Origin: Desmonostoc geniculatum HA4340-LM1
Lineage (GTDB): Bacteria; Cyanobacteriota; Cyanobacteriia; Cyanobacteriales; Nostocaceae
Direction: 5' to 3'
Assembly: GCA_019359545.1 (NCBI GenBank)
Contig: JAHHHB010000003.1
Span: 124,001 to 188,000, forward strand
DNA: 64,000 bases
Below are positions 1 through 64,000 of the stretch, piece after piece. The position numbers were made by a program, and so were the translations under genes. The notes under the pieces are model-generated. The model was given only the letters and a program-made list of their open reading frames with translations, searched no databases and had not been told where the DNA came from. Every line of letters starts with the position of its first letter. Position 1 is the first letter of the stretch.

Positions 1-301
1 TGTATAGGACTTACTCAAGTGTCATATTTTTGTTCGTAGAGGTTGAAATAATTCAAAAATCAAGAGTCAAAAACATCGGCTTTTGACTTTTGACTGTGAA
101 CTGAATTATACCTGCGATCGCATTTATCAAATTTTTTTTATCACGCACGAGGCAAGAGAGGCGCAGAGAGGAGAACGCAAAGAAAGACTTTTGCAAAAAG
201 TTCATTAATTATTTTATATCAAAAACTTCATAATGTTACTGTTGTTACATGCTGTTAAGGATTAATGTTTTTAAATATTTATCAGCCTCTATTTGCGGTT
301 C
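1..301. other. Upstream region of the hyp operon with repeats
   Basis: No gene is seen here. Positions about 141-180 hold a dispersed repeat (words such as CACGCACGAGGCAAGAGAGG and GCGCAGAG) that recurs inverted at 5800-5830, between the tautomerase gene and hypE. Downstream of it the DNA is AT-rich and is the expected promoter region for the NHL/hyp operon, with a possible NtcA-like site at 235-248. Confidence 0.6.
235..248 (+). promoter_or_regulatory. Possible NtcA-like binding site upstream of the hyp operon
   Basis: The sequence GTTACTGTTGTTAC fits GTN10AC and differs at one position from the NtcA consensus GTA-N8-TAC. It lies 54 bases before the preferred ATG of the first gene. An AT-rich stretch about 23 bases downstream could serve as a -10 region but is not a clean TAN3T. 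NtcA control of hydrogenase maturation genes in heterocystous strains is plausible; the site itself is only a pattern match. Confidence 0.3.
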
Positions 302-1516
302 ATGGATATCCCAATTACAATTCATCCCATATCACAATTACCGCCAGAAGCAACAGCAATTCCTGAAAACTTACCTTTTTCATCTCAAGGTGCAGAGGTA
401 ATTTTAGGTAATATTATTCAAGCAGAACAATTAGTGATACCTGTAGCACCCAATCCGACTACAATGTTTGGGCCTCGTGGTGCTTGTTTGTTCTCAAATG
501 GGTTATTGTGGGTGTCGGATACAGGACATCATCGATTATTGGGATGGCGGAATTTACCTACTAAAGATAGTCAAGCGGCTGATTGGGTAATTGGGCAACC
601 TGACTTTTATCATGAAGGACAAAATGCTAAAGGTATAACTGGAAGAAGTACTTTAAATGTACCAACTGGAATTTGTAGTTGTGGCGAAGGTTTAGCTGTA
701 GCAGATGCTTGGAATCATCGAGTTTTAATTTGGAAAAGTTTACCAGAAGATAGCAATGTACCAGCAGATTTAGTATTAGGGCAAGCGAATTTTATTGATA
801 ACGAACCAAATAGGGGAAGTCAACAAGCATCTGCCAGTACAATGCACTGGCCTTATGGTGTTTTCTATCACCAAGGACGGCTATTTGTTGCTGATACAGG
901 AAATCGTAGGGTATTAATTTGGCATCAATTACCAAGAGAAAACTGCCAACCTGCTGATTTAGTTTTGGGACAACCGGATATGATATCTCGCAATGAAAAT
1001 GGCGGTGGTTCTCCAACCGCAGCGAGTATGCGTTGGTGTCACGATATCACTTTTTGGGGAGAAAATTTGGTTGTCAGCGATGCGGGCAATAACCGTGTCA
1101 TGATTTGGCAAGGAATACCCACGGAAAATAATACCCCTTGTGCAGTGGTTTTAGGGCAAAAAAGCTTTGATTGTGTGGAAATGAATCAAGGGGTTTATTA
1201 TCCTAATGCTAGTAGCTTGAGTATGCCTTATGGTGTTGGAATAGCTGGGGAGTGGTTAGTAGTTGCGGATACTGCAAATTCTCGGCTGTTAGGATGGAGA
1301 AAGCCAGAATCAATTTTATCACTGCAAGGTGCAACGGCAGATGCGGTTACCGGACAAATTAATTTTCAAAGTAAAGGTGAAAATCGTAATTTCGGATTAC
1401 CAAAACGAGATAGTTTAAATTGGTGTTACGGCATAAAATTTTGTGGCAAGACGGCAGTAATAGCTGATTCTGGAAATAATCGAATTTTGCTGTGGCAGTT
1501 TAACTATGGTGAGTGA
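302..1516 (+). CDS. NHL-repeat beta-propeller protein at the head of the hyp operon
   Basis: About 404 residues from the ATG at 302; an in-frame TTG at 293 would add three residues, and no strong ribosome site separates them. Six repeats are visible, each with a core like VADTGNRRVLIW or VSDAGNNRVMIW followed by a VLGQPDF-like strand (VIGQPDF, VLGQANF, VLGQPDM, VLGQKSF, VTGQINF). This is the pattern of a six-bladed NHL propeller. No signal peptide or membrane segment is seen, so it is probably cytoplasmic and a binding scaffold rather than an enzyme. Its last 11 bases overlap the start of hypF, implying translational coupling and a role with hydrogenase maturation. Genes like it sit next to hyp genes in other heterocystous cyanobacteria; its exact role is not known to me. 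Confidence 0.85.
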   Translation: MDIPITIHPISQLPPEATAIPENLPFSSQGAEVILGNIIQAEQLVIPVAPNPTTMFGPRGACLFSNGLLWVSDTGHHRLLGWRNLPTKDSQAADWVIGQPDFYHEGQNAKGITGRSTLNVPTGICSCGEGLAVADAWNHRVLIWKSLPEDSNVPADLVLGQANFIDNEPNRGSQQASASTMHWPYGVFYHQGRLFVADTGNRRVLIWHQLPRENCQPADLVLGQPDMISRNENGGGSPTAASMRWCHDITFWGENLVVSDAGNNRVMIWQGIPTENNTPCAVVLGQKSFDCVEMNQGVYYPNASSLSMPYGVGIAGEWLVVADTANSRLLGWRKPESILSLQGATADAVTGQINFQSKGENRNFGLPKRDSLNWCYGIKFCGKTAVIADSGNNRILLWQFNYGE

Positions 1517-3908
1517 AGAAATCAGAGTTCGCGGTACTGTTCAAGGAGTAGGATTTCGCCCTACTGTATATCGTCTTGCTAAAGTTTGTGGTTTGGGTGG
1601 AGATGTTTGTAATGATGGTGAAGGTGTTTTAATTCGCGTATCTGGTAGTGAAGAAGCAATAACCGAATTCGTCGCCAAATTACAAACAGAATGTCCACCG
1701 TTGGCAAGAATTAATGAACTAATAAGAACTCCTTACACAGGCAAATTAAACGTTGATGATTTTGTGATTTATAGTAGCGTCAATAGTGCAATTAAAACAC
1801 AAATTGCCCCTGATGCAGCGACTTGTCCACAATGTCAAAAGGAAATATTCGACCCTTTTAGCCGCTTTTACCGTTACCCTTTTACTAACTGTACTCATTG
1901 TGGCCCTCGGTTGAGTATTATTCGTGCCATTCCTTATGACAGATGCAATACCAGTATGTCTGCGTTTGTTATGTGTTCCGAATGTGCAAAGGAATACCAC
2001 GATGCCGAAAATCGCCGTTTTCATGCCCAACCTGTAGCTTGTCATGCTTGCGGTGCTTCAGCTTGGTTAGAACGCGCTGATGGAAAAGCAGTTACTGCTT
2101 CTATGTTCTCGATGTTAGATGATGTTGATGCAGTTTGTACCCTATTGCAAAAAGGTGAAATTGTCGCAATTAAAGGTTTGGGTGGTTTTCATTTAGCTTG
2201 CGATGCAACTCAAGAAATTGCTGTACAAAAATTGCGATATCGTAAAAGACGTTATCATAAACCTTTTGCTTTAATGGCACGAGATATTGAAGTAATTGAA
2301 CGATATTGTACTGTAAACGCTAAGGAAAAAGAATTATTAACAAGTCCTGCTGCACCCATTGTTTTATTACGGAAGAAGGGAGTGGGGAGTGGGGAGTGGG
2401 GAGTGGGAATAGAGGTGGGGGAAAAACTTTCACATTCTGCGAATTTTAATATTGTAGTTTCAGTAGCACCGGGGCAAAATACCCTTGGTTTTATGCTACC
2501 TTATACGCCGTTACATCATTTAATTTTGCGGCGGATGAATCGTCCAATTGTTTTAACTAGCGGCAATATTGCTGATGAACCACAATGTATTGATAATGAT
2601 GACGCAAGGGAAAAGTTAGGAACAATAGCTGATTATTTTATTTTCCATAATCGGGACATTATTAATCGGGTAGATGATTCGGTGGTCCGGGTTGTTGGTG
2701 ATAGAGTTCAAACAATTCGACGTGCTAGAGGATACGCACCAGCAGCGATTATTTTACCACCAGGATTTGAGAATGTGCCGCCAATTTTAGCAATGGGTAG
2801 TGAGTTAAAGAATACCTTCTGTTTGTTACGAGAAAATGAAGCAATTGTTTCGCAACATCTGGGAGATTTAGAAAATGGTGCGGCTTTTTATAGTTATCAA
2901 AAAGCTTTGAGTTTATACTTAAATTTATTTGAACACGAACCAAAAGTAATTGCCATTGATAAACACCCTGAATATCTTTCCAGTAAAATTGGGAAAGAAA
3001 TTGCTGATAAAAATCAAATTAAAATTAGTTCAATTCAACATCATCACGCCCACATTGCCGCTTGTATGGCGGAAAATAATATTCCTCTAGATTCGCCTCC
3101 AGTATTAGGTATTGCTTTAGATGGTTTGGGTTATGGCGAAGATGGTAATCTGTGGGGTGGAGAATTTATGTTAGCAGATTATCGCAAATTCCAGAGACTT
3201 GCAACATTTCAACCAGTGGCAATGATTGGCGGCGAACAAGCAATATATCAGCCGTGGCGCAATACTTATGCCCAATTAATGACTGCTAATCTCTGGAATG
3301 AATGTGAAGAAAAATATGCCGATTTAGAAATAATTAAATTTCTGAAAAATAAGCCAATCAAATTACTTAATCAACTGATTGAGAAAAGAATTAACTCTCC
3401 TCCAGCGTCTTCAGTAGGGAGATTGTTCGATGCGGTGGCAGCAGCTATCGGTATTTATAGAGATGAATGTAGCTATGAAGGACAAGCTGCGATCGCAATG
3501 GAAGCTCTAGTCAATGTTAATAGCTTAAATAATGATAAAGAAATGCTAATATATCCTTTTGAATTTAGCTTTTCAGATAGTATTTATTGTATAGACCCGC
3601 GTCCAATGTGGCAAGCTTTACTGCATGACTTGCAACAACAGATTCCACAACAAATTATAGCGACTAAATTTCACAAAGGTTTAGCTAATGCGATTGTGGA
3701 GATGGTTAAACGTCTTTGTCAAGAAAATCTGATTCATCAGGTTGTTTTAACGGGAGGAGTATTTCAAAATTGTATATTGTTAGAGGAAGTTAGTAAATCC
3801 TTACAAAGTTGGGGAATAAAAGTGTTGACTCACAGTTTATTTCCAGCGAATGATGGGGGATTATCTCTAGGGCAAGCAGTGATTACGGCTGCACAATTAA
3901 AAGTATAA
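1506..3908 (+). CDS. hypF: Hydrogenase maturation carbamoyltransferase HypF
   Basis: HypF turns carbamoyl phosphate and ATP into a carbamoyl group that it passes to HypE, the first step in making the cyanide ligands of the NiFe centre. The 800 residues show an N-terminal acylphosphatase domain (VRGTVQGVGFRPT, residues 8-20), paired zinc-finger cysteines (C107/C110, C129/C132, C157/C160, C179/C182), a YrdC-like domain from about 205, and a C-terminal Kae1-like domain with the HHHAH metal motif near residue 515. The ATG at 1506 overlaps the preceding gene. An unusual glycine-rich stretch at about residues 291-320 is encoded by GGGAGTG heptamers (2378-2407) and sits just before the conserved GFMLPYTPLHH segment. 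The frame is intact, so the protein is probably functional. Confidence 0.97.
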   Translation: MVSEEIRVRGTVQGVGFRPTVYRLAKVCGLGGDVCNDGEGVLIRVSGSEEAITEFVAKLQTECPPLARINELIRTPYTGKLNVDDFVIYSSVNSAIKTQIAPDAATCPQCQKEIFDPFSRFYRYPFTNCTHCGPRLSIIRAIPYDRCNTSMSAFVMCSECAKEYHDAENRRFHAQPVACHACGASAWLERADGKAVTASMFSMLDDVDAVCTLLQKGEIVAIKGLGGFHLACDATQEIAVQKLRYRKRRYHKPFALMARDIEVIERYCTVNAKEKELLTSPAAPIVLLRKKGVGSGEWGVGIEVGEKLSHSANFNIVVSVAPGQNTLGFMLPYTPLHHLILRRMNRPIVLTSGNIADEPQCIDNDDAREKLGTIADYFIFHNRDIINRVDDSVVRVVGDRVQTIRRARGYAPAAIILPPGFENVPPILAMGSELKNTFCLLRENEAIVSQHLGDLENGAAFYSYQKALSLYLNLFEHEPKVIAIDKHPEYLSSKIGKEIADKNQIKISSIQHHHAHIAACMAENNIPLDSPPVLGIALDGLGYGEDGNLWGGEFMLADYRKFQRLATFQPVAMIGGEQAIYQPWRNTYAQLMTANLWNECEEKYADLEIIKFLKNKPIKLLNQLIEKRINSPPASSVGRLFDAVAAAIGIYRDECSYEGQAAIAMEALVNVNSLNNDKEMLIYPFEFSFSDSIYCIDPRPMWQALLHDLQQQIPQQIIATKFHKGLANAIVEMVKRLCQENLIHQVVLTGGVFQNCILLEEVSKSLQSWGIKVLTHSLFPANDGGLSLGQAVITAAQLKV
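2378..2407 (+). repeat. GGGAGTG heptamer repeat inside hypF
   Basis: Four consecutive GGGAGTG heptamers lie in the hypF coding frame and are read as glycine, valine, serine, glutamate and tryptophan codons. The same heptamer occurs as spacer DNA at 15811-15850 and 16421-16435, and inverted (CCCCACT/CCCCATT) at 16495-16525, 20221-20260 and 43130-43170. It matches the short tandemly repeated (STRR) class known from heterocystous cyanobacteria. Confidence 0.9.
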
Positions 3909-3950
3909 ATTTATTTCACGCAAAGGCGCAAAGGCGCAAAGAAGATAAAA

Positions 3951-4211
3951 ATGTGTTTAGGAATTCCTGGTCAAATTATAGAAATTACCAACGTTAATCA
4001 TAAGTTAGCTATTGTTAATGTTGGTGGGGTTAAGCGCGAAGTCAATATTGCTTGTATTGTGGATGAACAACATCCGCCTGAAGCATGTATTGGAGATTGG
4101 GTATTGGTGCATGTTGGCTTTGCGATGAATCGAATTAATGGAGAGGAAGCAGCAGAAACACTAGAGTTGTTGCGAGAATTAGCAGCAGTACAAGTGGAGA
4201 TTAGTAGTTAA
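3951..4211 (+). CDS. hypC: Hydrogenase maturation chaperone HypC
   Basis: HypC is the small chaperone that, with HypD, carries the Fe(CN)2CO unit to the hydrogenase large-subunit precursor. The 86-residue protein begins MCLGIPGQ, with the essential Cys2 exposed after removal of Met1, and has the usual family length. It follows hypF by 42 bases, a spacer filled by a CGCAAAGG-type repeat, and precedes hypD. The acidic C-terminal half (GEEAAETLELLREL) is typical of HypC. Confidence 0.97.
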   Translation: MCLGIPGQIIEITNVNHKLAIVNVGGVKREVNIACIVDEQHPPEACIGDWVLVHVGFAMNRINGEEAAETLELLRELAAVQVEISS

Positions 4212-4340
4212 ATAATAGACTTTTTTCTCACGCAGAGACGCAGAGGCGCAGAGAGAAAAGAGAGACTTAGTTTACTAGTTCTAAAACTTAGTTCTTTTCT
4301 TCCTTTGCGGTTTGTTTCAAAAAACTATGGTTTTATTCCT

Positions 4341-5525
4341 ATGAAATACGTTGATGAATTCCGCGAAAGAGAAAAAGCTGAAGTTTTACGTCGGGAAATT
4401 GCAAAATTATGCGACGGACTAGAAAAACCTATCAAAATTATGGAAGTGTGCGGCGGGCATACCCATTCTATATTTAAATATGGCATTGAAGAAATTTTAC
4501 CCGATCGCATTGAACTAATTCATGGGCCTGGTTGTCCAGTATGTGTGATGCCAAAAGGGAGATTAGATGATGCGATCGCTATCTCTCAAAATTCTAACGT
4601 TATCTTTGCCACCTTTGGCGATGCCATGCGGGTTCCTGGTTCCACAACAAGCTTACTGCAAGCCAGGGCACAAGGCGCAGACATCCGTATGGTGTACTCT
4701 CCCCTAGATAGCCTGCAAATTGCCAAAGATAACCCCAACAAAGAAGTAGTTTTCTTCGCCTTAGGCTTTGAAACCACAGCCCCCAGCACCGCCTTTACCA
4801 TCCTGCAAGCCACAGCCGAAGAAATTCCTAACTTCAGTATGTTTTGCAATCACGTCCTTGTGATTCCCGCCCTCAAAGCACTATTAGATAATCCCGATTT
4901 ACAACTTGATGGATTTGTTGGGCCTGGTCATGTCAGCATGGTAATTGGTACTGAGCCTTACGAATTTATTTCCCAACAATATAATAAGCCAATTGTGGTT
5001 TCAGGATTTGAACCTATAGATATTCTCCAATCAATTTGGATGCTGTTGCAGCAGCTAGTAGAAAATCGTTGCGAAGTCGAAAACCAATATAATCGAATTG
5101 TCCAAAAAGCCGGGAATAAAGTAGCACTAGAAGCCATCAATAAAGTTTTTGCTGTACGAGAGAGTTTCGATTGGCGCGGCTTGGGCGATATTCCCTCTTC
5201 AGGATTAAAAATTCAACCTGAATATGCTCAATTTGACGCCGAACTTAAATTTACCATTCCTAATCTCAAAGTAGCCGACCATAAAGCTTGTAAATGTGGA
5301 GAAATTCTCAAAGGAGTATTAAAACCTTGGGAATGCAAAGTATTCGGGACAGCTTGCACACCCGAAACACCCATTGGCACTTGTATGGTATCTTCTGAAG
5401 GTGCTTGTGCAGCTTATTACAAATATGGAAGACTCTCTACTATGGCTAAAAAATTAATAGCTGAAAAACCAAAAATAACCATAACCCAAGAACCTCTCCC
5501 CGCCTGTGGTTTCTCTTTAGATTAA
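4341..5525 (+). CDS. hypD: Hydrogenase maturation iron-sulfur protein HypD
   Basis: HypD holds a [4Fe-4S] cluster and forms with HypC the scaffold on which the Fe(CN)2CO moiety is assembled. From the ATG at 4341 the protein has 394 residues (MKYVDEFRERE...), the normal start for the family; the frame is open from 4305 but the first 12 codons look non-conserved. Visible motifs are MEVCGGHTHS (Cys about 37), HGPGCPVCVMP (Cys 65 and 68), and the C-terminal cysteine block CKCGEILKG ... FGTACTPETPIGTC that binds the cluster. It is in the hyp operon, 130 bases after hypC, and that spacer contains a CGCAGAGGCGCAGAG repeat. Confidence 0.97.
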   Translation: MKYVDEFREREKAEVLRREIAKLCDGLEKPIKIMEVCGGHTHSIFKYGIEEILPDRIELIHGPGCPVCVMPKGRLDDAIAISQNSNVIFATFGDAMRVPGSTTSLLQARAQGADIRMVYSPLDSLQIAKDNPNKEVVFFALGFETTAPSTAFTILQATAEEIPNFSMFCNHVLVIPALKALLDNPDLQLDGFVGPGHVSMVIGTEPYEFISQQYNKPIVVSGFEPIDILQSIWMLLQQLVENRCEVENQYNRIVQKAGNKVALEAINKVFAVRESFDWRGLGDIPSSGLKIQPEYAQFDAELKFTIPNLKVADHKACKCGEILKGVLKPWECKVFGTACTPETPIGTCMVSSEGACAAYYKYGRLSTMAKKLIAEKPKITITQEPLPACGFSLD

Positions 5526-5566
5526 GAGTTTATATTCCACAACTACACCATTAGAGGATAACTTCC

Positions 5567-5782
5567 ATGCCATTTATTACAGTCCAAATTGCCAAAGGAC
5601 ACTCCATCGAAAAAAAGCGCCAACTAGTTCAAGCCATCACCGATGCACTTGTCGCCACTTTGAATTCCAAGCCAGAATGGATAACCATTCACATCCATGA
5701 ATTTGAACGTGAAAATTGGGCAGTTGGAGGACAACTACATTCTGACAAACATACTGGTAGACACGAAGAAAAAGGTAGATAA
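5567..5782 (+). CDS. 4-oxalocrotonate tautomerase-like small protein
   Basis: A 71-residue protein starting MPFITVQIAKGHS, so Pro2 would become the N-terminal catalytic proline of the 4-OT family after Met removal. The later segment WITIHIHEFERENWAVGG matches the family's second beta strand and active-site loop. An ATG preceded by AGAGGATAACTTCC gives a plausible ribosome site. It lies between hypD and hypE on the same strand, an arrangement also known in Nostoc/Anabaena hyp clusters. No substrate can be named from the sequence, and a role in hydrogenase maturation is suggested by position only. Confidence 0.88.
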   Translation: MPFITVQIAKGHSIEKKRQLVQAITDALVATLNSKPEWITIHIHEFERENWAVGGQLHSDKHTGRHEEKGR

Positions 5783-5855
5783 AACTCCTCCATTCCTCCC
5801 TCAGCGCCTCTCTTGCCTCGTGCGTGATATTCCCTTAAAAATCCACCTTAAATAA

Positions 5856-6935
5856 ATGCACTTCCCCCCCAATAACCAAATAAAAAAGCCTCTTTACCGC
5901 CGCCATAAAATCCAAGACACTCATATAACTCTTGCACATGGTAGCGGTGGTAAAGCCATGCGCGATTTAATTGACGATATCTTTGTTAATACTTTTGATA
6001 ATCCAATTCTCTCCCAATTAGAAGACCAAGCAACCTTCAACTTAGCCCCGCTTTTACAACAAGGAGACAGACTCGCTTTTACCACAGATTCCTATGTTGT
6101 AGACCCTTTATTTTTCCCCGGTAGTGATATCGGAGAATTAGCCATCAACGGCACAGTTAATGATTTAGCCGTCAGTGGTGCTAAACCCTTATATATAACT
6201 TGTAGCGTTATTTTAGAAGAAGGATTACCAGTAGAAACTTTGCGACGTGTTGTAGCCAGCATGAAAGCAGCCGCAACAAAAGCAGGTATTCAAATTGTCA
6301 CTGGTGACACAAAAGTTGTACATCGCGGTGCTGCCGATAAACTGTTTATTAATACTGCTGGTATTGGCATCATCCCAAGAGGAGTTAACATTTCTGCCCA
6401 AAATATTCAACCTGGTGATGTTGTAATTATTAATGGCGAATTAGGCAATCATGGGGCAGCAATTTTAATTGCCCGTGGAGAATTAGCTTTAGAAACTAAT
6501 ATTGAAAGTGACTGTCAGCCGTTACATGATTTAGTAGAAACTATCCTGAATATCTGTCCCCAAGTTCATGCAATGCGGGATGTGACACGCGGAGGTTTAG
6601 CGACAGTTTTAAATGAATTTGCCTTTAATTCCAATGTAGGAATTCGCCTCTACGAAGAATCTATTCCAGTGCGTGAAGAGGTAAAAGGTTTTTGCGAAAT
6701 TTTGGGTTTAGATTCATTGTATTTAGCTAATGAAGGTAAGTTAGTTGTAGTGGCAAAAAGAGAGTCTGCTGAATCTATTTTATCAGCGATGAAATCTCAC
6801 CCAGCAGGAAAAGATGCTTGTATTATCGGTGAAGTTATTACCTCACCTCCAGGTATTGTATTGTTAAAAACAATTTTTGGTACTGAACGTATTGTTGATA
6901 TGTTAGTAGGCGACCAATTGCCACGAATTTGTTAA
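5856..6935 (+). CDS. hypE: Hydrogenase maturation protein HypE
   Basis: HypE takes the carbamoyl group from HypF on its C-terminal cysteine and dehydrates it with ATP to a thiocyanate that supplies cyanide to iron. The 359 residues belong to the PurM/SelD-like ATPase fold: LAHGSGGKAMRDL near the start, FTTDSYVVDPLFFPGSDIG, and VTGDTKVV. The protein ends in the essential PRIC tetrapeptide, so the reactive cysteine is the last residue. It is followed 18 bases later by hypA. Confidence 0.97.
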   Translation: MHFPPNNQIKKPLYRRHKIQDTHITLAHGSGGKAMRDLIDDIFVNTFDNPILSQLEDQATFNLAPLLQQGDRLAFTTDSYVVDPLFFPGSDIGELAINGTVNDLAVSGAKPLYITCSVILEEGLPVETLRRVVASMKAAATKAGIQIVTGDTKVVHRGAADKLFINTAGIGIIPRGVNISAQNIQPGDVVIINGELGNHGAAILIARGELALETNIESDCQPLHDLVETILNICPQVHAMRDVTRGGLATVLNEFAFNSNVGIRLYEESIPVREEVKGFCEILGLDSLYLANEGKLVVVAKRESAESILSAMKSHPAGKDACIIGEVITSPPGIVLLKTIFGTERIVDMLVGDQLPRIC

Positions 6936-6953
6936 TATTTAAGATATTTTTAT

Positions 6954-7295
6954 ATGCATGAATTAGGAATTACTCAAAATATTGTCGCAATTGTAGCTGA
7001 ACATACCAAAGGTGCAAAAGTACAACGAGTTGTATTAGAAATTGGCAAACTTTCAGCTATTATGCCCGATGCTATCCGATTTTGTTTTGATATTTGCACT
7101 CAAGGTACAGTTTTACAAGGGGCAACATTAGAAATTTTAGAAATTCCCGGTTTAGCGAAATGTCGCCAATGCAATGCAGAAATTTATCTAGATAAACCAT
7201 TTGGTATCTGTAACTGCGGTAGCGTGGAATTAGATTTAATATCTGGTGAAGAACTCAAAATTAAAGAAATCGAAATAGAGGAATTATGTGTGTAA
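6954..7295 (+). CDS. hypA: Nickel-insertion protein HypA
   Basis: HypA delivers nickel to the hydrogenase large subunit together with HypB. The 113 residues start MHELGIT, with nickel ligand His2. The zinc site is C70-x2-C73 and then C86-N-C88, where many HypA proteins have a second CxxC; the last pair is one residue shorter here. The final 10 bases overlap the start of hypB, so the two are probably translationally coupled. Confidence 0.95.
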   Translation: MHELGITQNIVAIVAEHTKGAKVQRVVLEIGKLSAIMPDAIRFCFDICTQGTVLQGATLEILEIPGLAKCRQCNAEIYLDKPFGICNCGSVELDLISGEELKIKEIEIEELCV

Positions 7296-8137
7296 CCTGC
7301 GGTTGTTCTGATGATGGGGAAACCAAAATTACCAATTTGGAAGTGAGTGAAGCTGAACACAATCACCATCACCATACTCATACTTTAGCTGATGGCACTG
7401 TGATTACCCATTTCCACAGTCACGATACTTACACAGAAGCATCTCAAATTCATGCCCAAATACATGGCACAATTATATCATTAGAACAGGATATATTAGC
7501 CAAAAATAATTTAATAGCAGCCCAAAATCGAGGCTGGTTTAAAGGTCGAAATATTCTTGCTTTAAATTTAATGAGTTCTCCTGGTGCTGGGAAAACAACT
7601 CTTTTAACTCGCACTATCAATGATTTAAAGCATCAGTTATCTATTAGTGTAATTGAAGGCGACCAAGAAACTACTAATGATGCTAAAAAAATTCAAGAAA
7701 CAGGTTGTAAAGTCATCCAAATTAACACCGGAACAGGCTGTCATTTAGATGCATCAATGATAGACAGGGGTTTACAACAACTAAATCCACCGTTGAATTC
7801 AGTTGTGATGATTGAAAATGTGGGAAATTTGGTTTGTCCAGCTTTATTTGATTTAGGAGAACTTTTCAAAGTTGTAATTCTCTCTGTCACGGAAGGCGAA
7901 GATAAGCCAATAAAATACCCCCACATGTTCCGCGCTAGTGACATCATGATTTTGACTAAAATTGATTTGCTACCCTACGTGCAATTTGATATACAAAAGT
8001 GCATGGAATATGCGAAGCAAGTTAATCCGAAAATTCAGATTTTTCAAGTTTCTGCAACTACTGGTACAGGGTTAGATAGTTGGTATAAATGGCTGACTGA
8101 AAAGATCGCAAATATGTCAGCAGCAATTACCGCGTGA
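7286..8137 (+). CDS. hypB: Nickel-insertion GTPase HypB
   Basis: HypB is the GTPase that stores and hands over nickel for NiFe hydrogenase. The 283-residue protein starts MCVTCGCSDD (Cys2, Cys5, Cys7, a high-affinity nickel motif). A histidine-rich stretch (HNHHHHTHT, then HFHSH) covers about residues 30-50 and probably stores nickel. The Walker A motif SSPGAGKTTL lies at about residues 96-105, and TKIDLLPY is the G4 motif. It is the last gene of the operon, followed by a hairpin and T-run. Confidence 0.97.
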   Translation: MCVTCGCSDDGETKITNLEVSEAEHNHHHHTHTLADGTVITHFHSHDTYTEASQIHAQIHGTIISLEQDILAKNNLIAAQNRGWFKGRNILALNLMSSPGAGKTTLLTRTINDLKHQLSISVIEGDQETTNDAKKIQETGCKVIQINTGTGCHLDASMIDRGLQQLNPPLNSVVMIENVGNLVCPALFDLGELFKVVILSVTEGEDKPIKYPHMFRASDIMILTKIDLLPYVQFDIQKCMEYAKQVNPKIQIFQVSATTGTGLDSWYKWLTEKIANMSAAITA

Positions 8138-8157
8138 ATGCTAAGCCTGAACATTTT

Positions 8158-8191
8158 TGGTGGAACTACAAAATGAACCACCAGCTTTTTT
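8158..8191 (+). terminator. Terminator-like hairpin after hypB
   Basis: TGGTGG (8158-8163) pairs with CCACCA (8178-8183), followed by GCTTTTTT. The six-base-pair stem with a T-run 20 bases after the hypB stop fits an intrinsic terminator of the hyp operon. Confidence 0.6.
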
Positions 8192-8201
8192 AACTAGCAA
8201 A

Positions 8202-8640
8202 TTAATCACAAATTCGCTGTAATTCTTCAACTGTGTTTAGCGTTTTAATCGCCTGCTGAATTACTTTTAATCGCTGTAAATCTGTGATTTGGTAAATGAT
8301 TGGCATTAAATCTAAGCCAGGGGTCTCAAATTTAATCTCCAGTGCCAATTCAATACCTGAATATAATTCCTCTCGTCGTCCGCGTGTTTCCCCGCGTGCT
8401 TCCCCGCGTGCTTCTCCTTCACGTAAAATTTCTTGATACCAAGGCGACTCACGCAACACAGCCATATCCCACCTCATGATTTCTTGGACTAGGGCACTCT
8501 CTATTACAAACGTAGCAAAAAAAGCCAAAACTGTTTCAAGTTGATTTAATTGTTCATCCTGACGCAGAATTTGCAAGGCTTCTCGAATTATAACTTCGTT
8601 TTCGCCACCTTTGAGAATGGGTAAAATTCAAGTAAAGTTT
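8202..8640 (-). pseudogene. Remnant of an Rpn/transposase-type PD-(D/E)XK nuclease
   Basis: The reading frame (- strand) runs from an in-frame TGA near 8640 to the stop at 8202. It matches only the C-terminal third of the cyanobacterial Rpn-family nuclease/'Rpn transposase' proteins: LPILKGGENEVIIREAL, VLAFFATFVIESALVQEI, RESPWYQEILREGEARG, and a repetitive GEARGEARGETRG linker. The catalytic N-terminal part is absent and no ATG opens the frame; a TTG at 8576 would give at most 124 residues. It is best read as a decaying fragment. It lies just past the end of the hyp operon. Confidence 0.75.
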
Positions 8641-8775
8641 TGTATTTTTATACTTTAATAATCAATTATATCTAAATTTAAAAACTAAGAATATCAAAGT
8701 AAATAACTATTATAAAATTGCAACACCCTGCACTCTCAGAGTACAGAGTGTGACAAAATATGATGTTTCTTGATC

Positions 8776-9150
8776 TCAAAGCCAATCTCGGTAAGCTGAG
8801 ATTTCGTTGACACCAATTTCAAAGGGCATTCCTTTACCAAATGGTGGATAAACGCGAATTTTGGCGTTAGTAGAAAACCTCTCTAACCGATTACCTAGCT
8901 GGGGAATATTGCTGACAATATGCCAGTAAGATACTATGTCAGGGCAGTCAATAATTAATGTGAGAATGTCGGCATTTGTTGTCAGATACCACTGACAATT
9001 AGATAACAGCACTCGCGTAATGCGATCGCAAGCTTGATAAAAGCATCTGCCAGTGGACTGTTCTAACTCCATCTGCAACATTCCATCCTCTCTTGTTACC
9101 TCAGGTGGAGGTAAATCATCGGGAGGCAGCAGGTATAATTTAGACGACAT
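8776..9150 (-). CDS. Hypothetical protein coupled to the LLM oxidoreductase
   Basis: A 124-residue protein that I do not recognise. Its ATG at 9150 lies within the last 11 bases of the preceding LLM gene, so it is very probably translated as part of that operon. No signal peptide, membrane segment or metal motif is evident. It has a proline-rich N-terminus (LLPPDDLPPPEV) and a mixed alpha/beta body (ILTLIIDCPDIVSYWHIV, IRVYPPFGKGMPFEIGV). The tight overlap suggests a small partner of the flavin enzyme. Confidence 0.75.
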   Translation of the reverse strand: MSSKLYLLPPDDLPPPEVTREDGMLQMELEQSTGRCFYQACDRITRVLLSNCQWYLTTNADILTLIIDCPDIVSYWHIVSNIPQLGNRLERFSTNAKIRVYPPFGKGMPFEIGVNEISAYRDWL

Positions 9151-10147
9151 AATTTCGCACCTCTTGGTTGTAGCGCGTCAAACTCTCCAGGTTTTTTTGT
9201 ACATCTAAAGATGAGGGTTTGAGTGCTAGCGTACCTAAATTTAATTCGTCCTGAAATTTTTTGATTTTGTCTCGACAAGTCTCCACATCACCGATAATTG
9301 AGTTCTCAATCAAATAATCTTCATCGAAACAAATGTTTGTGCGATCGAATGGTTTTTGGTTGGGATTCGCACTCTTCTGCAATACTTGGGCAGAATTAGC
9401 TTTCATTTTCTGGCTAAATTGGCGAATAAAAGGTAACGCTTCACTCACTGCCTCATGATCTGTTTTGCCAACATAAAAAAAGCGTGCCAGCACTAAGTTT
9501 TCGGCACCACTAGCATTTAATGCTTGATATTTGGCAATGGTATTCTTCAATCTCGGTAGAGAAAACGGTGGGCCACCCATCAAACTAAAGGAATGTTTGG
9601 CGGCAAACTCGATACCATCATCACCACCAGTGGCAACATACACGGGAATTTTTTGCTGCAATGGTTTGGGGTAAATTGTCAGGCGATCGCATTGATAATA
9701 TTGCCCATTAAATGATACGTTAGTTTCATATAAAAGCTTCTCAATCAATGCCATCGCCTCTAGCATTTTGGGACGCGATTCACTCGTTGATGTCGCAAAA
9801 TGCTTGTTTTGTTGGGGGAAAGGCCCTCCTTTGGCAACTCCAAATAATAATCGCCCATTGCACAAGTTATCCAAAGTGGCGATGTCCTCTGCTACCCTAA
9901 TCGGGTTATGAAATGGCAGTAACACCGCCGCCGTGCCTAATTTGATAGTTGAAGTCAATCCCGCCAAGTGTGCCATTAACACTAACATAGATGGGCTAAG
10001 ATTGGATTCACTAAAATGATGCTCACTCACCCAAGCCTCCTCAAACCCTAAGCTTTCTGCCTGTTCGATCAGGGTTACTTGCTCAAAAATGGCACGACGA
10101 GCATCTTGGTGATGATTTTCGTAATTGCAGAAAATTCCAGTTTTCAT
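9140..10147 (-). CDS. LLM-class flavin-dependent oxidoreductase
   Basis: The 335 residues show a luciferase-like monooxygenase TIM barrel: MKTGIFCNYE, ESLGFEEAWVSEHHF (residues 32-46), TIKLGTAAVLLPFHNPIRVAEDIATLD (67-93) and GRLLFGVAKGG. These bind F420 or FMN in the family. Full family length and a clean ATG at 10147 support an intact gene. The substrate cannot be told from sequence. The next gene downstream overlaps it. Confidence 0.93.
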   Translation of the reverse strand: MKTGIFCNYENHHQDARRAIFEQVTLIEQAESLGFEEAWVSEHHFSESNLSPSMLVLMAHLAGLTSTIKLGTAAVLLPFHNPIRVAEDIATLDNLCNGRLLFGVAKGGPFPQQNKHFATSTSESRPKMLEAMALIEKLLYETNVSFNGQYYQCDRLTIYPKPLQQKIPVYVATGGDDGIEFAAKHSFSLMGGPPFSLPRLKNTIAKYQALNASGAENLVLARFFYVGKTDHEAVSEALPFIRQFSQKMKANSAQVLQKSANPNQKPFDRTNICFDEDYLIENSIIGDVETCRDKIKKFQDELNLGTLALKPSSLDVQKNLESLTRYNQEVRNYVV

Positions 10148-10382
10148 TACTTGCGTTGATACTTTTTACCCACCGTCTGTGCTGGCTATTTTAGTAGTCT
10201 AGTCAGGAGTCAGAATTCAGAATTCGGGAGTCAGAATTCAGAATAGTTCAAAAATCAGGAGAACATGATGATGAATGAATATACCGATCGTATTGGACTC
10301 CTGATAAATTCTGATTTCATGTCCAACTAATCACTTGTGATTAAAATCTCTCCGCGTCCCCGCGTCCCCGCGTCAACTCCTG

Positions 10383-10745
10383 TTAGGTAGCAACCCACTG
10401 CAACTCCAACCATAGGCGTGGATTGTTCTGTTTGAGCTTCGACATTGGATCGCGCAATAATCGCTTGGCATTTATGCAGACTACCTGCATTAGACCCATG
10501 TTGTCTGCTACTTCTCGAAGTATTTCTTTTTGGGCTTGCACATAGGAAATCATTTCATCGGAGCAATAAATTCCTATATATTGCAAGCGTCTAGCAGGTC
10601 GTCCCCAAAAACAGGTGATGACTTTTATATGACACCCGTCCAGTAATTCCCCAACTTGTGGATAGTAGTGGTTGACGACTCTTGTGAATTCTTTAGCTAA
10701 GATGTCTTCAGCAATCATTTTAACTGATATTTCTGTAGCGTTCAT
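10383..10745 (-). CDS. Hypothetical protein
   Basis: About 120 residues from the ATG at 10745 (a GTG at 10748 would add one). It is not recognised. The middle contains a basic segment (FWGRPARRLQYIGIYCSDE) and the C-terminus MSKLKQNNPRLWLELQW. No membrane segment is visible. It is isolated between repeat-rich spacers, with AATTCAG-type repeats on both sides. Confidence 0.6.
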   Translation of the reverse strand: MNATEISVKMIAEDILAKEFTRVVNHYYPQVGELLDGCHIKVITCFWGRPARRLQYIGIYCSDEMISYVQAQKEILREVADNMGLMQVVCINAKRLLRDPMSKLKQNNPRLWLELQWVAT

Positions 10746-11105
10746 CACTCTATTTAATATAACATAATTTTGTCAGTTAAATATAACAATTTACTTTATT
10801 TAACTGAAATAAAATATTAAAAGAGAATTCAGAATTCAGAATTCAGAACTCAGAATGGACTACGCCCCGCTGCGCTAACAGAATTCAGCAATATTTAGGG
10901 TACGTTGTCGCGCCGATATAAGCACCTTGAATTGTTGATGCTGCGTTATGCTCTAGGGTAATGCACTCTACATTTTCTTACTCCTGAATTTTAAATTTTG
11001 CTGCATTTTATACAAAAAAAGGTATACCTGATTTGGTACACCTCTAATTCATTCTGATTCCTGAATTCTGAATTCTGAATTCTGATTTTTAATTTTTAAT
11101 TCTTA
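10746..11105. other. Repeat-bearing spacer
   Basis: No gene is seen. GAATTCA repeats at 10823-10852 are mirrored by inverted TGAATTC repeats at 11058-11085, so the stretch between them (about 10855-11055) is bracketed by inverted copies of the same short repeat, a common look for repeat-bounded spacers in Nostoc-type genomes. Confidence 0.6.
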
Positions 11106-11417
11106 TTATCGAGCATTGCGTTCACAGACTAAAACCTCTGCCACAATATCCGGGAGATTTACAAAGTCTGTAAATCCTTCAGAGCCACGAATCGGTGAAA
11201 TAAATGTGTAGTTTGGATCGCACACTCCATTGTCATACACTTGGATAAACCACCGATCTGGAAATCCTTCTACACCTAGTTCTACAATGTACCAACTCTC
11301 GCCAATCAGACGAGAGTTAAAGATTGTAAACCACTCTCTATTTTCTTCTGAAATGTTCCAATCTGCCATGAGTAGCTCTAAAGCTATTTGTCCGGCATCA
11401 GTTGAAGTCAATAGCAT
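11106..11417 (-). CDS. Hypothetical protein, last gene of a three-gene operon
   Basis: A 103-residue protein starting MLLTSTDAGQIALELLMADW. The alternating strands NREWFTIFNSRLIGESWYIVELG and PDRWFIQVYDNGVCDPNYTF look like a small alpha/beta protein. The start codon lies 2 bases after the preceding stop, and its ribosome site (AAGGAG) is formed by the last codons of that gene, so the two are coupled. I do not recognise the family. Confidence 0.7.
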   Translation of the reverse strand: MLLTSTDAGQIALELLMADWNISEENREWFTIFNSRLIGESWYIVELGVEGFPDRWFIQVYDNGVCDPNYTFISPIRGSEGFTDFVNLPDIVAEVLVCERNAR

Positions 11418-11419
11418 TT

Positions 11420-11695
11420 TTACTCCTTATTAGCAACTTCCGAGTTGGAAACTTCAGGAACTTCAGGATATAAACCCAGTTGTTTAGCTAACTCACGCGC
11501 TACAAAAAATAAAAATTTTGCACCATCTTGATTGCCTTCATGGGCGAACATAGTTGCCACTTGTAACATTGTTTCTACTAAGCCAGAATCAACTAATTCT
11601 GGCTGACTTTCTAAAATTTCTGGTTCCTGACCGTTAGGGCATTTCAGTAGCTCATCAATCAGGTTAAAATACAAGTGTTGGCGTTGTTCTGTCAT
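11420..11695 (-). CDS. Small protein resembling the N-terminal module of cyanobacterial TPR proteins
   Basis: About 91 residues from the ATG at 11695 (MTEQRQHLYFNLIDELLKC). The pattern LIDELLKCPNGQEPEILESQPELVDSGLVETM and GNQDGAKFLFFVARELAKQLGL is the N-terminal helical module often found ahead of TPR or CHAT domains in Nostoc-type proteins. Here it stands alone, so it is either a free-standing module or the stub of a larger gene. It is coupled to the next gene (3 bases from stop to start). Confidence 0.7.
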   Translation of the reverse strand: MTEQRQHLYFNLIDELLKCPNGQEPEILESQPELVDSGLVETMLQVATMFAHEGNQDGAKFLFFVARELAKQLGLYPEVPEVSNSEVANKE

Positions 11696-11781
11696 GGTGA
11701 TTTTTTTGATTTGAATGAACAATTTTGTAGCGTAGATAGAGAGTTGAAAATCTCTTAATAACTCTAATAATGTCTGATTGC

Positions 11782-12201
11782 TTACTGCTCAATACTTTGT
11801 TGCCACAACCTTTCCAACATTTCAACTTGTTCTCTTAAAACAGCAGCACGATAAACAAGATATCTGTCGTAAAAGATAATACCTAACCCAACACAAATCG
11901 GGGTTAACAAGAAGAACCATTGTAGGATAGTGCCAAATTTATATTGCTCAGCAAGATTCAGCATTTGATTAACCACATTCTGCTCAGAGGTTTTGATGTT
12001 AGTCTGAGATAATGGTGTATTTTCTGTCTGGGGAGTCACAGCGATCGCCACATCAGTTTTTTTAACTTCGCAGGCTAAATTCTGTGATTCTAATAATTCA
12101 AGATGTCGCTCCCAAATTATGCCAAATACTACTAGCCCCGGAGAAAGCACTGCTAAGGTAACGACGCAAACTGTAAGGACATTTAAAAATTTGGCTTTCA
12201 T
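11782..12201 (-). CDS. Hypothetical two-pass membrane protein
   Basis: A 139-residue protein with an N-terminal hydrophobic segment (about residues 7-29, VLTVCVVTLAVLSPGLVVFGII), a polar loop of about 60 residues and a second membrane segment (about 95-117, WFFLLTPICVGLGIIFYDRYLVY), then a short helix ending LERLWQQSIEQ. The ATG at 12201 is preceded by AAGGGAGAG at good spacing. It is the first gene of a likely operon with the two genes below it. No known family recognised. Confidence 0.7.
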   Translation of the reverse strand: MKAKFLNVLTVCVVTLAVLSPGLVVFGIIWERHLELLESQNLACEVKKTDVAIAVTPQTENTPLSQTNIKTSEQNVVNQMLNLAEQYKFGTILQWFFLLTPICVGLGIIFYDRYLVYRAAVLREQVEMLERLWQQSIEQ

Positions 12202-12379
12202 CTTGGCTCTCCCTTGCTAGGTAGTATGCACCTAGTAAGATTTGTCATTTTTTATTTGTCATTAGTCATTTGTAAATGACTAATGACTAACGACTAATGT
12301 TATTTTTCCTTTGTCATTTGTTATTTGTAAACGATCAATGACTAATGACTGTTGATTCTCAAAAGAGAGATTAAGAAGT

Positions 12380-12421
12380 CCCCCCTAGTTCACTAAGCTT
12401 TCGCTTAGGAATGTTGGGGGG
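12380..12421. repeat. Nested hairpin
   Basis: An outer CCCCCC/GGGGGG arm (12380-12385 with 12416-12421) encloses a perfect inner hairpin CTAAGC-TTTC-GCTTAG (12393-12408). It lies in non-coding DNA with no clear T-run, so it is listed as a structured repeat rather than a terminator. Confidence 0.6.
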
Positions 12422-12974
12422 TAGAGGGGAATCTCTGCGTAAATCCTATACGATTTATATCAGTCGCCTCTCCACAAAACAGTTTACCCCAGCCCTATTA
12501 AGATTATTAAATTCATTACAATAGTACTCAACGCCTGTAATTGTTGCCTGATAAGTATTTTAAAAATTCATTGGGGTAGAGGTGCTAGTATTTTTCAGGC
12601 AGGGTTCTAGTGTTTTCGAGGTGGGGTTCTGGTGTGTGGAGTACTCAACCTCAAAGCAATGTAGGCAAGGATTAAAGACTGTTTTTGCAAAATTTTGTTT
12701 TTCAAAAATCTGTACTCAAAACAAAATATCGATGTCTTTTGATAAGGATAGAGTGAATCAATATAAAAAGCAATTAAATTTTATTTGATAACTCATATTT
12801 CCATAACAAATTGAATTATAGCGATTAATATCTAGATTGTTATTTGAAAAGTTCTTCTTAAACTTATATATTTTGCCGATGAGTTAAAATACATAGTACA
12901 TACACTCATCATAAAGGAAGAGACAGTGCAGTATTTTTGATTCCACAAACGAGCAACTGATATTGAAAATTCAG

Positions 12975-13166
12975 AATTTCTCAGAGGATGTTTGAAAAGT
13001 CATGATTGATGTATCAAATATTTTTACCCCACCCTAACTCTCCCCTTGTAAAGGGGAGGGAACCGGATTTTCTTGTTTCCCGCAATATATCGGGGGGATT
13101 AAGGGGGGTAATAATTCGATTAAAATCACAACAACATACCACTTTTCAAACAACCTCTCAGAAATT
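12975..13166. mobile_element. MITE-like element with 26-bp terminal inverted repeats
   Basis: Ends 12975-13000 and 13141-13166 are inverted copies matching at 24 of 26 positions (core TGTTTGAAAAGT / ACTTTTCAAACA). The 192-bp element has no gene; its interior has CCCTAACTCTCCCC / GGGGAGGG words and a CCCCCC-type arm. A second, inverted copy of most of its interior and one end lies at 28971-29109. The features fit a non-autonomous miniature element. Confidence 0.7.
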
Positions 13167-13337
13167 TACTACGATTGGCATATTGATTCATCAAGTTTTA
13201 TGCTGATTATGTAACTGTTCTGATTTCTGAATTTTGGCTTTTGAATTCCGATCGCTCAACTACAAAATCAATACACAAAAGCTTATTGTTATAAATAGAT
13301 ACTCTGCACTAAGATTTAGAATTTTAGGAGTTAAATA

Positions 13338-14297
13338 ATGCGGATTGCTAAAGACGTAACAGAACTTATTGGACGAACTCCTTTAGTTGAACTGAACAAA
13401 ATTCCTCAAGCTGAAGGAGTAGTAGCAAGAATAGTTGTCAAACTCGAAGGTATGAACCCGGCGGCTTCAGTGAAAGACCGCATTGGCTTAAGTATGGTAC
13501 TCTCGGCAGAAGCAGAGGGTTTAATTGAGCCAGGAAAAACCATTTTAGTAGAGCCTACCTCAGGTAATACAGGAATTGCTCTAGCAATGGTAGCAGCGGC
13601 GCGGGGCTACGATTTAATTTTGACAATGCCGGAAACCATGAGCCATGAACGACGGGCTATGCTCAGAGCTTATGGTGCATCTTTGGAGTTGACACCGGGG
13701 GCTGAGGGGATGCGGGGAGCAATTCGCAAAGCCGAAGAAATTGTAGCGAATACTCCCAATGCTTTGATGCTGCAACAATTCCGCAACCCCGCCAATCCCA
13801 AAATTCACCGCGAAACCACCGCTGAAGAAATTTGGGCGGATACAGACGGGGAAGTGGATATCGTCATTGCGGGAGTAGGTACTGGTGGGACGATTACTGG
13901 GATTGCAGAGGTAATTAAAAGCCGCAAACCGAGTTTTCAGGCGATCGCAGTTGAACCCAGCAACAGCCCAGTCCTCTCAGGCGGTGAAGCCGGGCCCCAT
14001 AGAATTCAAGGCATTGGCGCTGGTTTTGTCCCCGATGTTCTCCGCTTAGAATTAATTGATGAAGTAATTAGAGTCAGCGACGAACAAGCGATCGCATTTG
14101 GGCGACGCATAGCAAAAGAAGAAGGTTTATTATCTGGAATATCCTCCGGTGCAGCTTTATGCGCCGCCATTCAAGTAGGTAAACGTCCAGAAAATGCCGG
14201 ACGTTTAATCGTGATGATTCAGCCTTCCTTCGGCGAACGCTACCTCAGCACACCCATGTTTCAAGACTTATCCTTAGAAACTGCCGGCGTCCGTTAA
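13338..14297 (+). CDS. cysK: Cysteine synthase A
   Basis: O-acetylserine sulfhydrylase makes cysteine from O-acetylserine and sulfide using PLP. The 319-residue protein shows the PLP lysine in [11 protein letters not shown] (Lys46), the substrate loop TSGNTG (74-79) and the phosphate-binding [10 protein letters not shown] region (about 175-184). Length and motifs are normal for the family. A ribosome site TAGGAG precedes the ATG by 8 bases. It faces the nitrogenase-associated gene on the other strand and is separated from it by a hairpin repeat; its place beside nif-related genes suggests a cysteine supply for Fe-S cluster work, which is inference. Confidence 0.95.
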
Positions 14298-14313
14298 AAA
14301 CAATAGAGGGTAG

Positions 14314-14334
14314 GGGCACAGCAATGCTGTGCCC
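14314..14334. terminator. Hairpin between cysK and the convergent gene
   Basis: GGGCACAGC-AAT-GCTGTGCCC is a perfect 9-bp stem with a 3-base loop, 17 bases past the cysK stop and before the convergent gene's stop. The same hairpin core occurs at 37795-37823 and, with a changed but compensated stem, at 27355-27383, so it is a mobile or repeated hairpin that may act here as a bidirectional terminator. Confidence 0.55.
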
Positions 14335-14350
14335 TCATATTTTTAGATAA

Positions 14351-14881
14351 CTAATGGCTAGAGCTGCCTTGCTTTTGGTGTTCTTCACCATGATGCTTAC
14401 AGCCACCTTGCTGATGATGATGATGATTGCGATCGCCACTGTGGGAGCAGCCTTGCAAATCCTGGTTCATCAGATTTTCGCTCATTTCTCGGAAGGATTC
14501 ATCCACAGGCTTTAAGCCAATCCAAGCATCAATCTTTTCAACCTCAAATCCTACTTCACGGCGTAGGCTTTGCCCACCGGAGGTATCGCTTACTTCTAAC
14601 AAAGGACGGCGAATCAACAGCGGATCTTGCAACATCTGCACCAAAGCAGTTTGGGCATCAATTTTTTCCGGAACTATCTCACCAGATTTTACTCGTGGGG
14701 CGGAACGATTAAACCATTCGGCTACGGGGCGATCGCCAAAAAATGAACGCAACCGTTCAACTGTCCAAGGTTCTGTTAGCAAATTGTACTCTACCACCTC
14801 ATGACCAGCAGCTGTGAGCAAAACTTTTTGCTTAGTACCACCTTTACAGCCTGGTTTTCCATAAAAAATTACTCTTGCCAT
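14351..14881 (-). CDS. Nitrogenase-associated protein, ArsC/Spx-like
   Basis: The 176-residue protein has a thioredoxin-fold ArsC/Spx-like N-terminal domain: MARVIFYGKPGCKGGTKQK, with a single cysteine at residue 12 in the place of the ArsC catalytic Cys, and FFGDRPVAEWFNRSAPRVKSG. This is the 'nitrogenase-associated protein' family found near nif genes. The C-terminal 35 residues are histidine-rich (HSGDRNHHHHQQGGCKHHGEEH), suggesting metal binding. Its biochemical role is unknown; the family name rests on genomic association. It points toward cysK and lies downstream of the cupin gene on the same strand. Confidence 0.88.
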   Translation of the reverse strand: MARVIFYGKPGCKGGTKQKVLLTAAGHEVVEYNLLTEPWTVERLRSFFGDRPVAEWFNRSAPRVKSGEIVPEKIDAQTALVQMLQDPLLIRRPLLEVSDTSGGQSLRREVGFEVEKIDAWIGLKPVDESFREMSENLMNQDLQGCSHSGDRNHHHHQQGGCKHHGEEHQKQGSSSH

Positions 14882-15007
14882 GCTACTACCTCTTATACAA
14901 ATTCGTAATTCGTAATTCGTAATTCGTAATTAAGAACGCAACACGTTCTTGGATGAAGACGCGATGAATCGCGTCTCTACAAAGAATTCTGAATTCAGAA
15001 TTCTCTT

Positions 15008-15619
15008 TTAAAAATTCTTAGCCTTATGGGTAAGAAAGTCAAACTCAAATCTTTCTTTTGGATCGGTTTCACCGTAAACATTAAAAGTCACAGTTGGTTC
15101 ATTACCCAGTGCTTCTACACAGTGAATTGCATCGGGAGTAAAGCTGATAATATCTCCTGGAGACAGAATTATTTCTCCCGTACATTCAATTTTGTCTTGA
15201 GATTCTGAGCTATGAGTGCGTTGCCAAAAAGTATTTTTTTCCTGACCTTTTAACACCGCCACTACTCCCCACGTCCCGTGATTATGAATAGTCGATCGGG
15301 TTCCCGGTGCAAATGTTACTGTTTGCACAGTCAACGGAAAACCCAATTCATCATATAGGAGTAAAACAGAGGTTCCCGTTTTCGGAGAAGGTTCTAAATG
15401 CTGACTCCGCACCCAGTAGGAATTGACGAACAAGCGCCTGACGAGCATCCGAATTTCCGGCAAACAACTTGATTCATCTTCCACACTATTGAGAACATCT
15501 TCCACCTCAGTTAAAAACCGATAAACGCGGTAATTATCCCTCAATAAATCCCATGCTCTCACAGATTTACAGGCTTGATACTGACCGTCTCCCGTTACCA
15601 GCCAATCCCTACCTTTCAT
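15008..15619 (-). CDS. Cysteine-dioxygenase-like cupin protein
   Basis: The 203 residues match the thiol dioxygenase (cysteine dioxygenase type I) cupin fold. The iron ligands are visible as H112 and H114 in TIHNHGTWGVVAVLKGQE and H166 in DAIHCVEA. Enzymes of this family oxidise a small thiol such as cysteine or 3-mercaptopropionate with O2 to a sulfinate. Whether cysteine is the substrate here is not shown by sequence. Its ATG lies 5 bases after the stop of a 53-codon ORF, so the two are probably coupled. Cupins of this kind accompany cox2/nif-related genes in heterocystous strains. Confidence 0.85.
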   Translation of the reverse strand: MKGRDWLVTGDGQYQACKSVRAWDLLRDNYRVYRFLTEVEDVLNSVEDESSCLPEIRMLVRRLFVNSYWVRSQHLEPSPKTGTSVLLLYDELGFPLTVQTVTFAPGTRSTIHNHGTWGVVAVLKGQEKNTFWQRTHSSESQDKIECTGEIILSPGDIISFTPDAIHCVEALGNEPTVTFNVYGETDPKERFEFDFLTHKAKNF

Positions 15620-15624
15620 AACTT

Positions 15625-15786
15625 TTAAAATCTCATTTGAGAAGATTGAATGACAACGATCGGTGAAATATTAGGAAGACTGCCTACAGGTGGTGTAGTA
15701 GGTATGTAAATCGGAGGAAAGATAGGGTTATTATTACTCGCAGTTCCTAAGAGAGAGTAAGACGAAGTAGATAACCAATTGTTCAT
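15625..15786 (-). CDS. Possible 53-residue small protein upstream of the cupin gene
   Basis: A short open frame starts at an ATG at 15786 with a ribosome site AAGGTGA about 7 bases before it, and stops 5 bases before the cupin start. The product begins MNNWLSTSSYSLLG and continues with a proline-rich, uncharged middle (NPIFPPIYIPTTPPVGSLP) and a hydrophobic end (SPIVVIQSSQMRF). It has almost no charged residues. The good ribosome site and tight coupling argue that it is translated. I do not recognise it; a peptide partner or substrate of the cupin, or a leader peptide, are possibilities. Confidence 0.55.
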   Translation of the reverse strand: MNNWLSTSSYSLLGTASNNNPIFPPIYIPTTPPVGSLPNISPIVVIQSSQMRF

Positions 15787-15810
15787 GAGTCTTCACCTTG
15801 ATTGAAAAAG

Positions 15811-15910
15811 GGGGAGTGGGGAGTGGGGAGTGGGGAGTTAGGAGTTAGGAGTTAGGAGTTAAGAATAATTCTCCCTCATCTCCCTCATCTCCCTCATCTC
15901 CCCACTCCCC
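15811..15910. repeat. Composite heptamer repeat block (left copy)
   Basis: Ordered tracts of GGGGAGT, then TAGGAGT, then CTCCCTCAT, then CCCCACT-type heptamers. The block begins with G-rich and ends with C-rich copies, so it can fold back on itself. It is the inverted counterpart of the block at 16421-16525; together they bracket the helical-repeat gene. Confidence 0.85.
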
Positions 15911-15919
15911 ACACATTAA

Positions 15920-16405
15920 TTAATCGTCTTCTTCTGCCGGACGTGTCAAAATATCCAGGAGAATTCCGGCTCCAAAATCATGCTTTTCGTCTATCTCTTT
16001 GACTCTGGCGCTGATTTCTTTTGCCTCGTCTATTGCTCCTAACTTTGCTAGAACCAATCCAGAAGCAGCATAGGCATTCAAGTACAATCGAATTTGTGGG
16101 TCTTCTTTGCGATTGACTAATATCGGCTGAAGTTGCTCCCACTCGTCAGGTAATTTTTCTAGTTCTTTAATTTTATCTAATAATTTGATTGTTGTTTGTA
16201 GTGCAAGAGAATAATTATTTTTATAGTAGAAAAATCTATATGCTGCTACCAAAACATCTGTATTTTCACCAGTTTTGGCTAAGGCTTGTTGAATATATTT
16301 TTCCGATTCTGATGTATTTTCCCAGTTTTGTGCTGCTAGAATCAATAAATTTTTGACATCATCAGGAACTTGAAACCATGAGAATTTATTTGTATTGACT
16401 TGCAT
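15920..16405 (-). CDS. TPR-like helical-repeat protein
   Basis: A 161-residue all-helical protein. Pairs of helices such as SESEKYIQQALAKTGENTDVLVAAYRFFYY and YSLALQTTIKLLDKIKELEKL, then LYLNAYAASGLVLAKLGAIDEAKEIS, look like degenerate tetratricopeptide repeats. The ATG at 16405 has a good ribosome site (AGGAG, 7 bases upstream). It is in the nif/cox2 neighbourhood between ctaE and the small ORF/cupin pair, where it may scaffold a complex. The gene is bracketed by inverted heptamer-repeat blocks. Confidence 0.75.
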   Translation of the reverse strand: MQVNTNKFSWFQVPDDVKNLLILAAQNWENTSESEKYIQQALAKTGENTDVLVAAYRFFYYKNNYSLALQTTIKLLDKIKELEKLPDEWEQLQPILVNRKEDPQIRLYLNAYAASGLVLAKLGAIDEAKEISARVKEIDEKHDFGAGILLDILTRPAEEDD

Positions 16406-16420
16406 AATTAACTCCTGAAT

Positions 16421-16525
16421 GGGGAGTGGGGAGTAGGGAGATGAGGGAGATGAGGGAGTGAAAATAATTCCTAACTCTTAACTCCTAACTCCTAACTCCT
16501 AACTCCCCACTCCCTACTCCCCACT
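16421..16525. repeat. Composite heptamer repeat block (right copy)
   Basis: The block reads GGGGAGT, AGGGAGATGAGGGAG, an AATAATT spacer, then CCTAACT and CCCCACT heptamers. This is the reverse-complement order of the block at 15811-15910, including the central AATAATT/AATTATT spacer. It separates ctaE from the helical-repeat gene. Confidence 0.85.
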
Positions 16526-16530
16526 CACTT

Positions 16531-17127
16531 TTAAAACAGTGTAAGAATGTACACCAAAGTGAAAAGAACAATCCAAATAATGTCTACGAAGTGCCAGTAA
16601 ATTTCTGCCATTTCGATGAAGGTGTGATTTGTTGCAGAATATTGACCGGGACGGCGCGATCGCCACAACACAGCTAATATGAATAACAGTCCCACAAAAA
16701 CGTGTAAACCGTGGAATCCTGTCATCAAATAAAAGCAGTTGGCGAAGACATTGGTAGTCAGACCATATCCTAAAGTTGCGTACTCATAAGCCTGACCAAT
16801 CAAGAAAATTGCTCCCATGATGGCGGTAATTGTGTACCACAGTTGCATTCCCTTGACATTATTCTTTTTAATCGCCGTATCGCCGAAGTGAATCACGAAA
16901 CTGCTAGACACCAGAATAATGGTGTTAATCGTCGGCAACAATAACTCTACTTCTGTTCCTTCCGGAGGCCAAACAGCTGTAGTGCCGCGGAAAAACAAAT
17001 AGGTGGCAAAAAATCCGCCGAACATCAGGGATTCAGAGACGAGGAATGTTAACAGTCCCCAAACTCTTAAATCTGGATGTTCTTCGTGATGTCCTGCGCT
17101 TTCATGTTCTGTTGTAGCTATAGTCAT
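16531..17127 (-). CDS. ctaE: Cytochrome c oxidase subunit III
   Basis: Subunit III of the aa3-type oxidase, an integral membrane protein of the respiratory chain. From the ATG at 17127 (MTIATTEHESAGHHEEHPD) it has 198 residues; the frame is open to 17193 but that extension is repeat-derived. Five or so membrane helices are visible, with typical motifs FFATYLFFRGTT, FYLMTGFHGLHVFVG and EIYWHFVDIIWIVLF. It is third in the ctaC-ctaD-ctaE order on this strand. With patB/cnfR and fdxB alongside, it corresponds to the heterocyst-type cox2 cluster of Anabaena. Confidence 0.95.
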   Translation of the reverse strand: MTIATTEHESAGHHEEHPDLRVWGLLTFLVSESLMFGGFFATYLFFRGTTAVWPPEGTEVELLLPTINTIILVSSSFVIHFGDTAIKKNNVKGMQLWYTITAIMGAIFLIGQAYEYATLGYGLTTNVFANCFYLMTGFHGLHVFVGLLFILAVLWRSRRPGQYSATNHTFIEMAEIYWHFVDIIWIVLFTLVYILTLF

Positions 17128-17184
17128 AGATTTCTTGACAATATTACCCGTTGCGTGTGTTTTTAAACGCAGAGGAACGCAAAG

Positions 17185-17272
17185 TAAACGCAAAGGTACG
17201 CAGAGAATTTACTAAGTGCTAACGAATAACTTTGCGCTCCTCTGCGCTATACTCTGCGCCCCTTTGCGTTTA
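17185..17272. repeat. Inverted repeat in the ctaD-ctaE spacer
   Basis: TAAACGCAAAGG-type sequence at 17185-17205 is matched by its reverse complement at 17252-17272 (19 of 21 positions). Transcribed, it would form a stem in the cox mRNA between ctaD and ctaE. The repeat belongs to the dispersed CGCAAAGGCGCAGAG family also found between hyp genes. Confidence 0.75.
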
Positions 17273-17305
17273 AAATTAAACCCTCAATTCGCCACGAAAG
17301 CTCCA

Positions 17306-18979
17306 CTAAACACTAGCTTCCGGTGTCCCTGCTGGCTGCACTTCAGTACTATGACCATTGCCGTAGTCATAAGGGCCATGAGTGACAACTGGCAACACTT
17401 CCCAGTTTTCAATGGCTGGTGGTGAGCTAGTTGTCCATTCTAGGGTCAAAGCTTGCCAAGGATTATCACCTGCCTTGGGTCCCTTCAACCAACTTTGAAT
17501 AATGTTGATGGCGAAGGGAATTACTGATATCCCCAAAACAAATGAACCAAAGGTACAAATTTGATTGAGGTCGATAAATTGGGGGTCATACATTGCTACT
17601 CTTCGTGGCATTCCTTTCAAACCCAATTCGTGCATGGGTAGGAAAGTTAAATTCGTGCCGATGAAGGTGAGGAAAAAGTGAATGCGTCCCCAGGTTTCAT
17701 TCAACATCCGTCCGGTCATTTTGGGGAACCAGTGATAAATACCGGCGTAAATGCCAAACACGGAACCGCCAAACAGAACGTAGTGGAAATGTCCTACCAC
17801 ATAATATGTGTCGTGGACGTGAATATCAAAGGGGGCTGTTCCCATTGTCACGCCGCTTAAGCCGCCCATGACGAACATCGATAACAAACCAATGGCGAAA
17901 AGCATGGCGCTGGTGAAGCGAATCTTACCACCCCAAAGGGTAGCAACCCAGCCGAAAATCTTCACGCCAGTGGGAACGGCAACAAGTAAGGTGGAGATGG
18001 TGAAGAACATCCGCATCCAACCGGGTGTACCGCTGGTAAACATGTGGTGTACCCAGACGAATAAACCGACGACGCAGATGGCTACACTGGAATAAGCGAT
18101 CGCTTTATAACCAAAAATTGGCTTCCGCGCATGTACTGGAATCACCTCCGACATAATGCCGAAGATGGGCAGAATCATTAAATATACTGCCGGGTGAGAA
18201 TAAAACCAGAACAAGTGTTGATAAATAACAACGTTACCGCCTGCATCTGGTTTAAAGAAGGAGGTGCCCAAGTTGAGGTCAAACAACAGCAGAATTAAAC
18301 CCGCTGCTAATACAGGTGTGGAGAGAAGCGCCAGAATGGAGGTTGCCAAGATTGCCCAGCAAAACAGGGGTACTTGATCCCATTTCATGCTGGGAACCTT
18401 CATCATCAAAATGGTGATCACAAAGTTCAGTGAACCCAAAATTGAAGAAGTTCCCACCAAAACGATCGCTAATATCCACATAGTTTGAGCTATTGGTGCT
18501 GTCACCAAGCTCAAAGGTGGGTAAGCTGTCCAACCTGATTGCGAACCGCCAAACAGGAAACTACCTAATATCAGCGCACCTGCTGGTGGGTTTAACCAAA
18601 AGGCGATCGCATTCAGCTTCGGGAAAGCCATGTCCCTAGCACCAACCATCAAAGGTACCAAAAAGTTACCAAATCCCCCAATGGCACTGGGGACAATCCA
18701 CAGGAAGATCATAATCGTCCCGTGGTTGGTCATGAAAGCGTTATACAGATTGGGGTCGAGTAAATCTGCATCAGGTGTTGCTAATTCGGCACGAATAGCG
18801 ATCGCCATCAATCCGCCGATGAGATAGAACACAAACGCCGTCACAAGATATTGAATACCAATAACCTTGTGGTCAATGTTAAATGTGAAATAATCCTGCC
18901 ACTTCCACGCTTGTTGATGAGAGGTGTGGGCGATCTTCTCTTCTGGTGGAGTGTTGGGTGGAAATTCTACCTGTGTCAT
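17306..18979 (-). CDS. ctaD: Cytochrome c oxidase subunit I
   Basis: The catalytic subunit with haem a and the haem a3-CuB centre, which reduces O2 to water and pumps protons. The 557 residues show about 12 membrane helices and the CuB histidine motifs WFYSHPAVYLMILP and VWVHHMFTSG, plus GHFHYVLFGG with the haem ligands. Length is normal. Start MTQVEFPPNTPPEEK is the first ATG. Spacers on both sides contain inverted repeats. In a nitrogen-fixing cell the enzyme would help keep O2 low. Confidence 0.97.
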   Translation of the reverse strand: MTQVEFPPNTPPEEKIAHTSHQQAWKWQDYFTFNIDHKVIGIQYLVTAFVFYLIGGLMAIAIRAELATPDADLLDPNLYNAFMTNHGTIMIFLWIVPSAIGGFGNFLVPLMVGARDMAFPKLNAIAFWLNPPAGALILGSFLFGGSQSGWTAYPPLSLVTAPIAQTMWILAIVLVGTSSILGSLNFVITILMMKVPSMKWDQVPLFCWAILATSILALLSTPVLAAGLILLLFDLNLGTSFFKPDAGGNVVIYQHLFWFYSHPAVYLMILPIFGIMSEVIPVHARKPIFGYKAIAYSSVAICVVGLFVWVHHMFTSGTPGWMRMFFTISTLLVAVPTGVKIFGWVATLWGGKIRFTSAMLFAIGLLSMFVMGGLSGVTMGTAPFDIHVHDTYYVVGHFHYVLFGGSVFGIYAGIYHWFPKMTGRMLNETWGRIHFFLTFIGTNLTFLPMHELGLKGMPRRVAMYDPQFIDLNQICTFGSFVLGISVIPFAINIIQSWLKGPKAGDNPWQALTLEWTTSSPPAIENWEVLPVVTHGPYDYGNGHSTEVQPAGTPEASV

Positions 18980-18984
18980 ATTTT

Positions 18985-19190
18985 TGTCCTTTGTCGTTTG
19001 TCATTTGTCATTTGTTGTTTGTCGTTTGTCGTTTGTCCGTTGTCATTTGCCTTTCGTCTTTTGTCTGTTGTCATTTGTCCGTTGTCATTTGTCATTTACT
19101 AATGACCAATGACTAATGACCAATGACTAATGACCAATAACTAATGACCAATAACTAATGACCAATGACTAATGACTCATGACTACTGAC
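18985..19190. repeat. Octamer tracts in the ctaC-ctaD spacer
   Basis: TTTGTC(A/G/C)T repeats fill 18985-19098 and TAATGACCAATGAC repeats fill 19098-19190. The two tracts are roughly reverse-complementary, so the spacer could form a long imperfect stem. The same family appears at 12246-12350 and 21978-22075. Confidence 0.8.
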
Positions 19191-20152
19191 TTTAGAGTTG
19201 CAGCACTAATCCCCATATCATGGATATGAGGGGCGAGAAACTCTGACGTTGATAACTCAACAGGGTTAATTGCAACGACTTGATGCTGCTTTTGAGCAAC
19301 TTGGTTTTCTGTCAACCAGGTTTGATATTCTTCTGGTGTGTGGACAATTACCTGTGTCCGCATTGAGCCGTGATAACCACCGCACAATTCAGCACAAACT
19401 ACAGGATATGCACCTGGTTTGGTGGCGACAAATCGTAGTTCGGTGGGAATTCCGGGAAGCGCATCTTGCTTCAGGCGGAAGTTTGGCACCCAAAATGAGT
19501 GAATTACATCGTCTGCTGAAAGGTTGAGTTGCACATCAGCACCGACGGGAACGTGCAATTCCCCAGAAGTAATGCCACTTTCAGGATAGTTAAATATCCA
19601 AGCATACTGTATGCCTTTGACATCAACAACTAAGTCAGCTGGTTTGCCTTGGGTTTTAGGAGACGCGCCAATTCCAATTGTTGGGGCAATTGTTGGAGCT
19701 GTTGTTGCTTCGGCGGTATCATTTAGAGTAGCTGCAAGAGCGGTTCCACTCATATGATTAACATGAGCTACTGAATGGGGATGACCCGCAGGTTCAAAGC
19801 CTCCCATACGGTTAAAAACATCTACACTGTAGATGCCCAAACACACAACAATAACTGTTGGAATTGCTGTCCAAAAAATTTCTAAAGGCAAGTTGCCTTC
19901 CACTGGTAAGCCATCGGTGTCATCTCCTCGACGCCGACGATACTTAACCAAAAAAATCACAATTGTTCCTTCTACTACTAAGAAGAGAGCGATCGCAATG
20001 GTAAACATAACGTTGAAAAAACCGTCTACCAAAGGCGCTTGTTGCGATGCTTGTTCCGGTAGTAGAGTGTGGTTTTGACCAATCCAAATGCTAATTGCTG
20101 TGACTACTATCCCAGCAACCAGAGTCCATAGTGAAACAGGAACTTGTTGCAT
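19169..20152 (-). CDS. ctaC: Cytochrome c oxidase subunit II
   Basis: Subunit II accepts electrons from cytochrome c (or plastocyanin) at the CuA site. The 327 residues have an N-terminal membrane anchor, a second helix (VMFTIAIALFLVVEGTIVIFLV) and the periplasmic/lumenal cupredoxin domain. The CuA motif CAELCGGYHGSM (about residue 252) is complete, so this is a cytochrome c oxidase and not a quinol oxidase. An alanine/threonine-rich loop (about 130-165) separates the helices from the cupredoxin core. It is first in the operon and follows fdxB by about 660 bases. Confidence 0.96.
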   Translation of the reverse strand: MQQVPVSLWTLVAGIVVTAISIWIGQNHTLLPEQASQQAPLVDGFFNVMFTIAIALFLVVEGTIVIFLVKYRRRRGDDTDGLPVEGNLPLEIFWTAIPTVIVVCLGIYSVDVFNRMGGFEPAGHPHSVAHVNHMSGTALAATLNDTAEATTAPTIAPTIGIGASPKTQGKPADLVVDVKGIQYAWIFNYPESGITSGELHVPVGADVQLNLSADDVIHSFWVPNFRLKQDALPGIPTELRFVATKPGAYPVVCAELCGGYHGSMRTQVIVHTPEEYQTWLTENQVAQKQHQVVAINPVELSTSEFLAPHIHDMGISAATLKSVVMSH

Positions 20153-20811
20153 ACATACTACCTGCTCTGTAAACCGTCTTTTAAGGTGTGATTTTCTGGG
20201 TATTGGGCATTGTTATCTATTCCCCATTCCCCATTCCCCATTCCCTATTCCCCATTCCCTTTCACAGGGCAGTGTTTTTTGTTTTCACTTAATTAACTTT
20301 CTAACGTGCAGCTATAAAAAATGGGGGAAACTTCCAGATTTTTTTCATATCTTCCCCCCAGAAAATTATCAATTATATTTCAACTCCTATGACAAAGGAA
20401 GCTAAAAACAGTGCTGAGTAAAAATTAAAATTAGACCTACTAAGCATCAAATTATTTTTAAGTAGTGAGTGCCTCGGCTTAGAGTGAAAGATTCATAAGT
20501 ACTACTTTTTACTCATTACTTCTTACAGGCTAAAAGCCCCGTTACTGCTAACAGCACTCAGCACTCTTTCCAGAAAAGCTAGTTGTTCTGGAGGACACTG
20601 TTAGTCCTAATATCGATCGGGCTACACTAGCAGCAAGTTTAAATTTGTCAATAACTAACATATTACGATTTACGCATTTGTCTACTATGAACTTTTTAGG
20701 AGTTCAAGTAAAGATATATATTCCCCTCTAGTTACCTTGCTGGGACGATTTGCCCTTTCTACAAACAGTGCCTCCTTGGACGAACAACAATATTCACTAA
20801 CCCCAAAAAGC
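20153..20811. other. Spacer between fdxB and ctaC
   Basis: No gene is seen. Heptamer CCCCATT repeats lie at 20221-20262, close to the ctaC start. The rest is AT-rich with no obvious GTA-N8-TAC site. The cox promoter is expected in it. Confidence 0.55.
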
Positions 20812-21105
20812 TTAATTTTTTAATGCAACATGGGTGTAGCAGTTCTTGGGACAAATCCGGGAACAAGCTTCACAACCAATACAGTTTTCTGGATAGCTAA
20901 CTGTCATCACTTTCCGTTCAATTTCTTCATCATCTTCATCTTCTACAAATTCCCCTTCTTCGTTGAGCGCTTTCAAACCTAGTACATTGTAGCCGCATAC
21001 CTTAATACATCTGCCACAGCCGATACATTTATCTTTGTCAATTTCTTGAGCAAATTTCGGTGTCCAAGTATTACCACCAAATGTCAAACCTGTTAGTTGT
21101 GCCAT
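20812..21105 (-). CDS. fdxB: Nif-type ferredoxin III
   Basis: A 97-residue 2[4Fe-4S] ferredoxin of the nif-specific FdxB/ferredoxin III family. It starts at the ATG 21105 ([18 protein letters not shown]); the frame is open to 21135. Cluster cysteines are C27/C30/C33/C37 and C75/C78/C81/C85, separated by an acidic loop ([12 protein letters not shown]). GAGGA precedes the start. Known FdxB proteins serve nitrogenase electron supply or cofactor assembly. It lies between patB/cnfR and the cox genes, the order seen in Anabaena. Confidence 0.93.
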
Positions 21106-22217
21106 GAATGAATCCTCGGCAATTTTGCCTTGCAATTTGTTCTTACTTTAATCATTATATTATCCTAATATTTTGCTTTTTTGATATTCAATAATTATTT
21201 TTTTGTCATCAAAATTCGATGACTTTAAATTAGTATTTACATTATTTATTAGTGACATTTTATAGATGCAATTTATTGCTAACAATTATCGTGCATGTAG
21301 GGTGACACAGCAGTGCTACCCTAACCAGGTGTTACTAAAAGAATAGATAACTGACTAATATTTATAGCAAATAGAACCTAATGTAATGATATTTTTTTTC
21401 AAATACTTTGAAATTCAGCGGCATAAATATATACAAAAAGTATCTATATATACTAAATCTAATGTTTATTAATTACATTCTGATATATGCAATATGTATT
21501 TTTAAAAGCAACAATTTATGATTTAGTTTTGATTTCAAAATTTAGATAAAAGCTGATAAAGTAAATACTATTGTTTTTCCTTAGCTCACTGAATCAAAAG
21601 GACTTAATTGTGAAAGAAGTGTAATTTTTATAGCAGAATCAGATCGGGCATTAAATATTAAAATTATTAATAAATCAGATGAAAGATAATTCTAATCAAG
21701 TTAAATGTTGGCTAAAAATACTTTGAGTAAGGTTTTCCGGTAAAAGATCGAATGTTCCTTAAGTACACAATTAAATAAATGTTAAGATTTTTTTCTAAGC
21801 TCATTACGAACAACTTAATTATTTAATTCATGAAATGTATATTTAATAAAGAAGTAATATTAGGCTCGGTTTGAAAGTTTTAAAGAGCTTGAAATTTGGA
21901 TGCAAAGTCAAGCATATGGATGTGGGGAGTTAGTAAGCTAGTATGCATCCAAGCTACATGTTCTCTGGTTAAGCCTGTCATTAGTCATTGGTCATTGGTC
22001 ATTAGTCATTGGTTATTAGTCATTGGTCATTAGTCATTAGTAAATGACAAAGGACAAATGACAAATGACAAATAAAGTAAATATGTGTTTTAGCTGAGGG
22101 TGAGAAAAGACTATTCTCGCCAAAAACATAATGTGGTAGCGAGTGATGAATAAACAGGACTCATCCAGGGGAGACCTGAGCCAGACATCTCAACGATTAG
22201 AGTGGGAAAAGAGCCAT
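21106..22217. other. Intergenic region between fdxB and patB/cnfR
   Basis: About 1.1 kb, very AT-rich, without a credible gene. It should contain the two divergent promoters. A TAGGGT...ACCCTA hairpin with an inner AGCA-G-TGCT stem lies at about 21298-21323. TCATTAG/TCATTGG octamers fill 21978-22075. Confidence 0.6.
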
Positions 22218-23807
22218 ATGCCTTATACAATTCCTAACAACAGTTGCGTTGGATGTGACAATTGCCGTCCCCAATGTCCTACGGGTGCAATCAAAATAGA
22301 AGACAATGAATACTGGATCGATCCTTGTCTTTGTAACAATTGTGAAGGCTATTACGCAAAACCGCAATGTGTAATAGCTTGTCCAACTAATTCTCCCATT
22401 CCTTGGCAAGCGAAAAAGGGCAGATGTAAAGTTGAACCGAGAGATGCTACCAGTTTAGACTTATTTTCTAATGGAAAGAATAACCCATTTGCTTCAGCGA
22501 TCGCCATTTGGGAAGCTTGTAACGTACTGGCGCAGCGCACATCCTTACATTGGGAAACCGATGAACAAGGTTACTTGTCTTATGGCAGACAAATCAACCA
22601 AGGTAGAGGAGCGATCGCTTTTCACATCCAAGATCCATTTCAGGTGAACGACAAGGCCAGAGATTTAGCCGCAATTGAGGGACTGGATATTAGAGCCGCT
22701 TGCATACATCTAATTTTTGCAGCTTATGCTACAGCTTTAGATCAACCTTGGGAGCAAGAATTTGCGATCGATGAACGCCAAATTGAAAAATATTTGGGAA
22801 TGGAGAAACGCAAAGACTTAAACAAAGCAGCCAAGCTAGCTTTAATGAAAAATCTTGTCCAACAAGCTTGCTCACTAATTATCTCCATCGATTGGCCTCA
22901 ACAAGGGCGAATTAACGGATTCTCTGTTAAACAAAGCCGTTTATGGCACTTAGTGGACATTCAGCACCACTTTCAAGAAGACGCTCTCGGATGCAAATAT
23001 CTAATTGGGCTAACTTTTAAAGTCAAAGCCGGTATTTGGTCACAATATTTCTTAAACAAACAAGCATGTAAAGAGCGAACCGCATTTTATCAATATGGCA
23101 GTCTCCCCAAAACCCTGCCAACCACAGTCATGAGCATTTGGCAACAACATGAAGGAGCAGTCCGACTCATGTTGTGGTTGTTGTTTAAAACCAAAATGGG
23201 CAAAGAACAACGTATCACCATTCCTACTTTGCTGCGTGTTGCTTACGGTGAAGAAAAAGTCGCCCTCGCATCCAGACAACGCGAAGAACGCAAACGTCTG
23301 CTGCGAACTTTTGAAAGCGATTTGGAAATTCTCAATCATTATGGAATGAAACCAATTTTCGACCCAGTTACCTACCCACCAGAAATTCAACCTTTGTGGG
23401 CGAAGTTAATGGATATTCCCGAAGATCCAGATGAAGCATTGGAATTTTGGACTAATGACGGCGGTGCCGAAACTCGCCTCACAGATACAGGCCCTCGTGG
23501 TAAGTGGAATCTGCTAATGAATGCCCGAATTTTGGCTTTTGAACTACCACCAGAATGGGAACAACAAATTTCAGAATCACAGAAAAAGCAGCGGCGAGCT
23601 GTTAAGAATAAAAGAAAGTCCACAGCCACGAACGATTTATTGGGCGAACAAATTTTAGAAGCGCGAAAAAATTTGAATCTCTCCCAGAGAGAATTAGCAA
23701 AGCTAGCAGGTAAAAGCCAAAGCTGGATTCGAGATATCGAAAATGGTCGTCTAAAAGTCAAATTAGAAGACCAAGCACTGTTACGAAAAGTCTTAAATAT
23801 GGTTTAA
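22218..23807 (+). CDS. cnfR: PatB/CnfR ferredoxin-HTH regulator of nitrogen fixation genes
   Basis: CnfR (PatB in Anabaena) activates nif genes under low oxygen in heterocysts and related cells. From the ATG at 22218 (MPYTIPNNSC) it has 529 residues; an upstream ATG at 22146 would add 24 and cannot be excluded. Cysteines C10/C13/C16/C20 form one [4Fe-4S] motif, and C37/C39/C42/C51/C55 supply a second, fitting an O2-sensing N-terminal ferredoxin domain. The C-terminal 55 residues (ILEARKNLNLSQRELAKLAG, SWIRDIENGR) are an XRE-type helix-turn-helix. It is divergent from fdxB and the cox genes, as in Anabaena. Confidence 0.95.
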   Translation: MPYTIPNNSCVGCDNCRPQCPTGAIKIEDNEYWIDPCLCNNCEGYYAKPQCVIACPTNSPIPWQAKKGRCKVEPRDATSLDLFSNGKNNPFASAIAIWEACNVLAQRTSLHWETDEQGYLSYGRQINQGRGAIAFHIQDPFQVNDKARDLAAIEGLDIRAACIHLIFAAYATALDQPWEQEFAIDERQIEKYLGMEKRKDLNKAAKLALMKNLVQQACSLIISIDWPQQGRINGFSVKQSRLWHLVDIQHHFQEDALGCKYLIGLTFKVKAGIWSQYFLNKQACKERTAFYQYGSLPKTLPTTVMSIWQQHEGAVRLMLWLLFKTKMGKEQRITIPTLLRVAYGEEKVALASRQREERKRLLRTFESDLEILNHYGMKPIFDPVTYPPEIQPLWAKLMDIPEDPDEALEFWTNDGGAETRLTDTGPRGKWNLLMNARILAFELPPEWEQQISESQKKQRRAVKNKRKSTATNDLLGEQILEARKNLNLSQRELAKLAGKSQSWIRDIENGRLKVKLEDQALLRKVLNMV

Positions 23808-23875
23808 TAAGAATTCAGGAGTCAGAATTCAGAATTCAGAAGAAATTATCTATGACTGGCAGATAAATAAGATAC

Positions 23876-23911
23876 GTAGGGTGCGTTAGCGTTTCGCGTA
23901 ACGCGCCCTAC
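23876..23911. terminator. Hairpin between convergent genes
   Basis: GTAGGGTGCGTTA (23876-23888) pairs with TAACGCGCCCTAC (23899-23911), 12 of 13 positions Watson-Crick and one wobble. It lies between cnfR and the convergent sucrase/ferredoxin-like gene. GAATTC-type repeats flank it on both sides (23813-23840 and 23928-23950). It could terminate both genes, although no T-run follows. Confidence 0.5.
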
Positions 23912-23952
23912 AAATACTAAATCCTGACTGAATTCTGAATTCTGAATTCTAT

Positions 23953-24930
23953 TCATGTACTATAAGTCATTACCTTAGTAGAAGTAAGCCAGACACTAGA
24001 TAGAGCATATTTAGTAATCACTGACTCTTGTGCAGCATTGCATGAACTCTTAAGTTTTTGAGTCTTGGTTACATCTTTCACAAGTTTAGCTTGGTAAGTG
24101 TAGAGAGAACCAGAACTTTTTTCAAAACTTAGCTCAGCTAAAATAGTATTATTGTCTAAACTTTGCTCTAATATTTTGCCTGCAATTTTGTAATTAAACC
24201 AATCCCACCCTTCACTGAGGATTAATTCTCTTTCCAAAATCTGAAGTGCAGGTGGCAAAATTCCCGAACCTCGATAGACTTTTTGCAAGCATTGAATCTC
24301 GCCAGTACGAGTCAAAATCGATTTGAACGAATCTCGATCGAGAGCGCCGTAGTATCTTCCTTCTGGCAAGTCTATAACAGTTGGTGCAAACCGATGTCCA
24401 CCAAAGTGTGATGATTTCCAAATCCGCACATTGTCTAAGTCCAAATCAGAAATAGTTGCTGTAGCATGAAAATAAAAGGGATTTCCGTATCTGGCACAGC
24501 ACTTATCATGGCTACCGTGGGTACACACTAAAATATCTCTAGTTGCACTAGTTTCAACCTCAGAATTAGAGCCAATACCCCATAACCATTTTTGGACAAC
24601 TGCTGCTACTTGGTCAATATTTGACAGTATAAACTCTTGCTTATCATATCCATTACTCAAACCCTCTTTTTTTTGATAAATCAAAAGTGTAGTGTGGTTA
24701 ACTTTATGAGATAAATCATTAGCAATTAAGAGGAATCTAATCGGTAGTTTAGCACGCTTCACTTCGTCTACTAAAATCCTCAAATTCTCCGGCACCCATT
24801 TAGAATTCAACGCTTCTGATGTCCAAGGCGGAGGACACTCAATTAAAATATAAGTTTGGTAATTGGTGGCGCTACCAATAATATCTTCTCCTGCTTGCCG
24901 CGAATAATCAGAACAAAAAAAGGTATTCAT
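23953..24930 (-). CDS. Sucrase/ferredoxin-like family protein
   Basis: A 325-residue member of the Suc_Fer-like family, a thioredoxin-fold protein that binds a [2Fe-2S] cluster. Key motifs are CTHGSHDKCCARYG (about residues 151-164) and SSHFGGHRFAPTVIDLPEG, which carry the conserved cysteines and histidines. An N-terminal FCSDYSRQAGEDIIGSA is also family-typical. The cellular role is unclear despite the family name. It stands alone, convergent with cnfR. Confidence 0.88.
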   Translation of the reverse strand: MNTFFCSDYSRQAGEDIIGSATNYQTYILIECPPPWTSEALNSKWVPENLRILVDEVKRAKLPIRFLLIANDLSHKVNHTTLLIYQKKEGLSNGYDKQEFILSNIDQVAAVVQKWLWGIGSNSEVETSATRDILVCTHGSHDKCCARYGNPFYFHATATISDLDLDNVRIWKSSHFGGHRFAPTVIDLPEGRYYGALDRDSFKSILTRTGEIQCLQKVYRGSGILPPALQILERELILSEGWDWFNYKIAGKILEQSLDNNTILAELSFEKSSGSLYTYQAKLVKDVTKTQKLKSSCNAAQESVITKYALSSVWLTSTKVMTYST

Positions 24931-25265
24931 CTAACTATACTCATTAGTGTATTTTATGGACAAAATGTGTTGCTAAATACAGTTGTGTTCTTCGTTACAA
25001 TATCCTTGATTCAAGGGAATAAAAAAGAACAATATGCATTTCCCAGTTAAAACTAGGTAGGCGCTTTATAACATCATTATTGATTAACCTCTTGACAGTT
25101 AATCAATTCTCCACAATAGAGATAAACAGTGTCAAGACATATTTTTCCGTACCAACAGCATTAATTTTGTATTTAGTTTTATTGTTATTTGGTATCTCAT
25201 AAATTTTCCCTTGCTGAAACTCGGCTTTTGTAAACTTAATTTTTTTAGCAAAATCAAATATTCTA

Positions 25266-25326
25266 ATATATCTATCTATGTATAGATATTTTTATTATTC
25301 TCAATATTTTGAGAATAATAAAAATA
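25266..25326. repeat. Two adjacent AT-rich hairpins
   Basis: A perfect 18-bp stem (25287-25304 with 25309-25326, loop TATT) is preceded by an 8-bp palindrome ATATCTAT / ATAGATAT at about 25267-25290 that shares its right arm with the first. No open frame adjoins it. It could mark an RNA end or a recombination site. Confidence 0.7.
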
Positions 25327-25942
25327 ACTGGGTTTGATGTAGCCTGCTGACTTGTGGCGATACCTTTGGTAGGCTTCGCCAACGCAAGTTTCAATGCGGG
25401 CAAAATGCTTACCCCGCGATAATCACCCCTAGATTCAGCAATGCCAAGTAGTTAATTCAGCGATAAATGCTTTAGTACCCTGTACTCCATGCCTGACATG
25501 TTAACGATGAAGACTAGTGACTGATTATTTAGCAGCATCACTAATATCAACATTAACAAATTTAGTGTTTACCCTGTTACCCAATCTAACTTCCTGAAAA
25601 TCCGATTGGGATTTGATTTTAGGCATCTGCCTTGACTGTAACAGCAAGTCAATAAGAAATGCAAGTACTTGATAATCTTTATATTTTATTTACATTTTCT
25701 CGTCTCCAAGAGTTTGGTTAAATTAAGGTAAATGGGCATTTCATCGTCGGGAGGTATTACTATAGCAGAGATTGGTACTTTCTATATAATAGAAATTTTT
25801 CTCAATTATGACAAATGCGCTCAGGGTGTATAGCTGTGTATATAATGACCAACGGTTCCTTGATGGATACTATGTCTGGTGGTTAAAGATTAAGTAATTA
25901 AAGTATTATAGGCTACATAAATTTTGGCGATCGCTTTTCTCT

Positions 25943-26091
25943 TAACGTGAGTTCGATGGATAGAAAAGCCCAAAAAGGTTGCTAGATATGAATTTGCTCA
26001 ACTGTGCAGGCATCGCCTTTTTGTATACCCAGTTTTGCAAATCCATACATAGCAAGCTTTTTGCCTTTTTCAACCCATCGAACTCACGTTA
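25943..26091. mobile_element. MITE-like element with long inverted ends
   Basis: A perfect 17-bp terminal inverted repeat, TAACGTGAGTTCGATGG (25943-25959) and its complement (26075-26091), continues inward as an imperfect stem for about 28 more bases on each side. The element is 149 bp, has no gene and ends in TA at both edges, compatible with TA-target elements of the IS630/Tc1 type. It sits directly against the end of hicA. Confidence 0.7.
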
Positions 26092-26093
26092 CT

Positions 26094-26333
26094 TTACTCG
26101 TAAAAGAATGGAAAAAGTTGTTCTTCAGGAATGTATTTACTTGCCTGTCTAAAAATAGCTTTGCAAGTTCCTGTATCTAACTGCCGATGTAATGGTATTG
26201 TTAAAGTCTCTTTTTGTTCTACACCAGAACGACGCAGCTTAATATGACTGCCTTTTTGGCTGTGTACTTCAAAGCCAAACTCACCCAAAATATCAACAAT
26301 CTCAGCACCTGATAATCTTTTGAGTCTAGGCAT
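26094..26333 (-). CDS. hicA: HicA-family toxin (mRNA interferase)
   Basis: A 79-residue HicA/YcfA protein. LKRLSGAEIVDILGEFGFEVHSQKGSHIKLRR shows the dsRBD-like fold and the catalytic histidine in GSHIKL (His at about residue 30); TLTIPLHRQLDTGTCKAIFRQA follows. HicA toxins cut mRNA and are blocked by HicB. Its start overlaps the end of the HicB gene by 8 bases. The antitoxin-first order is one of the usual arrangements. Confidence 0.92.
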   Translation of the reverse strand: MPRLKRLSGAEIVDILGEFGFEVHSQKGSHIKLRRSGVEQKETLTIPLHRQLDTGTCKAIFRQASKYIPEEQLFPFFYE

Positions 26334-26559
26334 ATTTTAGTTGGAGTTCAAAAGTTACCATTAGAGAAGGTTTATCTACTAAGCCAAATTGAGTTGGATC
26401 TTCGTCTTCTAAATGCAAAGCGACTGCTTCACGAAGGTTATGAACAACTTCATCCAGAGTCTCTCCCTGAGTTACTACGGAAACTTCTAGACATTCTGCT
26501 ACGTATCCGTGCTGTTCACCTGGATGAATTACTGCTCTAATATTCTGCTTTAACTCCAT
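26326..26559 (-). CDS. hicB: HicB-family antitoxin
   Basis: A 77-residue HicB-type antitoxin with the degraded RNase H-like fold: IRAVIHPGEQHGYVAECLEVSVVTQGETLDEVVHNLREAVALHLED. No DNA-binding C-terminal domain is present, so it belongs to the short HicB class and may not bind its own promoter. It precedes and overlaps hicA. Confidence 0.92.
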   Translation of the reverse strand: MELKQNIRAVIHPGEQHGYVAECLEVSVVTQGETLDEVVHNLREAVALHLEDEDPTQFGLVDKPSLMVTFELQLKYA

Positions 26560-26639
26560 AAGTCATCTTAAGATTCCAAAAAGTCTATTAAGTTAAGTTA
26601 TGCTTTTATGCTAAACCATTAACTATGAATAATTCGTAT

Positions 26640-26800
26640 CCGCAACAAATCAGAGCGTAGGCGTAGCCCGTCGTAGACATCGCACACATTAACCCCATCA
26701 TCAAAAGTGCCGCAGCTACGCCCGTCGTAGACATCGCTGATTGGACACAGCTGCGAAGCGTGCGTAGACGCTGCATCGGCTTGTCGCCAGACATCGCTTG
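26640..26800. repeat. Interspersed CGTAGACATCGC repeats
   Basis: Copies of GTAGGCGTAGCCCGTCGTAG and CGTCGTAGACATCGC-type words are packed here and again at 27150-27320. One module (about 55 bases, containing CATTAACCCCATCATCAAAAG) occurs at about 26683 and is repeated with few changes at 27158 and 27266. They bracket the DUF433 gene. Open frames across them are not genes. Confidence 0.8.
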
Positions 26801-26828
26801 GGAAAATAAGCTAACTAGAGAATAGCCT

Positions 26829-27065
26829 CTATAAAATGCTGCTAAAAGTTGGAAATTTTTCAGCTTTAAGGCTGGCACTAGCATAGCCTAAACAAGCTTG
26901 AATATCTTCGAGGGTAATACCAGGGTAGTTGCGGAGAATTTCGTCATTTGTCCAGCCTTGAGCAAGAAGGTCAATGATAAACTCAACAGAAAGACGAGTA
27001 CCTTTAATAATTGGTTTGCCGACAAGGACGTTAGGATCTATAACAATTCGGGATTGCAAATCCAT
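26829..27065 (-). CDS. DUF433 protein, antitoxin-like, without visible partner
   Basis: A 78-residue DUF433 (VapB-like HTH) protein: RIVIDPNVLVGKPIIKGTRLSVEFIIDLLAQGWTNDEILRNYPGITLEDIQACLGYA. In many genomes this family is followed by a DUF5615 PIN-like toxin gene. Here the stop is followed only by repeat DNA, so the partner is missing and the gene is orphaned. It may be a residual antitoxin. Confidence 0.88.
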   Translation of the reverse strand: MDLQSRIVIDPNVLVGKPIIKGTRLSVEFIIDLLAQGWTNDEILRNYPGITLEDIQACLGYASASLKAEKFPTFSSIL

Positions 27066-27549
27066 AAAATTAAGTTTAATGTGTTGTTTTTATTTTATTC
27101 TATTTGCCTCAACAAACCTCTACTTGCTCAAATAACTACAATTTGGATTAGAGCGATCGCCCACATCAATCCCATCACCAAAAGTCTGTAGGCGTAGCCC
27201 GTCGTAGACATCGCTAATTTGACACAGTTGCTCAGAGTGCGTAGGCGTAGCTAGTCGTAGACATCGCCCACATCAACCCCATCACCAAAAGTGCCGCAGC
27301 TACGCCCGTCGTAGACATCGCATTGACAAAGTATTTCAGGTAAATGAAGTACAGGTAAGGGCACAACAATGTTGTGCCCTTACGGTTTAACCACTCATTT
27401 GAACCAGTTTTTCCGTTGTGATTATAAAATACACTTTTTTGGGGGTTTGAAAACCGGATTTGGTATGATTCCTTGATGGTAGACAGCAAGCGGATTTATC
27501 CGTGGGGGCAATCCAAAATCCAAAATCTAAAATCCAAAATTGTCTGGCT
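27066..27549. other. Repeat-rich spacer
   Basis: No gene is seen. It carries two more copies of the CGTAGACATCGC module (27158-27330) and a perfect hairpin GTAAGGGCACAAC-AAT-GTTGTGCCCTTAC (27355-27383). The end holds CCAAAATCTAAAATCC-type AT repeats (27510-27540). Confidence 0.7.
27355..27383. repeat. Perfect 13-bp hairpin of the GGGCACA family
   Basis: GTAAGGGCACAAC and GTTGTGCCCTTAC flank an AAT loop. Relative to the copies at 14314 and 37795, the stem has changed in both arms (CAGC/GCTG to CAAC/GTTG), so pairing is conserved. An upstream word ATTTCAGGTAAAT is shared with the 37.8-kb copy. Confidence 0.75.
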
Positions 27550-27907
27550 ATGGCGATCGCATACTTCTACTTCCACGCAGAATTGAATCATTTTTTACCA
27601 CGGCATCAAAAGCAACTGAGAATTTCCCATTCTTTTGATGAGAGAGCCTCTATTAAGGACATGATTGAATCTTTGGGTGTTCCTCATCCAGAAGTTGATT
27701 GTATAAAAGTTAATGATGAATATGTAGATTTTTCTTACATTGTTGCGGATGGAGATATTATCAATGTCTATCCAATTTCTACTCCGATCGCAGGTTGAGG
27801 AATTTCAGCGCTGTCAAAGTTGCGATCGCATTTATTGGAAAGGTTCACATTATGAACGATTGCAACAGTTTATTGATGGAGTACTTGATTCAAAAACAGG
27901 TGAGTGA
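27550..27907 (+). pseudogene. Mut7-C gene with internal deletion
   Basis: From the ATG at 27550 an N-terminal ubiquitin-like domain reads MAIAYFYFHAELNHFLP ... GDIINVYPISTPIAG and then stops at 27798. From about 27791 another frame continues as the C-terminal end of a Mut7-C RNase domain: VEEFQRCQSCDRIYWKGSHY, with its zinc-ribbon CxxC, to the stop at 27907. The roughly hundred residues of the nuclease core that should lie between are missing, and the frame changes at the junction. The junction is at a HIP1-like CGATCGCAGG sequence. The next gene starts immediately after its stop. Confidence 0.82.
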
Positions 27908-28858
27908 ATGACATTAATTTTAGCTCTCGATTTTGGCGGAACTAAATTAGCGGCTGCATTAGTAAACATCGGTGCGAGAGAATGGTTGCGTTATGAACGC
28001 CGCCTCTCGCCAGCAAATGCAAATGCTAGCACTGACTTGGAAATAATGCGATCGCTAATTTACTCTCTACTACAAGATACAAAACCGAGTGCGATCGGTG
28101 TTAGCTTTGGTGGCCCTGTAGATGCTTCCACGGGGACGGTGCGACTATCTCATCATGTCGCTGGATGGGAAAATATTCCTCTCAAAGACTTGTTGGAGAA
28201 AGAGTTTGGTGTGAGTGTTGGTGTAGACAACGATGCTAACGTTGCGGCTTTGGGAGAACATCGTTTTGGGGCGGGACAAGGTTACGATAGTTTATTTTAT
28301 ATGACTGTCAGCACCGGCGTGGGTGGTGGTTGGATACTCAATGGCCAGCCTTGGCGGGGTGTAGGTGGAATGGCTGGCGAAATTGGACACATGGTTGTAG
28401 ATCCCGCTGGGCTGGTTTGTTTGTGTGGGAAGCGAGGATGTGTAGAACGTTTAGCTTCAGGGCCTTATATGGCGCAAAATGCTAAGGAAGTTTTGGAAAA
28501 CGAACCGCACAGGCGCGGCCAGGTGTTGAGGGGTTTGGTGAGGGATGATTTAACGTTACTGACGGGACAGTTGGTAAGTGAAGCGGCGGCGGCTGGGGAT
28601 GATGTGGCTAAGGAAGTATTACACAAAGCTGCTTGGGCGCTGGGTGTGGGTATTGGGAATGTGGCGAACTTGATGAATCCGCAGCGCTTTGTGCTGGGGG
28701 GTGGTGTGACGAAGGCGGGGGAGGATTTTTGGCGGGTGGTGCGTCAAGTGGCGCGGGAGACGGCTTTGCCAGAGGTTGATTTTGAAGTTGTACCAGCGGC
28801 GTTGGGTGACGATGCGCCTTTATGGGGGGCTGTGGCGATCGCTTCTATGCTAGTTTGA
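27908..28858 (+). CDS. ROK-family sugar kinase
   Basis: A 316-residue ROK protein. LALDFGGTKLAAALV (residues 5-18) is the phosphate-binding motif, VDNDANVAALGE supplies the catalytic aspartate, and CLCGKRGCVERLASG is the zinc-binding signature CxCGxxGCxE. No helix-turn-helix precedes the kinase, so it is an enzyme rather than a NagC-type repressor; glucokinase-like activity is likely but the sugar is not shown. The ATG directly abuts the stop of the broken Mut7-C gene. Confidence 0.92.
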   Translation: MTLILALDFGGTKLAAALVNIGAREWLRYERRLSPANANASTDLEIMRSLIYSLLQDTKPSAIGVSFGGPVDASTGTVRLSHHVAGWENIPLKDLLEKEFGVSVGVDNDANVAALGEHRFGAGQGYDSLFYMTVSTGVGGGWILNGQPWRGVGGMAGEIGHMVVDPAGLVCLCGKRGCVERLASGPYMAQNAKEVLENEPHRRGQVLRGLVRDDLTLLTGQLVSEAAAAGDDVAKEVLHKAAWALGVGIGNVANLMNPQRFVLGGGVTKAGEDFWRVVRQVARETALPEVDFEVVPAALGDDAPLWGAVAIASMLV

Positions 28859-28970
28859 AATTTGGTTTGAGGGGATGCGATCGATTGAGCAATTTACAAA
28901 CTGGATATTTTATGTTGATAGTGGTTCGGTATGCATAACTCAAAATCACAATATTTCAAAGTAGTTGACT

Positions 28971-29109
28971 GTGATTTTAATCACCCCCCTTAATCCACAT
29001 AAAGGGGGGGAAACAAGAAAAATACGGTTCCCTCCCCTTTGCAAGGGGAGGGTTAGGGTGGGGTAAAAAATATTTGATACATCAATCATGACTTTTCAAA
29101 CAACCTCCC
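28971..29109. mobile_element. Second copy of the 13-kb MITE-like element, one end lost or diverged
   Basis: From GTGATTTTAA (28971) to ACTTTTCAAACAACCTCC (29091-29108) the sequence matches the reverse complement of the element at 12975-13166, including CCCTCCCCTTTGCAAGGGG and TTTGATACATCAATCATGAC. Only the right terminal repeat is clear; the left end is diverged or absent. It lies just beyond the end of proB. Confidence 0.7.
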
Positions 29110-29133
29110 AGTTAGTAGTCACTTATTCCTATC

Positions 29134-30243
29134 CTAAATCAAAACCAAATTATCCCGGTGAATCACAGTTTCCGCGCCGGCGTAGCCTAAAATTGTGGAA
29201 ATTTCTCGTGAATGATGTCCGCGAATTTTTTGGAGTTCATCGCTGTTATAATTCACAAGTCCTCTGGCAATTTCTTGACCATTAGTGTCACACAATTGCA
29301 CCGCATCTTGTGTCTCAAACTCTCCTTCTACTGCTTTAATTCCAGCTGCTAATAACGATTTTCCTGCCAAAGAAATTGCCGCGATCGCACCTTCATCTAA
29401 ATGCAATTTTCCCGCAGGTACAAGGCCGTAAGCTATCCAACGTTTACGCGCAGAAGTTGGTTCAGGTTGCGGTTCAAAATGCGTCCCAATCAATTCACCT
29501 TGGATAATTTTTTCTATATTTTGGGGAAATCTTCCTTGGGTAATTACAGTCCGCACTCCAGCCGCGATCGCAATTCTCGCAGCCGAAATTTTTGTTAACA
29601 TACCGCCGGTACCCCATTGAGAACCTTGGGAACCTGTTTGTATTTGTAATTGAGCTAATTCTTTAATGCTACTAACTAAAGCGATCGGTCGTGCGTCTGG
29701 TACGGAACGCGGATCGGCTGAGTAGAGGCGATCGACATCGGTGAGCAAAAATAACCAATCGGCTTCTACTAAACTCGCAACCAATGCCGAAAGGGTGTCA
29801 TTGTCGCCAAATTTTAGTTCCTCTACTGCTACGGTATCATTTTCGTTGACTATGGGAATTACTCCCAATCCCAGCAACTCTTGAAAAGTGTTGTAGGCAT
29901 TGAGATAGCGGCTACGCTGTACCAAGTCGCTGCGAGTTAATAATACTTGAGCGATCGGTTGTTGTAGTGTATTAAAAAGATCATCATATACACGGATTAA
30001 CCTACCTTGTCCAACGGCTGCTACAGCCTGTTTAAGAGCGATGGCTTTGGGACGTTCGGTTAAGCCTAACCGCGCACAACCCACCCCCACAGCGCCAGAG
30101 GACACCAAAATCACTCGGTGTCCCTGGCGTTTTAAATGACAGAGTGTCTCCGCCAAGGTGGCGATGGTAGAAAGTGCTAATTGTCCTGTTTCTGGTTTGG
30201 TAAGGCTAGAAGTACCAATTTTGACAACAATCGTAAGTGACAT
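29134..30243 (-). CDS. proB: Glutamate 5-kinase
   Basis: ProB phosphorylates glutamate in the first step of proline synthesis and is feedback-inhibited by proline. The 369 residues (ATG at 30243, GTG at 30246 as alternative) show the amino-acid kinase domain [41 protein letters not shown] and [15 protein letters not shown], and a C-terminal PUA domain (from about residue 280, [13 protein letters not shown] ... [12 protein letters not shown]). Length is typical of the PUA-containing form. Confidence 0.96.
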
Positions 30244-30436
30244 CACAAAAGTTAGGAGTCATTGAATTTTACATTTTAGATTTTAGATTTTTTCTGCAAT
30301 CTAAAATCCAAAATTGTCATCATAACTCATTATGGTACTGCAATTAAGCTTACCACTAAATATTTGATTTACCGATCTTCAATATAGTTGGGAATTTAAA
30401 CCTCTCATCAATTGATTCTGAATTCTGTATTCTTCT

Positions 30437-33250
30437 TCATGGTACTGCAACATACTTCCCATCTTTTATCTCTAATAAAATTGGCTCAGTTTCTCGTTCT
30501 CTTTGAGAACTGAATTTGAGTGATTCACCTGAAGTTTGTTTGACTGACAAATTGGCATTTACCAAACTTGCGAGAGTTGTTTTGGGGTTAGAATTAGCAG
30601 AAAAATGTTGAATAAAAGCTTGTGTAGCATCATAGCTACTAGCAGTACGCCAACTGACATCAATTGTCCATAATTTTTTAGCTGTTTGAGCGAATTTTTT
30701 GGCTTTTTCTGCGTCTCTAAACCAAGGAACGACTGTAATTAAACCTTCTACTGCCTTTCCACCTTGACTTAATATTTCATCGCTATATAGAGGATTAGTA
30801 CTTAATAATTTTAATCTTCCTTTCTTTTGGTTGTAATTAGTTAAACTATTATTTGCTTTAGCAATGTCTAAAGCAACATTACTATATTGTTGATCTGTAA
30901 TTAAAACTGCTCCCTGTGCTTGCTTATCTAAACTGAGATTAACTTCTTTTTCGGCATTTAGCGTCCTTTTTGTTAAATCTACTTGGTCGATAATTTTACC
31001 TCCTAGCTCCTGAAATTTCTTTTCAAATTCTTCCGTCATACTTTGACTAAATAAACTTGTCGAGTTAAAGATGACTACTCTTGTTAAACGCAAGTTATTA
31101 ATCGCATATTTGGCTAATTTATCTCCCATTGCCGCATTTGAAGGTATAGTCCTAAAGAAAACACTATTGTCGTGTAATGAAGTAGTACTACTAGCAGGAG
31201 ATATAATTGGTATTCCTTCCTTTTGATATTCTGTTAAAGCTGCTTGTGTTGCCTCACTAAAATTATGTCCAATTACTCCTAATAGAGATTGATTTTTTAC
31301 CAACTCAGCAGCAACTTGTTTGGCTTTTTCTGGTTCTTTGCCGTCACCATCATTAGCAACGATCACAGAAAGCAGTCTACCATTTAAGCCATTTTTATCA
31401 TTAAATTCTTGTTGCGCCTGTGCCACACCGCGCAATATTTCCTGAGCAAAATCAGTATTATTTGTAGGAACAACTACTGCTAAAAGAAAAGGATTTTCTG
31501 TTTGCTTAGCGCGAGCATTATTATAGTAAATTAATACTTCTGGATCTGTGCGATCGCTTTTTCTTGCTTCTGCAAATAATTCAGTAGCAGTTGAATAATT
31601 AGCGAGTTGAAAACTTTCAATCGCTTGGTCTCGATATGTGTTATTTTTAATAGGAAAAAAAGTGCGATCGCCACTACTTAAATTAATACTTGGATTGTCT
31701 ACACAAAAAACACCTAATATTTTATTGTCGCTTGCCAAGCATCGTGCTGACAAATTACCAATACCAGTGCCTACTAAGGCAGCAACAATTGTCATTACTC
31801 CTGCTGCTGCAAGGTAACGAATACCTTTAGATAACCTAGATTTTACTGGAGAATATACTTCTATATTCGAGATACTTCGATCCTTTGCTTCCTCTTCTGA
31901 AATTTCCTTTTTTTGGGTCTTAGTTTGTATAGAAAATCTTACAGGTTCTAAAGCTTTAGAGTAATTTTCCTCCTGTAAATCAAAGGATCTTTGTCTTTCA
32001 AGTACAGCTAAGGGATATTTTTTAGGAATCGAACCTAAAGTAGTGTCATCATTGAAATTATTCTGTTTTTTTTCCTCTAATGAATACTGTTTTTTGTGTT
32101 CGTCAGTGAAATAATGGTGTTCTTCGTTGAGTTTTTCTAATTCCTTAATTTCTTGTCGCAATGGATGACGTTGCAGCAACCAACGACGCACTAACTCAAT
32201 TTTTATTTTCTTTCCTTCCGCATCTAAAAATTTATGAGTAACAAGCTCTTTTAGAGCTTTTTCTATAACTTCCCTCTGAAATATTCCATATTTCTCCAAT
32301 ATTTGAAATGGAGTTTCTATAACTGGAGCTATTTTCTGAGACTCTGCCACCGCAGAAAACACTGCTTTTTCTGGAACATTCAAACCATCCCAAAACCATG
32401 CTAGACCGGCTTCTGCATTTTCAATTGCTTTATCAACAATATTATCTATATCTTCAATACCAATACGTGATTCGTCTAATTCTCTCGCTCTTACAAAAAT
32501 AGCAAAACAGATGACTTGAATAAAATAAGGATGTCCCGCTGATAGTTCAATAATGGCTTTAATCGCTTCCTGGCTATACTCTAAAATTCCCTGAGCAGGC
32601 TGAGTAATTAGCTGTGTAGCAGTATCTTCATCTAAAAAATCAATTTCATGAATATCAGCATCTTCAAAAGAATTGAGTAAATTTGGCATATTTGCTGATT
32701 GCCTACCAGCAAATATAACTAAAAATAGCTTTTGTTCTACTTCAATTAAAGAATGCAAGTAAATGAAAAAGTTCTCCAAAAGTGAATTAGAATATTTATC
32801 GCTTAATGCTTCAAACTCATCTAATAAAAAAACTAACTTTTTACCATCTAATTCGTTGAGAACTTTCGCCAAAAATTGACTGTAAAAAATATATGGTTCT
32901 TTACCTAAATCTTGAATAGTAGGCGGCTTAATTTTTTGGTCATCTATTTCCAGTTGTTCAATAATTTCTTGAGCCAGATCTGCTAAGATTTTGCCAAGAT
33001 TCTCACGAGTATAATCTTCTAAATTGAAAGCAATAAAAACAAAGTCTTCTAATTCAACAGATTTTGCAATGTTACGAATGATTGACGACTTACCGATACG
33101 TCTTTGACCATGCAACAAAGTAACTTTTATATCTTGGCTGAGATTATTTTTCAGAACATGAAATAAATCTTGCCGTCCAAAAAGTAGTTTTGGGTCATCG
33201 ATTGGACGACCGATTATATAAGGGTTTCTCCGAGATACTAACTTTGCCAT
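30437..33250 (-). CDS. Membrane STAND-like ATPase with periplasmic ligand-binding domain (937 aa)
   Basis: An N-terminal ATPase has Walker A GQRRIGKSS (48-56) and Walker B FLLDEFE (141-147), followed by a winged-helix-like part to about 365. A charged linker (370-470) leads to one membrane helix (about 478-500). Beyond it come two cysteines spaced C-x11-C (504, 516), a helical repeat-like segment (about 538-585), and a Leu/Ile/Val-binding type substrate-binding domain (about 586-937: LAVVVPTNNTDFAQEILRGVAQAQ, LLGVIGHNFSEATQAAL, GIPIISPASS). Topology is cytoplasmic ATPase and periplasmic sensor. It follows a paralogue by 94 bases. No transporter permease is nearby, so a signalling role is likelier than transport; the ligand is unknown. 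Confidence 0.9.
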   Translation of the reverse strand: MAKLVSRRNPYIIGRPIDDPKLLFGRQDLFHVLKNNLSQDIKVTLLHGQRRIGKSSIIRNIAKSVELEDFVFIAFNLEDYTRENLGKILADLAQEIIEQLEIDDQKIKPPTIQDLGKEPYIFYSQFLAKVLNELDGKKLVFLLDEFEALSDKYSNSLLENFFIYLHSLIEVEQKLFLVIFAGRQSANMPNLLNSFEDADIHEIDFLDEDTATQLITQPAQGILEYSQEAIKAIIELSAGHPYFIQVICFAIFVRARELDESRIGIEDIDNIVDKAIENAEAGLAWFWDGLNVPEKAVFSAVAESQKIAPVIETPFQILEKYGIFQREVIEKALKELVTHKFLDAEGKKIKIELVRRWLLQRHPLRQEIKELEKLNEEHHYFTDEHKKQYSLEEKKQNNFNDDTTLGSIPKKYPLAVLERQRSFDLQEENYSKALEPVRFSIQTKTQKKEISEEEAKDRSISNIEVYSPVKSRLSKGIRYLAAAGVMTIVAALVGTGIGNLSARCLASDNKILGVFCVDNPSINLSSGDRTFFPIKNNTYRDQAIESFQLANYSTATELFAEARKSDRTDPEVLIYYNNARAKQTENPFLLAVVVPTNNTDFAQEILRGVAQAQQEFNDKNGLNGRLLSVIVANDGDGKEPEKAKQVAAELVKNQSLLGVIGHNFSEATQAALTEYQKEGIPIISPASSTTSLHDNSVFFRTIPSNAAMGDKLAKYAINNLRLTRVVIFNSTSLFSQSMTEEFEKKFQELGGKIIDQVDLTKRTLNAEKEVNLSLDKQAQGAVLITDQQYSNVALDIAKANNSLTNYNQKKGRLKLLSTNPLYSDEILSQGGKAVEGLITVVPWFRDAEKAKKFAQTAKKLWTIDVSWRTASSYDATQAFIQHFSANSNPKTTLASLVNANLSVKQTSGESLKFSSQRERETEPILLEIKDGKYVAVP

Positions 33251-33344
33251 GGCCTTAAGAGTATACTACTAGGGTATTGTATCCTATTTTACACAAAAAT
33301 TTGATTAATTTCTGTTGCATATTTGACTGTTTTGTTGTTTTCTG

Positions 33345-36300
33345 CTATTGGGATGGCATAACCCACCTTCCACCTTGTATTTGAACTAAAATTGGCTCCG
33401 TTTGTCGTTCTCCCTGAGGATTAAATTGGAGTGTATCTCCAGAAGTTTTTGTATTATTTACAACAAAATTATTTTTTAAATTCTCGATAACTGTTGTCCT
33501 TGTAGAATTCGCAGACAAAGCATGAATAAGCGCTTGGGTAGCGTCGTAGCTGGTTGCTGTTCGCCAACTCACTTCTCCTCGCCATTGCTCTTTTGCTTTT
33601 TTGCTAAAGTCTTTTGCTTGCTGAGCTTCACGAAACCAAGGAACGACTACAATCAGGCCTTCTACAGTTCCACCTTTACTTAAAGTGTCATAACTGTAAA
33701 GCGTGTCTCCACCTAAAAGCTTCATTCCCGATATGTTTCTGTTTCGATTTCTGGCTCTATTAACTACATCCTGGTTTAACTTAGCAATTTCCAGAGCAGT
33801 ATTAATGCGTTCTCTGTCTGGAATTAATACAGCTGCTTGTGCTTCGTGTCTAAAAAGACTTCTAGAAACTTGTGCATCCATATCCAGTGACTTATCTGCT
33901 AAGTTAATTTCTGGTTTCAGCACTTTACCTCCCAGATTTTCAAATGTTTTGCTAAATTCCTCTCTCATGCTGTCGCTGTATGAACTGTCAGGGTTAGAAA
34001 AAATGGCTACTGTTTTAATCTCCAATTTCTTGAAGGCATATTCCGCTAATTTCTTACCTCCAGCAGCATCAGAAGGCAAACTTCTAAAAAAATTCTTTTT
34101 ACCCAGTAATTGCGTGCTGGTGCTAGTGGGAGAAATGACAGGTATTTCTGTTTTGCTGTACTCATGCAAAGCTGCTTTGGTAGAGTCAGAGCTATTGTGA
34201 CCAATAATTCCTAAAATCGAAGAATCTTTCACCAACTGTGCAGCTACTTCTGTGGCTTGTTCCAATTGATTTGCATCGTTGGCAATTTTAATCTCCAGCA
34301 ACCGACCGCTTAAACCATCATTTTGATTAAATTCGTGCTGTGCTTGTGCTACGCCACGCAATATTTCTTGAGCTAAATCACGATTATTTGCTGGAACAGC
34401 TACCGCCAAGGTAAAAGGATTTCCTTTTTGTTTAGCACGAGCGTTGTTATGATAAATTAATACTTCTGGATCTTTGCGATCGACTTTTACAGCTTCTGCA
34501 AATAGGTTGCTGGATTCTTGATATTTTTGTTGTTTAAAGGCTTGAATTCCTTGGTCGCGGTAGCTATTTTTAATAGTAGGAAATAAAGTGTGATCGCCAT
34601 TACTAATTCTACTCTTATCTTCTATACATAAAAGACCAAATTCTTTCTGCTTCCCTGGGGGACACTGAGAAGAAAAGCGGTAAGCACCATAACCTACACT
34701 CACCATGACCAAAGATGTGATTACTGCCAGTATTTTTTTGAGATTTAAATTCCTCTGATTTCTTGTTCTCTGGTTACTGAGAGAATCATTTGCTTGTGGG
34801 GTCGTAATTTTATTATTCTCATAAGTCTCGATTTCTAAAATTTTCTGTATAGCTGCTTTTGTCTTCGGTTCAATTTCTAAAATTTTGTTATATTTTTCCT
34901 TGGCTAGTGGGTATTCACCTTGAATAATTAAATTATGCCCATATTCTGACAAAGCATCTAAATATCCTTCTTTATCAGACTTATCATCCACTTGAAAAAG
35001 TTTCTTGTGCAGTTCTAGAGATTTCTCAAAATCTTTTGCTTTTAAATACTCTTCAGCCAAAGATGCTGCAATATTAGAATTACTGGAGTCTCTTTCTAAA
35101 GCCTGCTCATAATGCTGTATTGCCAGGTCGTGTTTTCCCTGTTCAGACCAGAAATTTGCTACTTCAGTCAGGTATTTAACAATCTCTTGAACGTTTTCAT
35201 TTTCTTGGGTTTTTAATTTCTGTGTTGTTAAATTTTGTATTTCATTTTGTAGTGAATGATATTCTAGTAACCATTGACGAATTAATTCTACGGTGATTTT
35301 ACGTCCGTCATCAGATAAATAATGGTTTTCTATTAACCTGTCCCAAGACTCAGATAACTCCTGTGTCTGATTTATACCATTTCTACCAAGCAAATCTAAT
35401 GGTTCTTCTGGAAATCTTCTTCCCTGCTCAATAGCTATCTTTTGAGCCTCAGCTACAGCTGACATAATGATTCTTTCTTCTACCGTAAGTACCTGCCAAA
35501 AACTTAGTAAGAAAGAATCAGCTTTTTCAATTGCTTTTTTTAAAATGTCTTCTACATCAGCACGTTCAACAATCCACTTTTCATTTTCTCTTGCTTGTTC
35601 AAAAATAGTAAAGCAAATAACTTGAGTAAAACATGGATGTCCTGCTGAGAATTGTAAAATTTCTTTTATTGCTTCATTTCGATATGTTAAAATTCCTTTA
35701 GCAGGTTCAACGATCATTCGTTCAGCACTACTCTCATCTAGCAAACCAATATTTTGGTTTGGTGCATCCTTAAATAAATTCAACAAACTTGGTAAGTCAT
35801 TAAGATACCTTCCAATTACTGGAATAATAAATAATTTATCTTGATCTTTTAAAAGTTTTTTTAAGTAGGGGAATAATGTTTGTTGCTCAACAATATTTAT
35901 CTCACTGTTATCATGACTTGCAACATCGAATTCATCAAGTAGTAATACTATTTTTTGATCCTGTATTTCTCGATAAACATTCAGTAAAAAAACTTCAGAA
36001 AATAAATTTATATTTTCTTCTAATTGTGCATTAGTTGGTGTTTGTAATCTATTTGCATCTATGCCAAGTTTATCAATAATCGTCATGGCCAAGTCATAGA
36101 TAATATTACTTAGACTTGACTGACTTTGATGTTGCAGGTCAAATTCAACAAAAATAAAGTCATTAGATTGAATAAAATTTGAAACTTGTTTCAGTACAGA
36201 AGACTTACCAATGCGTCTTTGACCATGTAGCAAGATAACTTTTACACCTTGGCTGAGATTATCTTCAATAAAATGGAATAGACTGTCACGACCAAAAAAT

Positions 36301-36359
36301 TTATTGCGTTCATGTATTGCACGACCAATAATGTAAGGATTTCTTTTAGCATTTATCAT
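33345..36359 (-). CDS. Membrane STAND-like ATPase with TPRs and periplasmic ligand-binding domain (1004 aa)
   Basis: It is a paralogue of the neighbouring 937-residue protein. Walker A GQRRIGKSS (46-54) and Walker B LLLDEFD (139-145) lie in the N-terminal ATPase. TPR-like repeats cover about 395-515 (LAIQHYEQALERDSSN, YPLAKEKYNKILEIEP), absent in the shorter paralogue. The membrane helix is at about 541-562, followed by C-x11-C (566, 578) and the periplasmic ligand-binding domain (about 648-1004: LAVAVPANNRDLAQEILRGV, LGIIGHNSSDSTKAAL, EIPVISPTST). The start is 14 bases after the stop of the 432-residue ATPase gene, so the genes are one operon. Its ligand and partners are not known. Confidence 0.9.
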   Translation of the reverse strand: MINAKRNPYIIGRAIHERNKFFGRDSLFHFIEDNLSQGVKVILLHGQRRIGKSSVLKQVSNFIQSNDFIFVEFDLQHQSQSSLSNIIYDLAMTIIDKLGIDANRLQTPTNAQLEENINLFSEVFLLNVYREIQDQKIVLLLDEFDVASHDNSEINIVEQQTLFPYLKKLLKDQDKLFIIPVIGRYLNDLPSLLNLFKDAPNQNIGLLDESSAERMIVEPAKGILTYRNEAIKEILQFSAGHPCFTQVICFTIFEQARENEKWIVERADVEDILKKAIEKADSFLLSFWQVLTVEERIIMSAVAEAQKIAIEQGRRFPEEPLDLLGRNGINQTQELSESWDRLIENHYLSDDGRKITVELIRQWLLEYHSLQNEIQNLTTQKLKTQENENVQEIVKYLTEVANFWSEQGKHDLAIQHYEQALERDSSNSNIAASLAEEYLKAKDFEKSLELHKKLFQVDDKSDKEGYLDALSEYGHNLIIQGEYPLAKEKYNKILEIEPKTKAAIQKILEIETYENNKITTPQANDSLSNQRTRNQRNLNLKKILAVITSLVMVSVGYGAYRFSSQCPPGKQKEFGLLCIEDKSRISNGDHTLFPTIKNSYRDQGIQAFKQQKYQESSNLFAEAVKVDRKDPEVLIYHNNARAKQKGNPFTLAVAVPANNRDLAQEILRGVAQAQHEFNQNDGLSGRLLEIKIANDANQLEQATEVAAQLVKDSSILGIIGHNSSDSTKAALHEYSKTEIPVISPTSTSTQLLGKKNFFRSLPSDAAGGKKLAEYAFKKLEIKTVAIFSNPDSSYSDSMREEFSKTFENLGGKVLKPEINLADKSLDMDAQVSRSLFRHEAQAAVLIPDRERINTALEIAKLNQDVVNRARNRNRNISGMKLLGGDTLYSYDTLSKGGTVEGLIVVVPWFREAQQAKDFSKKAKEQWRGEVSWRTATSYDATQALIHALSANSTRTTVIENLKNNFVVNNTKTSGDTLQFNPQGERQTEPILVQIQGGRWVMPSQ

Positions 36360-36373
36360 TTTAATTACCCATA

Positions 36374-37672
36374 TTAATTACTTGGTAAAATAAGTCCTTT
36401 GGGTAAAGCAGCGACTAACTTTCCAAACCACTCCATAATCTGTGGAATTTTGTCTTTGTTTTTCCATAGCCACTTCACAGCTGTAATGAATTTATCCATT
36501 TGTTGTCTACTCATCAAATTGAGAAAAACTTTTTCTTGTGCTTGCAACCACTTATCATCTGTTTTCCAAAGTTGTTGAATTACCCAACGCTCCATTGTTA
36601 ATGAAGTGAAAGAGTAAATGTTTTTCTCTTCATGAACAGTGTGAGTCACTACACCTTGCTCTTCCAGTTTTGTCAGTTCTGCTTCTCTTTGGCTAAAAAT
36701 TAATTCAATACCACTGACATCAAATTGTTTTTGTTTATGCAAGCGACCTTTTAAAGCTGAAAGAGCCATCAGCATCAATAAAGTTTGTTCTACGTTAGTA
36801 CATCTTTCCCAAATATTGTCAAAAATCTGTTGTGTCGCACTTTCAAACTCTTTAACAAAATTATCTACACTTGGCGCCTTTGCAGTCAATAAATCTCTAT
36901 GAAGTAGAAAACCAGATATTTGTAGCATAGATGGATGTCCACCTGTAATTTCTTTAATTGCTTCCCGTAAATCTGGTACTCTTAATATTTTAAATATGTC
37001 GTCAATTTCAGTATTATTAAATGTTTTAAGTCGTAAAAATAGATAATGGTTGTACCACGGTGAAGCATTCGGATTGAGCTTTAGTCCTAGTTCATTGAGA
37101 CGCTTCAGGGAAGTAACAATCATCGACATATTTTGTCCTTCCGCAGAGTGAACAGCCAAATTACGGCACTCGCTCAAAAACTTTTGCATCGCATCTTCAT
37201 CGTATTCCTGGTTAGTATCGAGTGCTACATGAAAGTCATCTATTAGCAACACGAGATATTTATCTTGTACTTTCAGCTTTTTTAATATTTGTCGCAGGCT
37301 ATCTTTAGTCATCGGCTTTACTGCTTGGAGAATTGTATCAATTTCAGCCTCAAATGCAGATTGACCTGCTAATTTTTCTTTAACATGGTTCAGTATTTCT
37401 CGCCAAAAATCCGAGGGAGTGAAAGGAGTAATATTCTCGCAACTAAAACGAACAATTACAGCTTGAGATGAGTCCATTCCGTGGTCTTCCCAAGCTTGGG
37501 ATGATTCTAGTTTCTGCAAAAAAGAGGTTTTCCCCATCCCTGGACCTCCCCAAATCGCTAGGTGACTGCGGTTGTAAATTTGATCGAAGGCAGCGGCAAT
37601 TTCTGATGCTCTCCCTGCGAAATGCTCTGGACGTACTGGTTTTCCGACAATAAAAGGATTTTGTTGTAACAT
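36374..37672 (-). CDS. STAND-like ATPase without membrane domain (432 aa)
   Basis: First gene of the three-gene ATPase operon. It begins NPFIVGKPVRPEHFAGR, the same N-terminal signature as its two neighbours, followed by Walker A GGPGMGKTS (42-50) and Walker B VLLIDDFH (141-148), sensor-like segment GGHPSMLQISGF, and a C-terminal winged-helix/helical part. No membrane segment or ligand-binding domain is visible, so it is soluble and may act as a mixed partner of the two membrane ATPases. I cannot assign an effector function to its C-terminus. Confidence 0.88.
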   Translation of the reverse strand: MLQQNPFIVGKPVRPEHFAGRASEIAAAFDQIYNRSHLAIWGGPGMGKTSFLQKLESSQAWEDHGMDSSQAVIVRFSCENITPFTPSDFWREILNHVKEKLAGQSAFEAEIDTILQAVKPMTKDSLRQILKKLKVQDKYLVLLIDDFHVALDTNQEYDEDAMQKFLSECRNLAVHSAEGQNMSMIVTSLKRLNELGLKLNPNASPWYNHYLFLRLKTFNNTEIDDIFKILRVPDLREAIKEITGGHPSMLQISGFLLHRDLLTAKAPSVDNFVKEFESATQQIFDNIWERCTNVEQTLLMLMALSALKGRLHKQKQFDVSGIELIFSQREAELTKLEEQGVVTHTVHEEKNIYSFTSLTMERWVIQQLWKTDDKWLQAQEKVFLNLMSRQQMDKFITAVKWLWKNKDKIPQIMEWFGKLVAALPKGLILPSN

Positions 37673-37767
37673 TATTCAATAGCAATTTAAGTGAAATTAG
37701 GTAATATAGTACCACTTTTATGTAGCACACGAAATGCTTGGTGGGATACATGTAATATAGACTTACA

Positions 37768-37860
37768 GCTATTTTCAGGTAAATAGACCACGCGGTAGGG
37801 GCACAGCAATGCTGTGCCCTTACGACAGATGTGGTTCAAATACATGAAAACTGCTGTAAT
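37768..37860. repeat. GGGCACA hairpin with inverted outer ends
   Basis: The core GGGCACAGC-AAT-GCTGTGCCC (37799-37819) is enclosed by outer, imperfect inverted ends: ACAGCTATTTTCAGGTA on the left and the complement of TACATGAAAACTGCTGT on the right. The arrangement resembles a very small MITE. Related copies are at 14314 and 27355. Confidence 0.6.
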
Positions 37861-37998
37861 GGAGATGAGGGAGATGAGGGAGATGAACAGGCAGGGGGCA
37901 GGGAGCTCTTAGCAGAGGTGAGAATTCAAAACTCCTAACTCCAAACTCCAAACTCCTAACTCCTAACTCCAAACTCCAAACTCCTAACGCCCCAATTT

Positions 37999-38040
37999 GT
38001 AAAGCGCCAGCCGTTCTATAAGTGAACGCCGGCGCTTTAC
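37999..38040. repeat. Strong GC-rich hairpin
   Basis: GTAAAGCGCC (37999-38008) pairs perfectly with GGCGCTTTAC (38031-38040), and an inner GTTC/GAAC pairing continues the stem. It lies between repeats and the end of the yqeG-like gene and carries no T-run. Confidence 0.65.
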
Positions 38041-38174
38041 GAGTTTATATTTATTTAGTATGCGCTAGAGTCTTTTTTAGCTGACTCCATATTATTAATA
38101 CCTATGATCCCCGATTTTTGGATTCCAGTAAGATTCCTTAATCATTTCTTTAGATTTACTTTCCTGATGATTTT

Positions 38175-38714
38175 TCAAGTTTTGTGAATTTTGGTTTTCT
38201 TGGGGGTGATAGAGGCTCCGAGTATTTCAGATACCCAAACTTCAAAATTCCGGATGGGATGAGAGCGCAGAGCGGCATCTGGATGGATAATTGGTTCAAC
38301 CAAAATGGTAAACATTCCCAAGCGATTACCTGCTAAAACATCGGTAAATAAGCGATCGCCTACCATCCCTACTTGATGCACTGGTAGATTCATTGCTTGC
38401 AGTGCTGCCCTAATTTTACGTCGGGAAGGCTTAGCTGCACCCAAGTAGTAAGGTAAATTGAGCGATCGCGCAATTCCACCAATTCGCGCTTCACTCAAGT
38501 TATTGCTCACCAACCACAACGCAGTACAAGCACGAATTTCCTCTACCCAGCTTTGTAGTTCTGGGGAAGCCATCCCCACCCTAAAGGGTACCAAAGTTTC
38601 ATCCACATCCAACACCAGCCCCTTGAGACCGTATTGTTGGATAATATCTGGTGTCAGATTTAATACTGAACCTTCTAAAATTAAGTCAGGCTGTAAAAGA
38701 TTGTTCCAGGTCAT
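38175..38714 (-). CDS. YqeG-family HAD phosphatase
   Basis: A 179-residue HAD-IIIA phosphatase of the YqeG family. LVLDVDETLVPF is HAD motif I; WLVSNN is motif II; AKPSRRKIRAAL carries motif III lysine; and MVGDRLFTDVLAGNRLG is motif IV. The start ATG at 38714 (MTWNNLLQPDLIL) is the family start; the frame is open to 38762. Members in plants and cyanobacteria act on phosphatidylglycerophosphate, which is needed for phosphatidylglycerol; this role is possible here. Confidence 0.9.
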   Translation of the reverse strand: MTWNNLLQPDLILEGSVLNLTPDIIQQYGLKGLVLDVDETLVPFRVGMASPELQSWVEEIRACTALWLVSNNLSEARIGGIARSLNLPYYLGAAKPSRRKIRAALQAMNLPVHQVGMVGDRLFTDVLAGNRLGMFTILVEPIIHPDAALRSHPIRNFEVWVSEILGASITPKKTKIHKT

Positions 38715-38783
38715 AGTCAACAGGCGAATGTAAATAGCTCTAGACAAAAGAGCATAACCCAATACAGTTTAGTTAGTCGAACT

Positions 38784-39395
38784 CTATCCTGGAATATCTC
38801 CACGAACACTTTGAGATAAAATCCCTAAAATTTTATCTATTTCTTTGATGTAATAATTATTCAAATCAATAAATATCCCACTTTCTTCTAACTTCAAAAA
38901 CTTCCAAATATCCCCCGTTGTCACCGCGCCATAAATTTTTTTAATTTCATTTCCTTCCTGTTGATTAAACAATTGTGCTGCCAACATTGCCGCCGCACAT
39001 TGACCTAATCCACCTTTAATATTTTCATTTTTTGCTTCAATAATAATCACCACAGGCACATTAATTGTTAGTTGCTCTTTAGAACGACTGATAATAAAAT
39101 CACAATAGCCATTCAGACCTTTTTCTGCATCTACATTAAAGTCTGTTCCAGAAAATAAGCTAATTGGATAATTAGCCCTACGTCTTACCTCCAATAATAT
39201 TGGTGTAATAATCATTTCTGAACGTGCTTTTTCAGTATTAATTGCTAAAGCAAGTTCTGTGGTTTCTTCTAAAGTATTTGTAAGTTTTTCACTTGCCTGT
39301 AAAGGTTCTACATTGGCACACAAATCACTGTTTTCATCAATACGGATGCTGAATGACTTTTTAAATTTACTTAGTGTAAAGTCGCTATAAGCCAT
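38784..39395 (-). CDS. Unknown protein with PD-(D/E)XK-like motif
   Basis: About 203 residues from ATG 39395 (MAYSDFTLSKFKKSF). The segment GYCDFIISRSKEQLTINVPVVIIIEAKNENIKGGLGQC has the order D ... ExK on neighbouring strands followed by a Q-containing helix, typical of the PD-(D/E)XK nuclease fold. Such cyanobacterial proteins are common; none with a proven function is known to me. The gene sits between the yqeG-like gene and DUF3727, both on the same strand. Confidence 0.75.
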   Translation of the reverse strand: MAYSDFTLSKFKKSFSIRIDENSDLCANVEPLQASEKLTNTLEETTELALAINTEKARSEMIITPILLEVRRRANYPISLFSGTDFNVDAEKGLNGYCDFIISRSKEQLTINVPVVIIIEAKNENIKGGLGQCAAAMLAAQLFNQQEGNEIKKIYGAVTTGDIWKFLKLEESGIFIDLNNYYIKEIDKILGILSQSVRGDIPG

Positions 39396-39573
39396 TTTCA
39401 GCACCTCATAGCAATTTTGGATTTTAGATTTTGGATCTTAGATTGAAGATCCTTGCCTGAGTCTTTTTTGCAGAACCTTCAACAACACTACTTTTTTCCA
39501 TTTCGTATCAATTTAATTGGGCATGAGAAAAAAATTAGGTAGTCCCAATTAAAAAATTCAAAAATTTTTCATC

Positions 39574-40146
39574 TTACTCTACTTCATTAAAAAGATGTTC
39601 CTCTAAAAGCGGTTGTACTTGACGGAACTCCTCTGGAGAAAGTAATTCAGGTTCACCTGTTTTCGTTATTCGTGCAAAAAACAACAGCGGATCGAGGGGT
39701 GTATAGATTGCATACTCCTGATGTTCATCGTAGAAGCTAGCCAATAGCTGTAATTGCTCCGGCTCTAAATCTGCTTCTTCGTCTTCGATTTCTAAAGTAA
39801 AGAGTTCTGATTCTTCAACTGGCGGTAAATCACCTGCAACTGTCAGAGCATAAGCTGTATTCTTCAGTGTCAAGTTTTGCTCAGATAGTACAGCTTGGGC
39901 AGTGCTAAAAATTTGCTCAATAATGGCGTCATCTTCTACAAGAACTGCTTCTTCTTCCTCATCTTCACCTTGCCAGGAAAAAATTTCTACAGGTGAGTCT
40001 ACAGGAAGAAGTAAAACATATTCTTGTCCATCTACCTCAAGGGAATGCTCGATGTAACATTCGAGCGATCGCCCTTTGTCATCGGTTAAAGTGATGGAAC
40101 CCGCATGAGCGTTATCATTTTCTTCAGGAAATGGAGAGAAAGACAT
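39574..40146 (-). CDS. DUF3727 protein
   Basis: About 190 residues from ATG 40146 (MSFSPFPEENDN). The protein is very acidic, with DEEEEAVLVEDDAI and LEIEDEEADLEPEQ, and matches the cyanobacterial and plastid DUF3727 family (ITLTDDKGRSLECYIEHSLEVDGQEYVLLLPVD; LLFFARI). In plants and algae a DUF3727/DUF1292-like protein is linked to chloroplast function; its role here is unknown. It is part of a conserved cluster with ruvX and the GNAT gene. Confidence 0.88.
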   Translation of the reverse strand: MSFSPFPEENDNAHAGSITLTDDKGRSLECYIEHSLEVDGQEYVLLLPVDSPVEIFSWQGEDEEEEAVLVEDDAIIEQIFSTAQAVLSEQNLTLKNTAYALTVAGDLPPVEESELFTLEIEDEEADLEPEQLQLLASFYDEHQEYAIYTPLDPLLFFARITKTGEPELLSPEEFRQVQPLLEEHLFNEVE

Positions 40147-40265
40147 GGCCAAATGTAGAACTTTAATAAATACCAGCAAGCTTGTAAATCGTTTAACTAT
40201 CAAATAGCTTTACACGTAGATCCAAATGCTGGGTAATCGTTTTCAGAATATCATGTTAAAAGGTA

Positions 40266-40763
40266 TCAATAGTCAATAGCTGCCACTGAACTGCGGGAAT
40301 TAGCACGCCTAGTATCGAGCCATTGTTGCAAAATCAAAGAGGCTGCCTTGCGGTCAATCAAACCTTTATGGCGTGATGGGGAGCGATTCTCAGCTATGAG
40401 CAGTTGTTCTGCTTGAAATGAAGTTAATCGTTCATCTACGTATTCCACAGGCAAATTCAGCGCCTTTCCAAGTCTTTTGGCAAACTTTTGCACTTGACGT
40501 GCCTGAAATCCTAGTGAGCCATCCATTGAATAAGGTAAACCCATAATCAGGATTTGCACCCGACGTTCATTAATGATTTGCCGGATTTGCTGGACATCCT
40601 GCTCAAAAGATGTACGCTCAATTGTGGTGATACCTGTAGCAATCAAACCCGTGCCATCGCACCCAGCAACACCAATCCGCTTGCTACCGAAATCTAATCC
40701 CAAAGCTGAAATAAACGGTTTTGCTTGCTCTTGGGGTATCACACTAATTCTCCTGCTGTGCAT
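40266..40763 (-). CDS. ruvX: RuvX/YqgF-family RNase H-like resolvase
   Basis: A 165-residue YqgF/RuvX protein. ALGLDFGSKRIGVAGCDGTG is the first RNase H-like strand with the catalytic Asp (residue about 24), ILIMGLPYSMDGSLGFQAR is the substrate loop, and VEYVDERLTSFQAE holds the second acidic residue. It acts in pre-16S rRNA processing or Holliday-junction resolution in bacteria. Its start overlaps the end of the GNAT gene by 20 bases, indicating coupled translation. Confidence 0.93.
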   Translation of the reverse strand: MHSRRISVIPQEQAKPFISALGLDFGSKRIGVAGCDGTGLIATGITTIERTSFEQDVQQIRQIINERRVQILIMGLPYSMDGSLGFQARQVQKFAKRLGKALNLPVEYVDERLTSFQAEQLLIAENRSPSRHKGLIDRKAASLILQQWLDTRRANSRSSVAAIDY

Positions 40764-41982
40764 CTGCTGATTCCGGAATCGGCGATGCTTCCATGCTGGT
40801 GTTTTTTACCGAAAAATTAATCGGTTCTGGTTTGCTTGGCTGTGGTCTATCTGACGATGGTGACTTTCCTGGTTGTACCCACGACATTCCTCCCGGTATG
40901 GGTTTCCGAGCCGGTTGTAGACCTTGTAGCATATCAGTCCACTGAATTCCTTCTAAGGAAACGAATTTTGACTCCCGTAGCTTGTGCCACACAGAGCGAG
41001 ACATAATTAGCGTATGTTCTATACGTTTTGCCCCGATTCGCTCCAAATACTCTTCTCGCTCTGCCTGATAATCTGAAGAAGCTAATTGTAAGCCTTGTTG
41101 AGGAAAATCTTGGGCAATACGAGCCAGTTGAGATAGTAATTCTGGATACAGCCAAGTGTAAGCAGGATGAACCGTCAGCGTTGCAACGTGGGGTACTTCG
41201 CCCTTCCGATCGAGTTGCACCTGAAAATAGCCGATGGCGGCTTTGCGTTGGGGTTCAAATACGTAACCACTTACTACTTCTGTTTTGGTTACCCATTGCT
41301 TGACGGCATCAGTTAAAGCGCCGAACAAACTGGTTTTAAAGTCGCGGGTATTGCGGTCAAAAACTTGACGTACCAAAGGCGGCATTGATGCCGTATCTAA
41401 TTGATATAACAGCTGGGCATCAGCATTGCTCACTGGCAAGAGGTTGGGTAAATCTGGCTCTGCTTGTGCTAATTCAACAAGCAATTGAGGCTCGATTTCC
41501 CAGTATGTCATTTCTGCCAAACGCTGAAATCCATTTTGTCGATACAGTGCCAGCGCTTCTATGTCATTGATGTTAACTTCCAGTAGCCAAGTGCGAGCTT
41601 CCAAAATCGATTCAAAGCAGTGACGCAAAAGCTGGGAGCCAATTCCTTGTTTATCCGCACCACGTTCTAGTAGCACTTGATCGATGCGCCAAGTACTGCG
41701 TGTGCGGTTAAAAGGTGACACTTGAATCATCCCTAGAAGCATCCGCCCTTGCTCTGCTACATAAGCGCAGAGGCCATACTGTAGCGGGTTAGGAAACCAA
41801 CTCAAAAATTTGAGTAATCCATACCAGCGACGCAGCCTTTGCATCTGGCTGATGGCAAAATTTGCTCCCTTGGGAGTAAGGGCTGCGAATGACTCTTGAG
41901 TGATGCGCTCAATTCCGTCCAGATCCCGGTATTGGACTGGTCGGATGACAACGCTGAGATTTCGGGGAAGTAATGAAGTCAT
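40744..41982 (-). CDS. GNAT-family N-acetyltransferase
   Basis: About 412 residues from ATG 41982 (MTSLLPRNLSVVIRPV); an ATG at 42000 would add six. The N-terminal GNAT domain covers about 10-165, with ERGADKQGIGSQLLRHCFE as the acetyl-CoA loop and ALYRQNGFQRLAEMTYWEIEP as the last strands. The middle (about 190-330) looks like a second, degenerate GNAT-like domain. A proline-rich tail ends the protein. The acyl acceptor is not known. The next gene ruvX overlaps it. Confidence 0.85.
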   Translation of the reverse strand: MTSLLPRNLSVVIRPVQYRDLDGIERITQESFAALTPKGANFAISQMQRLRRWYGLLKFLSWFPNPLQYGLCAYVAEQGRMLLGMIQVSPFNRTRSTWRIDQVLLERGADKQGIGSQLLRHCFESILEARTWLLEVNINDIEALALYRQNGFQRLAEMTYWEIEPQLLVELAQAEPDLPNLLPVSNADAQLLYQLDTASMPPLVRQVFDRNTRDFKTSLFGALTDAVKQWVTKTEVVSGYVFEPQRKAAIGYFQVQLDRKGEVPHVATLTVHPAYTWLYPELLSQLARIAQDFPQQGLQLASSDYQAEREEYLERIGAKRIEHTLIMSRSVWHKLRESKFVSLEGIQWTDMLQGLQPARKPIPGGMSWVQPGKSPSSDRPQPSKPEPINFSVKNTSMEASPIPESADAQQEN

Positions 41983-42204
41983 TTTTATTCCAGCCGCCAT
42001 TTAGCCTTAACTAACTGCTCTTTGTCGGAAGTGCTGCAATCATCTTAACTACTTTCTGCTCTTGACTATTGCGCCAAAAGGGTGATTTTAGTAACTTAAT
42101 ACTTAAAAAAGCAGAAAAAGCAGATATTGTGAGAACACCATTGGCATTGACCCAACAACATCTGCCTTTATTTTATTTGAATTTTGATTAAAGTATGTGT
42201 ATAT

Positions 42205-42411
42205 TTATAAGCCTTGTCGAGAAACTAGCTTTTCAAAGTGGGCTTGGGTTTGATGGAGTAGTTGCTGGCGACTATCGAAGAGTGTTTGTTTCAGGGGTGG
42301 AACAAGATTGCGAGCTTGCAGAGTCATATGCAGTTGTAGGTTAGCGACATATTCACTGAAATCTTGATTCATTTCATCTGCGATCGCATCCGTTAATAAA
42401 TTTGATTCCAT
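42205..42411 (-). CDS. Small helical hypothetical protein
   Basis: The frame is open from 42462, but a ribosome site AGGAG at 42423-42427 supports a start at the ATG at 42411 (MESNLLTDAIADEMNQDF) or the GTG at 42417, giving about 68 residues. The sequence is predicted helical (LQLHMTLQARNLVPPLKQTLFDSRQQLLHQTQ). No family recognised. It stands alone between GNAT and the putative outer-membrane protein gene. Confidence 0.6.
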   Translation of the reverse strand: MESNLLTDAIADEMNQDFSEYVANLQLHMTLQARNLVPPLKQTLFDSRQQLLHQTQAHFEKLVSRQGL

Positions 42412-42563
42412 TGCCACTGTGTTCTCCTGTGTTAATCCTGTGCTGTCTCTCTTCATCATCAAAAGTTATCACGTTGTTTGGACTAACTTTTTAATTCGCA
42501 ATGAAGTTTAACGCTTCTTTAGAGATAGCCATCTCTACCACGGGCTACGCCAACGCCAGACCA

Positions 42564-43043
42564 TCAAAATCTCAAACCAATACCACCTTGCACAGAGATA
42601 GCTGTACCACCGCTATCACGATAGGCATCAAAAGCGATGATAGCGTTGCCAAAAAGCACAGTATTGCTATTTGGAATCATATAATCAATTCCTGGCTGTA
42701 AAGCAAAACTAATTTTGTCGCCCACAGGAGAATCATCACCAGCAAACACCAACCCAGCACCCAAATAGGCATCCGTTTGCCAGTTCAGAGGCACATCATA
42801 AGAAACCGTTGGTACAACTGCGGTACCATTACCAATTAACACTTGGGCACGCAGAGAAATTGGTGCTTCCAAAAGCTTGTAGCGCCCAGCTATCACCCCC
42901 CCAATTTGGACACCATCAGTAATACCAACACTCGGTCCGATACCAATATAACTGCCATAGGCTACTTGAGCTTGCGCTGGCTGAGCCAAACTCCAAACCA
43001 AGCCAGCCCCCAAAACTGATGCCAAATATGGAACATACTTCAT
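42564..43043 (-). CDS. Secreted beta-barrel-like hypothetical protein
   Basis: About 159 residues from ATG 43043 (MKYVPYLASVLGAGLVWSL); a GTG at 43058 would add five. The start has a signal peptide ending AQPAQAQ. The mature part alternates polar and non-polar residues (VAYGSYIGIGPSVGITDG, ISLRAQVLIGNG, ISFALQPGIDYM) and ends GGIGLRF with a C-terminal phenylalanine, the pattern of a small outer-membrane barrel. Family and function unknown. Confidence 0.75.
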   Translation of the reverse strand: MKYVPYLASVLGAGLVWSLAQPAQAQVAYGSYIGIGPSVGITDGVQIGGVIAGRYKLLEAPISLRAQVLIGNGTAVVPTVSYDVPLNWQTDAYLGAGLVFAGDDSPVGDKISFALQPGIDYMIPNSNTVLFGNAIIAFDAYRDSGGTAISVQGGIGLRF

Positions 43044-43127
43044 AACCCAATTCCTCACACCAATCTGTCATTTGTGGTTTGTCATCGGGCATGGGGCATT
43101 GGGCATTGGGCATTTACTTAGGAAAAC

Positions 43128-43175
43128 TCTTCCCCATTCCCCATTCCCCATTCCCCATTCCCCAGTCCCCATTCC
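43128..43175. repeat. CCCCATT heptamer repeats
   Basis: Tandem CCCCATT copies lie between the barrel-like gene and the RDD-pentapeptide gene, the same family as at 20221-20262. They mark spacer DNA and not coding sequence. Confidence 0.75.
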
Positions 43176-43178
43176 ATT

Positions 43179-45317
43179 CTACGGGCAACGGGGATGAATG
43201 CCTCCCTGTGTACAAATATACGCTAGTTGCTTGGCATCTAAATTTTTGGCTTGAGAAAAATCAACGCCTTGAACTACGGCGGATACTGAGCCTAAATCTG
43301 GGGTTTGGACAAATTGATCGGCTGGATCTTGTTTGCTGGGGGCGAGAATTGTTCCTTGAAAATTTGCTCCTGCTACATTCGCTCCCCGTAAATCTGCAAG
43401 ACTGAGGTCGGCATTTTGCAAGTTCACGTTTTCCATCTGAGCAGAACGCAAAACTGCACCAGTCAGACGAGTGGCACTCAGGTTGGCATTGCTGAGATTA
43501 GCTCGATCTAAATATGCTCCTGATAAATCTGCCCCTTCCCAATCGGTATTAGTTAAGTTGGCAAAGGATAATTGTGTTCCTATGGCACTGACCCGACCTA
43601 AACGTGCAGCGTACAAATTCGCTTCGTTCAACTTGGCGTCACCTAAATCTGCTCCAGTTAAGCTGGCTTGTTCCAAAACTGCGTTTCGTAGATCGGCTCC
43701 CACTAGCTGGGTGCTGTTGAGCTTAGCCTCATATAAACGAGCGTTGGATAAGTTGGCTCTGTTGAGGGTGGCGCGGCTCAAATCAGTACGATTCATCAAA
43801 ACTCGGCTGAGGTTGGCATCAGTGAGATTGGCTTGCTGCAACTGAGCTTGGCTTAAATCAGCCATCACATCATCGAAGGTATCCCAGCGTCCATCCTCAC
43901 CCACGCCCCGGAAGCGGCTACCCTTAAAACTGGCTTGGTTCAGATTTGCAGATTTTAATTTCACTCCTGACAAATCAATATTGTCTAGTACCAAATTGAA
44001 TAAGGAACTGCCTGGAGTACCGCTTTGACCTAATTGGATGCGACTCAGGTCAACACCCTCAATTTTTCCACTGTAAACAGAGAGAATTTTATTGATTGTC
44101 CGCTGGTTTCTTTGTAGCCGCCCTTGGCGCAGTTCTCGTTCTTGGGTTGCACTGCTGTTCAAAGACTCTAGTTCACTCACCAGAAATTGATTCTTATTTT
44201 TTAATTCGGGGATGGCTTTAGGACCAGCACTTGTTAAAGCTTGTTGAATCGTATCCACGAGACTGGGGTTGTTTTCCTTCACCAAGAGATCCGCCAGAAA
44301 TTGAATGGATTGTGGGTCTTTGAGACCACCCAACGCCAAAATTGCACTTTGGCGTTGCTCATTGGTAGCTACAGAGTCGGGACTCAATTGTTTGACAAGT
44401 TCTAGGAACTGTTGGCTGTTGATTTGCTTGGTTGCTCGCTGGGATTGTTGAATTTGGATATAGACTTGAGTACCTATTAAAGTTGCCAGCACAGCAGTCA
44501 TGCTCGTCAGCCCTACCCCAAACAAAGTCAGATTGGGATTTTGCTGTATCCGCCGCCATATATGAGGTGCTTTGGTTGGGGCTGCGGCTTCCTGCCATTC
44601 CTCTGCTTGATCGCTGTCCCCACCAGACTGAACTTGTTTGTTCGGAAAAAGTGAAGATGGCAAGGGGCGAGTAGCATCTACACTGTAAGTGCTTGCGAGT
44701 TGATCGTGGAGGGCGCGACGCCCCCGGCGGGACGGTAAAGCTATTCCTTCACCCAGCACCATTAACACAGCCAAAAATGTGAATAATCCTAAATTAGGAA
44801 AAGCAAAGCTGTAGCGCCACAGCAAATAAGCGATGGAAACGGGTACAGTCCAACGACCAACTCCTTCTCTAATTACAACTGCTCCCAAACCAGGGGGCGC
44901 TCCTTGCTCGTTGACAACCCGCACTCCTAACCAACGTTTGGGAATTGTCCTACCAGTCTTAGCCAGTAAATACAATTGCCACCAAGAAAGGGTTACAGGC
45001 GCTAATACCGCAATTGTCCACAAAAAATTAGTCGGCCATGCTACGTTACGGATACCATAGCTAACAGGCAGAGCCAATGGCCTGGCGATCGCTCTTTCCA
45101 TTGTTACCAGCACCGGGTTCAGCGGCACTCGGTTGAGATCGCTTCTCGAATTGACATAGACACCAATGCCAAAGGGAATCAACCCACTGGTAACCACTAG
45201 TGTGATTTCAGCCGCCCAAGCAGCAAAACGCCTGCCAGTTAGCAGTAGCGAATTGGCTCTTTCCGGTTCTTGTGACTGACCAGATTGATTACTTCTCCTC
45301 ACAGTTGGTGTCGTCAT
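43179..45317 (-). CDS. RDD-domain protein with HEAT-like and pentapeptide repeats
   Basis: A 712-residue fusion. An RDD membrane domain occupies about residues 27-215 (GRRFAAWAAEITLVVTSG; GRTIPKRWLGVRVVN; GRRALHDQLASTYSVD). Another membrane helix follows at about 262-287, then a HEAT-like segment (about 308-365, QRQSAILALGGLKDPQSIQFL), a coiled coil, and at least 30 pentapeptide A(D/N)LxxA repeats from about 420 to 660 (LSQAQLQQANLTDANLSRVL). The C-terminal pentapeptide part forms a right-handed beta helix on one side of the membrane. Function unknown; a scaffold or transport role is likely. Confidence 0.9.
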   Translation of the reverse strand: MTTPTVRRSNQSGQSQEPERANSLLLTGRRFAAWAAEITLVVTSGLIPFGIGVYVNSRSDLNRVPLNPVLVTMERAIARPLALPVSYGIRNVAWPTNFLWTIAVLAPVTLSWWQLYLLAKTGRTIPKRWLGVRVVNEQGAPPGLGAVVIREGVGRWTVPVSIAYLLWRYSFAFPNLGLFTFLAVLMVLGEGIALPSRRGRRALHDQLASTYSVDATRPLPSSLFPNKQVQSGGDSDQAEEWQEAAAPTKAPHIWRRIQQNPNLTLFGVGLTSMTAVLATLIGTQVYIQIQQSQRATKQINSQQFLELVKQLSPDSVATNEQRQSAILALGGLKDPQSIQFLADLLVKENNPSLVDTIQQALTSAGPKAIPELKNKNQFLVSELESLNSSATQERELRQGRLQRNQRTINKILSVYSGKIEGVDLSRIQLGQSGTPGSSLFNLVLDNIDLSGVKLKSANLNQASFKGSRFRGVGEDGRWDTFDDVMADLSQAQLQQANLTDANLSRVLMNRTDLSRATLNRANLSNARLYEAKLNSTQLVGADLRNAVLEQASLTGADLGDAKLNEANLYAARLGRVSAIGTQLSFANLTNTDWEGADLSGAYLDRANLSNANLSATRLTGAVLRSAQMENVNLQNADLSLADLRGANVAGANFQGTILAPSKQDPADQFVQTPDLGSVSAVVQGVDFSQAKNLDAKQLAYICTQGGIHPRCP

Positions 45318-45372
45318 TGCATAATTCCCTTTGACATTATTTCTACGCCTTTATTGGCCAAATTAAAATAGA

Positions 45373-45717
45373 CTATTGCTTACGTTGAAAGCTATTAGAC
45401 ACAAAAAATTTGTATCCAACATACACTAACACTGCTAAAAGTGCCAGACTGATTACAGATGCAACCAGTTTAAACACTGCTTGCGCGATCGCCAAGCCCA
45501 ATAGCACTGCTACACCCGAAACCACCAGTTTTTTTGTCCCTGATAAACTGCCAAACCAGATCCGAAATCGCTCCAGTTGCAAGTTGAAGTTAGCAAAACT
45601 AAACTCAGATGTCTGTTTTTGTTCTGGTGATTGGGGAACCACCTCAGGTAACGAATTAATCTCTGCCTCTAGCTTATCGAGGCGACGCTGTAAGTCTTCT
45701 TCTCTTTGAGGATTCAT
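45373..45717 (-). CDS. Small membrane protein with coiled coil
   Basis: About 114 residues from ATG 45717. The N-terminal half is a coiled coil (REEDLQRRLDKLEAEINSL) and the C-terminal half has two membrane segments (LVVSGVAVLLGLAIAQAVFKLV and SLALLAVLVYVGYKFFV). It lies 55 bases downstream of the RDD-pentapeptide gene's start, on the same strand and before it, so they may be co-transcribed. No family recognised. Confidence 0.7.
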   Translation of the reverse strand: MNPQREEDLQRRLDKLEAEINSLPEVVPQSPEQKQTSEFSFANFNLQLERFRIWFGSLSGTKKLVVSGVAVLLGLAIAQAVFKLVASVISLALLAVLVYVGYKFFVSNSFQRKQ

Positions 45718-46152
45718 CAATTTTTTCTACCTCAGCTAGGACACTTGTTCAACAACATACCAATCTAATTCTATTTTGGTGGTTGTGTTAGTGATTTTAG
45801 CTAATGTCTGTGTGTGCAAGACCTTTTTCGGTAGGGGAAAATTATGTTTTTTTCTTGTTATTTTCTAGCCTACTTTCTTTGTATAGTATTTTTACTTACG
45901 CAAAATGTAAAAGACGTGATAAGTACAAGTTTTCCTAGTGATGAAGTGTTAAATTTACCACATTATTAATAATGACTGATTAAATCAATTCATGAACGAT
46001 GCATTTATAGCTCAGACTTTTCTAAATTTCTATAAACAATCCTCAATTCAAGAGTATTAAAGGATACGGCAGCTTTTGGAACAAAGTAGAAATTGCTGTC
46101 GTCCATCGAATCAGAGTATATATAACTATATTGCTCTAGAAAAATCTGGAGC
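45718..46152. other. Spacer between divergent genes
   Basis: No gene is evident over about 435 bases. AT-rich stretches at 45840-45960 should hold the promoter of the secreted-protein gene to the right and of the coiled-coil membrane gene to the left. No repeat is recognised. Confidence 0.5.
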
Positions 46153-46593
46153 ATGAATAAAATGAAGACGCTTAGGCTACTGACAATTGTTCCTACAGCT
46201 TTGGCGATGAGTTTGACGATCGCTGAAGTTAATTTAGCACAGACACCACAGATTGAAATTAATCGGAATTTGCAACCAGATCCGGTAATTTTGAACGGAA
46301 AGTCTGGGGGATCTGTCAAAAGCAACTGTGGTAATATCACCACTGCACCCAATCAAATTATTCAGGTTACAGAGTCACTGCCTTATTTACGATTAACAGT
46401 AGAAAGCCAAGGGAAACCAACGCTGTTGATTGACGGTCCTGGAGGAAAGTTTTGTGTACAAGCAGATAGTTACTCTGGAGGCAAGCCAGAGCTTTCTGGT
46501 TACTGGCAGGCAGGAATCTACTCACTGCATGTAGGCGAACTCTCTGGGCAACAGTATAACTACGTCCTCTCAATCTCGCAACAAAAAAAATAG
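46153..46593 (+). CDS. Secreted hypothetical protein
   Basis: A 146-residue protein (ATG 46153) with a hydrophobic N-terminal signal (LRLLTIVPTALAMSLTIAEV) and probable cleavage near NLAQ. The mature part is rich in beta strands (LLIDGPGGKFCVQADSYSGG; GIYSLHVGELSGQ) and contains two cysteines that could form a disulfide. It resembles short cyanobacterial periplasmic proteins of unknown role. It is transcribed opposite to its neighbours. Confidence 0.8.
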   Translation: MNKMKTLRLLTIVPTALAMSLTIAEVNLAQTPQIEINRNLQPDPVILNGKSGGSVKSNCGNITTAPNQIIQVTESLPYLRLTVESQGKPTLLIDGPGGKFCVQADSYSGGKPELSGYWQAGIYSLHVGELSGQQYNYVLSISQQKK

Positions 46594-46700
46594 TCATTTA
46601 TCATGGGGTATGAGGTATGGGGAAATGAGGGGCATGAGGGAGTGAGAAAGAAGAATAACCAATGCCCAATGCCCAATGACCAATGCCCAATGACCAATGA

Positions 46701-47072
46701 CTAATCTTCTAATGATTGGGTTGGGACTTCAACTGCTTTAACATCAATAGTGCCTGCTGGTGTGAGGCGCTGAAAATGACTATTTTGTACTAGCAACGAC
46801 TCACCACAGTTAGGACACTGCACCTGGCTGTTATTTAAACCTGTAAATTCATATCCACATACTGGACACTGATCAGCAACCAAGTTGCGTTGCAGCCACC
46901 AACGAAAACCAAAGAAAGCCACAATGGGTGCCAAGAACAGCAACCCAAAAATAATTAGCAATGAATTAACTAACCAACCTAGACCCAGTGATGCTAGCAA
47001 CCAAAAAACTGCTAGCAGAGTAAGCCAGGGGCGGAGATTTAAAAGATTCAATTGGAATGACTTAAAGCTCAT
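46701..47072 (-). CDS. Membrane protein with C-terminal zinc ribbon
   Basis: A 123-residue protein with two adjacent membrane helices (about residues 14-53, PWLTLLAVFWLLASLGLGWLV and LIIFGLLFLAPIVAFFGF) and a zinc ribbon CPVCGYEF ... CPNCGESLL (about 71-97), with both CxxC pairs. The zinc ribbon probably faces the cytoplasm. Function unknown. Confidence 0.82.
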   Translation of the reverse strand: MSFKSFQLNLLNLRPWLTLLAVFWLLASLGLGWLVNSLLIIFGLLFLAPIVAFFGFRWWLQRNLVADQCPVCGYEFTGLNNSQVQCPNCGESLLVQNSHFQRLTPAGTIDVKAVEVPTQSLED

Positions 47073-47123
47073 TTTTTAAATATCGTCCTGCTCTCCCTCT
47101 AGGATAGCGATTTTGGCCATTAG

Positions 47124-48311
47124 TCATTTGTCATTATGACTCAAAACTGAGGATTGAAGCAGGTGTTGCAAGTTCAACCTAAACGCATCCAAGCCAAACA
47201 GAGCGATCGCTTGTTCTCGTAACCACTGCCCATCACAGCGCTGGTCATTGCCTTGGAGCATTTCTATACAAGCTGCTGCTACAGCTTCCGGATTGCGGTG
47301 TGGTACTCGCCATCCCAGCTTACCATCCTGCAAGGGGTCAGCCGATCCATCCTCGTCACCTGATAACACAGGTACTTCACAAGCCATTGCCTCTAAATAA
47401 ACGATGCCGAAGCCTTCTTGGGAAGGCATAATATAGGCATCAGCAAGGCGATAATGTTCCATTAATTCTTCTGTGGCAACGAAACCCGCAAACACAACGC
47501 GATCGCTCACTCCTAAATATGCAGCAAGTTGAGCTAATCGCGGTTGGTCATCACCACGACCAATTACCAAATATTTTACTTCTGGGAAAACTTCGGCGAT
47601 TTGTGGTAAAGCGCGAATCGTCACATCCACACCTTTGTAAATATCCCCTGACCACAGCCGCGCCACTGTCATTAACACCTTAGCACCACTTAAGTTATAC
47701 TTTTCAACTAATTCTGGCTGTTTGTCACCAGGGGTGAATTTATCCCCATCAATCGCACAAGGCATCATCTGGATCGTTTTGGGATCTAGACCATTAGCAA
47801 CACAAGCGCGATCGCGGCTGTACCGACTAATTGTCCAAATTTTTGCTGCTGATGCTAGGGCGCGACGTTCTTGATTTTTCAGCGGTTCCCAGACTTCTTT
47901 ACCGTAAGTTAGCACGGTGTAGGGAATCCCCAGAGGTTGGCAAAGGGTTTGGATTAATACTGCTAAGTTAATGTGACCGCAGAAAACTTGTTGCGGACGG
48001 TTTTGCAATAGACACTTGAGTAAGGCTGCTGCCATTTTGACTCTCCCCAATTGGGGAGAATGATTTTTAAAGTAATGAAATTTTAAATTTTCGTCTTCAA
48101 AATAATTTAAGCAATTCTGATTATCTCGCAGTAAAAAGACTTCCGCCTTGTAGCCTTGATTTAATTTCAGATAAGCTCGAAAAATATCTTTTATGTATGA
48201 TTGAATACCACCTTCCTGAGCAAAAATTTCTAAGAACACGAAGACGTGGTTAGTTTTTTTGTTAACTTTATTACCTAATTTTAGGTTTTCTGTCACTGTA
48301 GTAATGAGCAT
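47124..48311 (-). CDS. Group 1 glycosyltransferase
   Basis: A 395-residue GT-B fold glycosyltransferase (family GT4). The donor-binding half shows LMTVARLWSGDIYKGVD, YLVIGRGDDQPRLAQLA and AYIMPSQEGFGIVYLEAMACEVPVL, the last including the catalytic EGFGIVYLE motif. It transfers a sugar from a nucleotide donor, probably in polysaccharide or glycolipid assembly. It follows the GDP-mannose dehydratase gene by 10 bases, so GDP-sugar use is suggested. Confidence 0.92.
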   Translation of the reverse strand: MLITTVTENLKLGNKVNKKTNHVFVFLEIFAQEGGIQSYIKDIFRAYLKLNQGYKAEVFLLRDNQNCLNYFEDENLKFHYFKNHSPQLGRVKMAAALLKCLLQNRPQQVFCGHINLAVLIQTLCQPLGIPYTVLTYGKEVWEPLKNQERRALASAAKIWTISRYSRDRACVANGLDPKTIQMMPCAIDGDKFTPGDKQPELVEKYNLSGAKVLMTVARLWSGDIYKGVDVTIRALPQIAEVFPEVKYLVIGRGDDQPRLAQLAAYLGVSDRVVFAGFVATEELMEHYRLADAYIMPSQEGFGIVYLEAMACEVPVLSGDEDGSADPLQDGKLGWRVPHRNPEAVAAACIEMLQGNDQRCDGQWLREQAIALFGLDAFRLNLQHLLQSSVLSHNDK

Positions 48312-48321
48312 GTTTGATTAT

Positions 48322-49311
48322 TTATACTCGTGGCAAGGGAGCGATAGCACCGCTTTCTAATCGTTCTAAATCTGTTTTTACCATTGTTTCTAAAAGTTCC
48401 TCAAAGCTGACTTCAGGTTCCCAACCAAGGTTTCTTTTAGCTTTACCGGGATTGCCAACTAATTGAAAATGCTCATCTTGCCGCAATAAATTAGTATCAA
48501 TAACTACATGGTTCTTCCAATCCAATCCTACAGATTCAAAGGCTGTGGCCACTAAGTCTCTGACGCTGTGTAGCTTACCTGTGCCAATCACGTATTCTTC
48601 AGGTTCGTCTACTTGCAACATTCGCCACATTGCTTCTACATAATCTCCAGCAAAGCCCCAATCCCGTTTGGCATCTAGGTTACCCATTTCTAAGGTGTCA
48701 GTCAAACCCAATTTAATCGATGCAACTGCTAAAGAAACTTTGCGTGTGACAAACTGAGGTGCGCGTAGAGGAGACTCATGATTATATAAAATTCCGCTAC
48801 AGGCAAATAGTCCATAGCGCTGTCTGTGATGCACCATTGTCCAGTGGGCGTGCATCTTGGCCGCAGCATAGGGATTTTTCGGACGAAAAGGAGTTTCCTC
48901 ATCTTGAGGTGAAGACAAGACATCGCCAAACATTTCTGAACTGCTGGCTTGATAAAATCTGGTAGACAAACCAACCTGTCGTACTGCTTCTAAGAGCCTG
49001 GTGGCCGTACCAGTTATCAGATCTAGGGTTCCCAACGGGTCATTCCAGGAATCTGGTACAAAACTCGGAGCTGCCAAATTATAAATTTCTTGGGGACGCA
49101 GTTGTTCAACAGCGGTCAACAGCGCCATGCTATCCCTCAAGTCTACGGTAAAAATTTCTACCTGATTTGCCAGTGTTCCCAATTTTGTCAAATTCGGTTG
49201 TCGGTGCGGGGGTACTAATCCTACAACTCGATAACTCCGGTTGAGGAGTAAATGGCTGAGATAGTAGCCATCTTGACCAGTAATTCCTGTAATTAGGGCT
49301 GTCTTAGTCAT
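48322..49311 (-). CDS. gmd: GDP-mannose 4,6-dehydratase
   Basis: A 329-residue short-chain dehydrogenase-type protein. ALITGITGQDGYYLSHLLL is the NAD(P)-binding start, SSSEMFGDV contains the catalytic Ser/Glu region, YAAAKMHAH is the YxxxK motif, and NHESPLR follows, all as in GMD enzymes. It makes GDP-4-keto-6-deoxymannose, the precursor of GDP-fucose and GDP-rhamnose. The downstream glycosyltransferase likely uses a product of this pathway. Confidence 0.93.
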   Translation of the reverse strand: MTKTALITGITGQDGYYLSHLLLNRSYRVVGLVPPHRQPNLTKLGTLANQVEIFTVDLRDSMALLTAVEQLRPQEIYNLAAPSFVPDSWNDPLGTLDLITGTATRLLEAVRQVGLSTRFYQASSSEMFGDVLSSPQDEETPFRPKNPYAAAKMHAHWTMVHHRQRYGLFACSGILYNHESPLRAPQFVTRKVSLAVASIKLGLTDTLEMGNLDAKRDWGFAGDYVEAMWRMLQVDEPEEYVIGTGKLHSVRDLVATAFESVGLDWKNHVVIDTNLLRQDEHFQLVGNPGKAKRNLGWEPEVSFEELLETMVKTDLERLESGAIAPLPRV

Positions 49312-49900
49312 ATTTTGTCCCCTGTGTCTTCTATCTCTTTAAGCACTAAATGGCACTTGTTGGAGAACAAAAATAAGACTCTCAACACTGCTGACAAATA
49401 TTAACAAAGGAGGTTCTATAACTCGAATGCTGTCTTTACTGTATTTACTAATTCTTTTTATACAAGAATACTCTTTGAGTTTTCACCAAAAGATCATAAT
49501 AGTTAAGCAATTTCACCGAAAAAACATATTAGTCTAATTCACATATTATTGAAAAAGTAGTATACTCCTATCAGTCAAATAACTGCATGTACAAGCAACT
49601 ACGGTTTATAGTAACACTTCTATTTGCAATATAGATGGCTTAACAGCAGCCAAAACCAATCTTGGCGTTACCCCTTCTAGGGATCTTGTAAACAGGGAAA
49701 GGTAGCAACTGCCGTGATTTTTCCCATGAGGCACTTACCTTAATACTAAATTTTGGGAACCCTCAAGGTAGCAAATGCTGTCTCTTCACTCTTAATGTTT
49801 GCAGAAACACTGCCTTAAGCCGAGGCTATTGCTACGTACTTTCCACCAAATCTTGAATTGGTATCAAAAGCATTTTTGCCTTGGTATATCCTTGAATGTT
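49312..49900. other. Non-coding region with a near-repeat pair
   Basis: No gene is seen across about 590 bases. A 17-base sequence AAGGTAGCAACTGCCGT (49699-49715) recurs as AAGGTAGCAAATGCTGT (49765-49781). The stretch 49640-49830 looks more GC-rich and structured than the surroundings and could encode a small RNA. See findings. Confidence 0.5.
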
Positions 49901-50350
49901 TCACTTTGGCTTTCGTACTTTTGCAGCATATTTGACGATGAGCAGACAATTTCTACCATCTGCAACACGCTCGTAGACAACACGGTCAGTTGAACGCCTG
50001 AGAATCAACCATCCATACCCGCCTTCTTGCGGTTTATCTGGCTTTGGCTCTGGGATGCTATCAGGATTGAAAGGTTTTCCATAATCCCAAATTCTAATTT
50101 CTAGGCGGTCAACCCACAGATAAACGTCAATATCAATGGTTGTTTCCGGTGGTAAAGCTCGATGAGCATGACGAACAGCATTGGTAAAGCCCTCTGCTAA
50201 TGCTAAATTGAGGCGTTCGAGTTGAGTTTGCGACCAACCAAGTTGAGATAAATGTTGCAGCCAAAATTGCTTAAACCAATCTTGCACTTGGTCGGAGAGT
50301 GTGAGTTCGCTCTTAACTGTAAGATGATCTTGCAGCACTATGGTAGGCAC
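49901..50350 (-). CDS. RsbW-like anti-sigma ATPase (HATPase domain)
   Basis: The HATPase_c fold shows the N-box LNLALAEGFTNAVRHAH, the G1-like IWDYGKPFNPDSIPE and GGYGWLILRRSTDRVVYER, as in RsbW/SpoIIAB-like anti-sigma or switch kinases. The frame is open upstream to 50557, but its first 69 residues look non-conserved; a GTG at 50350 (or 50338) gives the usual length near 149. No sigma or partner gene is adjacent. It probably takes part in a partner-switching signalling system. Confidence 0.75.
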   Translation of the reverse strand: MPTIVLQDHLTVKSELTLSDQVQDWFKQFWLQHLSQLGWSQTQLERLNLALAEGFTNAVRHAHRALPPETTIDIDVYLWVDRLEIRIWDYGKPFNPDSIPEPKPDKPQEGGYGWLILRRSTDRVVYERVADGRNCLLIVKYAAKVRKPK

Positions 50351-50592
50351 TAACTGTGACTTGAATAAAAGTAAACCCAAGTTAGTAGCGGTTAAATTTT
50401 GTGCTTTTTGCAAAATTTCTCTGACATCTAAAAATCTAAATTGACATATTCTGCGTAACAAAATACAAAACATGAACAATTTTGGTATTCCGAGGGTTGT
50501 AACTAGCAACTTACGTGGGAGTAAATGAAAAATGTTTGTATTTGTTGACCTTGCCAATTTTAGATTTTAGACTTCAGATTTTAGATTAAAAA

Positions 50593-50892
50593 TTATTTCG
50601 GTTGATGCCGTGCCCATACTCTAGTGGGTGTAACAAATCTTTTCATCCAAAATTTAAAATCTTCAAGACCCCACTCAGAGTGGTTGGGGTCAATCCAAAA
50701 TAGGCGATCGGTCTTGATAAAGGTTTGTTGGTGGGAAGCTGGCGCTGGATATAAGTTGGCACAAGTGAGGAAACCCGCCCAACTTACTGGCTCAACTTTT
50801 GTCTCTGACACGCTACGCGTAGCTTGCTTCGACCTACCATGCAAAATCCAAAATTGATTGACTTTAGTGATTTGAGATTCGTGGATGCCCAA
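50593..50892 (-). CDS. Possible short gene or gene fragment
   Basis: A 99-codon frame with protein-like composition in its last two thirds (VSWAGFLTCANLYPAPASHQ; HSEWGLEDFKFWMKRFVTP), rich in tryptophan and phenylalanine. I do not recognise it. The upstream part includes a dispersed GCTACGCGTAGC repeat, so the start may be lost and this may be a degraded gene. Treat as tentative. Confidence 0.3.
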   Translation of the reverse strand: MGIHESQITKVNQFWILHGRSKQATRSVSETKVEPVSWAGFLTCANLYPAPASHQQTFIKTDRLFWIDPNHSEWGLEDFKFWMKRFVTPTRVWARHQPK

Positions 50893-51032
50893 TTAAGGGG
50901 CTTTTCCATCCAAAATTTCAAATCCAAGATTCAAGGTGGATTATTAAAATTGACGCCTGTTTATTTTTTCAAAAGCACATCTGCATATGCTTTCAAAATT
51001 CACAGGCGTCAAAGCACTTTTTTGAGACTAAT

Positions 51033-51515
51033 TTAGAATAGTCCCAAAGTCAAAGATTTGTCCAATGGCAAGGCAGCACCAATACCCAGCCACAGGGTGA
51101 CAAGAGTGCCAAAGAGAAACACTGTGGTTGCAACTGGGCGGCGGAAGGGGTTTTGGAATTTATTGACGTTCTCAATAAAAGGAACGAGGATTAGCCCCAA
51201 GGGTACGGAAGCCATTGCTAACACTCCTAAAAGTTTATTAGGAAGCGATCGCAAAATTTGGAAAACTGGATATAAGTACCACTCTGGTAAGATTTCCAAT
51301 GGTGTGGCGAAAGGATTTGCTGGTTCACCGGTCATCGCGGGGTCTAGCACAGCTAGAGCCACAATCGCTGCGAATGAACCCATGATCACGATGGGAAACA
51401 CGTAAAGTAGGTCATTAGGCCAAGCTGGTTCACCATAGTAGTTGTGCCCCATACCTTTAGCCAGTTTGGCTCTTAACTGGGGATCGCTGAGGTCAGGTTT
51501 TTTCTGTGTTGCCAT
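51033..51515 (-). CDS. petD: Cytochrome b6f complex subunit IV
   Basis: A 160-residue integral thylakoid protein of the b6f complex. The sequence [39 protein letters not shown] is typical, followed by three membrane helices and the plastoquinone-site [21 protein letters not shown]. It lies 260 bases after petB on the same strand, the standard cyanobacterial order. Confidence 0.98.
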
Positions 51516-51774
51516 TTTTAAATGTGCTCTCCTGCTTAAGTTGAATTAAAGCATTTGTGAAAGCCATCGGCTACTAGGCAACCCTAACAAGCGGCAAGCA
51601 GCGTTGTGTCTGTCTACGGTCAGCCGCCTAGAGGGCGTCTAAAGCTTTTGGCAAGGTATGCAAGTGTTTGTTTTTTTGTAACTTATGTACAACTAATTTC
51701 TTGTGTTTCATAAGTTTAGAACAAACAACTCGATCTGGAAACTGACAAATGTTGCCTTTTGCTAATCTCTGAGA

Positions 51775-52422
51775 TTACAAAGGACCGGAAATGCCTTGCT
51801 TGCGGATCATCAAGAAGTGAAACAGCATGAAGACTGCAATTAACCAAGGCAAAACAAAGGTGTGTGCGCTGTAGTAACGAGTCAGCGTTGCTTGACCAAC
51901 ACTAGAACCACCACGCAGGAGGTCGGAGATCAGAACACCAACCACGGGAATTGCTTCTGGTACACCGCTTACAATTTTCACAGCCCAGTAGCCAACTTGG
52001 TCCCAAGGCAGGGAGTAGCCAGTAACTCCAAAGGAAACTGTGATTACAGCCAGGATGACACCACTGACCCAGGTCAGTTCGCGGGGCTTTTTGAAACCAC
52101 CAGTCAGGTAAACCCGGAAGACGTGCAAAATCATCATCAATACCATCATGCTGGCAGACCAGCGGTGGATGGAGCGAATTAGCCAACCGAAGTTCACTTC
52201 AGTCATAATGTACTGAACTGAGGAAAAAGCTTCAGCGACTGTTGGCTTGTAGTAGAACGTCATGGCAAATCCAGTGGCAAACTGGACCAGAAAGCAAACC
52301 AGGGTAATTCCACCCAGGCAGTAAAAGATATTGACGTGGGGAGGGACGTACTTGCTAGTAACGTCTTCGGCGATCGCTTGAATCTCCAGGCGTTCTTCAA
52401 ACCAGTCGTAAACGTTGGCCAT
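51775..52422 (-). CDS. petB: Cytochrome b6
   Basis: A 215-residue b6 subunit. Four membrane helices carry the haem-binding histidines in [22 protein letters not shown] and [23 protein letters not shown]. The protein carries electrons from plastoquinol across the membrane in photosynthesis and respiration. A stem-loop region lies about 85-140 bases upstream of the start. Confidence 0.98.
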
Positions 52423-52938
52423 ACAATCTCAAGTTCCTAAGAATCGGTTGCGTTTGATAAATTCCGAAGTGCTAAATCGGCGACGAAAGTTTTAAGGGTT
52501 TCAAGCCTCGGCATCTTGCGAGTTCGGCTTTAGGTGTTCCCCCACCAGATGCCACAGGCTAGAGTAGCAGCATAATCCTTTGTGGACTTTCTTGAAGCCG
52601 CCGAGTCGTGACTTCTCTCCCAATGAGCAATTTTGGGATTTTAGTAAAGGGGGCTTTTTTGTTTTGTCAGCTTTCAGGGTGGTAGGAGTTTTCAGAAACT
52701 TTACACTCTGTAAAGATGGAATGTATTGCGATCTCGTTATGCTCCAACACACAAAATGGTGGACACAAAGTAGATTTTATCCTTTGCTGAGTGGGATGAA
52801 CTGCATCGGTTGAGTAAACAACTTGATGAGAAGAATGCACCACTTCTATAAAAAAAGTAACATAATCGAGAGATAGATTTCATCAACAACAGGACAACTG
52901 GGCATTTCTAGGCAATTTGGGTTGAGGTGGAATTGATA
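52423..52938. other. Divergent promoter region of petB and ctpA
   Basis: No gene. A compound hairpin (52504-52560) lies in the expected petB leader. Further right is GGGGGCTTTTTTG at about 52649-52661, which looks like a terminator-like T-run on the + strand. The ctpA promoter is expected around 52840-52920. Confidence 0.55.
52504..52560. promoter_or_regulatory. Compound stem-loop upstream of petB
   Basis: AGCCT (52504-52508) pairs with AGGCT (52556-52560), GGCATCT (52510-52516) with AGATGCC (52547-52553), and an inner GGTG/CACC (52533-52536 with 52543-52546) adds a small hairpin. The pairings nest well, so a folded 57-nt element is likely on either strand; on the petB mRNA it would be in the 5' leader. 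No known riboswitch was recognised. Confidence 0.5.
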
Positions 52939-54183
52939 ATGGGGTTCATGAACAAACAGTTTTTTCGAGTTGGATTTTCACTGGTAATGGCGTTTTGCTT
53001 GGCCTTGAGTACAATTACTCAGCCGGCACTGGCTTTGACAGCACAACAAAAGCTGGTTTCTGAAGTTTGGCGAATTGTCAATCGTACTTATCTGGATGAG
53101 ACGTTTAATCATCAAAATTGGGCGACAGTCCGGCAAAAAGTTCTGGAGAAGCCGCTTAGCGATTCCAATGCGGCTTATACGGCCATTCAGACGATGCTCA
53201 AGAGCCTTGACGACCCTTTTACCCGCTTTTTAGACCCGGAACAGTACCGCAGCTTACAGGTCAACACTTCTGGAGAACTGACGGGGGTGGGATTACAAAT
53301 TGCTCTCAATACTGAAACTGGTAAGTTGGAAGTAGTGGCTCCCATCGCAGGTTCGCCAGCAGAAAAAGCGGGGATTAGACCACGCGATCGCATTCTCAAA
53401 ATTGAAGGTGTTCCTACTGAAAATCTCACTCTTGATGAAGCTGCGACGAAAATGCGCGGGCCGAGTGGCAGCCTTGTGACTCTCGTCATCGAACGAGACG
53501 GAGAGCCAGAAACAGAAATTAGATTGACGCGCGATCGCATTGCTCTTAATCCTGTGGTTTCCGAATTGCGTGTTTCTGAGCAGGGCACGCCCATTGGCTA
53601 TCTTCGGCTGACTCAATTCAATGCCAACGCCTCCACGGAATTGGCAAACGCTATTTCTAGTCTAGAAAAAAAAGGCGCTGCTGCCTATATTCTAGATTTG
53701 CGAAACAATCCTGGGGGGCTATTACAAGCCGGAATTGAAATCGCCCGTCTGTGGTTAGACTCCGGCACTATTGTCTACACTGTTAACCGACAAGGCATTC
53801 AAGGTAGTTTTGAAGCGTCTGGCCCAGCCCTGACGAGCGATCCTCTGGTGATTTTGGTGAATCAAGGAACTGCCAGTGCTAGTGAAATTCTTGCCGGCGC
53901 ACTCCAAGATAATGGGCGTGCCCAACTTGTAGGTGAAACTACTTTTGGCAAAGGTTTAATTCAATCTTTGTTTGAATTATCAGATGGTTCGGGTTTAGCT
54001 GTAACAATTGCTAAGTATGAAACTCCTCAACATCGGGATATTAACAAACTCGGTATTAAGCCAGATAAAGTGATTTCCCAAGCAATCCTCAACCGCGAAC
54101 AGATTGGTACAACTGCGGATCTGCAATATCAAGCAGCACTGGAACTATTGAGAGAAAATTCCGTTGTGGCGGGAAAGACTTAA
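52939..54183 (+). CDS. ctpA: Carboxyl-terminal processing protease
   Basis: A 414-residue S41 protease, from ATG 52939 with GAGGTGG upstream at 52924-52930. A signal peptide ends near TQPALA, so the enzyme is lumenal or periplasmic. A PDZ domain lies at about residues 105-180. The catalytic serine is in NQGTASASEIL and the lysine in GETTFGKGLIQS. CtpA trims the C-terminus of photosystem II D1. It is divergent from petB. Confidence 0.95.
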   Translation: MGFMNKQFFRVGFSLVMAFCLALSTITQPALALTAQQKLVSEVWRIVNRTYLDETFNHQNWATVRQKVLEKPLSDSNAAYTAIQTMLKSLDDPFTRFLDPEQYRSLQVNTSGELTGVGLQIALNTETGKLEVVAPIAGSPAEKAGIRPRDRILKIEGVPTENLTLDEAATKMRGPSGSLVTLVIERDGEPETEIRLTRDRIALNPVVSELRVSEQGTPIGYLRLTQFNANASTELANAISSLEKKGAAAYILDLRNNPGGLLQAGIEIARLWLDSGTIVYTVNRQGIQGSFEASGPALTSDPLVILVNQGTASASEILAGALQDNGRAQLVGETTFGKGLIQSLFELSDGSGLAVTIAKYETPQHRDINKLGIKPDKVISQAILNREQIGTTADLQYQAALELLRENSVVAGKT

Positions 54184-54196
54184 AGCTCAACGCTTT

Positions 54197-57100
54197 CTAA
54201 GCAATAGTCGGATTGGTTGAGAAGCCCACACTTACCGCTTGCAAAAGTGGTAGCTGAATCACAAATTCAGTTCCTTCGCCAGGTTGAGAATTTACCTCGA
54301 TCGCCCCGCCATGTTTTTCCACAATAATTTGACGGGCGATCGCTAACCCCAAACCTGTACCTTTACCAACACCTTTCGTAGTAAATAAATGGTCAAAAAT
54401 CTTTTGTTTCACTTCTTCGCTCATTCCCTGGCCATTATCAGCAATAATAATTTTCACACAGTTATTTTCTAGGGAAGTTGTAATTTTAATTAAATTGGGA
54501 TTGATCTGAATTTCATCAAAGCTGCGTCCATGATTTGATTCTTCCAAGGCATCAATAGCATTGGCTAAAATATTCATAAATACTTGATTTAATTGCCCCG
54601 GAAAACATTCAATTTTAGGTAGATTACCATATTCAGTTAATACTTCAATGACGGGACGTTGTTCATTGGCTTTCAGTCGATGTTTTAAAATTAAAATCGT
54701 GCTGTCAATGCCTTGGTGGATATTAAACGGAACTTTGTAATCTCGATCGGCACGAGAGAAAGTGCGGAGACTGGCGCTAATATTTTTTAGCCTGTCACAC
54801 GCCATCGTCATAGCATCAATCATCTTGGGTAAGTCTTCTAAGGTATAATCCAAGTCAATTTCTTCGGCATGGTCAAGAATTTCTTCACTTTTGTCGGGTA
54901 AACTTTCTTGATAAAGTCTGAGATGTTCAACAACATCAGCAATACTGGGTTGAGCTTGTTGGAGTGTGGCAGCAATAAAACCAAGGGGGTTATTCATTTC
55001 GTGAGCAACACCAGCAACTAAATTACCCAAAGCCGACATTTTTTCACTTTGGATCATTTGTAATTGGGCGTTTTGCAGGTTAGTTAGGGCTTGTTCTAAA
55101 TCAAGGGATTTTTGCTGCAAGGCAAGTTCTGCTTTTTTGCGGCCGCTAATATCAATTACTACCCCGTCCCATAAAATTGCACCATCAGCTTGTCGCTGTG
55201 GACGAGCAGCAGATTGAATCCATTTCACGGTTCCAGAAGGCAGAATAATCCGCCATTCTTGTTCAAAAGGTGTCAAAGTTTGGGCAGAGTAGATCATTGC
55301 TTGTACAATAGCTGGCTCATCGTCAGGATGATGCATGGCGTAAATGCTATGTGTCCCCGCCATCACCGATTCTGGCTCTAACCCGTACAAGTCTAAACAG
55401 CCAGAACTAACGTAGGGTGTTGAAGTTGAACCATCCGCCGCCAAATGGAATTGGTACACCATACCAGGAATATTATTTGCCAAATTTTGGAAGCGGATTT
55501 CACTAGCCTGCAATTTTGCTAAAGATTGTGTTAACTGGTGAGCATAGTTCTGAGAATTGCTATAAAGTCGGGCATTTTCTAGGGAAATGGCAGCTTGAGC
55601 GCAGAGTAAATTTAGCAGTTCAACGCGATCGCTAGTAAAGGCTCCAGTCACAAGATTGTTTTCCAGGTACAATACACCAAGCAACTTATTCTGATGCAAA
55701 ATTGGGCTGCACAAGATACTCTTGGGCTGCTGTCGCTGAATATAAGGATCGTTAATGAATTGTGGATGCACCCTGGAATCAGTAATTACCACAGGTTGTA
55801 AGCTGCGTTTGACGGTATTAATCAAACTAATCGGCACATCCTCGCTGTCTTCCAGAAATTGTGGCTTCAGCAGCATTGGACAAAAATCGCTATAAGTGAC
55901 GGATTGCACCATTAACTGTTCTTCATGGGACAGCAATAACACACATTTCTCGGCTCCAGAATTTTCAATAAGAATATGCAGCAATGTCGAGAGCAGTTTT
56001 TCCAGTTCGATTTCGCCAGAAAGGATTTGAGAAGCTTTGAGAACGGCAGCTAAATCTAAAGCAACAGAGATGCTGCTACTACTGGAACTGGCGGAACTGG
56101 TGGAAGTGACAGTCCCTAAGTTGAAGATACTTTCGTAAGTGGAGAGCGGAGAATGGGTTTGCTGGAGGATGGGGGCGAGTAGTTGGGGATAGCGTTTTTC
56201 TAAGTCGGCGACTTTGGCTTTGGCACCCCAACGAGCATAGCCATAGTAAGCTTCGGTCATGTATTCTTGGGCAATGCGCTGTTTACCCCAATCCAGGTAA
56301 AACTTAGCGGCTAATTCGTTGGCAAGTGCTTCTTCTTGGGTGTAGCCGTGTTCTTTGGCTAGAGTTATGGCGCGATCGTAGAATTCTAGCGCCTCTGATT
56401 TCTGTCCTAGAACCCGATACCGTTCTGCTTCAACCAAATAAAACTTGTGTAAATGATTAGCTGGAATATAGCTAGCCCAAGTTTTGATCTTTTCCTGATT
56501 TTTGCTCACCCGCCCAAGAATGTGTTGTTGTTCTGTTTCGGAAACTTGGGAATAGATTGCCAGATGAGCTAGAGAATCATAGGTGTGGAAGATTGGAACC
56601 ACAAATAATCCGATGACACTGCCTAGATAATTTTCAGTAGCGATCGCCTCTGTCACTGCTAGTTCAAACTTCCCAAACAGATAACCGAGAAAAAGTTTAC
56701 TTACATAGAAATAGTACAGCGCAGTTCGATCGCCTGAGTCCTGGATGATCGGCAGCATTTGCTCTTGATTGAAAGCCTTTCCAATTAGTTCCCATACTTG
56801 GGCACCATCGCCGATTAAATTCAAAACCGCTTGCTGAAAAATAGTCATCTGGGTGAGAAGTCCTGTTTGTTTGAGTTGAGTGAGTTGAAGGCAAAAAGCA
56901 TCACTTTCCCGACTTAACTCCCCCAGTTCTTTACCGACAAACAAACAGTGCATGACGTAAACGACTGCACAAATGGTAGCTGATTCTAAATCTCCCGTTT
57001 CCAGTCCAATTTGATAGCCTTCCCGAAAAAGCGCTAAGGTGTTCCTGAGCGGCTCTTGCCAATGCAATACACAACAACATACTCCGACATAGGTTTTGGC

Positions 57101-60100
57101 TTTCAATTTTTTGGCATTCAACTGTTCGAGTAATGTGAGTGCCAGTTGTCCAAACTGATAGCCACATTCAATGTCTCCTACCGCCCCACAAAGCAGCAGT
57201 CCATAGTAGGCATAACCATTTGTAGAGTATGAGGTATTGCCGTACTCAAGAGATAAATTTACTTGCTCAAGAGTAATAAATGGTAAGAGTGCTGGAGCAG
57301 CAACATAGGCAGAAGAAGAGACACCTACAAGAATCCGCATAGCGGCTAATTTGTCTGGCTCGATCATCTGAGGTAAATCGATTAAATCTGGCGGTTGCCT
57401 GCCAGCTAAGATGGATTTGGTTACCTCGAAAGCCGATGCAATATCTGATTTACCTGGTTGCTTGGGAAAATGAATTCCTAACTGCTCTAAAATCTGGAGA
57501 GCCAACTCCACGCCCTGGAGAAATTGATGTTGGGCTTGAGCGGCTTGGATTTGGATTTCATAGACTTTAACGGTATCCAATAACGTTCTAGCATTTTCCA
57601 AAATGACTGCTGGAAATTCTGCCATCTGCTCAAAGTTGCCACTTAGGTAAGCTGCTTCGGTGGCAGCTTCATAAAGTTTCAAGGTTAGTTCATATTGTGT
57701 TTGCCACCGTTCCTGTGCAAGCATTGCAATACCTATAGTGGCATACTCAAATGCGGCGGCGTATGCTATTGCAGCTATTGCTTTTTGTGCAGCTTGTAAA
57801 TTGAGTTGAGCGAGTTCTGTTTTCTGATCTAGATCGACAATTAAGCTATTACCGATATTCAGTTGATTAACAATCTCAAATAGTTTTTCATCCTGATCTG
57901 CGGCTGGCGTATGGTTCCGCAAAAGTTGACCAATTTTCAGGTGAGTGACCTGTTTTTGCTCCTTTGGAATCAGAGAGTAGGCTGCTTGTTGGACGCGATC
58001 GTGCAAAAATTTGTAACCTGTCAGTTGTCCGTTGTCATTTGTCGTTTGCAAATCGCCAAGGGCTAATGAAGAATCTTGATAAAATTTGTAAACTTCATTG
58101 GTGGGAATTACAAATCCTTCTTGTAATGCTTTCCACAAATCCGCAGCGGTTTCTGTCTGGGACTTTTGATAAACGATCGCCAATGTACTCAAATCAAACT
58201 GATTACCAATACAGGCTGCCAGTTTCAGAACTTCCTGAGTTTTGAGCGGCAACTTTAAAAGTTGAATTGCCATAAACTCAACGACATCATCTGTGAGGGC
58301 AAGCGATCGCACTTGTGCTACATCACACTGCCAAAAACCTGTATGCCAATCAAAGGTAATTCGTCCCTCCTCATGTAATGCCTTGAGAAACTGAGTTGTA
58401 AAAAACGGATTACCTTGGGCTTTTTGATAAACTAGTTCGGTCAGCGGCAGGGCAATTTCTGTTGTACAACTCAAGGTGTCTGCAATCAAACTATTAACAT
58501 CAACTTGACTCAAGGTAGTCAAGGTTAGAGTGTTAACCGTCGCCACCTTCTCAATCTCTTGGAGTGTCAGCAGCAACGGATGAGCCGCAAACACTTCGTT
58601 ATCGCGGTATGCACCAATAATCAACAGATAGCCCTTCAAGGTTTCATCCATCAACAGCTTCAGCAAATTCAGCGATGCCGAATCTGCCCACTGCAAATCG
58701 TCTAGGAACACTACCAACGGATGTTCTGGTGTAGTGAATACCTGAATAAATTTGACAAACATCAGATTGAAGCGGTTCTGGGCAGCACTACCTGATAGTT
58801 CTGGTGTCGGCGGTTGTTTGCCAATAATCCGTTCTAATTCTGGAATTACGTCAATTATCACCTGTCCACTCTCACCCACAGCAGACAGAATTTGATTTCG
58901 CCACTGCCCCAGTTGGCTGTCAGTTTCACTGAGCAATTGTGCTATCAAATTGCGGAAGGCTTGGACAAAGGCAGACAAGGGAATATTGCGGTTGAACTGG
59001 TCATACTTACCTTTGATGAAATACCCATTCCACCGGACAATGGGCTTATGTACTTCATTTACCACAGCCGTTTTACCAATGCCAGAGAAGCCAGCCACCA
59101 ACATCAGTTCGGCTGCTCCATTGGCAACTCGGCCAAATGCTTCTAGCAGGGTTTGTGCTTCTTGCTCTCGTCCATAGAGTTTTTCTGGGATGAGAAAGCG
59201 ATCGCTGATATCATTTTGTCCTAAATCAAACCAACTATTCTTGCCTGTTGCTTGCCATTCTTGGCAACATTTCTCTATATCATATTTCAGTCCCAATGCA
59301 CTTTGATAGCGGTCTTCAGCGTTCTTCGCCATCAACTTGTAAACAATTTCTCCTAGCATTAAAGGAATTTCTGGGTTGAGATCGCAAATGGAGTTGGGCT
59401 GTTTAGCGATATGGCAATACACCAACTCCATTGGCTCGTCGGATGTAAAAGGCAGTTGTCCGCTCAGTAGCTCAAAGAATGTCACACCTAATGAATAAAA
59501 GTCACTGCGGTAGTCAATGCCTCGGTTCATCCGCCCAGTTTGCTCTGGGGACAAATAGGCCAGCGTTCCTTGCAGTCCATTGATGCTCTGAATTTCCTGA
59601 GTTTCTCTTGGTAAAAGTGAAGCAATACTGAAGTCAATCAGTTTGATTTGTTTGGTGTCGGGGTGAATTAGGATATTGGCTGGTTTAATGTCCTTGTGAA
59701 TGACGCGTTGTTGGTGTAACTGGTGTAAAATTTCTAGCAGTTGCAGGGCAATGGGTAGGAATTCCTGTAATATTAGTGGTTTTCCGGAAGTAAATTCTCG
59801 TAGGGAAACACCACCAAAGTCCTCCATTACCAGAGCGTAGCCATTGTAATAGGGTTCGAGGCTGTAGGGTTTAATGATGCCGGGAATATCTAGGTTTTTG
59901 GCGATCGCATATTGGTTGCGAAACTGTAATAATTCGCCCAAAGTCGGGTATTCTCGTTTTAGGAGCTTAATGACAACTGGCTGGCGATGCCTGGGTTGGG
60001 CTGCGCCTACGCATTCTCGCACTGCCCGATACACTTGAGTACGAGAACCTGAATAAAGTTGTTCCACAATTTCATAGTTAGCGATCTTTACAGTTTCAAC

Positions 60101-60115
60101 AACTTTCGCGCTCAT
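54197..60115 (-). CDS. Hybrid Ser/Thr kinase - AAA ATPase - GAF - PAS - histidine kinase
   Basis: A 1972-residue protein of the Anabaena HstK type. The N-terminal Ser/Thr kinase (about 10-280) has Lys50 in VVIKLLK, the catalytic loop HKDIKPANIL (H140-D142-N147) and an unusual DFS in place of DFG (D161). An AAA/STAND ATPase follows (Walker A GFSGIGKTA, 342-350) with helical repeats to about 1350. A GAF-like domain (about 1420-1560) and a PAS domain (about 1590-1720) precede the histidine kinase: H-box AHEMNNPLGF with His at about 1705, N box NILANAIDAL, then DNGQGMS and GKGTGLGLAI. The signals and partners are unknown. It stops 13 bases from ctpA. Confidence 0.93.
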   Translation of the reverse strand: MSAKVVETVKIANYEIVEQLYSGSRTQVYRAVRECVGAAQPRHRQPVVIKLLKREYPTLGELLQFRNQYAIAKNLDIPGIIKPYSLEPYYNGYALVMEDFGGVSLREFTSGKPLILQEFLPIALQLLEILHQLHQQRVIHKDIKPANILIHPDTKQIKLIDFSIASLLPRETQEIQSINGLQGTLAYLSPEQTGRMNRGIDYRSDFYSLGVTFFELLSGQLPFTSDEPMELVYCHIAKQPNSICDLNPEIPLMLGEIVYKLMAKNAEDRYQSALGLKYDIEKCCQEWQATGKNSWFDLGQNDISDRFLIPEKLYGREQEAQTLLEAFGRVANGAAELMLVAGFSGIGKTAVVNEVHKPIVRWNGYFIKGKYDQFNRNIPLSAFVQAFRNLIAQLLSETDSQLGQWRNQILSAVGESGQVIIDVIPELERIIGKQPPTPELSGSAAQNRFNLMFVKFIQVFTTPEHPLVVFLDDLQWADSASLNLLKLLMDETLKGYLLIIGAYRDNEVFAAHPLLLTLQEIEKVATVNTLTLTTLSQVDVNSLIADTLSCTTEIALPLTELVYQKAQGNPFFTTQFLKALHEEGRITFDWHTGFWQCDVAQVRSLALTDDVVEFMAIQLLKLPLKTQEVLKLAACIGNQFDLSTLAIVYQKSQTETAADLWKALQEGFVIPTNEVYKFYQDSSLALGDLQTTNDNGQLTGYKFLHDRVQQAAYSLIPKEQKQVTHLKIGQLLRNHTPAADQDEKLFEIVNQLNIGNSLIVDLDQKTELAQLNLQAAQKAIAAIAYAAAFEYATIGIAMLAQERWQTQYELTLKLYEAATEAAYLSGNFEQMAEFPAVILENARTLLDTVKVYEIQIQAAQAQHQFLQGVELALQILEQLGIHFPKQPGKSDIASAFEVTKSILAGRQPPDLIDLPQMIEPDKLAAMRILVGVSSSAYVAAPALLPFITLEQVNLSLEYGNTSYSTNGYAYYGLLLCGAVGDIECGYQFGQLALTLLEQLNAKKLKAKTYVGVCCCVLHWQEPLRNTLALFREGYQIGLETGDLESATICAVVYVMHCLFVGKELGELSRESDAFCLQLTQLKQTGLLTQMTIFQQAVLNLIGDGAQVWELIGKAFNQEQMLPIIQDSGDRTALYYFYVSKLFLGYLFGKFELAVTEAIATENYLGSVIGLFVVPIFHTYDSLAHLAIYSQVSETEQQHILGRVSKNQEKIKTWASYIPANHLHKFYLVEAERYRVLGQKSEALEFYDRAITLAKEHGYTQEEALANELAAKFYLDWGKQRIAQEYMTEAYYGYARWGAKAKVADLEKRYPQLLAPILQQTHSPLSTYESIFNLGTVTSTSSASSSSSSISVALDLAAVLKASQILSGEIELEKLLSTLLHILIENSGAEKCVLLLSHEEQLMVQSVTYSDFCPMLLKPQFLEDSEDVPISLINTVKRSLQPVVITDSRVHPQFINDPYIQRQQPKSILCSPILHQNKLLGVLYLENNLVTGAFTSDRVELLNLLCAQAAISLENARLYSNSQNYAHQLTQSLAKLQASEIRFQNLANNIPGMVYQFHLAADGSTSTPYVSSGCLDLYGLEPESVMAGTHSIYAMHHPDDEPAIVQAMIYSAQTLTPFEQEWRIILPSGTVKWIQSAARPQRQADGAILWDGVVIDISGRKKAELALQQKSLDLEQALTNLQNAQLQMIQSEKMSALGNLVAGVAHEMNNPLGFIAATLQQAQPSIADVVEHLRLYQESLPDKSEEILDHAEEIDLDYTLEDLPKMIDAMTMACDRLKNISASLRTFSRADRDYKVPFNIHQGIDSTILILKHRLKANEQRPVIEVLTEYGNLPKIECFPGQLNQVFMNILANAIDALEESNHGRSFDEIQINPNLIKITTSLENNCVKIIIADNGQGMSEEVKQKIFDHLFTTKGVGKGTGLGLAIARQIIVEKHGGAIEVNSQPGEGTEFVIQLPLLQAVSVGFSTNPTIA

Positions 60116-60198
60116 AAATTTTTACCGGAATTCCTAGTCTCAGCTTTAGAATTCCCCAGACAAGCATCCTGGTTAACAAACATGGGAAAATCGAGCCT

Positions 60199-60933
60199 CT
60201 AAAGTACGGGCTGTAACTCCAGCAAAGCTGGTAAATCTAGAGAGGCTAAGTGTTGATAAGCTCGATCTATCACACGCTTGCCTCTTAAGAAACCTGTATT
60301 GGCTCCGGGACAAATATACTCAAGACTCTCTGGTGTAAAACGTTCTAATAGCGATCGAAGACTGTTAATTTGTCGCGGCCAGTGAAAAGTTTTAGCTGTA
60401 CGTAATGGTACTGGTTGACCTTGCTGATTGGGGAGTAAATGGCGACCAGAAAATAAAATGCCTCCAAGTTTGCTGTAGTATAAACAAGATGAGCCGGGAG
60501 AATGACCTGGTGTCCAAATCACTTGTGTTTTTGGATCAATAGTAAATTCTTTACTAAAACTAGTTACGGTTAAGCCTGGTAATAAATAAGCTTCTTGTTC
60601 TTGAATAAGAACTTTGCAATCAAAAATTTGCTGAATTTCAGCGGTCTTACCAATAGCGCCTCGATGGGTAAGAAATAACCAACCCACGCCTCCATGCGCT
60701 GCTAAAAAATCTTGATTTGTTTGGTCTAGGGCGGGGCAGTCTATGAGGATATTGCTTTCATTTCTTACAATAAAATAAGAGGTTCCTCCTAATGTGTCCC
60801 GATTGGGTGGAAAAGCAAAAATGCTCTCTTGCGGGAAGTCCGTTGGTAGAGAATCTTTGCTAGGAATTTCGTTAAGGAACACAGCCCGTGGTGGGTTGGT
60901 TGTAGAACTTGGTTGTTGAGGTAAAGGGGACAT
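60199..60933 (-). CDS. MBL-fold protein with degraded first metal motif
   Basis: A 244-residue metallo-beta-lactamase-fold protein. The usual HxHxDH motif is replaced: FLTHRGAIGKTAEI retains only the first histidine. Later elements are present: VIWTPGHSPGSSCLY (with the GHS histidine) and GGILFSGRHLLPN. The protein may therefore bind one metal or none and act as a non-enzymatic or changed-activity MBL protein. Length and fold are intact. It follows the hybrid kinase, 83 bases upstream in transcription order, and may share its operon. Confidence 0.85.
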   Translation of the reverse strand: MSPLPQQPSSTTNPPRAVFLNEIPSKDSLPTDFPQESIFAFPPNRDTLGGTSYFIVRNESNILIDCPALDQTNQDFLAAHGGVGWLFLTHRGAIGKTAEIQQIFDCKVLIQEQEAYLLPGLTVTSFSKEFTIDPKTQVIWTPGHSPGSSCLYYSKLGGILFSGRHLLPNQQGQPVPLRTAKTFHWPRQINSLRSLLERFTPESLEYICPGANTGFLRGKRVIDRAYQHLASLDLPALLELQPVL

Positions 60934-61112
60934 AATGTAAAGAACCGAAACTGAGCAGTTGTGGATAATCTGGTTAAAGTGTAAAAATTCTCAAGGATTG
61001 AAACTGAAGCGTTAACCGTTGGTAAAAAATTGGGGTTTGAGGTCTGCCTTGTAGTTAAGGCGATGTGCTAAAGCTACTGGTGGGGCGTTGTGTCAAAAAT
61101 ACTGAAGATAAT

Positions 61113-62633
61113 ATGGAATTTTGGTTTTTGTTTCTCCTCCTACTGGGGCTAGCTACTTATCTAATGGTGCAGCACAGCGTCGCTCAGATCACCCGGACGC
61201 CAGTATGGTTGTTGTGGTTGGTTCTAATGACACCAGCATTGCTGTTGATTGGGTGGATGCTGATGTACGGGGCGAAACAACCTCCGCCAGTAGGGTTGTT
61301 CATGTGGTCTTTATTTATCTGCGTAGTATTCTACTGGATCTTGTTTCAATGGGGGCGTCGAATACCAAGAGATACACAGACTGAAGCCCAAACCCAAGCC
61401 TCAGAATCACAGCCAATTATTCAGCCTACCGCAGAAACAATAGTGCGTCCAATTGAACCCAGAGAAGAAACTCAACTGCGAAATTGTTTTCCTTGGTCTG
61501 TATACTACGTGCAAAATATTGAGTATCGACCACAAGCGGTAATTTGTCGCGGTCAGTTGCGAACCAAAGCCAGCAATGCTTATCAGCAGATTAAGACTAA
61601 TATTGAAGCACAATTTGGCGATCGCTTTCTGCTAATCTTTCAAGAAGGTTTCAATGGCAAACCTTTCTTTGTACTAGTTCCCAACACTCAAGCTGCTAAA
61701 CAGACAAATACACCACAACGCGACCAACAACAGTTGACTCGACCAGGATTAGCACTTTTACTCCTATTCGCTACTTTGGTAACAACTACTTTGGTAGGAG
61801 TGGAAATTGCTGATGTTTCTCTCCCACGAACATCAGAAATTGGCTCCTTGTTGAAAGTTCTATCTAGTTCAGATGTCTTGCTCAAGGGTTTACCCTATGC
61901 TTTAGGATTATTGACGATTTTGGGCACTCATGAACTTGGACATTATTTAACAGCTAAATTCTACAATATTCGCTCGACGTTGCCTTACTTTATTCCCGTG
62001 CCTTTTTTCTTGGGAACTTTTGGCGCATTCATTCAAATGCGTAGTCCCATTCCTAACCGCAAAGCTTTATTTGACATTAGTATCGCTGGTCCTCTTGCGG
62101 GCTTTGTTGTCACTTTGCCGATACTAATTTGGGGATTGGCTCATTCTGATGTGGTTCCCCTGACTGAAAAAACCCGACTTTTGAATCCCGATGCTCTCAA
62201 TCCCAAGTATTCTATTTTATTAGCACTACTTTCTAAGTTAGCTTTGGGAAGTGGATTAACAGCAAAATCGGCTCTTGATTTGCATCCAGTAGCAGTAGCA
62301 GGCTTTCTCGGATTAGTTGTCACAGCTTTAAATTTAATGCCTGTGGGACAACTAGACGGAGGTCACATTGTTCATGCAATGTTTGGACAACGAACCGCAG
62401 TTGTAATTGGTCAAATTGCTCGCGTACTCTTATTATTACTTTCTTTAGTTCGAGAAGAATTTTTGTTGTGGGCAATTATCTTATTATTTATGCCATTGAT
62501 TGATGAACCGGCACTGAATGATGTCACTGAATTAGATAATAGACGTGACGTTTGGGGATTGTTAGCAATGGCCTTGTTGGTTGTTATTGTACTGCCATTA
62601 CCGCAGGCGATCGCCAACTTTTTGCAAATTTAA
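61113..62633 (+). CDS. Site-2 protease-like M50 metallopeptidase
   Basis: About 506 residues from ATG 61113 (MEFWFLFLLLLG); the frame is open from a GTG at 61065. Three N-terminal membrane helices and a soluble insert (about 100-215) precede the peptidase core. GTHELGHYLTAK carries the HExxH zinc motif and NLMPVGQLDGGHIVHA the third ligand with the NxxPxxxLDG signature. Such intramembrane proteases of cyanobacteria and plastids (EGY-type) cut membrane-bound substrates; the substrate is unknown. Confidence 0.9.
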   Translation: MEFWFLFLLLLGLATYLMVQHSVAQITRTPVWLLWLVLMTPALLLIGWMLMYGAKQPPPVGLFMWSLFICVVFYWILFQWGRRIPRDTQTEAQTQASESQPIIQPTAETIVRPIEPREETQLRNCFPWSVYYVQNIEYRPQAVICRGQLRTKASNAYQQIKTNIEAQFGDRFLLIFQEGFNGKPFFVLVPNTQAAKQTNTPQRDQQQLTRPGLALLLLFATLVTTTLVGVEIADVSLPRTSEIGSLLKVLSSSDVLLKGLPYALGLLTILGTHELGHYLTAKFYNIRSTLPYFIPVPFFLGTFGAFIQMRSPIPNRKALFDISIAGPLAGFVVTLPILIWGLAHSDVVPLTEKTRLLNPDALNPKYSILLALLSKLALGSGLTAKSALDLHPVAVAGFLGLVVTALNLMPVGQLDGGHIVHAMFGQRTAVVIGQIARVLLLLLSLVREEFLLWAIILLFMPLIDEPALNDVTELDNRRDVWGLLAMALLVVIVLPLPQAIANFLQI

Positions 62634-62702
62634 AATTTGTCATTTTTCATTTGTCCTTTGCCGTTATCAAAAGTCAGTGACCAATGAATAATGACGAATT
62701 TA

Positions 62703-62725
62703 ATTCCCCCAAAAAAAGGGGGAAT
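62703..62725. terminator. Bidirectional terminator-like hairpin
   Basis: ATTCCCCC (62703-62710) and GGGGGAAT (62718-62725) flank seven A's, giving an 8-bp stem. It lies between the convergent M50 protease and bilin-lyase genes and could end transcription in both directions. Confidence 0.55.
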
Positions 62726-62750
62726 ATGTTGTCTATATATTGTCTTCAAA

Positions 62751-63317
62751 CTAACTCGATACCGAACTAGCCGCCTCGGAAGTTTTGGCAGCAGGTGGAA
62801 AGCCACCCAAGCGAATCTCAGAAGTGAAGGAAGTGATACTAAATCCACCAGAGCGCTTTAAGACATTCACCCGCATTCGCAAATTGGGACTAGCAAACCA
62901 CAGACGCTCCTCAGACTTCATGGTTTCATCTTCTGTAATTAGAGTCAAAGCATCATCACTATCTATCTGATAGCGTCCGGGAGCTGGAGTTTTCTCGCCA
63001 TCAACTATTTGCCTCAATAACTTGCCTTGGGCTGGATTATCAGCATCAGGTATTGAAACTAAGACACTTGAGCCACTATGTTTTACTTGCTCCCGTTCCA
63101 TCGTGCCATTCCAGGTGACTTTGAGACCATAGGAGGTGGAACTAGGATTAATTCCGTACTGTTGACACAATTTGCTCACTTCTGGATGATCTGCGGCTAG
63201 TGTCTTAATGATGATGTCTGACTTGCCATGTTCAGATTGATTCAAAGCTAAATGATGAATAGTACGATGGGAAAACCATTTACCAGTACTTAACTCAAAA
63301 AATTCTTCAATATTCAT
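62751..63317 (-). CDS. CpcS/CpeS-type phycobiliprotein lyase
   Basis: A 188-residue S-type bilin lyase that attaches phycocyanobilin to phycobiliprotein cysteines. The opening [24 protein letters not shown] and the calycin-like strands [39 protein letters not shown] and [13 protein letters not shown] match the CpcS/CpeS family. The next gene upstream on this strand is a HEAT-repeat lyase/NblB-like gene, consistent with phycobilisome assembly or turnover. Specificity cannot be assigned. Confidence 0.9.
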
Positions 63318-63392
63318 GAATGAAATTACCCTGCATCAAAATGCAAAAATTCCCACTTAATTATTATTAAAAGGTAAGAGGAAGCTTTAATA

Positions 63393-64000
63393 TTAAGCTT
63401 GATTACCTATTTCCTCAAGCCTCTTGAGGCTAATTCTCGCTGCTTCGGAAACGTTGGAATGACTGTCTTTTTCCATGTATTTCAAAGCTGAGACGCTCTT
63501 GGGAGTGGGAAGATTGCCCAAAGCTTCTGCCAGACGCTGCCTAACTAACCAATCATCGGATTGGGCAAACCGCAAGATACTATCGACAGACTCAACGTCT
63601 CGAATTTCTCCGAGTGCAGAGATTGCAGCCTCTTGCAATACTAGTTCTTTGCTATCGAGGGCTTGCAGCAGAACTTGACGGGCACGGGGGTCTTTAATGT
63701 TACCGAGAGATACGGCTGCACTAAAGCGCACTAACCAATCAGTATCTTCATAAAACGCCCGTGAGAGTACCTCAAATGCTCTGGCATCACCCAAATATCC
63801 TAAAGCACCAGCAGCATCAGCACGAATGCCATAATCTGGGTCATTTTCCAGAATTTGCACCAAAATTTGATAACATTCTGGCGTAGGCTTGACTCCAAGG
63901 GCAAATATTGCCATCGATCGCAGTTGCAAAGATTCGTCATCTAGTACTTTTTTAATCAAAGGTACTGCATCCTCAGGAGGAACATGACGCAGATTAGCAA
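63393..64000 (-). CDS. HEAT-repeat bilin-lyase/NblB-like protein (partial at right edge)
   Basis: The frame is open to the window end (the last codons read ANLRHVPPEDAVPLIKKVLDD), so only the C-terminal part, at least 200 residues, is present and the start is outside. It consists of HEAT/PBS-lyase repeats such as YGIRADAAGALGYLGDARAF, WLVRFSAAVSLGNIKDPRAR and WLVRQRLAEALGNLPTPKSV. This is the family of CpcE/PecE lyases and the NblB degradation factor. The NblB subtype is likely but not certain. The ATG at 63959 is internal and is not the start. Confidence 0.88.
   Translation of the reverse strand, partial: ANLRHVPPEDAVPLIKKVLDDESLQLRSMAIFALGVKPTPECYQILVQILENDPDYGIRADAAGALGYLGDARAFEVLSRAFYEDTDWLVRFSAAVSLGNIKDPRARQVLLQALDSKELVLQEAAISALGEIRDVESVDSILRFAQSDDWLVRQRLAEALGNLPTPKSVSALKYMEKDSHSNVSEAARISLKRLEEIGNQA

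Follow-up and report, generated by a model that had tools for sequence, protein, structure and literature searches.

The small RG(S/T)GR peptides PatS and PatX come from genes of heterocystous cyanobacteria that are often missed (PMC7761841), and a proteogenomic study of PCC 7120 reports 26 novel genes (PMC8557916). Although the cox2/nif run of these organisms has received much attention, standard annotation seems to have overlooked a conserved gene within it.

The genes alr2517, alr2518 and alr2520 are listed among those common to N2-fixing cyanobacteria. The tags alr2517 and alr2518 are consecutive in PCC 7120, and the TPR-like, cupin and nitrogenase-associated proteins of N. punctiforme carry consecutive GI numbers (PMC2821919), so that no protein is listed there between alr2517 and alr2518. 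In a sigma-factor mutant of PCC 7120, alr2517, the upstream neighbour of the gene described here, falls together with coxB2A2C2 (PMC4390870), and in another strain alr2520 falls strongly together with cox2B/cox2A (PMC7065334); both observations fit co-expression with cox2. A literature search by locus tags turned up no work on either the peptide or alr2518.

A small open reading frame between a TPR-like gene and a cupin gene

We examined a 53-codon ORF in a 64,000-nucleotide stretch of Desmonostoc geniculatum HA4340-LM1 DNA (the window). A preliminary description of the window had located this ORF correctly and given no strand; it lies on the minus strand, with its ATG at 15786-15784 and its TAA stop at 15627-15625. 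A plus-strand reading of 15625-15786 is ruled out by three stops within the interval. In minus-strand order, coxB2, coxA2 and coxC2 are followed by the TPR-like gene, the peptide gene, the cupin gene and a gene for a nitrogenase-associated protein (Table 1), with a CnfR/PatB-like gene near this run, in agreement with the nif/cox2 island originally proposed as the setting.

Table 1. Features of the cox2/peptide/cupin run, in minus-strand order (window positions)
Feature	Position	Strand	Remarks	Sequence or model
Cytochrome c oxidase subunit II (coxB2 by position)	19169..20152	-		TIGR02866
Cytochrome c oxidase subunit I (coxA2 by position)	17306..18979	-		TIGR02891
Cytochrome c oxidase subunit III (coxC2 by position)	16531..17193	-
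TPR-like helical-repeat protein (alr2517 type)	15920..16405	-	161 aa; upstream of peptide
Shine-Dalgarno-like motif	15793..15799	-	6 nt ahead of peptide ATG; window sequence, not generally conserved	AAGGTGA
Small-protein gene	15625..15786	-	53 codons + TAA; conserved, codon-level purifying selection	MNNWLSTSSYSLLGTASNNNPIFPPIYIPTTPPVGSLPNISPIVVIQSSQMRF
Gap, peptide stop to cupin ATG	15620..15624	-	5 nt; 5 nt in 62/78 homologs
Cupin, thiol-dioxygenase-like (CDO/3MDO superfamily)	15008..15619	-	203 aa
Nitrogenase-associated protein (ArsC-like)	14351..14881	-	downstream of cupin	TIGR01616

The peptide was first characterized as almost uncharged and proline-rich with two hydrophobic ends. Its composition bears out the former, with 8 prolines among 53 residues and R52 as the single charged residue. 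The hydrophobic portion is the C-terminal third, whereas the N-terminal end is mixed, so that only one of the two ends stands as described. The best 19-residue hydropathy mean, ~1.0, indicates no transmembrane-like stretch. The ribosome-binding site, initially judged good, is real in the window but not conserved, as an SD-like motif precedes the peptide start in 21 of 78 homologs.

Since 39 ORFs of at least 40 aa overlap the surrounding 8 kb, many of them spurious, frames of this size are common by chance, and a single genome cannot decide whether this one is a gene. That abundance, together with the lack of a match in Pfam, NCBIfam and the PDB, is what could be said for a chance ORF without a selected product. 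This reading is refuted by the conservation tests below (over many genera the frame is kept, selection is purifying and indels stay in frame), which leave it next to no probability.

Several other features of the neighbourhood deserve mention. Two G-rich/C-rich short-repeat hairpins (15811-15912 and 16418-16527), with repeat units like GGGGAGT, TTAGGAG and CTCATCTCC, flank the TPR-like gene, one on either side. The hairpins are inverted copies of each other, with 51-nt arms that are 98% complementary; the pair has the look of a dispersed repeat, and might allow the TPR-like segment to invert or might alter mRNA stability. Rfam matches in the spacer were to microRNA models, far under gathering scores, and are caused by the repeat hairpin. 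Beyond the nitrogenase-associated gene, a cysteine synthase A gene (cysK, 13338-14297, plus strand) adjoins and converges on the nitrogenase-associated and cupin genes, possibly linking the thiol dioxygenase to cysteine supply.

The peptide is conserved across the core Nostocaceae

Using the cupin as query to fetch the loci of relatives, we found the ORF intact, in the same frame and at the same place, in 30 of 30 same-genus loci, the window's own locus included. A profile search recovered the peptide in 51 of the 53 genomes of the genus; the remaining two assemblies are 72% and 85% complete and have no full cupin match. A broken or unconserved frame in relatives that keep the cupin had been named as the outcome that would count against a gene, and within the genus the frame is kept wherever the locus is present.

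Beyond the genus, the peptide is found in at least 120 of 218 genomes of the family and at least 24 of its 56 genera. The genome count is a lower bound, because a profile built from more members found additional homologs. All 13 genomes of genus g99 carry it, and many other genera of the Nostocaceae have more distant homologs, with identity down to ~25-40%. Every well-supported homolog that we inspected lies directly upstream of the cupin gene, and the TPR gene, where mapped, lies just upstream of the peptide. In a profile search of 291 genomes of the phylum, the peptide was found only within the Nostocaceae. A few weak matches (G280, G386 and G087:C119; E 0.003-0.01) fell in other families or at a distance from the cupin; none has a cupin close by, and we took them as chance.

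Homologs are 48-58 aa long and differ in length always by whole codons (78 of 78). They begin with MN(N/S)(W/F), continue through a proline-rich middle in which the Pro-Pro positions differ from clade to clade, and in most cases share the C-terminal pattern P-P-hydrophobic-P-Q-S-S-Q-L (SPPhhhLPQSSQL); P38 is near-invariant (55 of 57 members). In several lineages (L123-L129, L131, L132, L153 and L154) the peptide ends 4-6 residues early at a near-identical place (LPKYS*, LPKY* or LPRFS*), and these early ends apparently arose more than once. In several genomes the matches were flagged as containing a stop, but these are not decayed genes: on inspection the ORFs end 4-6 residues early, or the search had read on beyond their stop. 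Family-wide, genomes have either an intact ORF or a clean absence, and we saw no decayed copy.

The preliminary description had called for a comparison of synonymous-biased changes, and these are evident. Counted pair by pair among members of the genus, the peptide has pS 0.32 and pN 0.13 (median omega 0.33), compared with a pairwise omega of 0.18 for the cupin. Codon-model likelihoods computed on cupin trees agree, with a maximum-likelihood omega for the peptide of ~0.3 in the genus and ~0.28 in other genera, against ~0.2 for the cupin; fixing omega at 1 costs 37 log units in the genus and 148 in the other genera. The low omega, the rejection of omega = 1 and the whole-codon length changes show that the amino-acid sequence is what is kept. 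On these comparisons, we consider it almost certain that 15786-15625 on the minus strand encodes a genuine protein. This is a nearly uncharged, proline-rich peptide that is under purifying selection at the amino-acid level and restricted to the core Nostocaceae, and we file it as a new family among conserved, missed small proteins.

Origin and loss of the peptide

Mapped onto a cupin tree, the presence of the peptide needs five changes, against a mean of 32 when presence is shuffled. This distribution is consistent with a single gain in the common ancestor of the core Nostocaceae (Nostoc, Anabaena, Sphaerospermopsis, Fortiea, Komarekiella and others) and a few later losses, one set within Dolichospermum/Anabaena, part of which lacks the peptide, and another in G064. 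How many gains and losses there were is not firm, because the tree is a quick one with many weak forks.

In lineages without the peptide (Fischerella, Cylindrospermum and others), the cupin follows directly on the TPR gene or is separated from it by unrelated spacer sequence. A search for peptide remnants at the TPR-cupin junction of these relatives found no decayed copy. Faster cupin evolution after peptide loss was not seen in the Dolichospermum group, so the peptide is not strictly needed.

The cupin neighbour is related to thiol dioxygenases

By position and product, the cupin corresponds to the alr2518 type of PCC 7120. The only Pfam match above the cut-off is the generic Cupin_2 model. 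In the PDB, the protein comes closest to cysteine, mercaptosuccinate and 3-mercaptopropionate dioxygenases (1e-10 to 1e-7; phmmer 1.3e-10 against 6xb9). Among cupin homologs, HNH is invariant, within a conserved HNHGTWG, as is a later third histidine. These matches support the cupin as a CDO/mercaptopropionate-dioxygenase-like protein with a predicted 3-His metal site, and with it the early label of a thiol-dioxygenase-like gene.

Two further cupin loci were noted. In L077 (genome G019) the cupin is split over two frames (residues 1-81 and 75-203) behind an intact upstream peptide, reflecting either a frameshift or an assembly error. A second cupin of the same family, with 55% identity (L078; G000:C11:4395-4997), lies elsewhere in the genome, downstream of a thioredoxin-like ORF, and is without a peptide.

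Likely translational coupling to the cupin

The peptide stop lies 5 nt ahead of the cupin ATG at 15619, as originally described, and the same distance separates the two genes in 62 of 78 homologs. An SD-like motif precedes the cupin in 2 of 78. The close stop and the rarity of a cupin SD make translational coupling from peptide to cupin likely in most species. Other distances, 15-21 nt in several lineages and 30, 61 or 171 nt in others, imply that such coupling is not obligatory.

This arrangement invites the view, raised in the preliminary description, that the ORF is a cis-acting leader whose translation steers ribosomes to or from the cupin start by termination-reinitiation or proline-dependent pausing, the peptide being a by-product. 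Both the spacing and the near-constant lack of a cupin SD favor it, as does the proline-rich sequence, since Pro-Pro motifs can slow ribosomes. In relatives that lack the peptide, moreover, the TPR stop can lie 2 nt before the cupin start or overlap it, so that coupling of the cupin to an upstream ORF looks ancestral. A leader of this kind does not readily account for an omega of ~0.3 over more than 50 codons with many synonymous changes, for a spacing that varies up to 171 nt, or for Pro-Pro positions that shift between clades. The window sequence, furthermore, folds no better than shuffles (z = +0.82), which leaves an attenuator reading unsupported. Together with the several relatives that have the cupin without the peptide, these observations weaken the leader interpretation, and we regard it as unlikely.

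A possible partner of the neighbouring proteins

Neither Pfam nor NCBIfam held a model that matched the 57 members beyond one weak, chance-level match, and the peptide profile matched no PDB chain. AF2, run with 57 sequences, gave the peptide no secondary structure (pTM 0.17), a result that fits a disordered chain, though AF2 cannot prove disorder. By this modelling, the peptide is probably a disordered, proline-rich small protein. The window peptide has no cysteine, and 77 of 78 homologs likewise have none; its suggested role as a substrate of a Cys-directed dioxygenase, through Cys oxidation, is therefore unlikely.

Because coupling is not obligatory, the RNA fold does not exceed shuffles and the AF2 model is unstructured, we prefer a trans-acting small protein that binds the product of a neighbouring gene. 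The peptide would be made in heterocysts from the same transcript as cox2 and the cupin, and its translation would usually feed that of the cupin. The extended, unstructured chain might then bind a neighbour, which is the least certain step. The first candidate target would be the translationally coupled, thiol-dioxygenase-like cupin and the second the TPR-like protein, as the TPR fold is a common peptide binder. The TPR-like protein itself is modelled as antiparallel helix pairs (pLDDT 90); its top PDB matches are TPR proteins, peptide-binding ones included, at E 0.002 or worse, and its match to Pfam TPR_8 is below the cut-off. Contact might be made through the conserved ends, MNN-W/F... and ...SPPhhhLPQSSQL, although the extreme C-terminus is not an essential contact, given that the last 4-6 residues are absent in several lineages. 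Binding could tune or localise the enzyme in the micro-oxic heterocyst. That the TPR gene and the cupin both occur without the peptide counts against a partner role, and we infer such a role with confidence that is evenly poised at best.

The peptide might instead be a small accessory protein that serves the heterocyst cytochrome oxidase, or nitrogenase protection more broadly, and has no more than an operon in common with the cupin. Its gene follows coxB2A2C2 on the same strand, and cox2 is heterocyst-specific in PCC 7120 (PMC5943405). The immediate and constant partner of the peptide, however, is the cupin rather than the cox genes; the peptide has no transmembrane-like stretch, and it is missing from several relatives that have the TPR and cupin genes. 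We find this reading improbable. A lineage-restricted small protein, co-expressed with the cox2/nif genes and acting as a partner of the cupin or the TPR protein, is in our estimation the best explanation overall, with an equal chance of proving right or wrong. More speculatively, and with rather low expectation, the peptide may be the founder of a family of small, disordered subunits peculiar to this lineage. Such subunits would regulate a thiol dioxygenase of the heterocyst, or anchor it, and so link O2/thiol chemistry with the cox2-nif programme; they would have arisen in the core Nostocaceae ancestor, possibly de novo in the TPR-cupin spacer.

Whatever its role, the peptide gene would also have been affected in any mutant with a disrupted alr2517, alr2518 or spacer. 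The peptide is a concrete and cheap target for work on heterocyst small proteins and for explaining what a thiol dioxygenase does in nitrogen-fixing cells.

Comparison with known systems

Like upstream leader ORFs with translational coupling, the peptide gene is a short ORF whose stop lies a few nucleotides before an SD-less next gene. It differs from them in its amino-acid selection, in having no RNA structure above chance and in a spacing that is not strictly kept. It resembles PatS and PatX in being a small, missed gene of a heterocystous cyanobacterium. Unlike theirs, its product and the homologs do not contain RG(S/T)GR; the gene sits inside the cox2/cupin run, and we found no family link. 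Solved thiol dioxygenases are, to our knowledge, single-gene proteins for which no co-encoded small, proline-rich partner has been described. The cupin encoded here resembles the cysteine, 3-mercaptopropionate and mercaptosuccinate dioxygenases in sequence and shares the HxH and later His of these 3-His enzymes, while forming a subfamily of its own.
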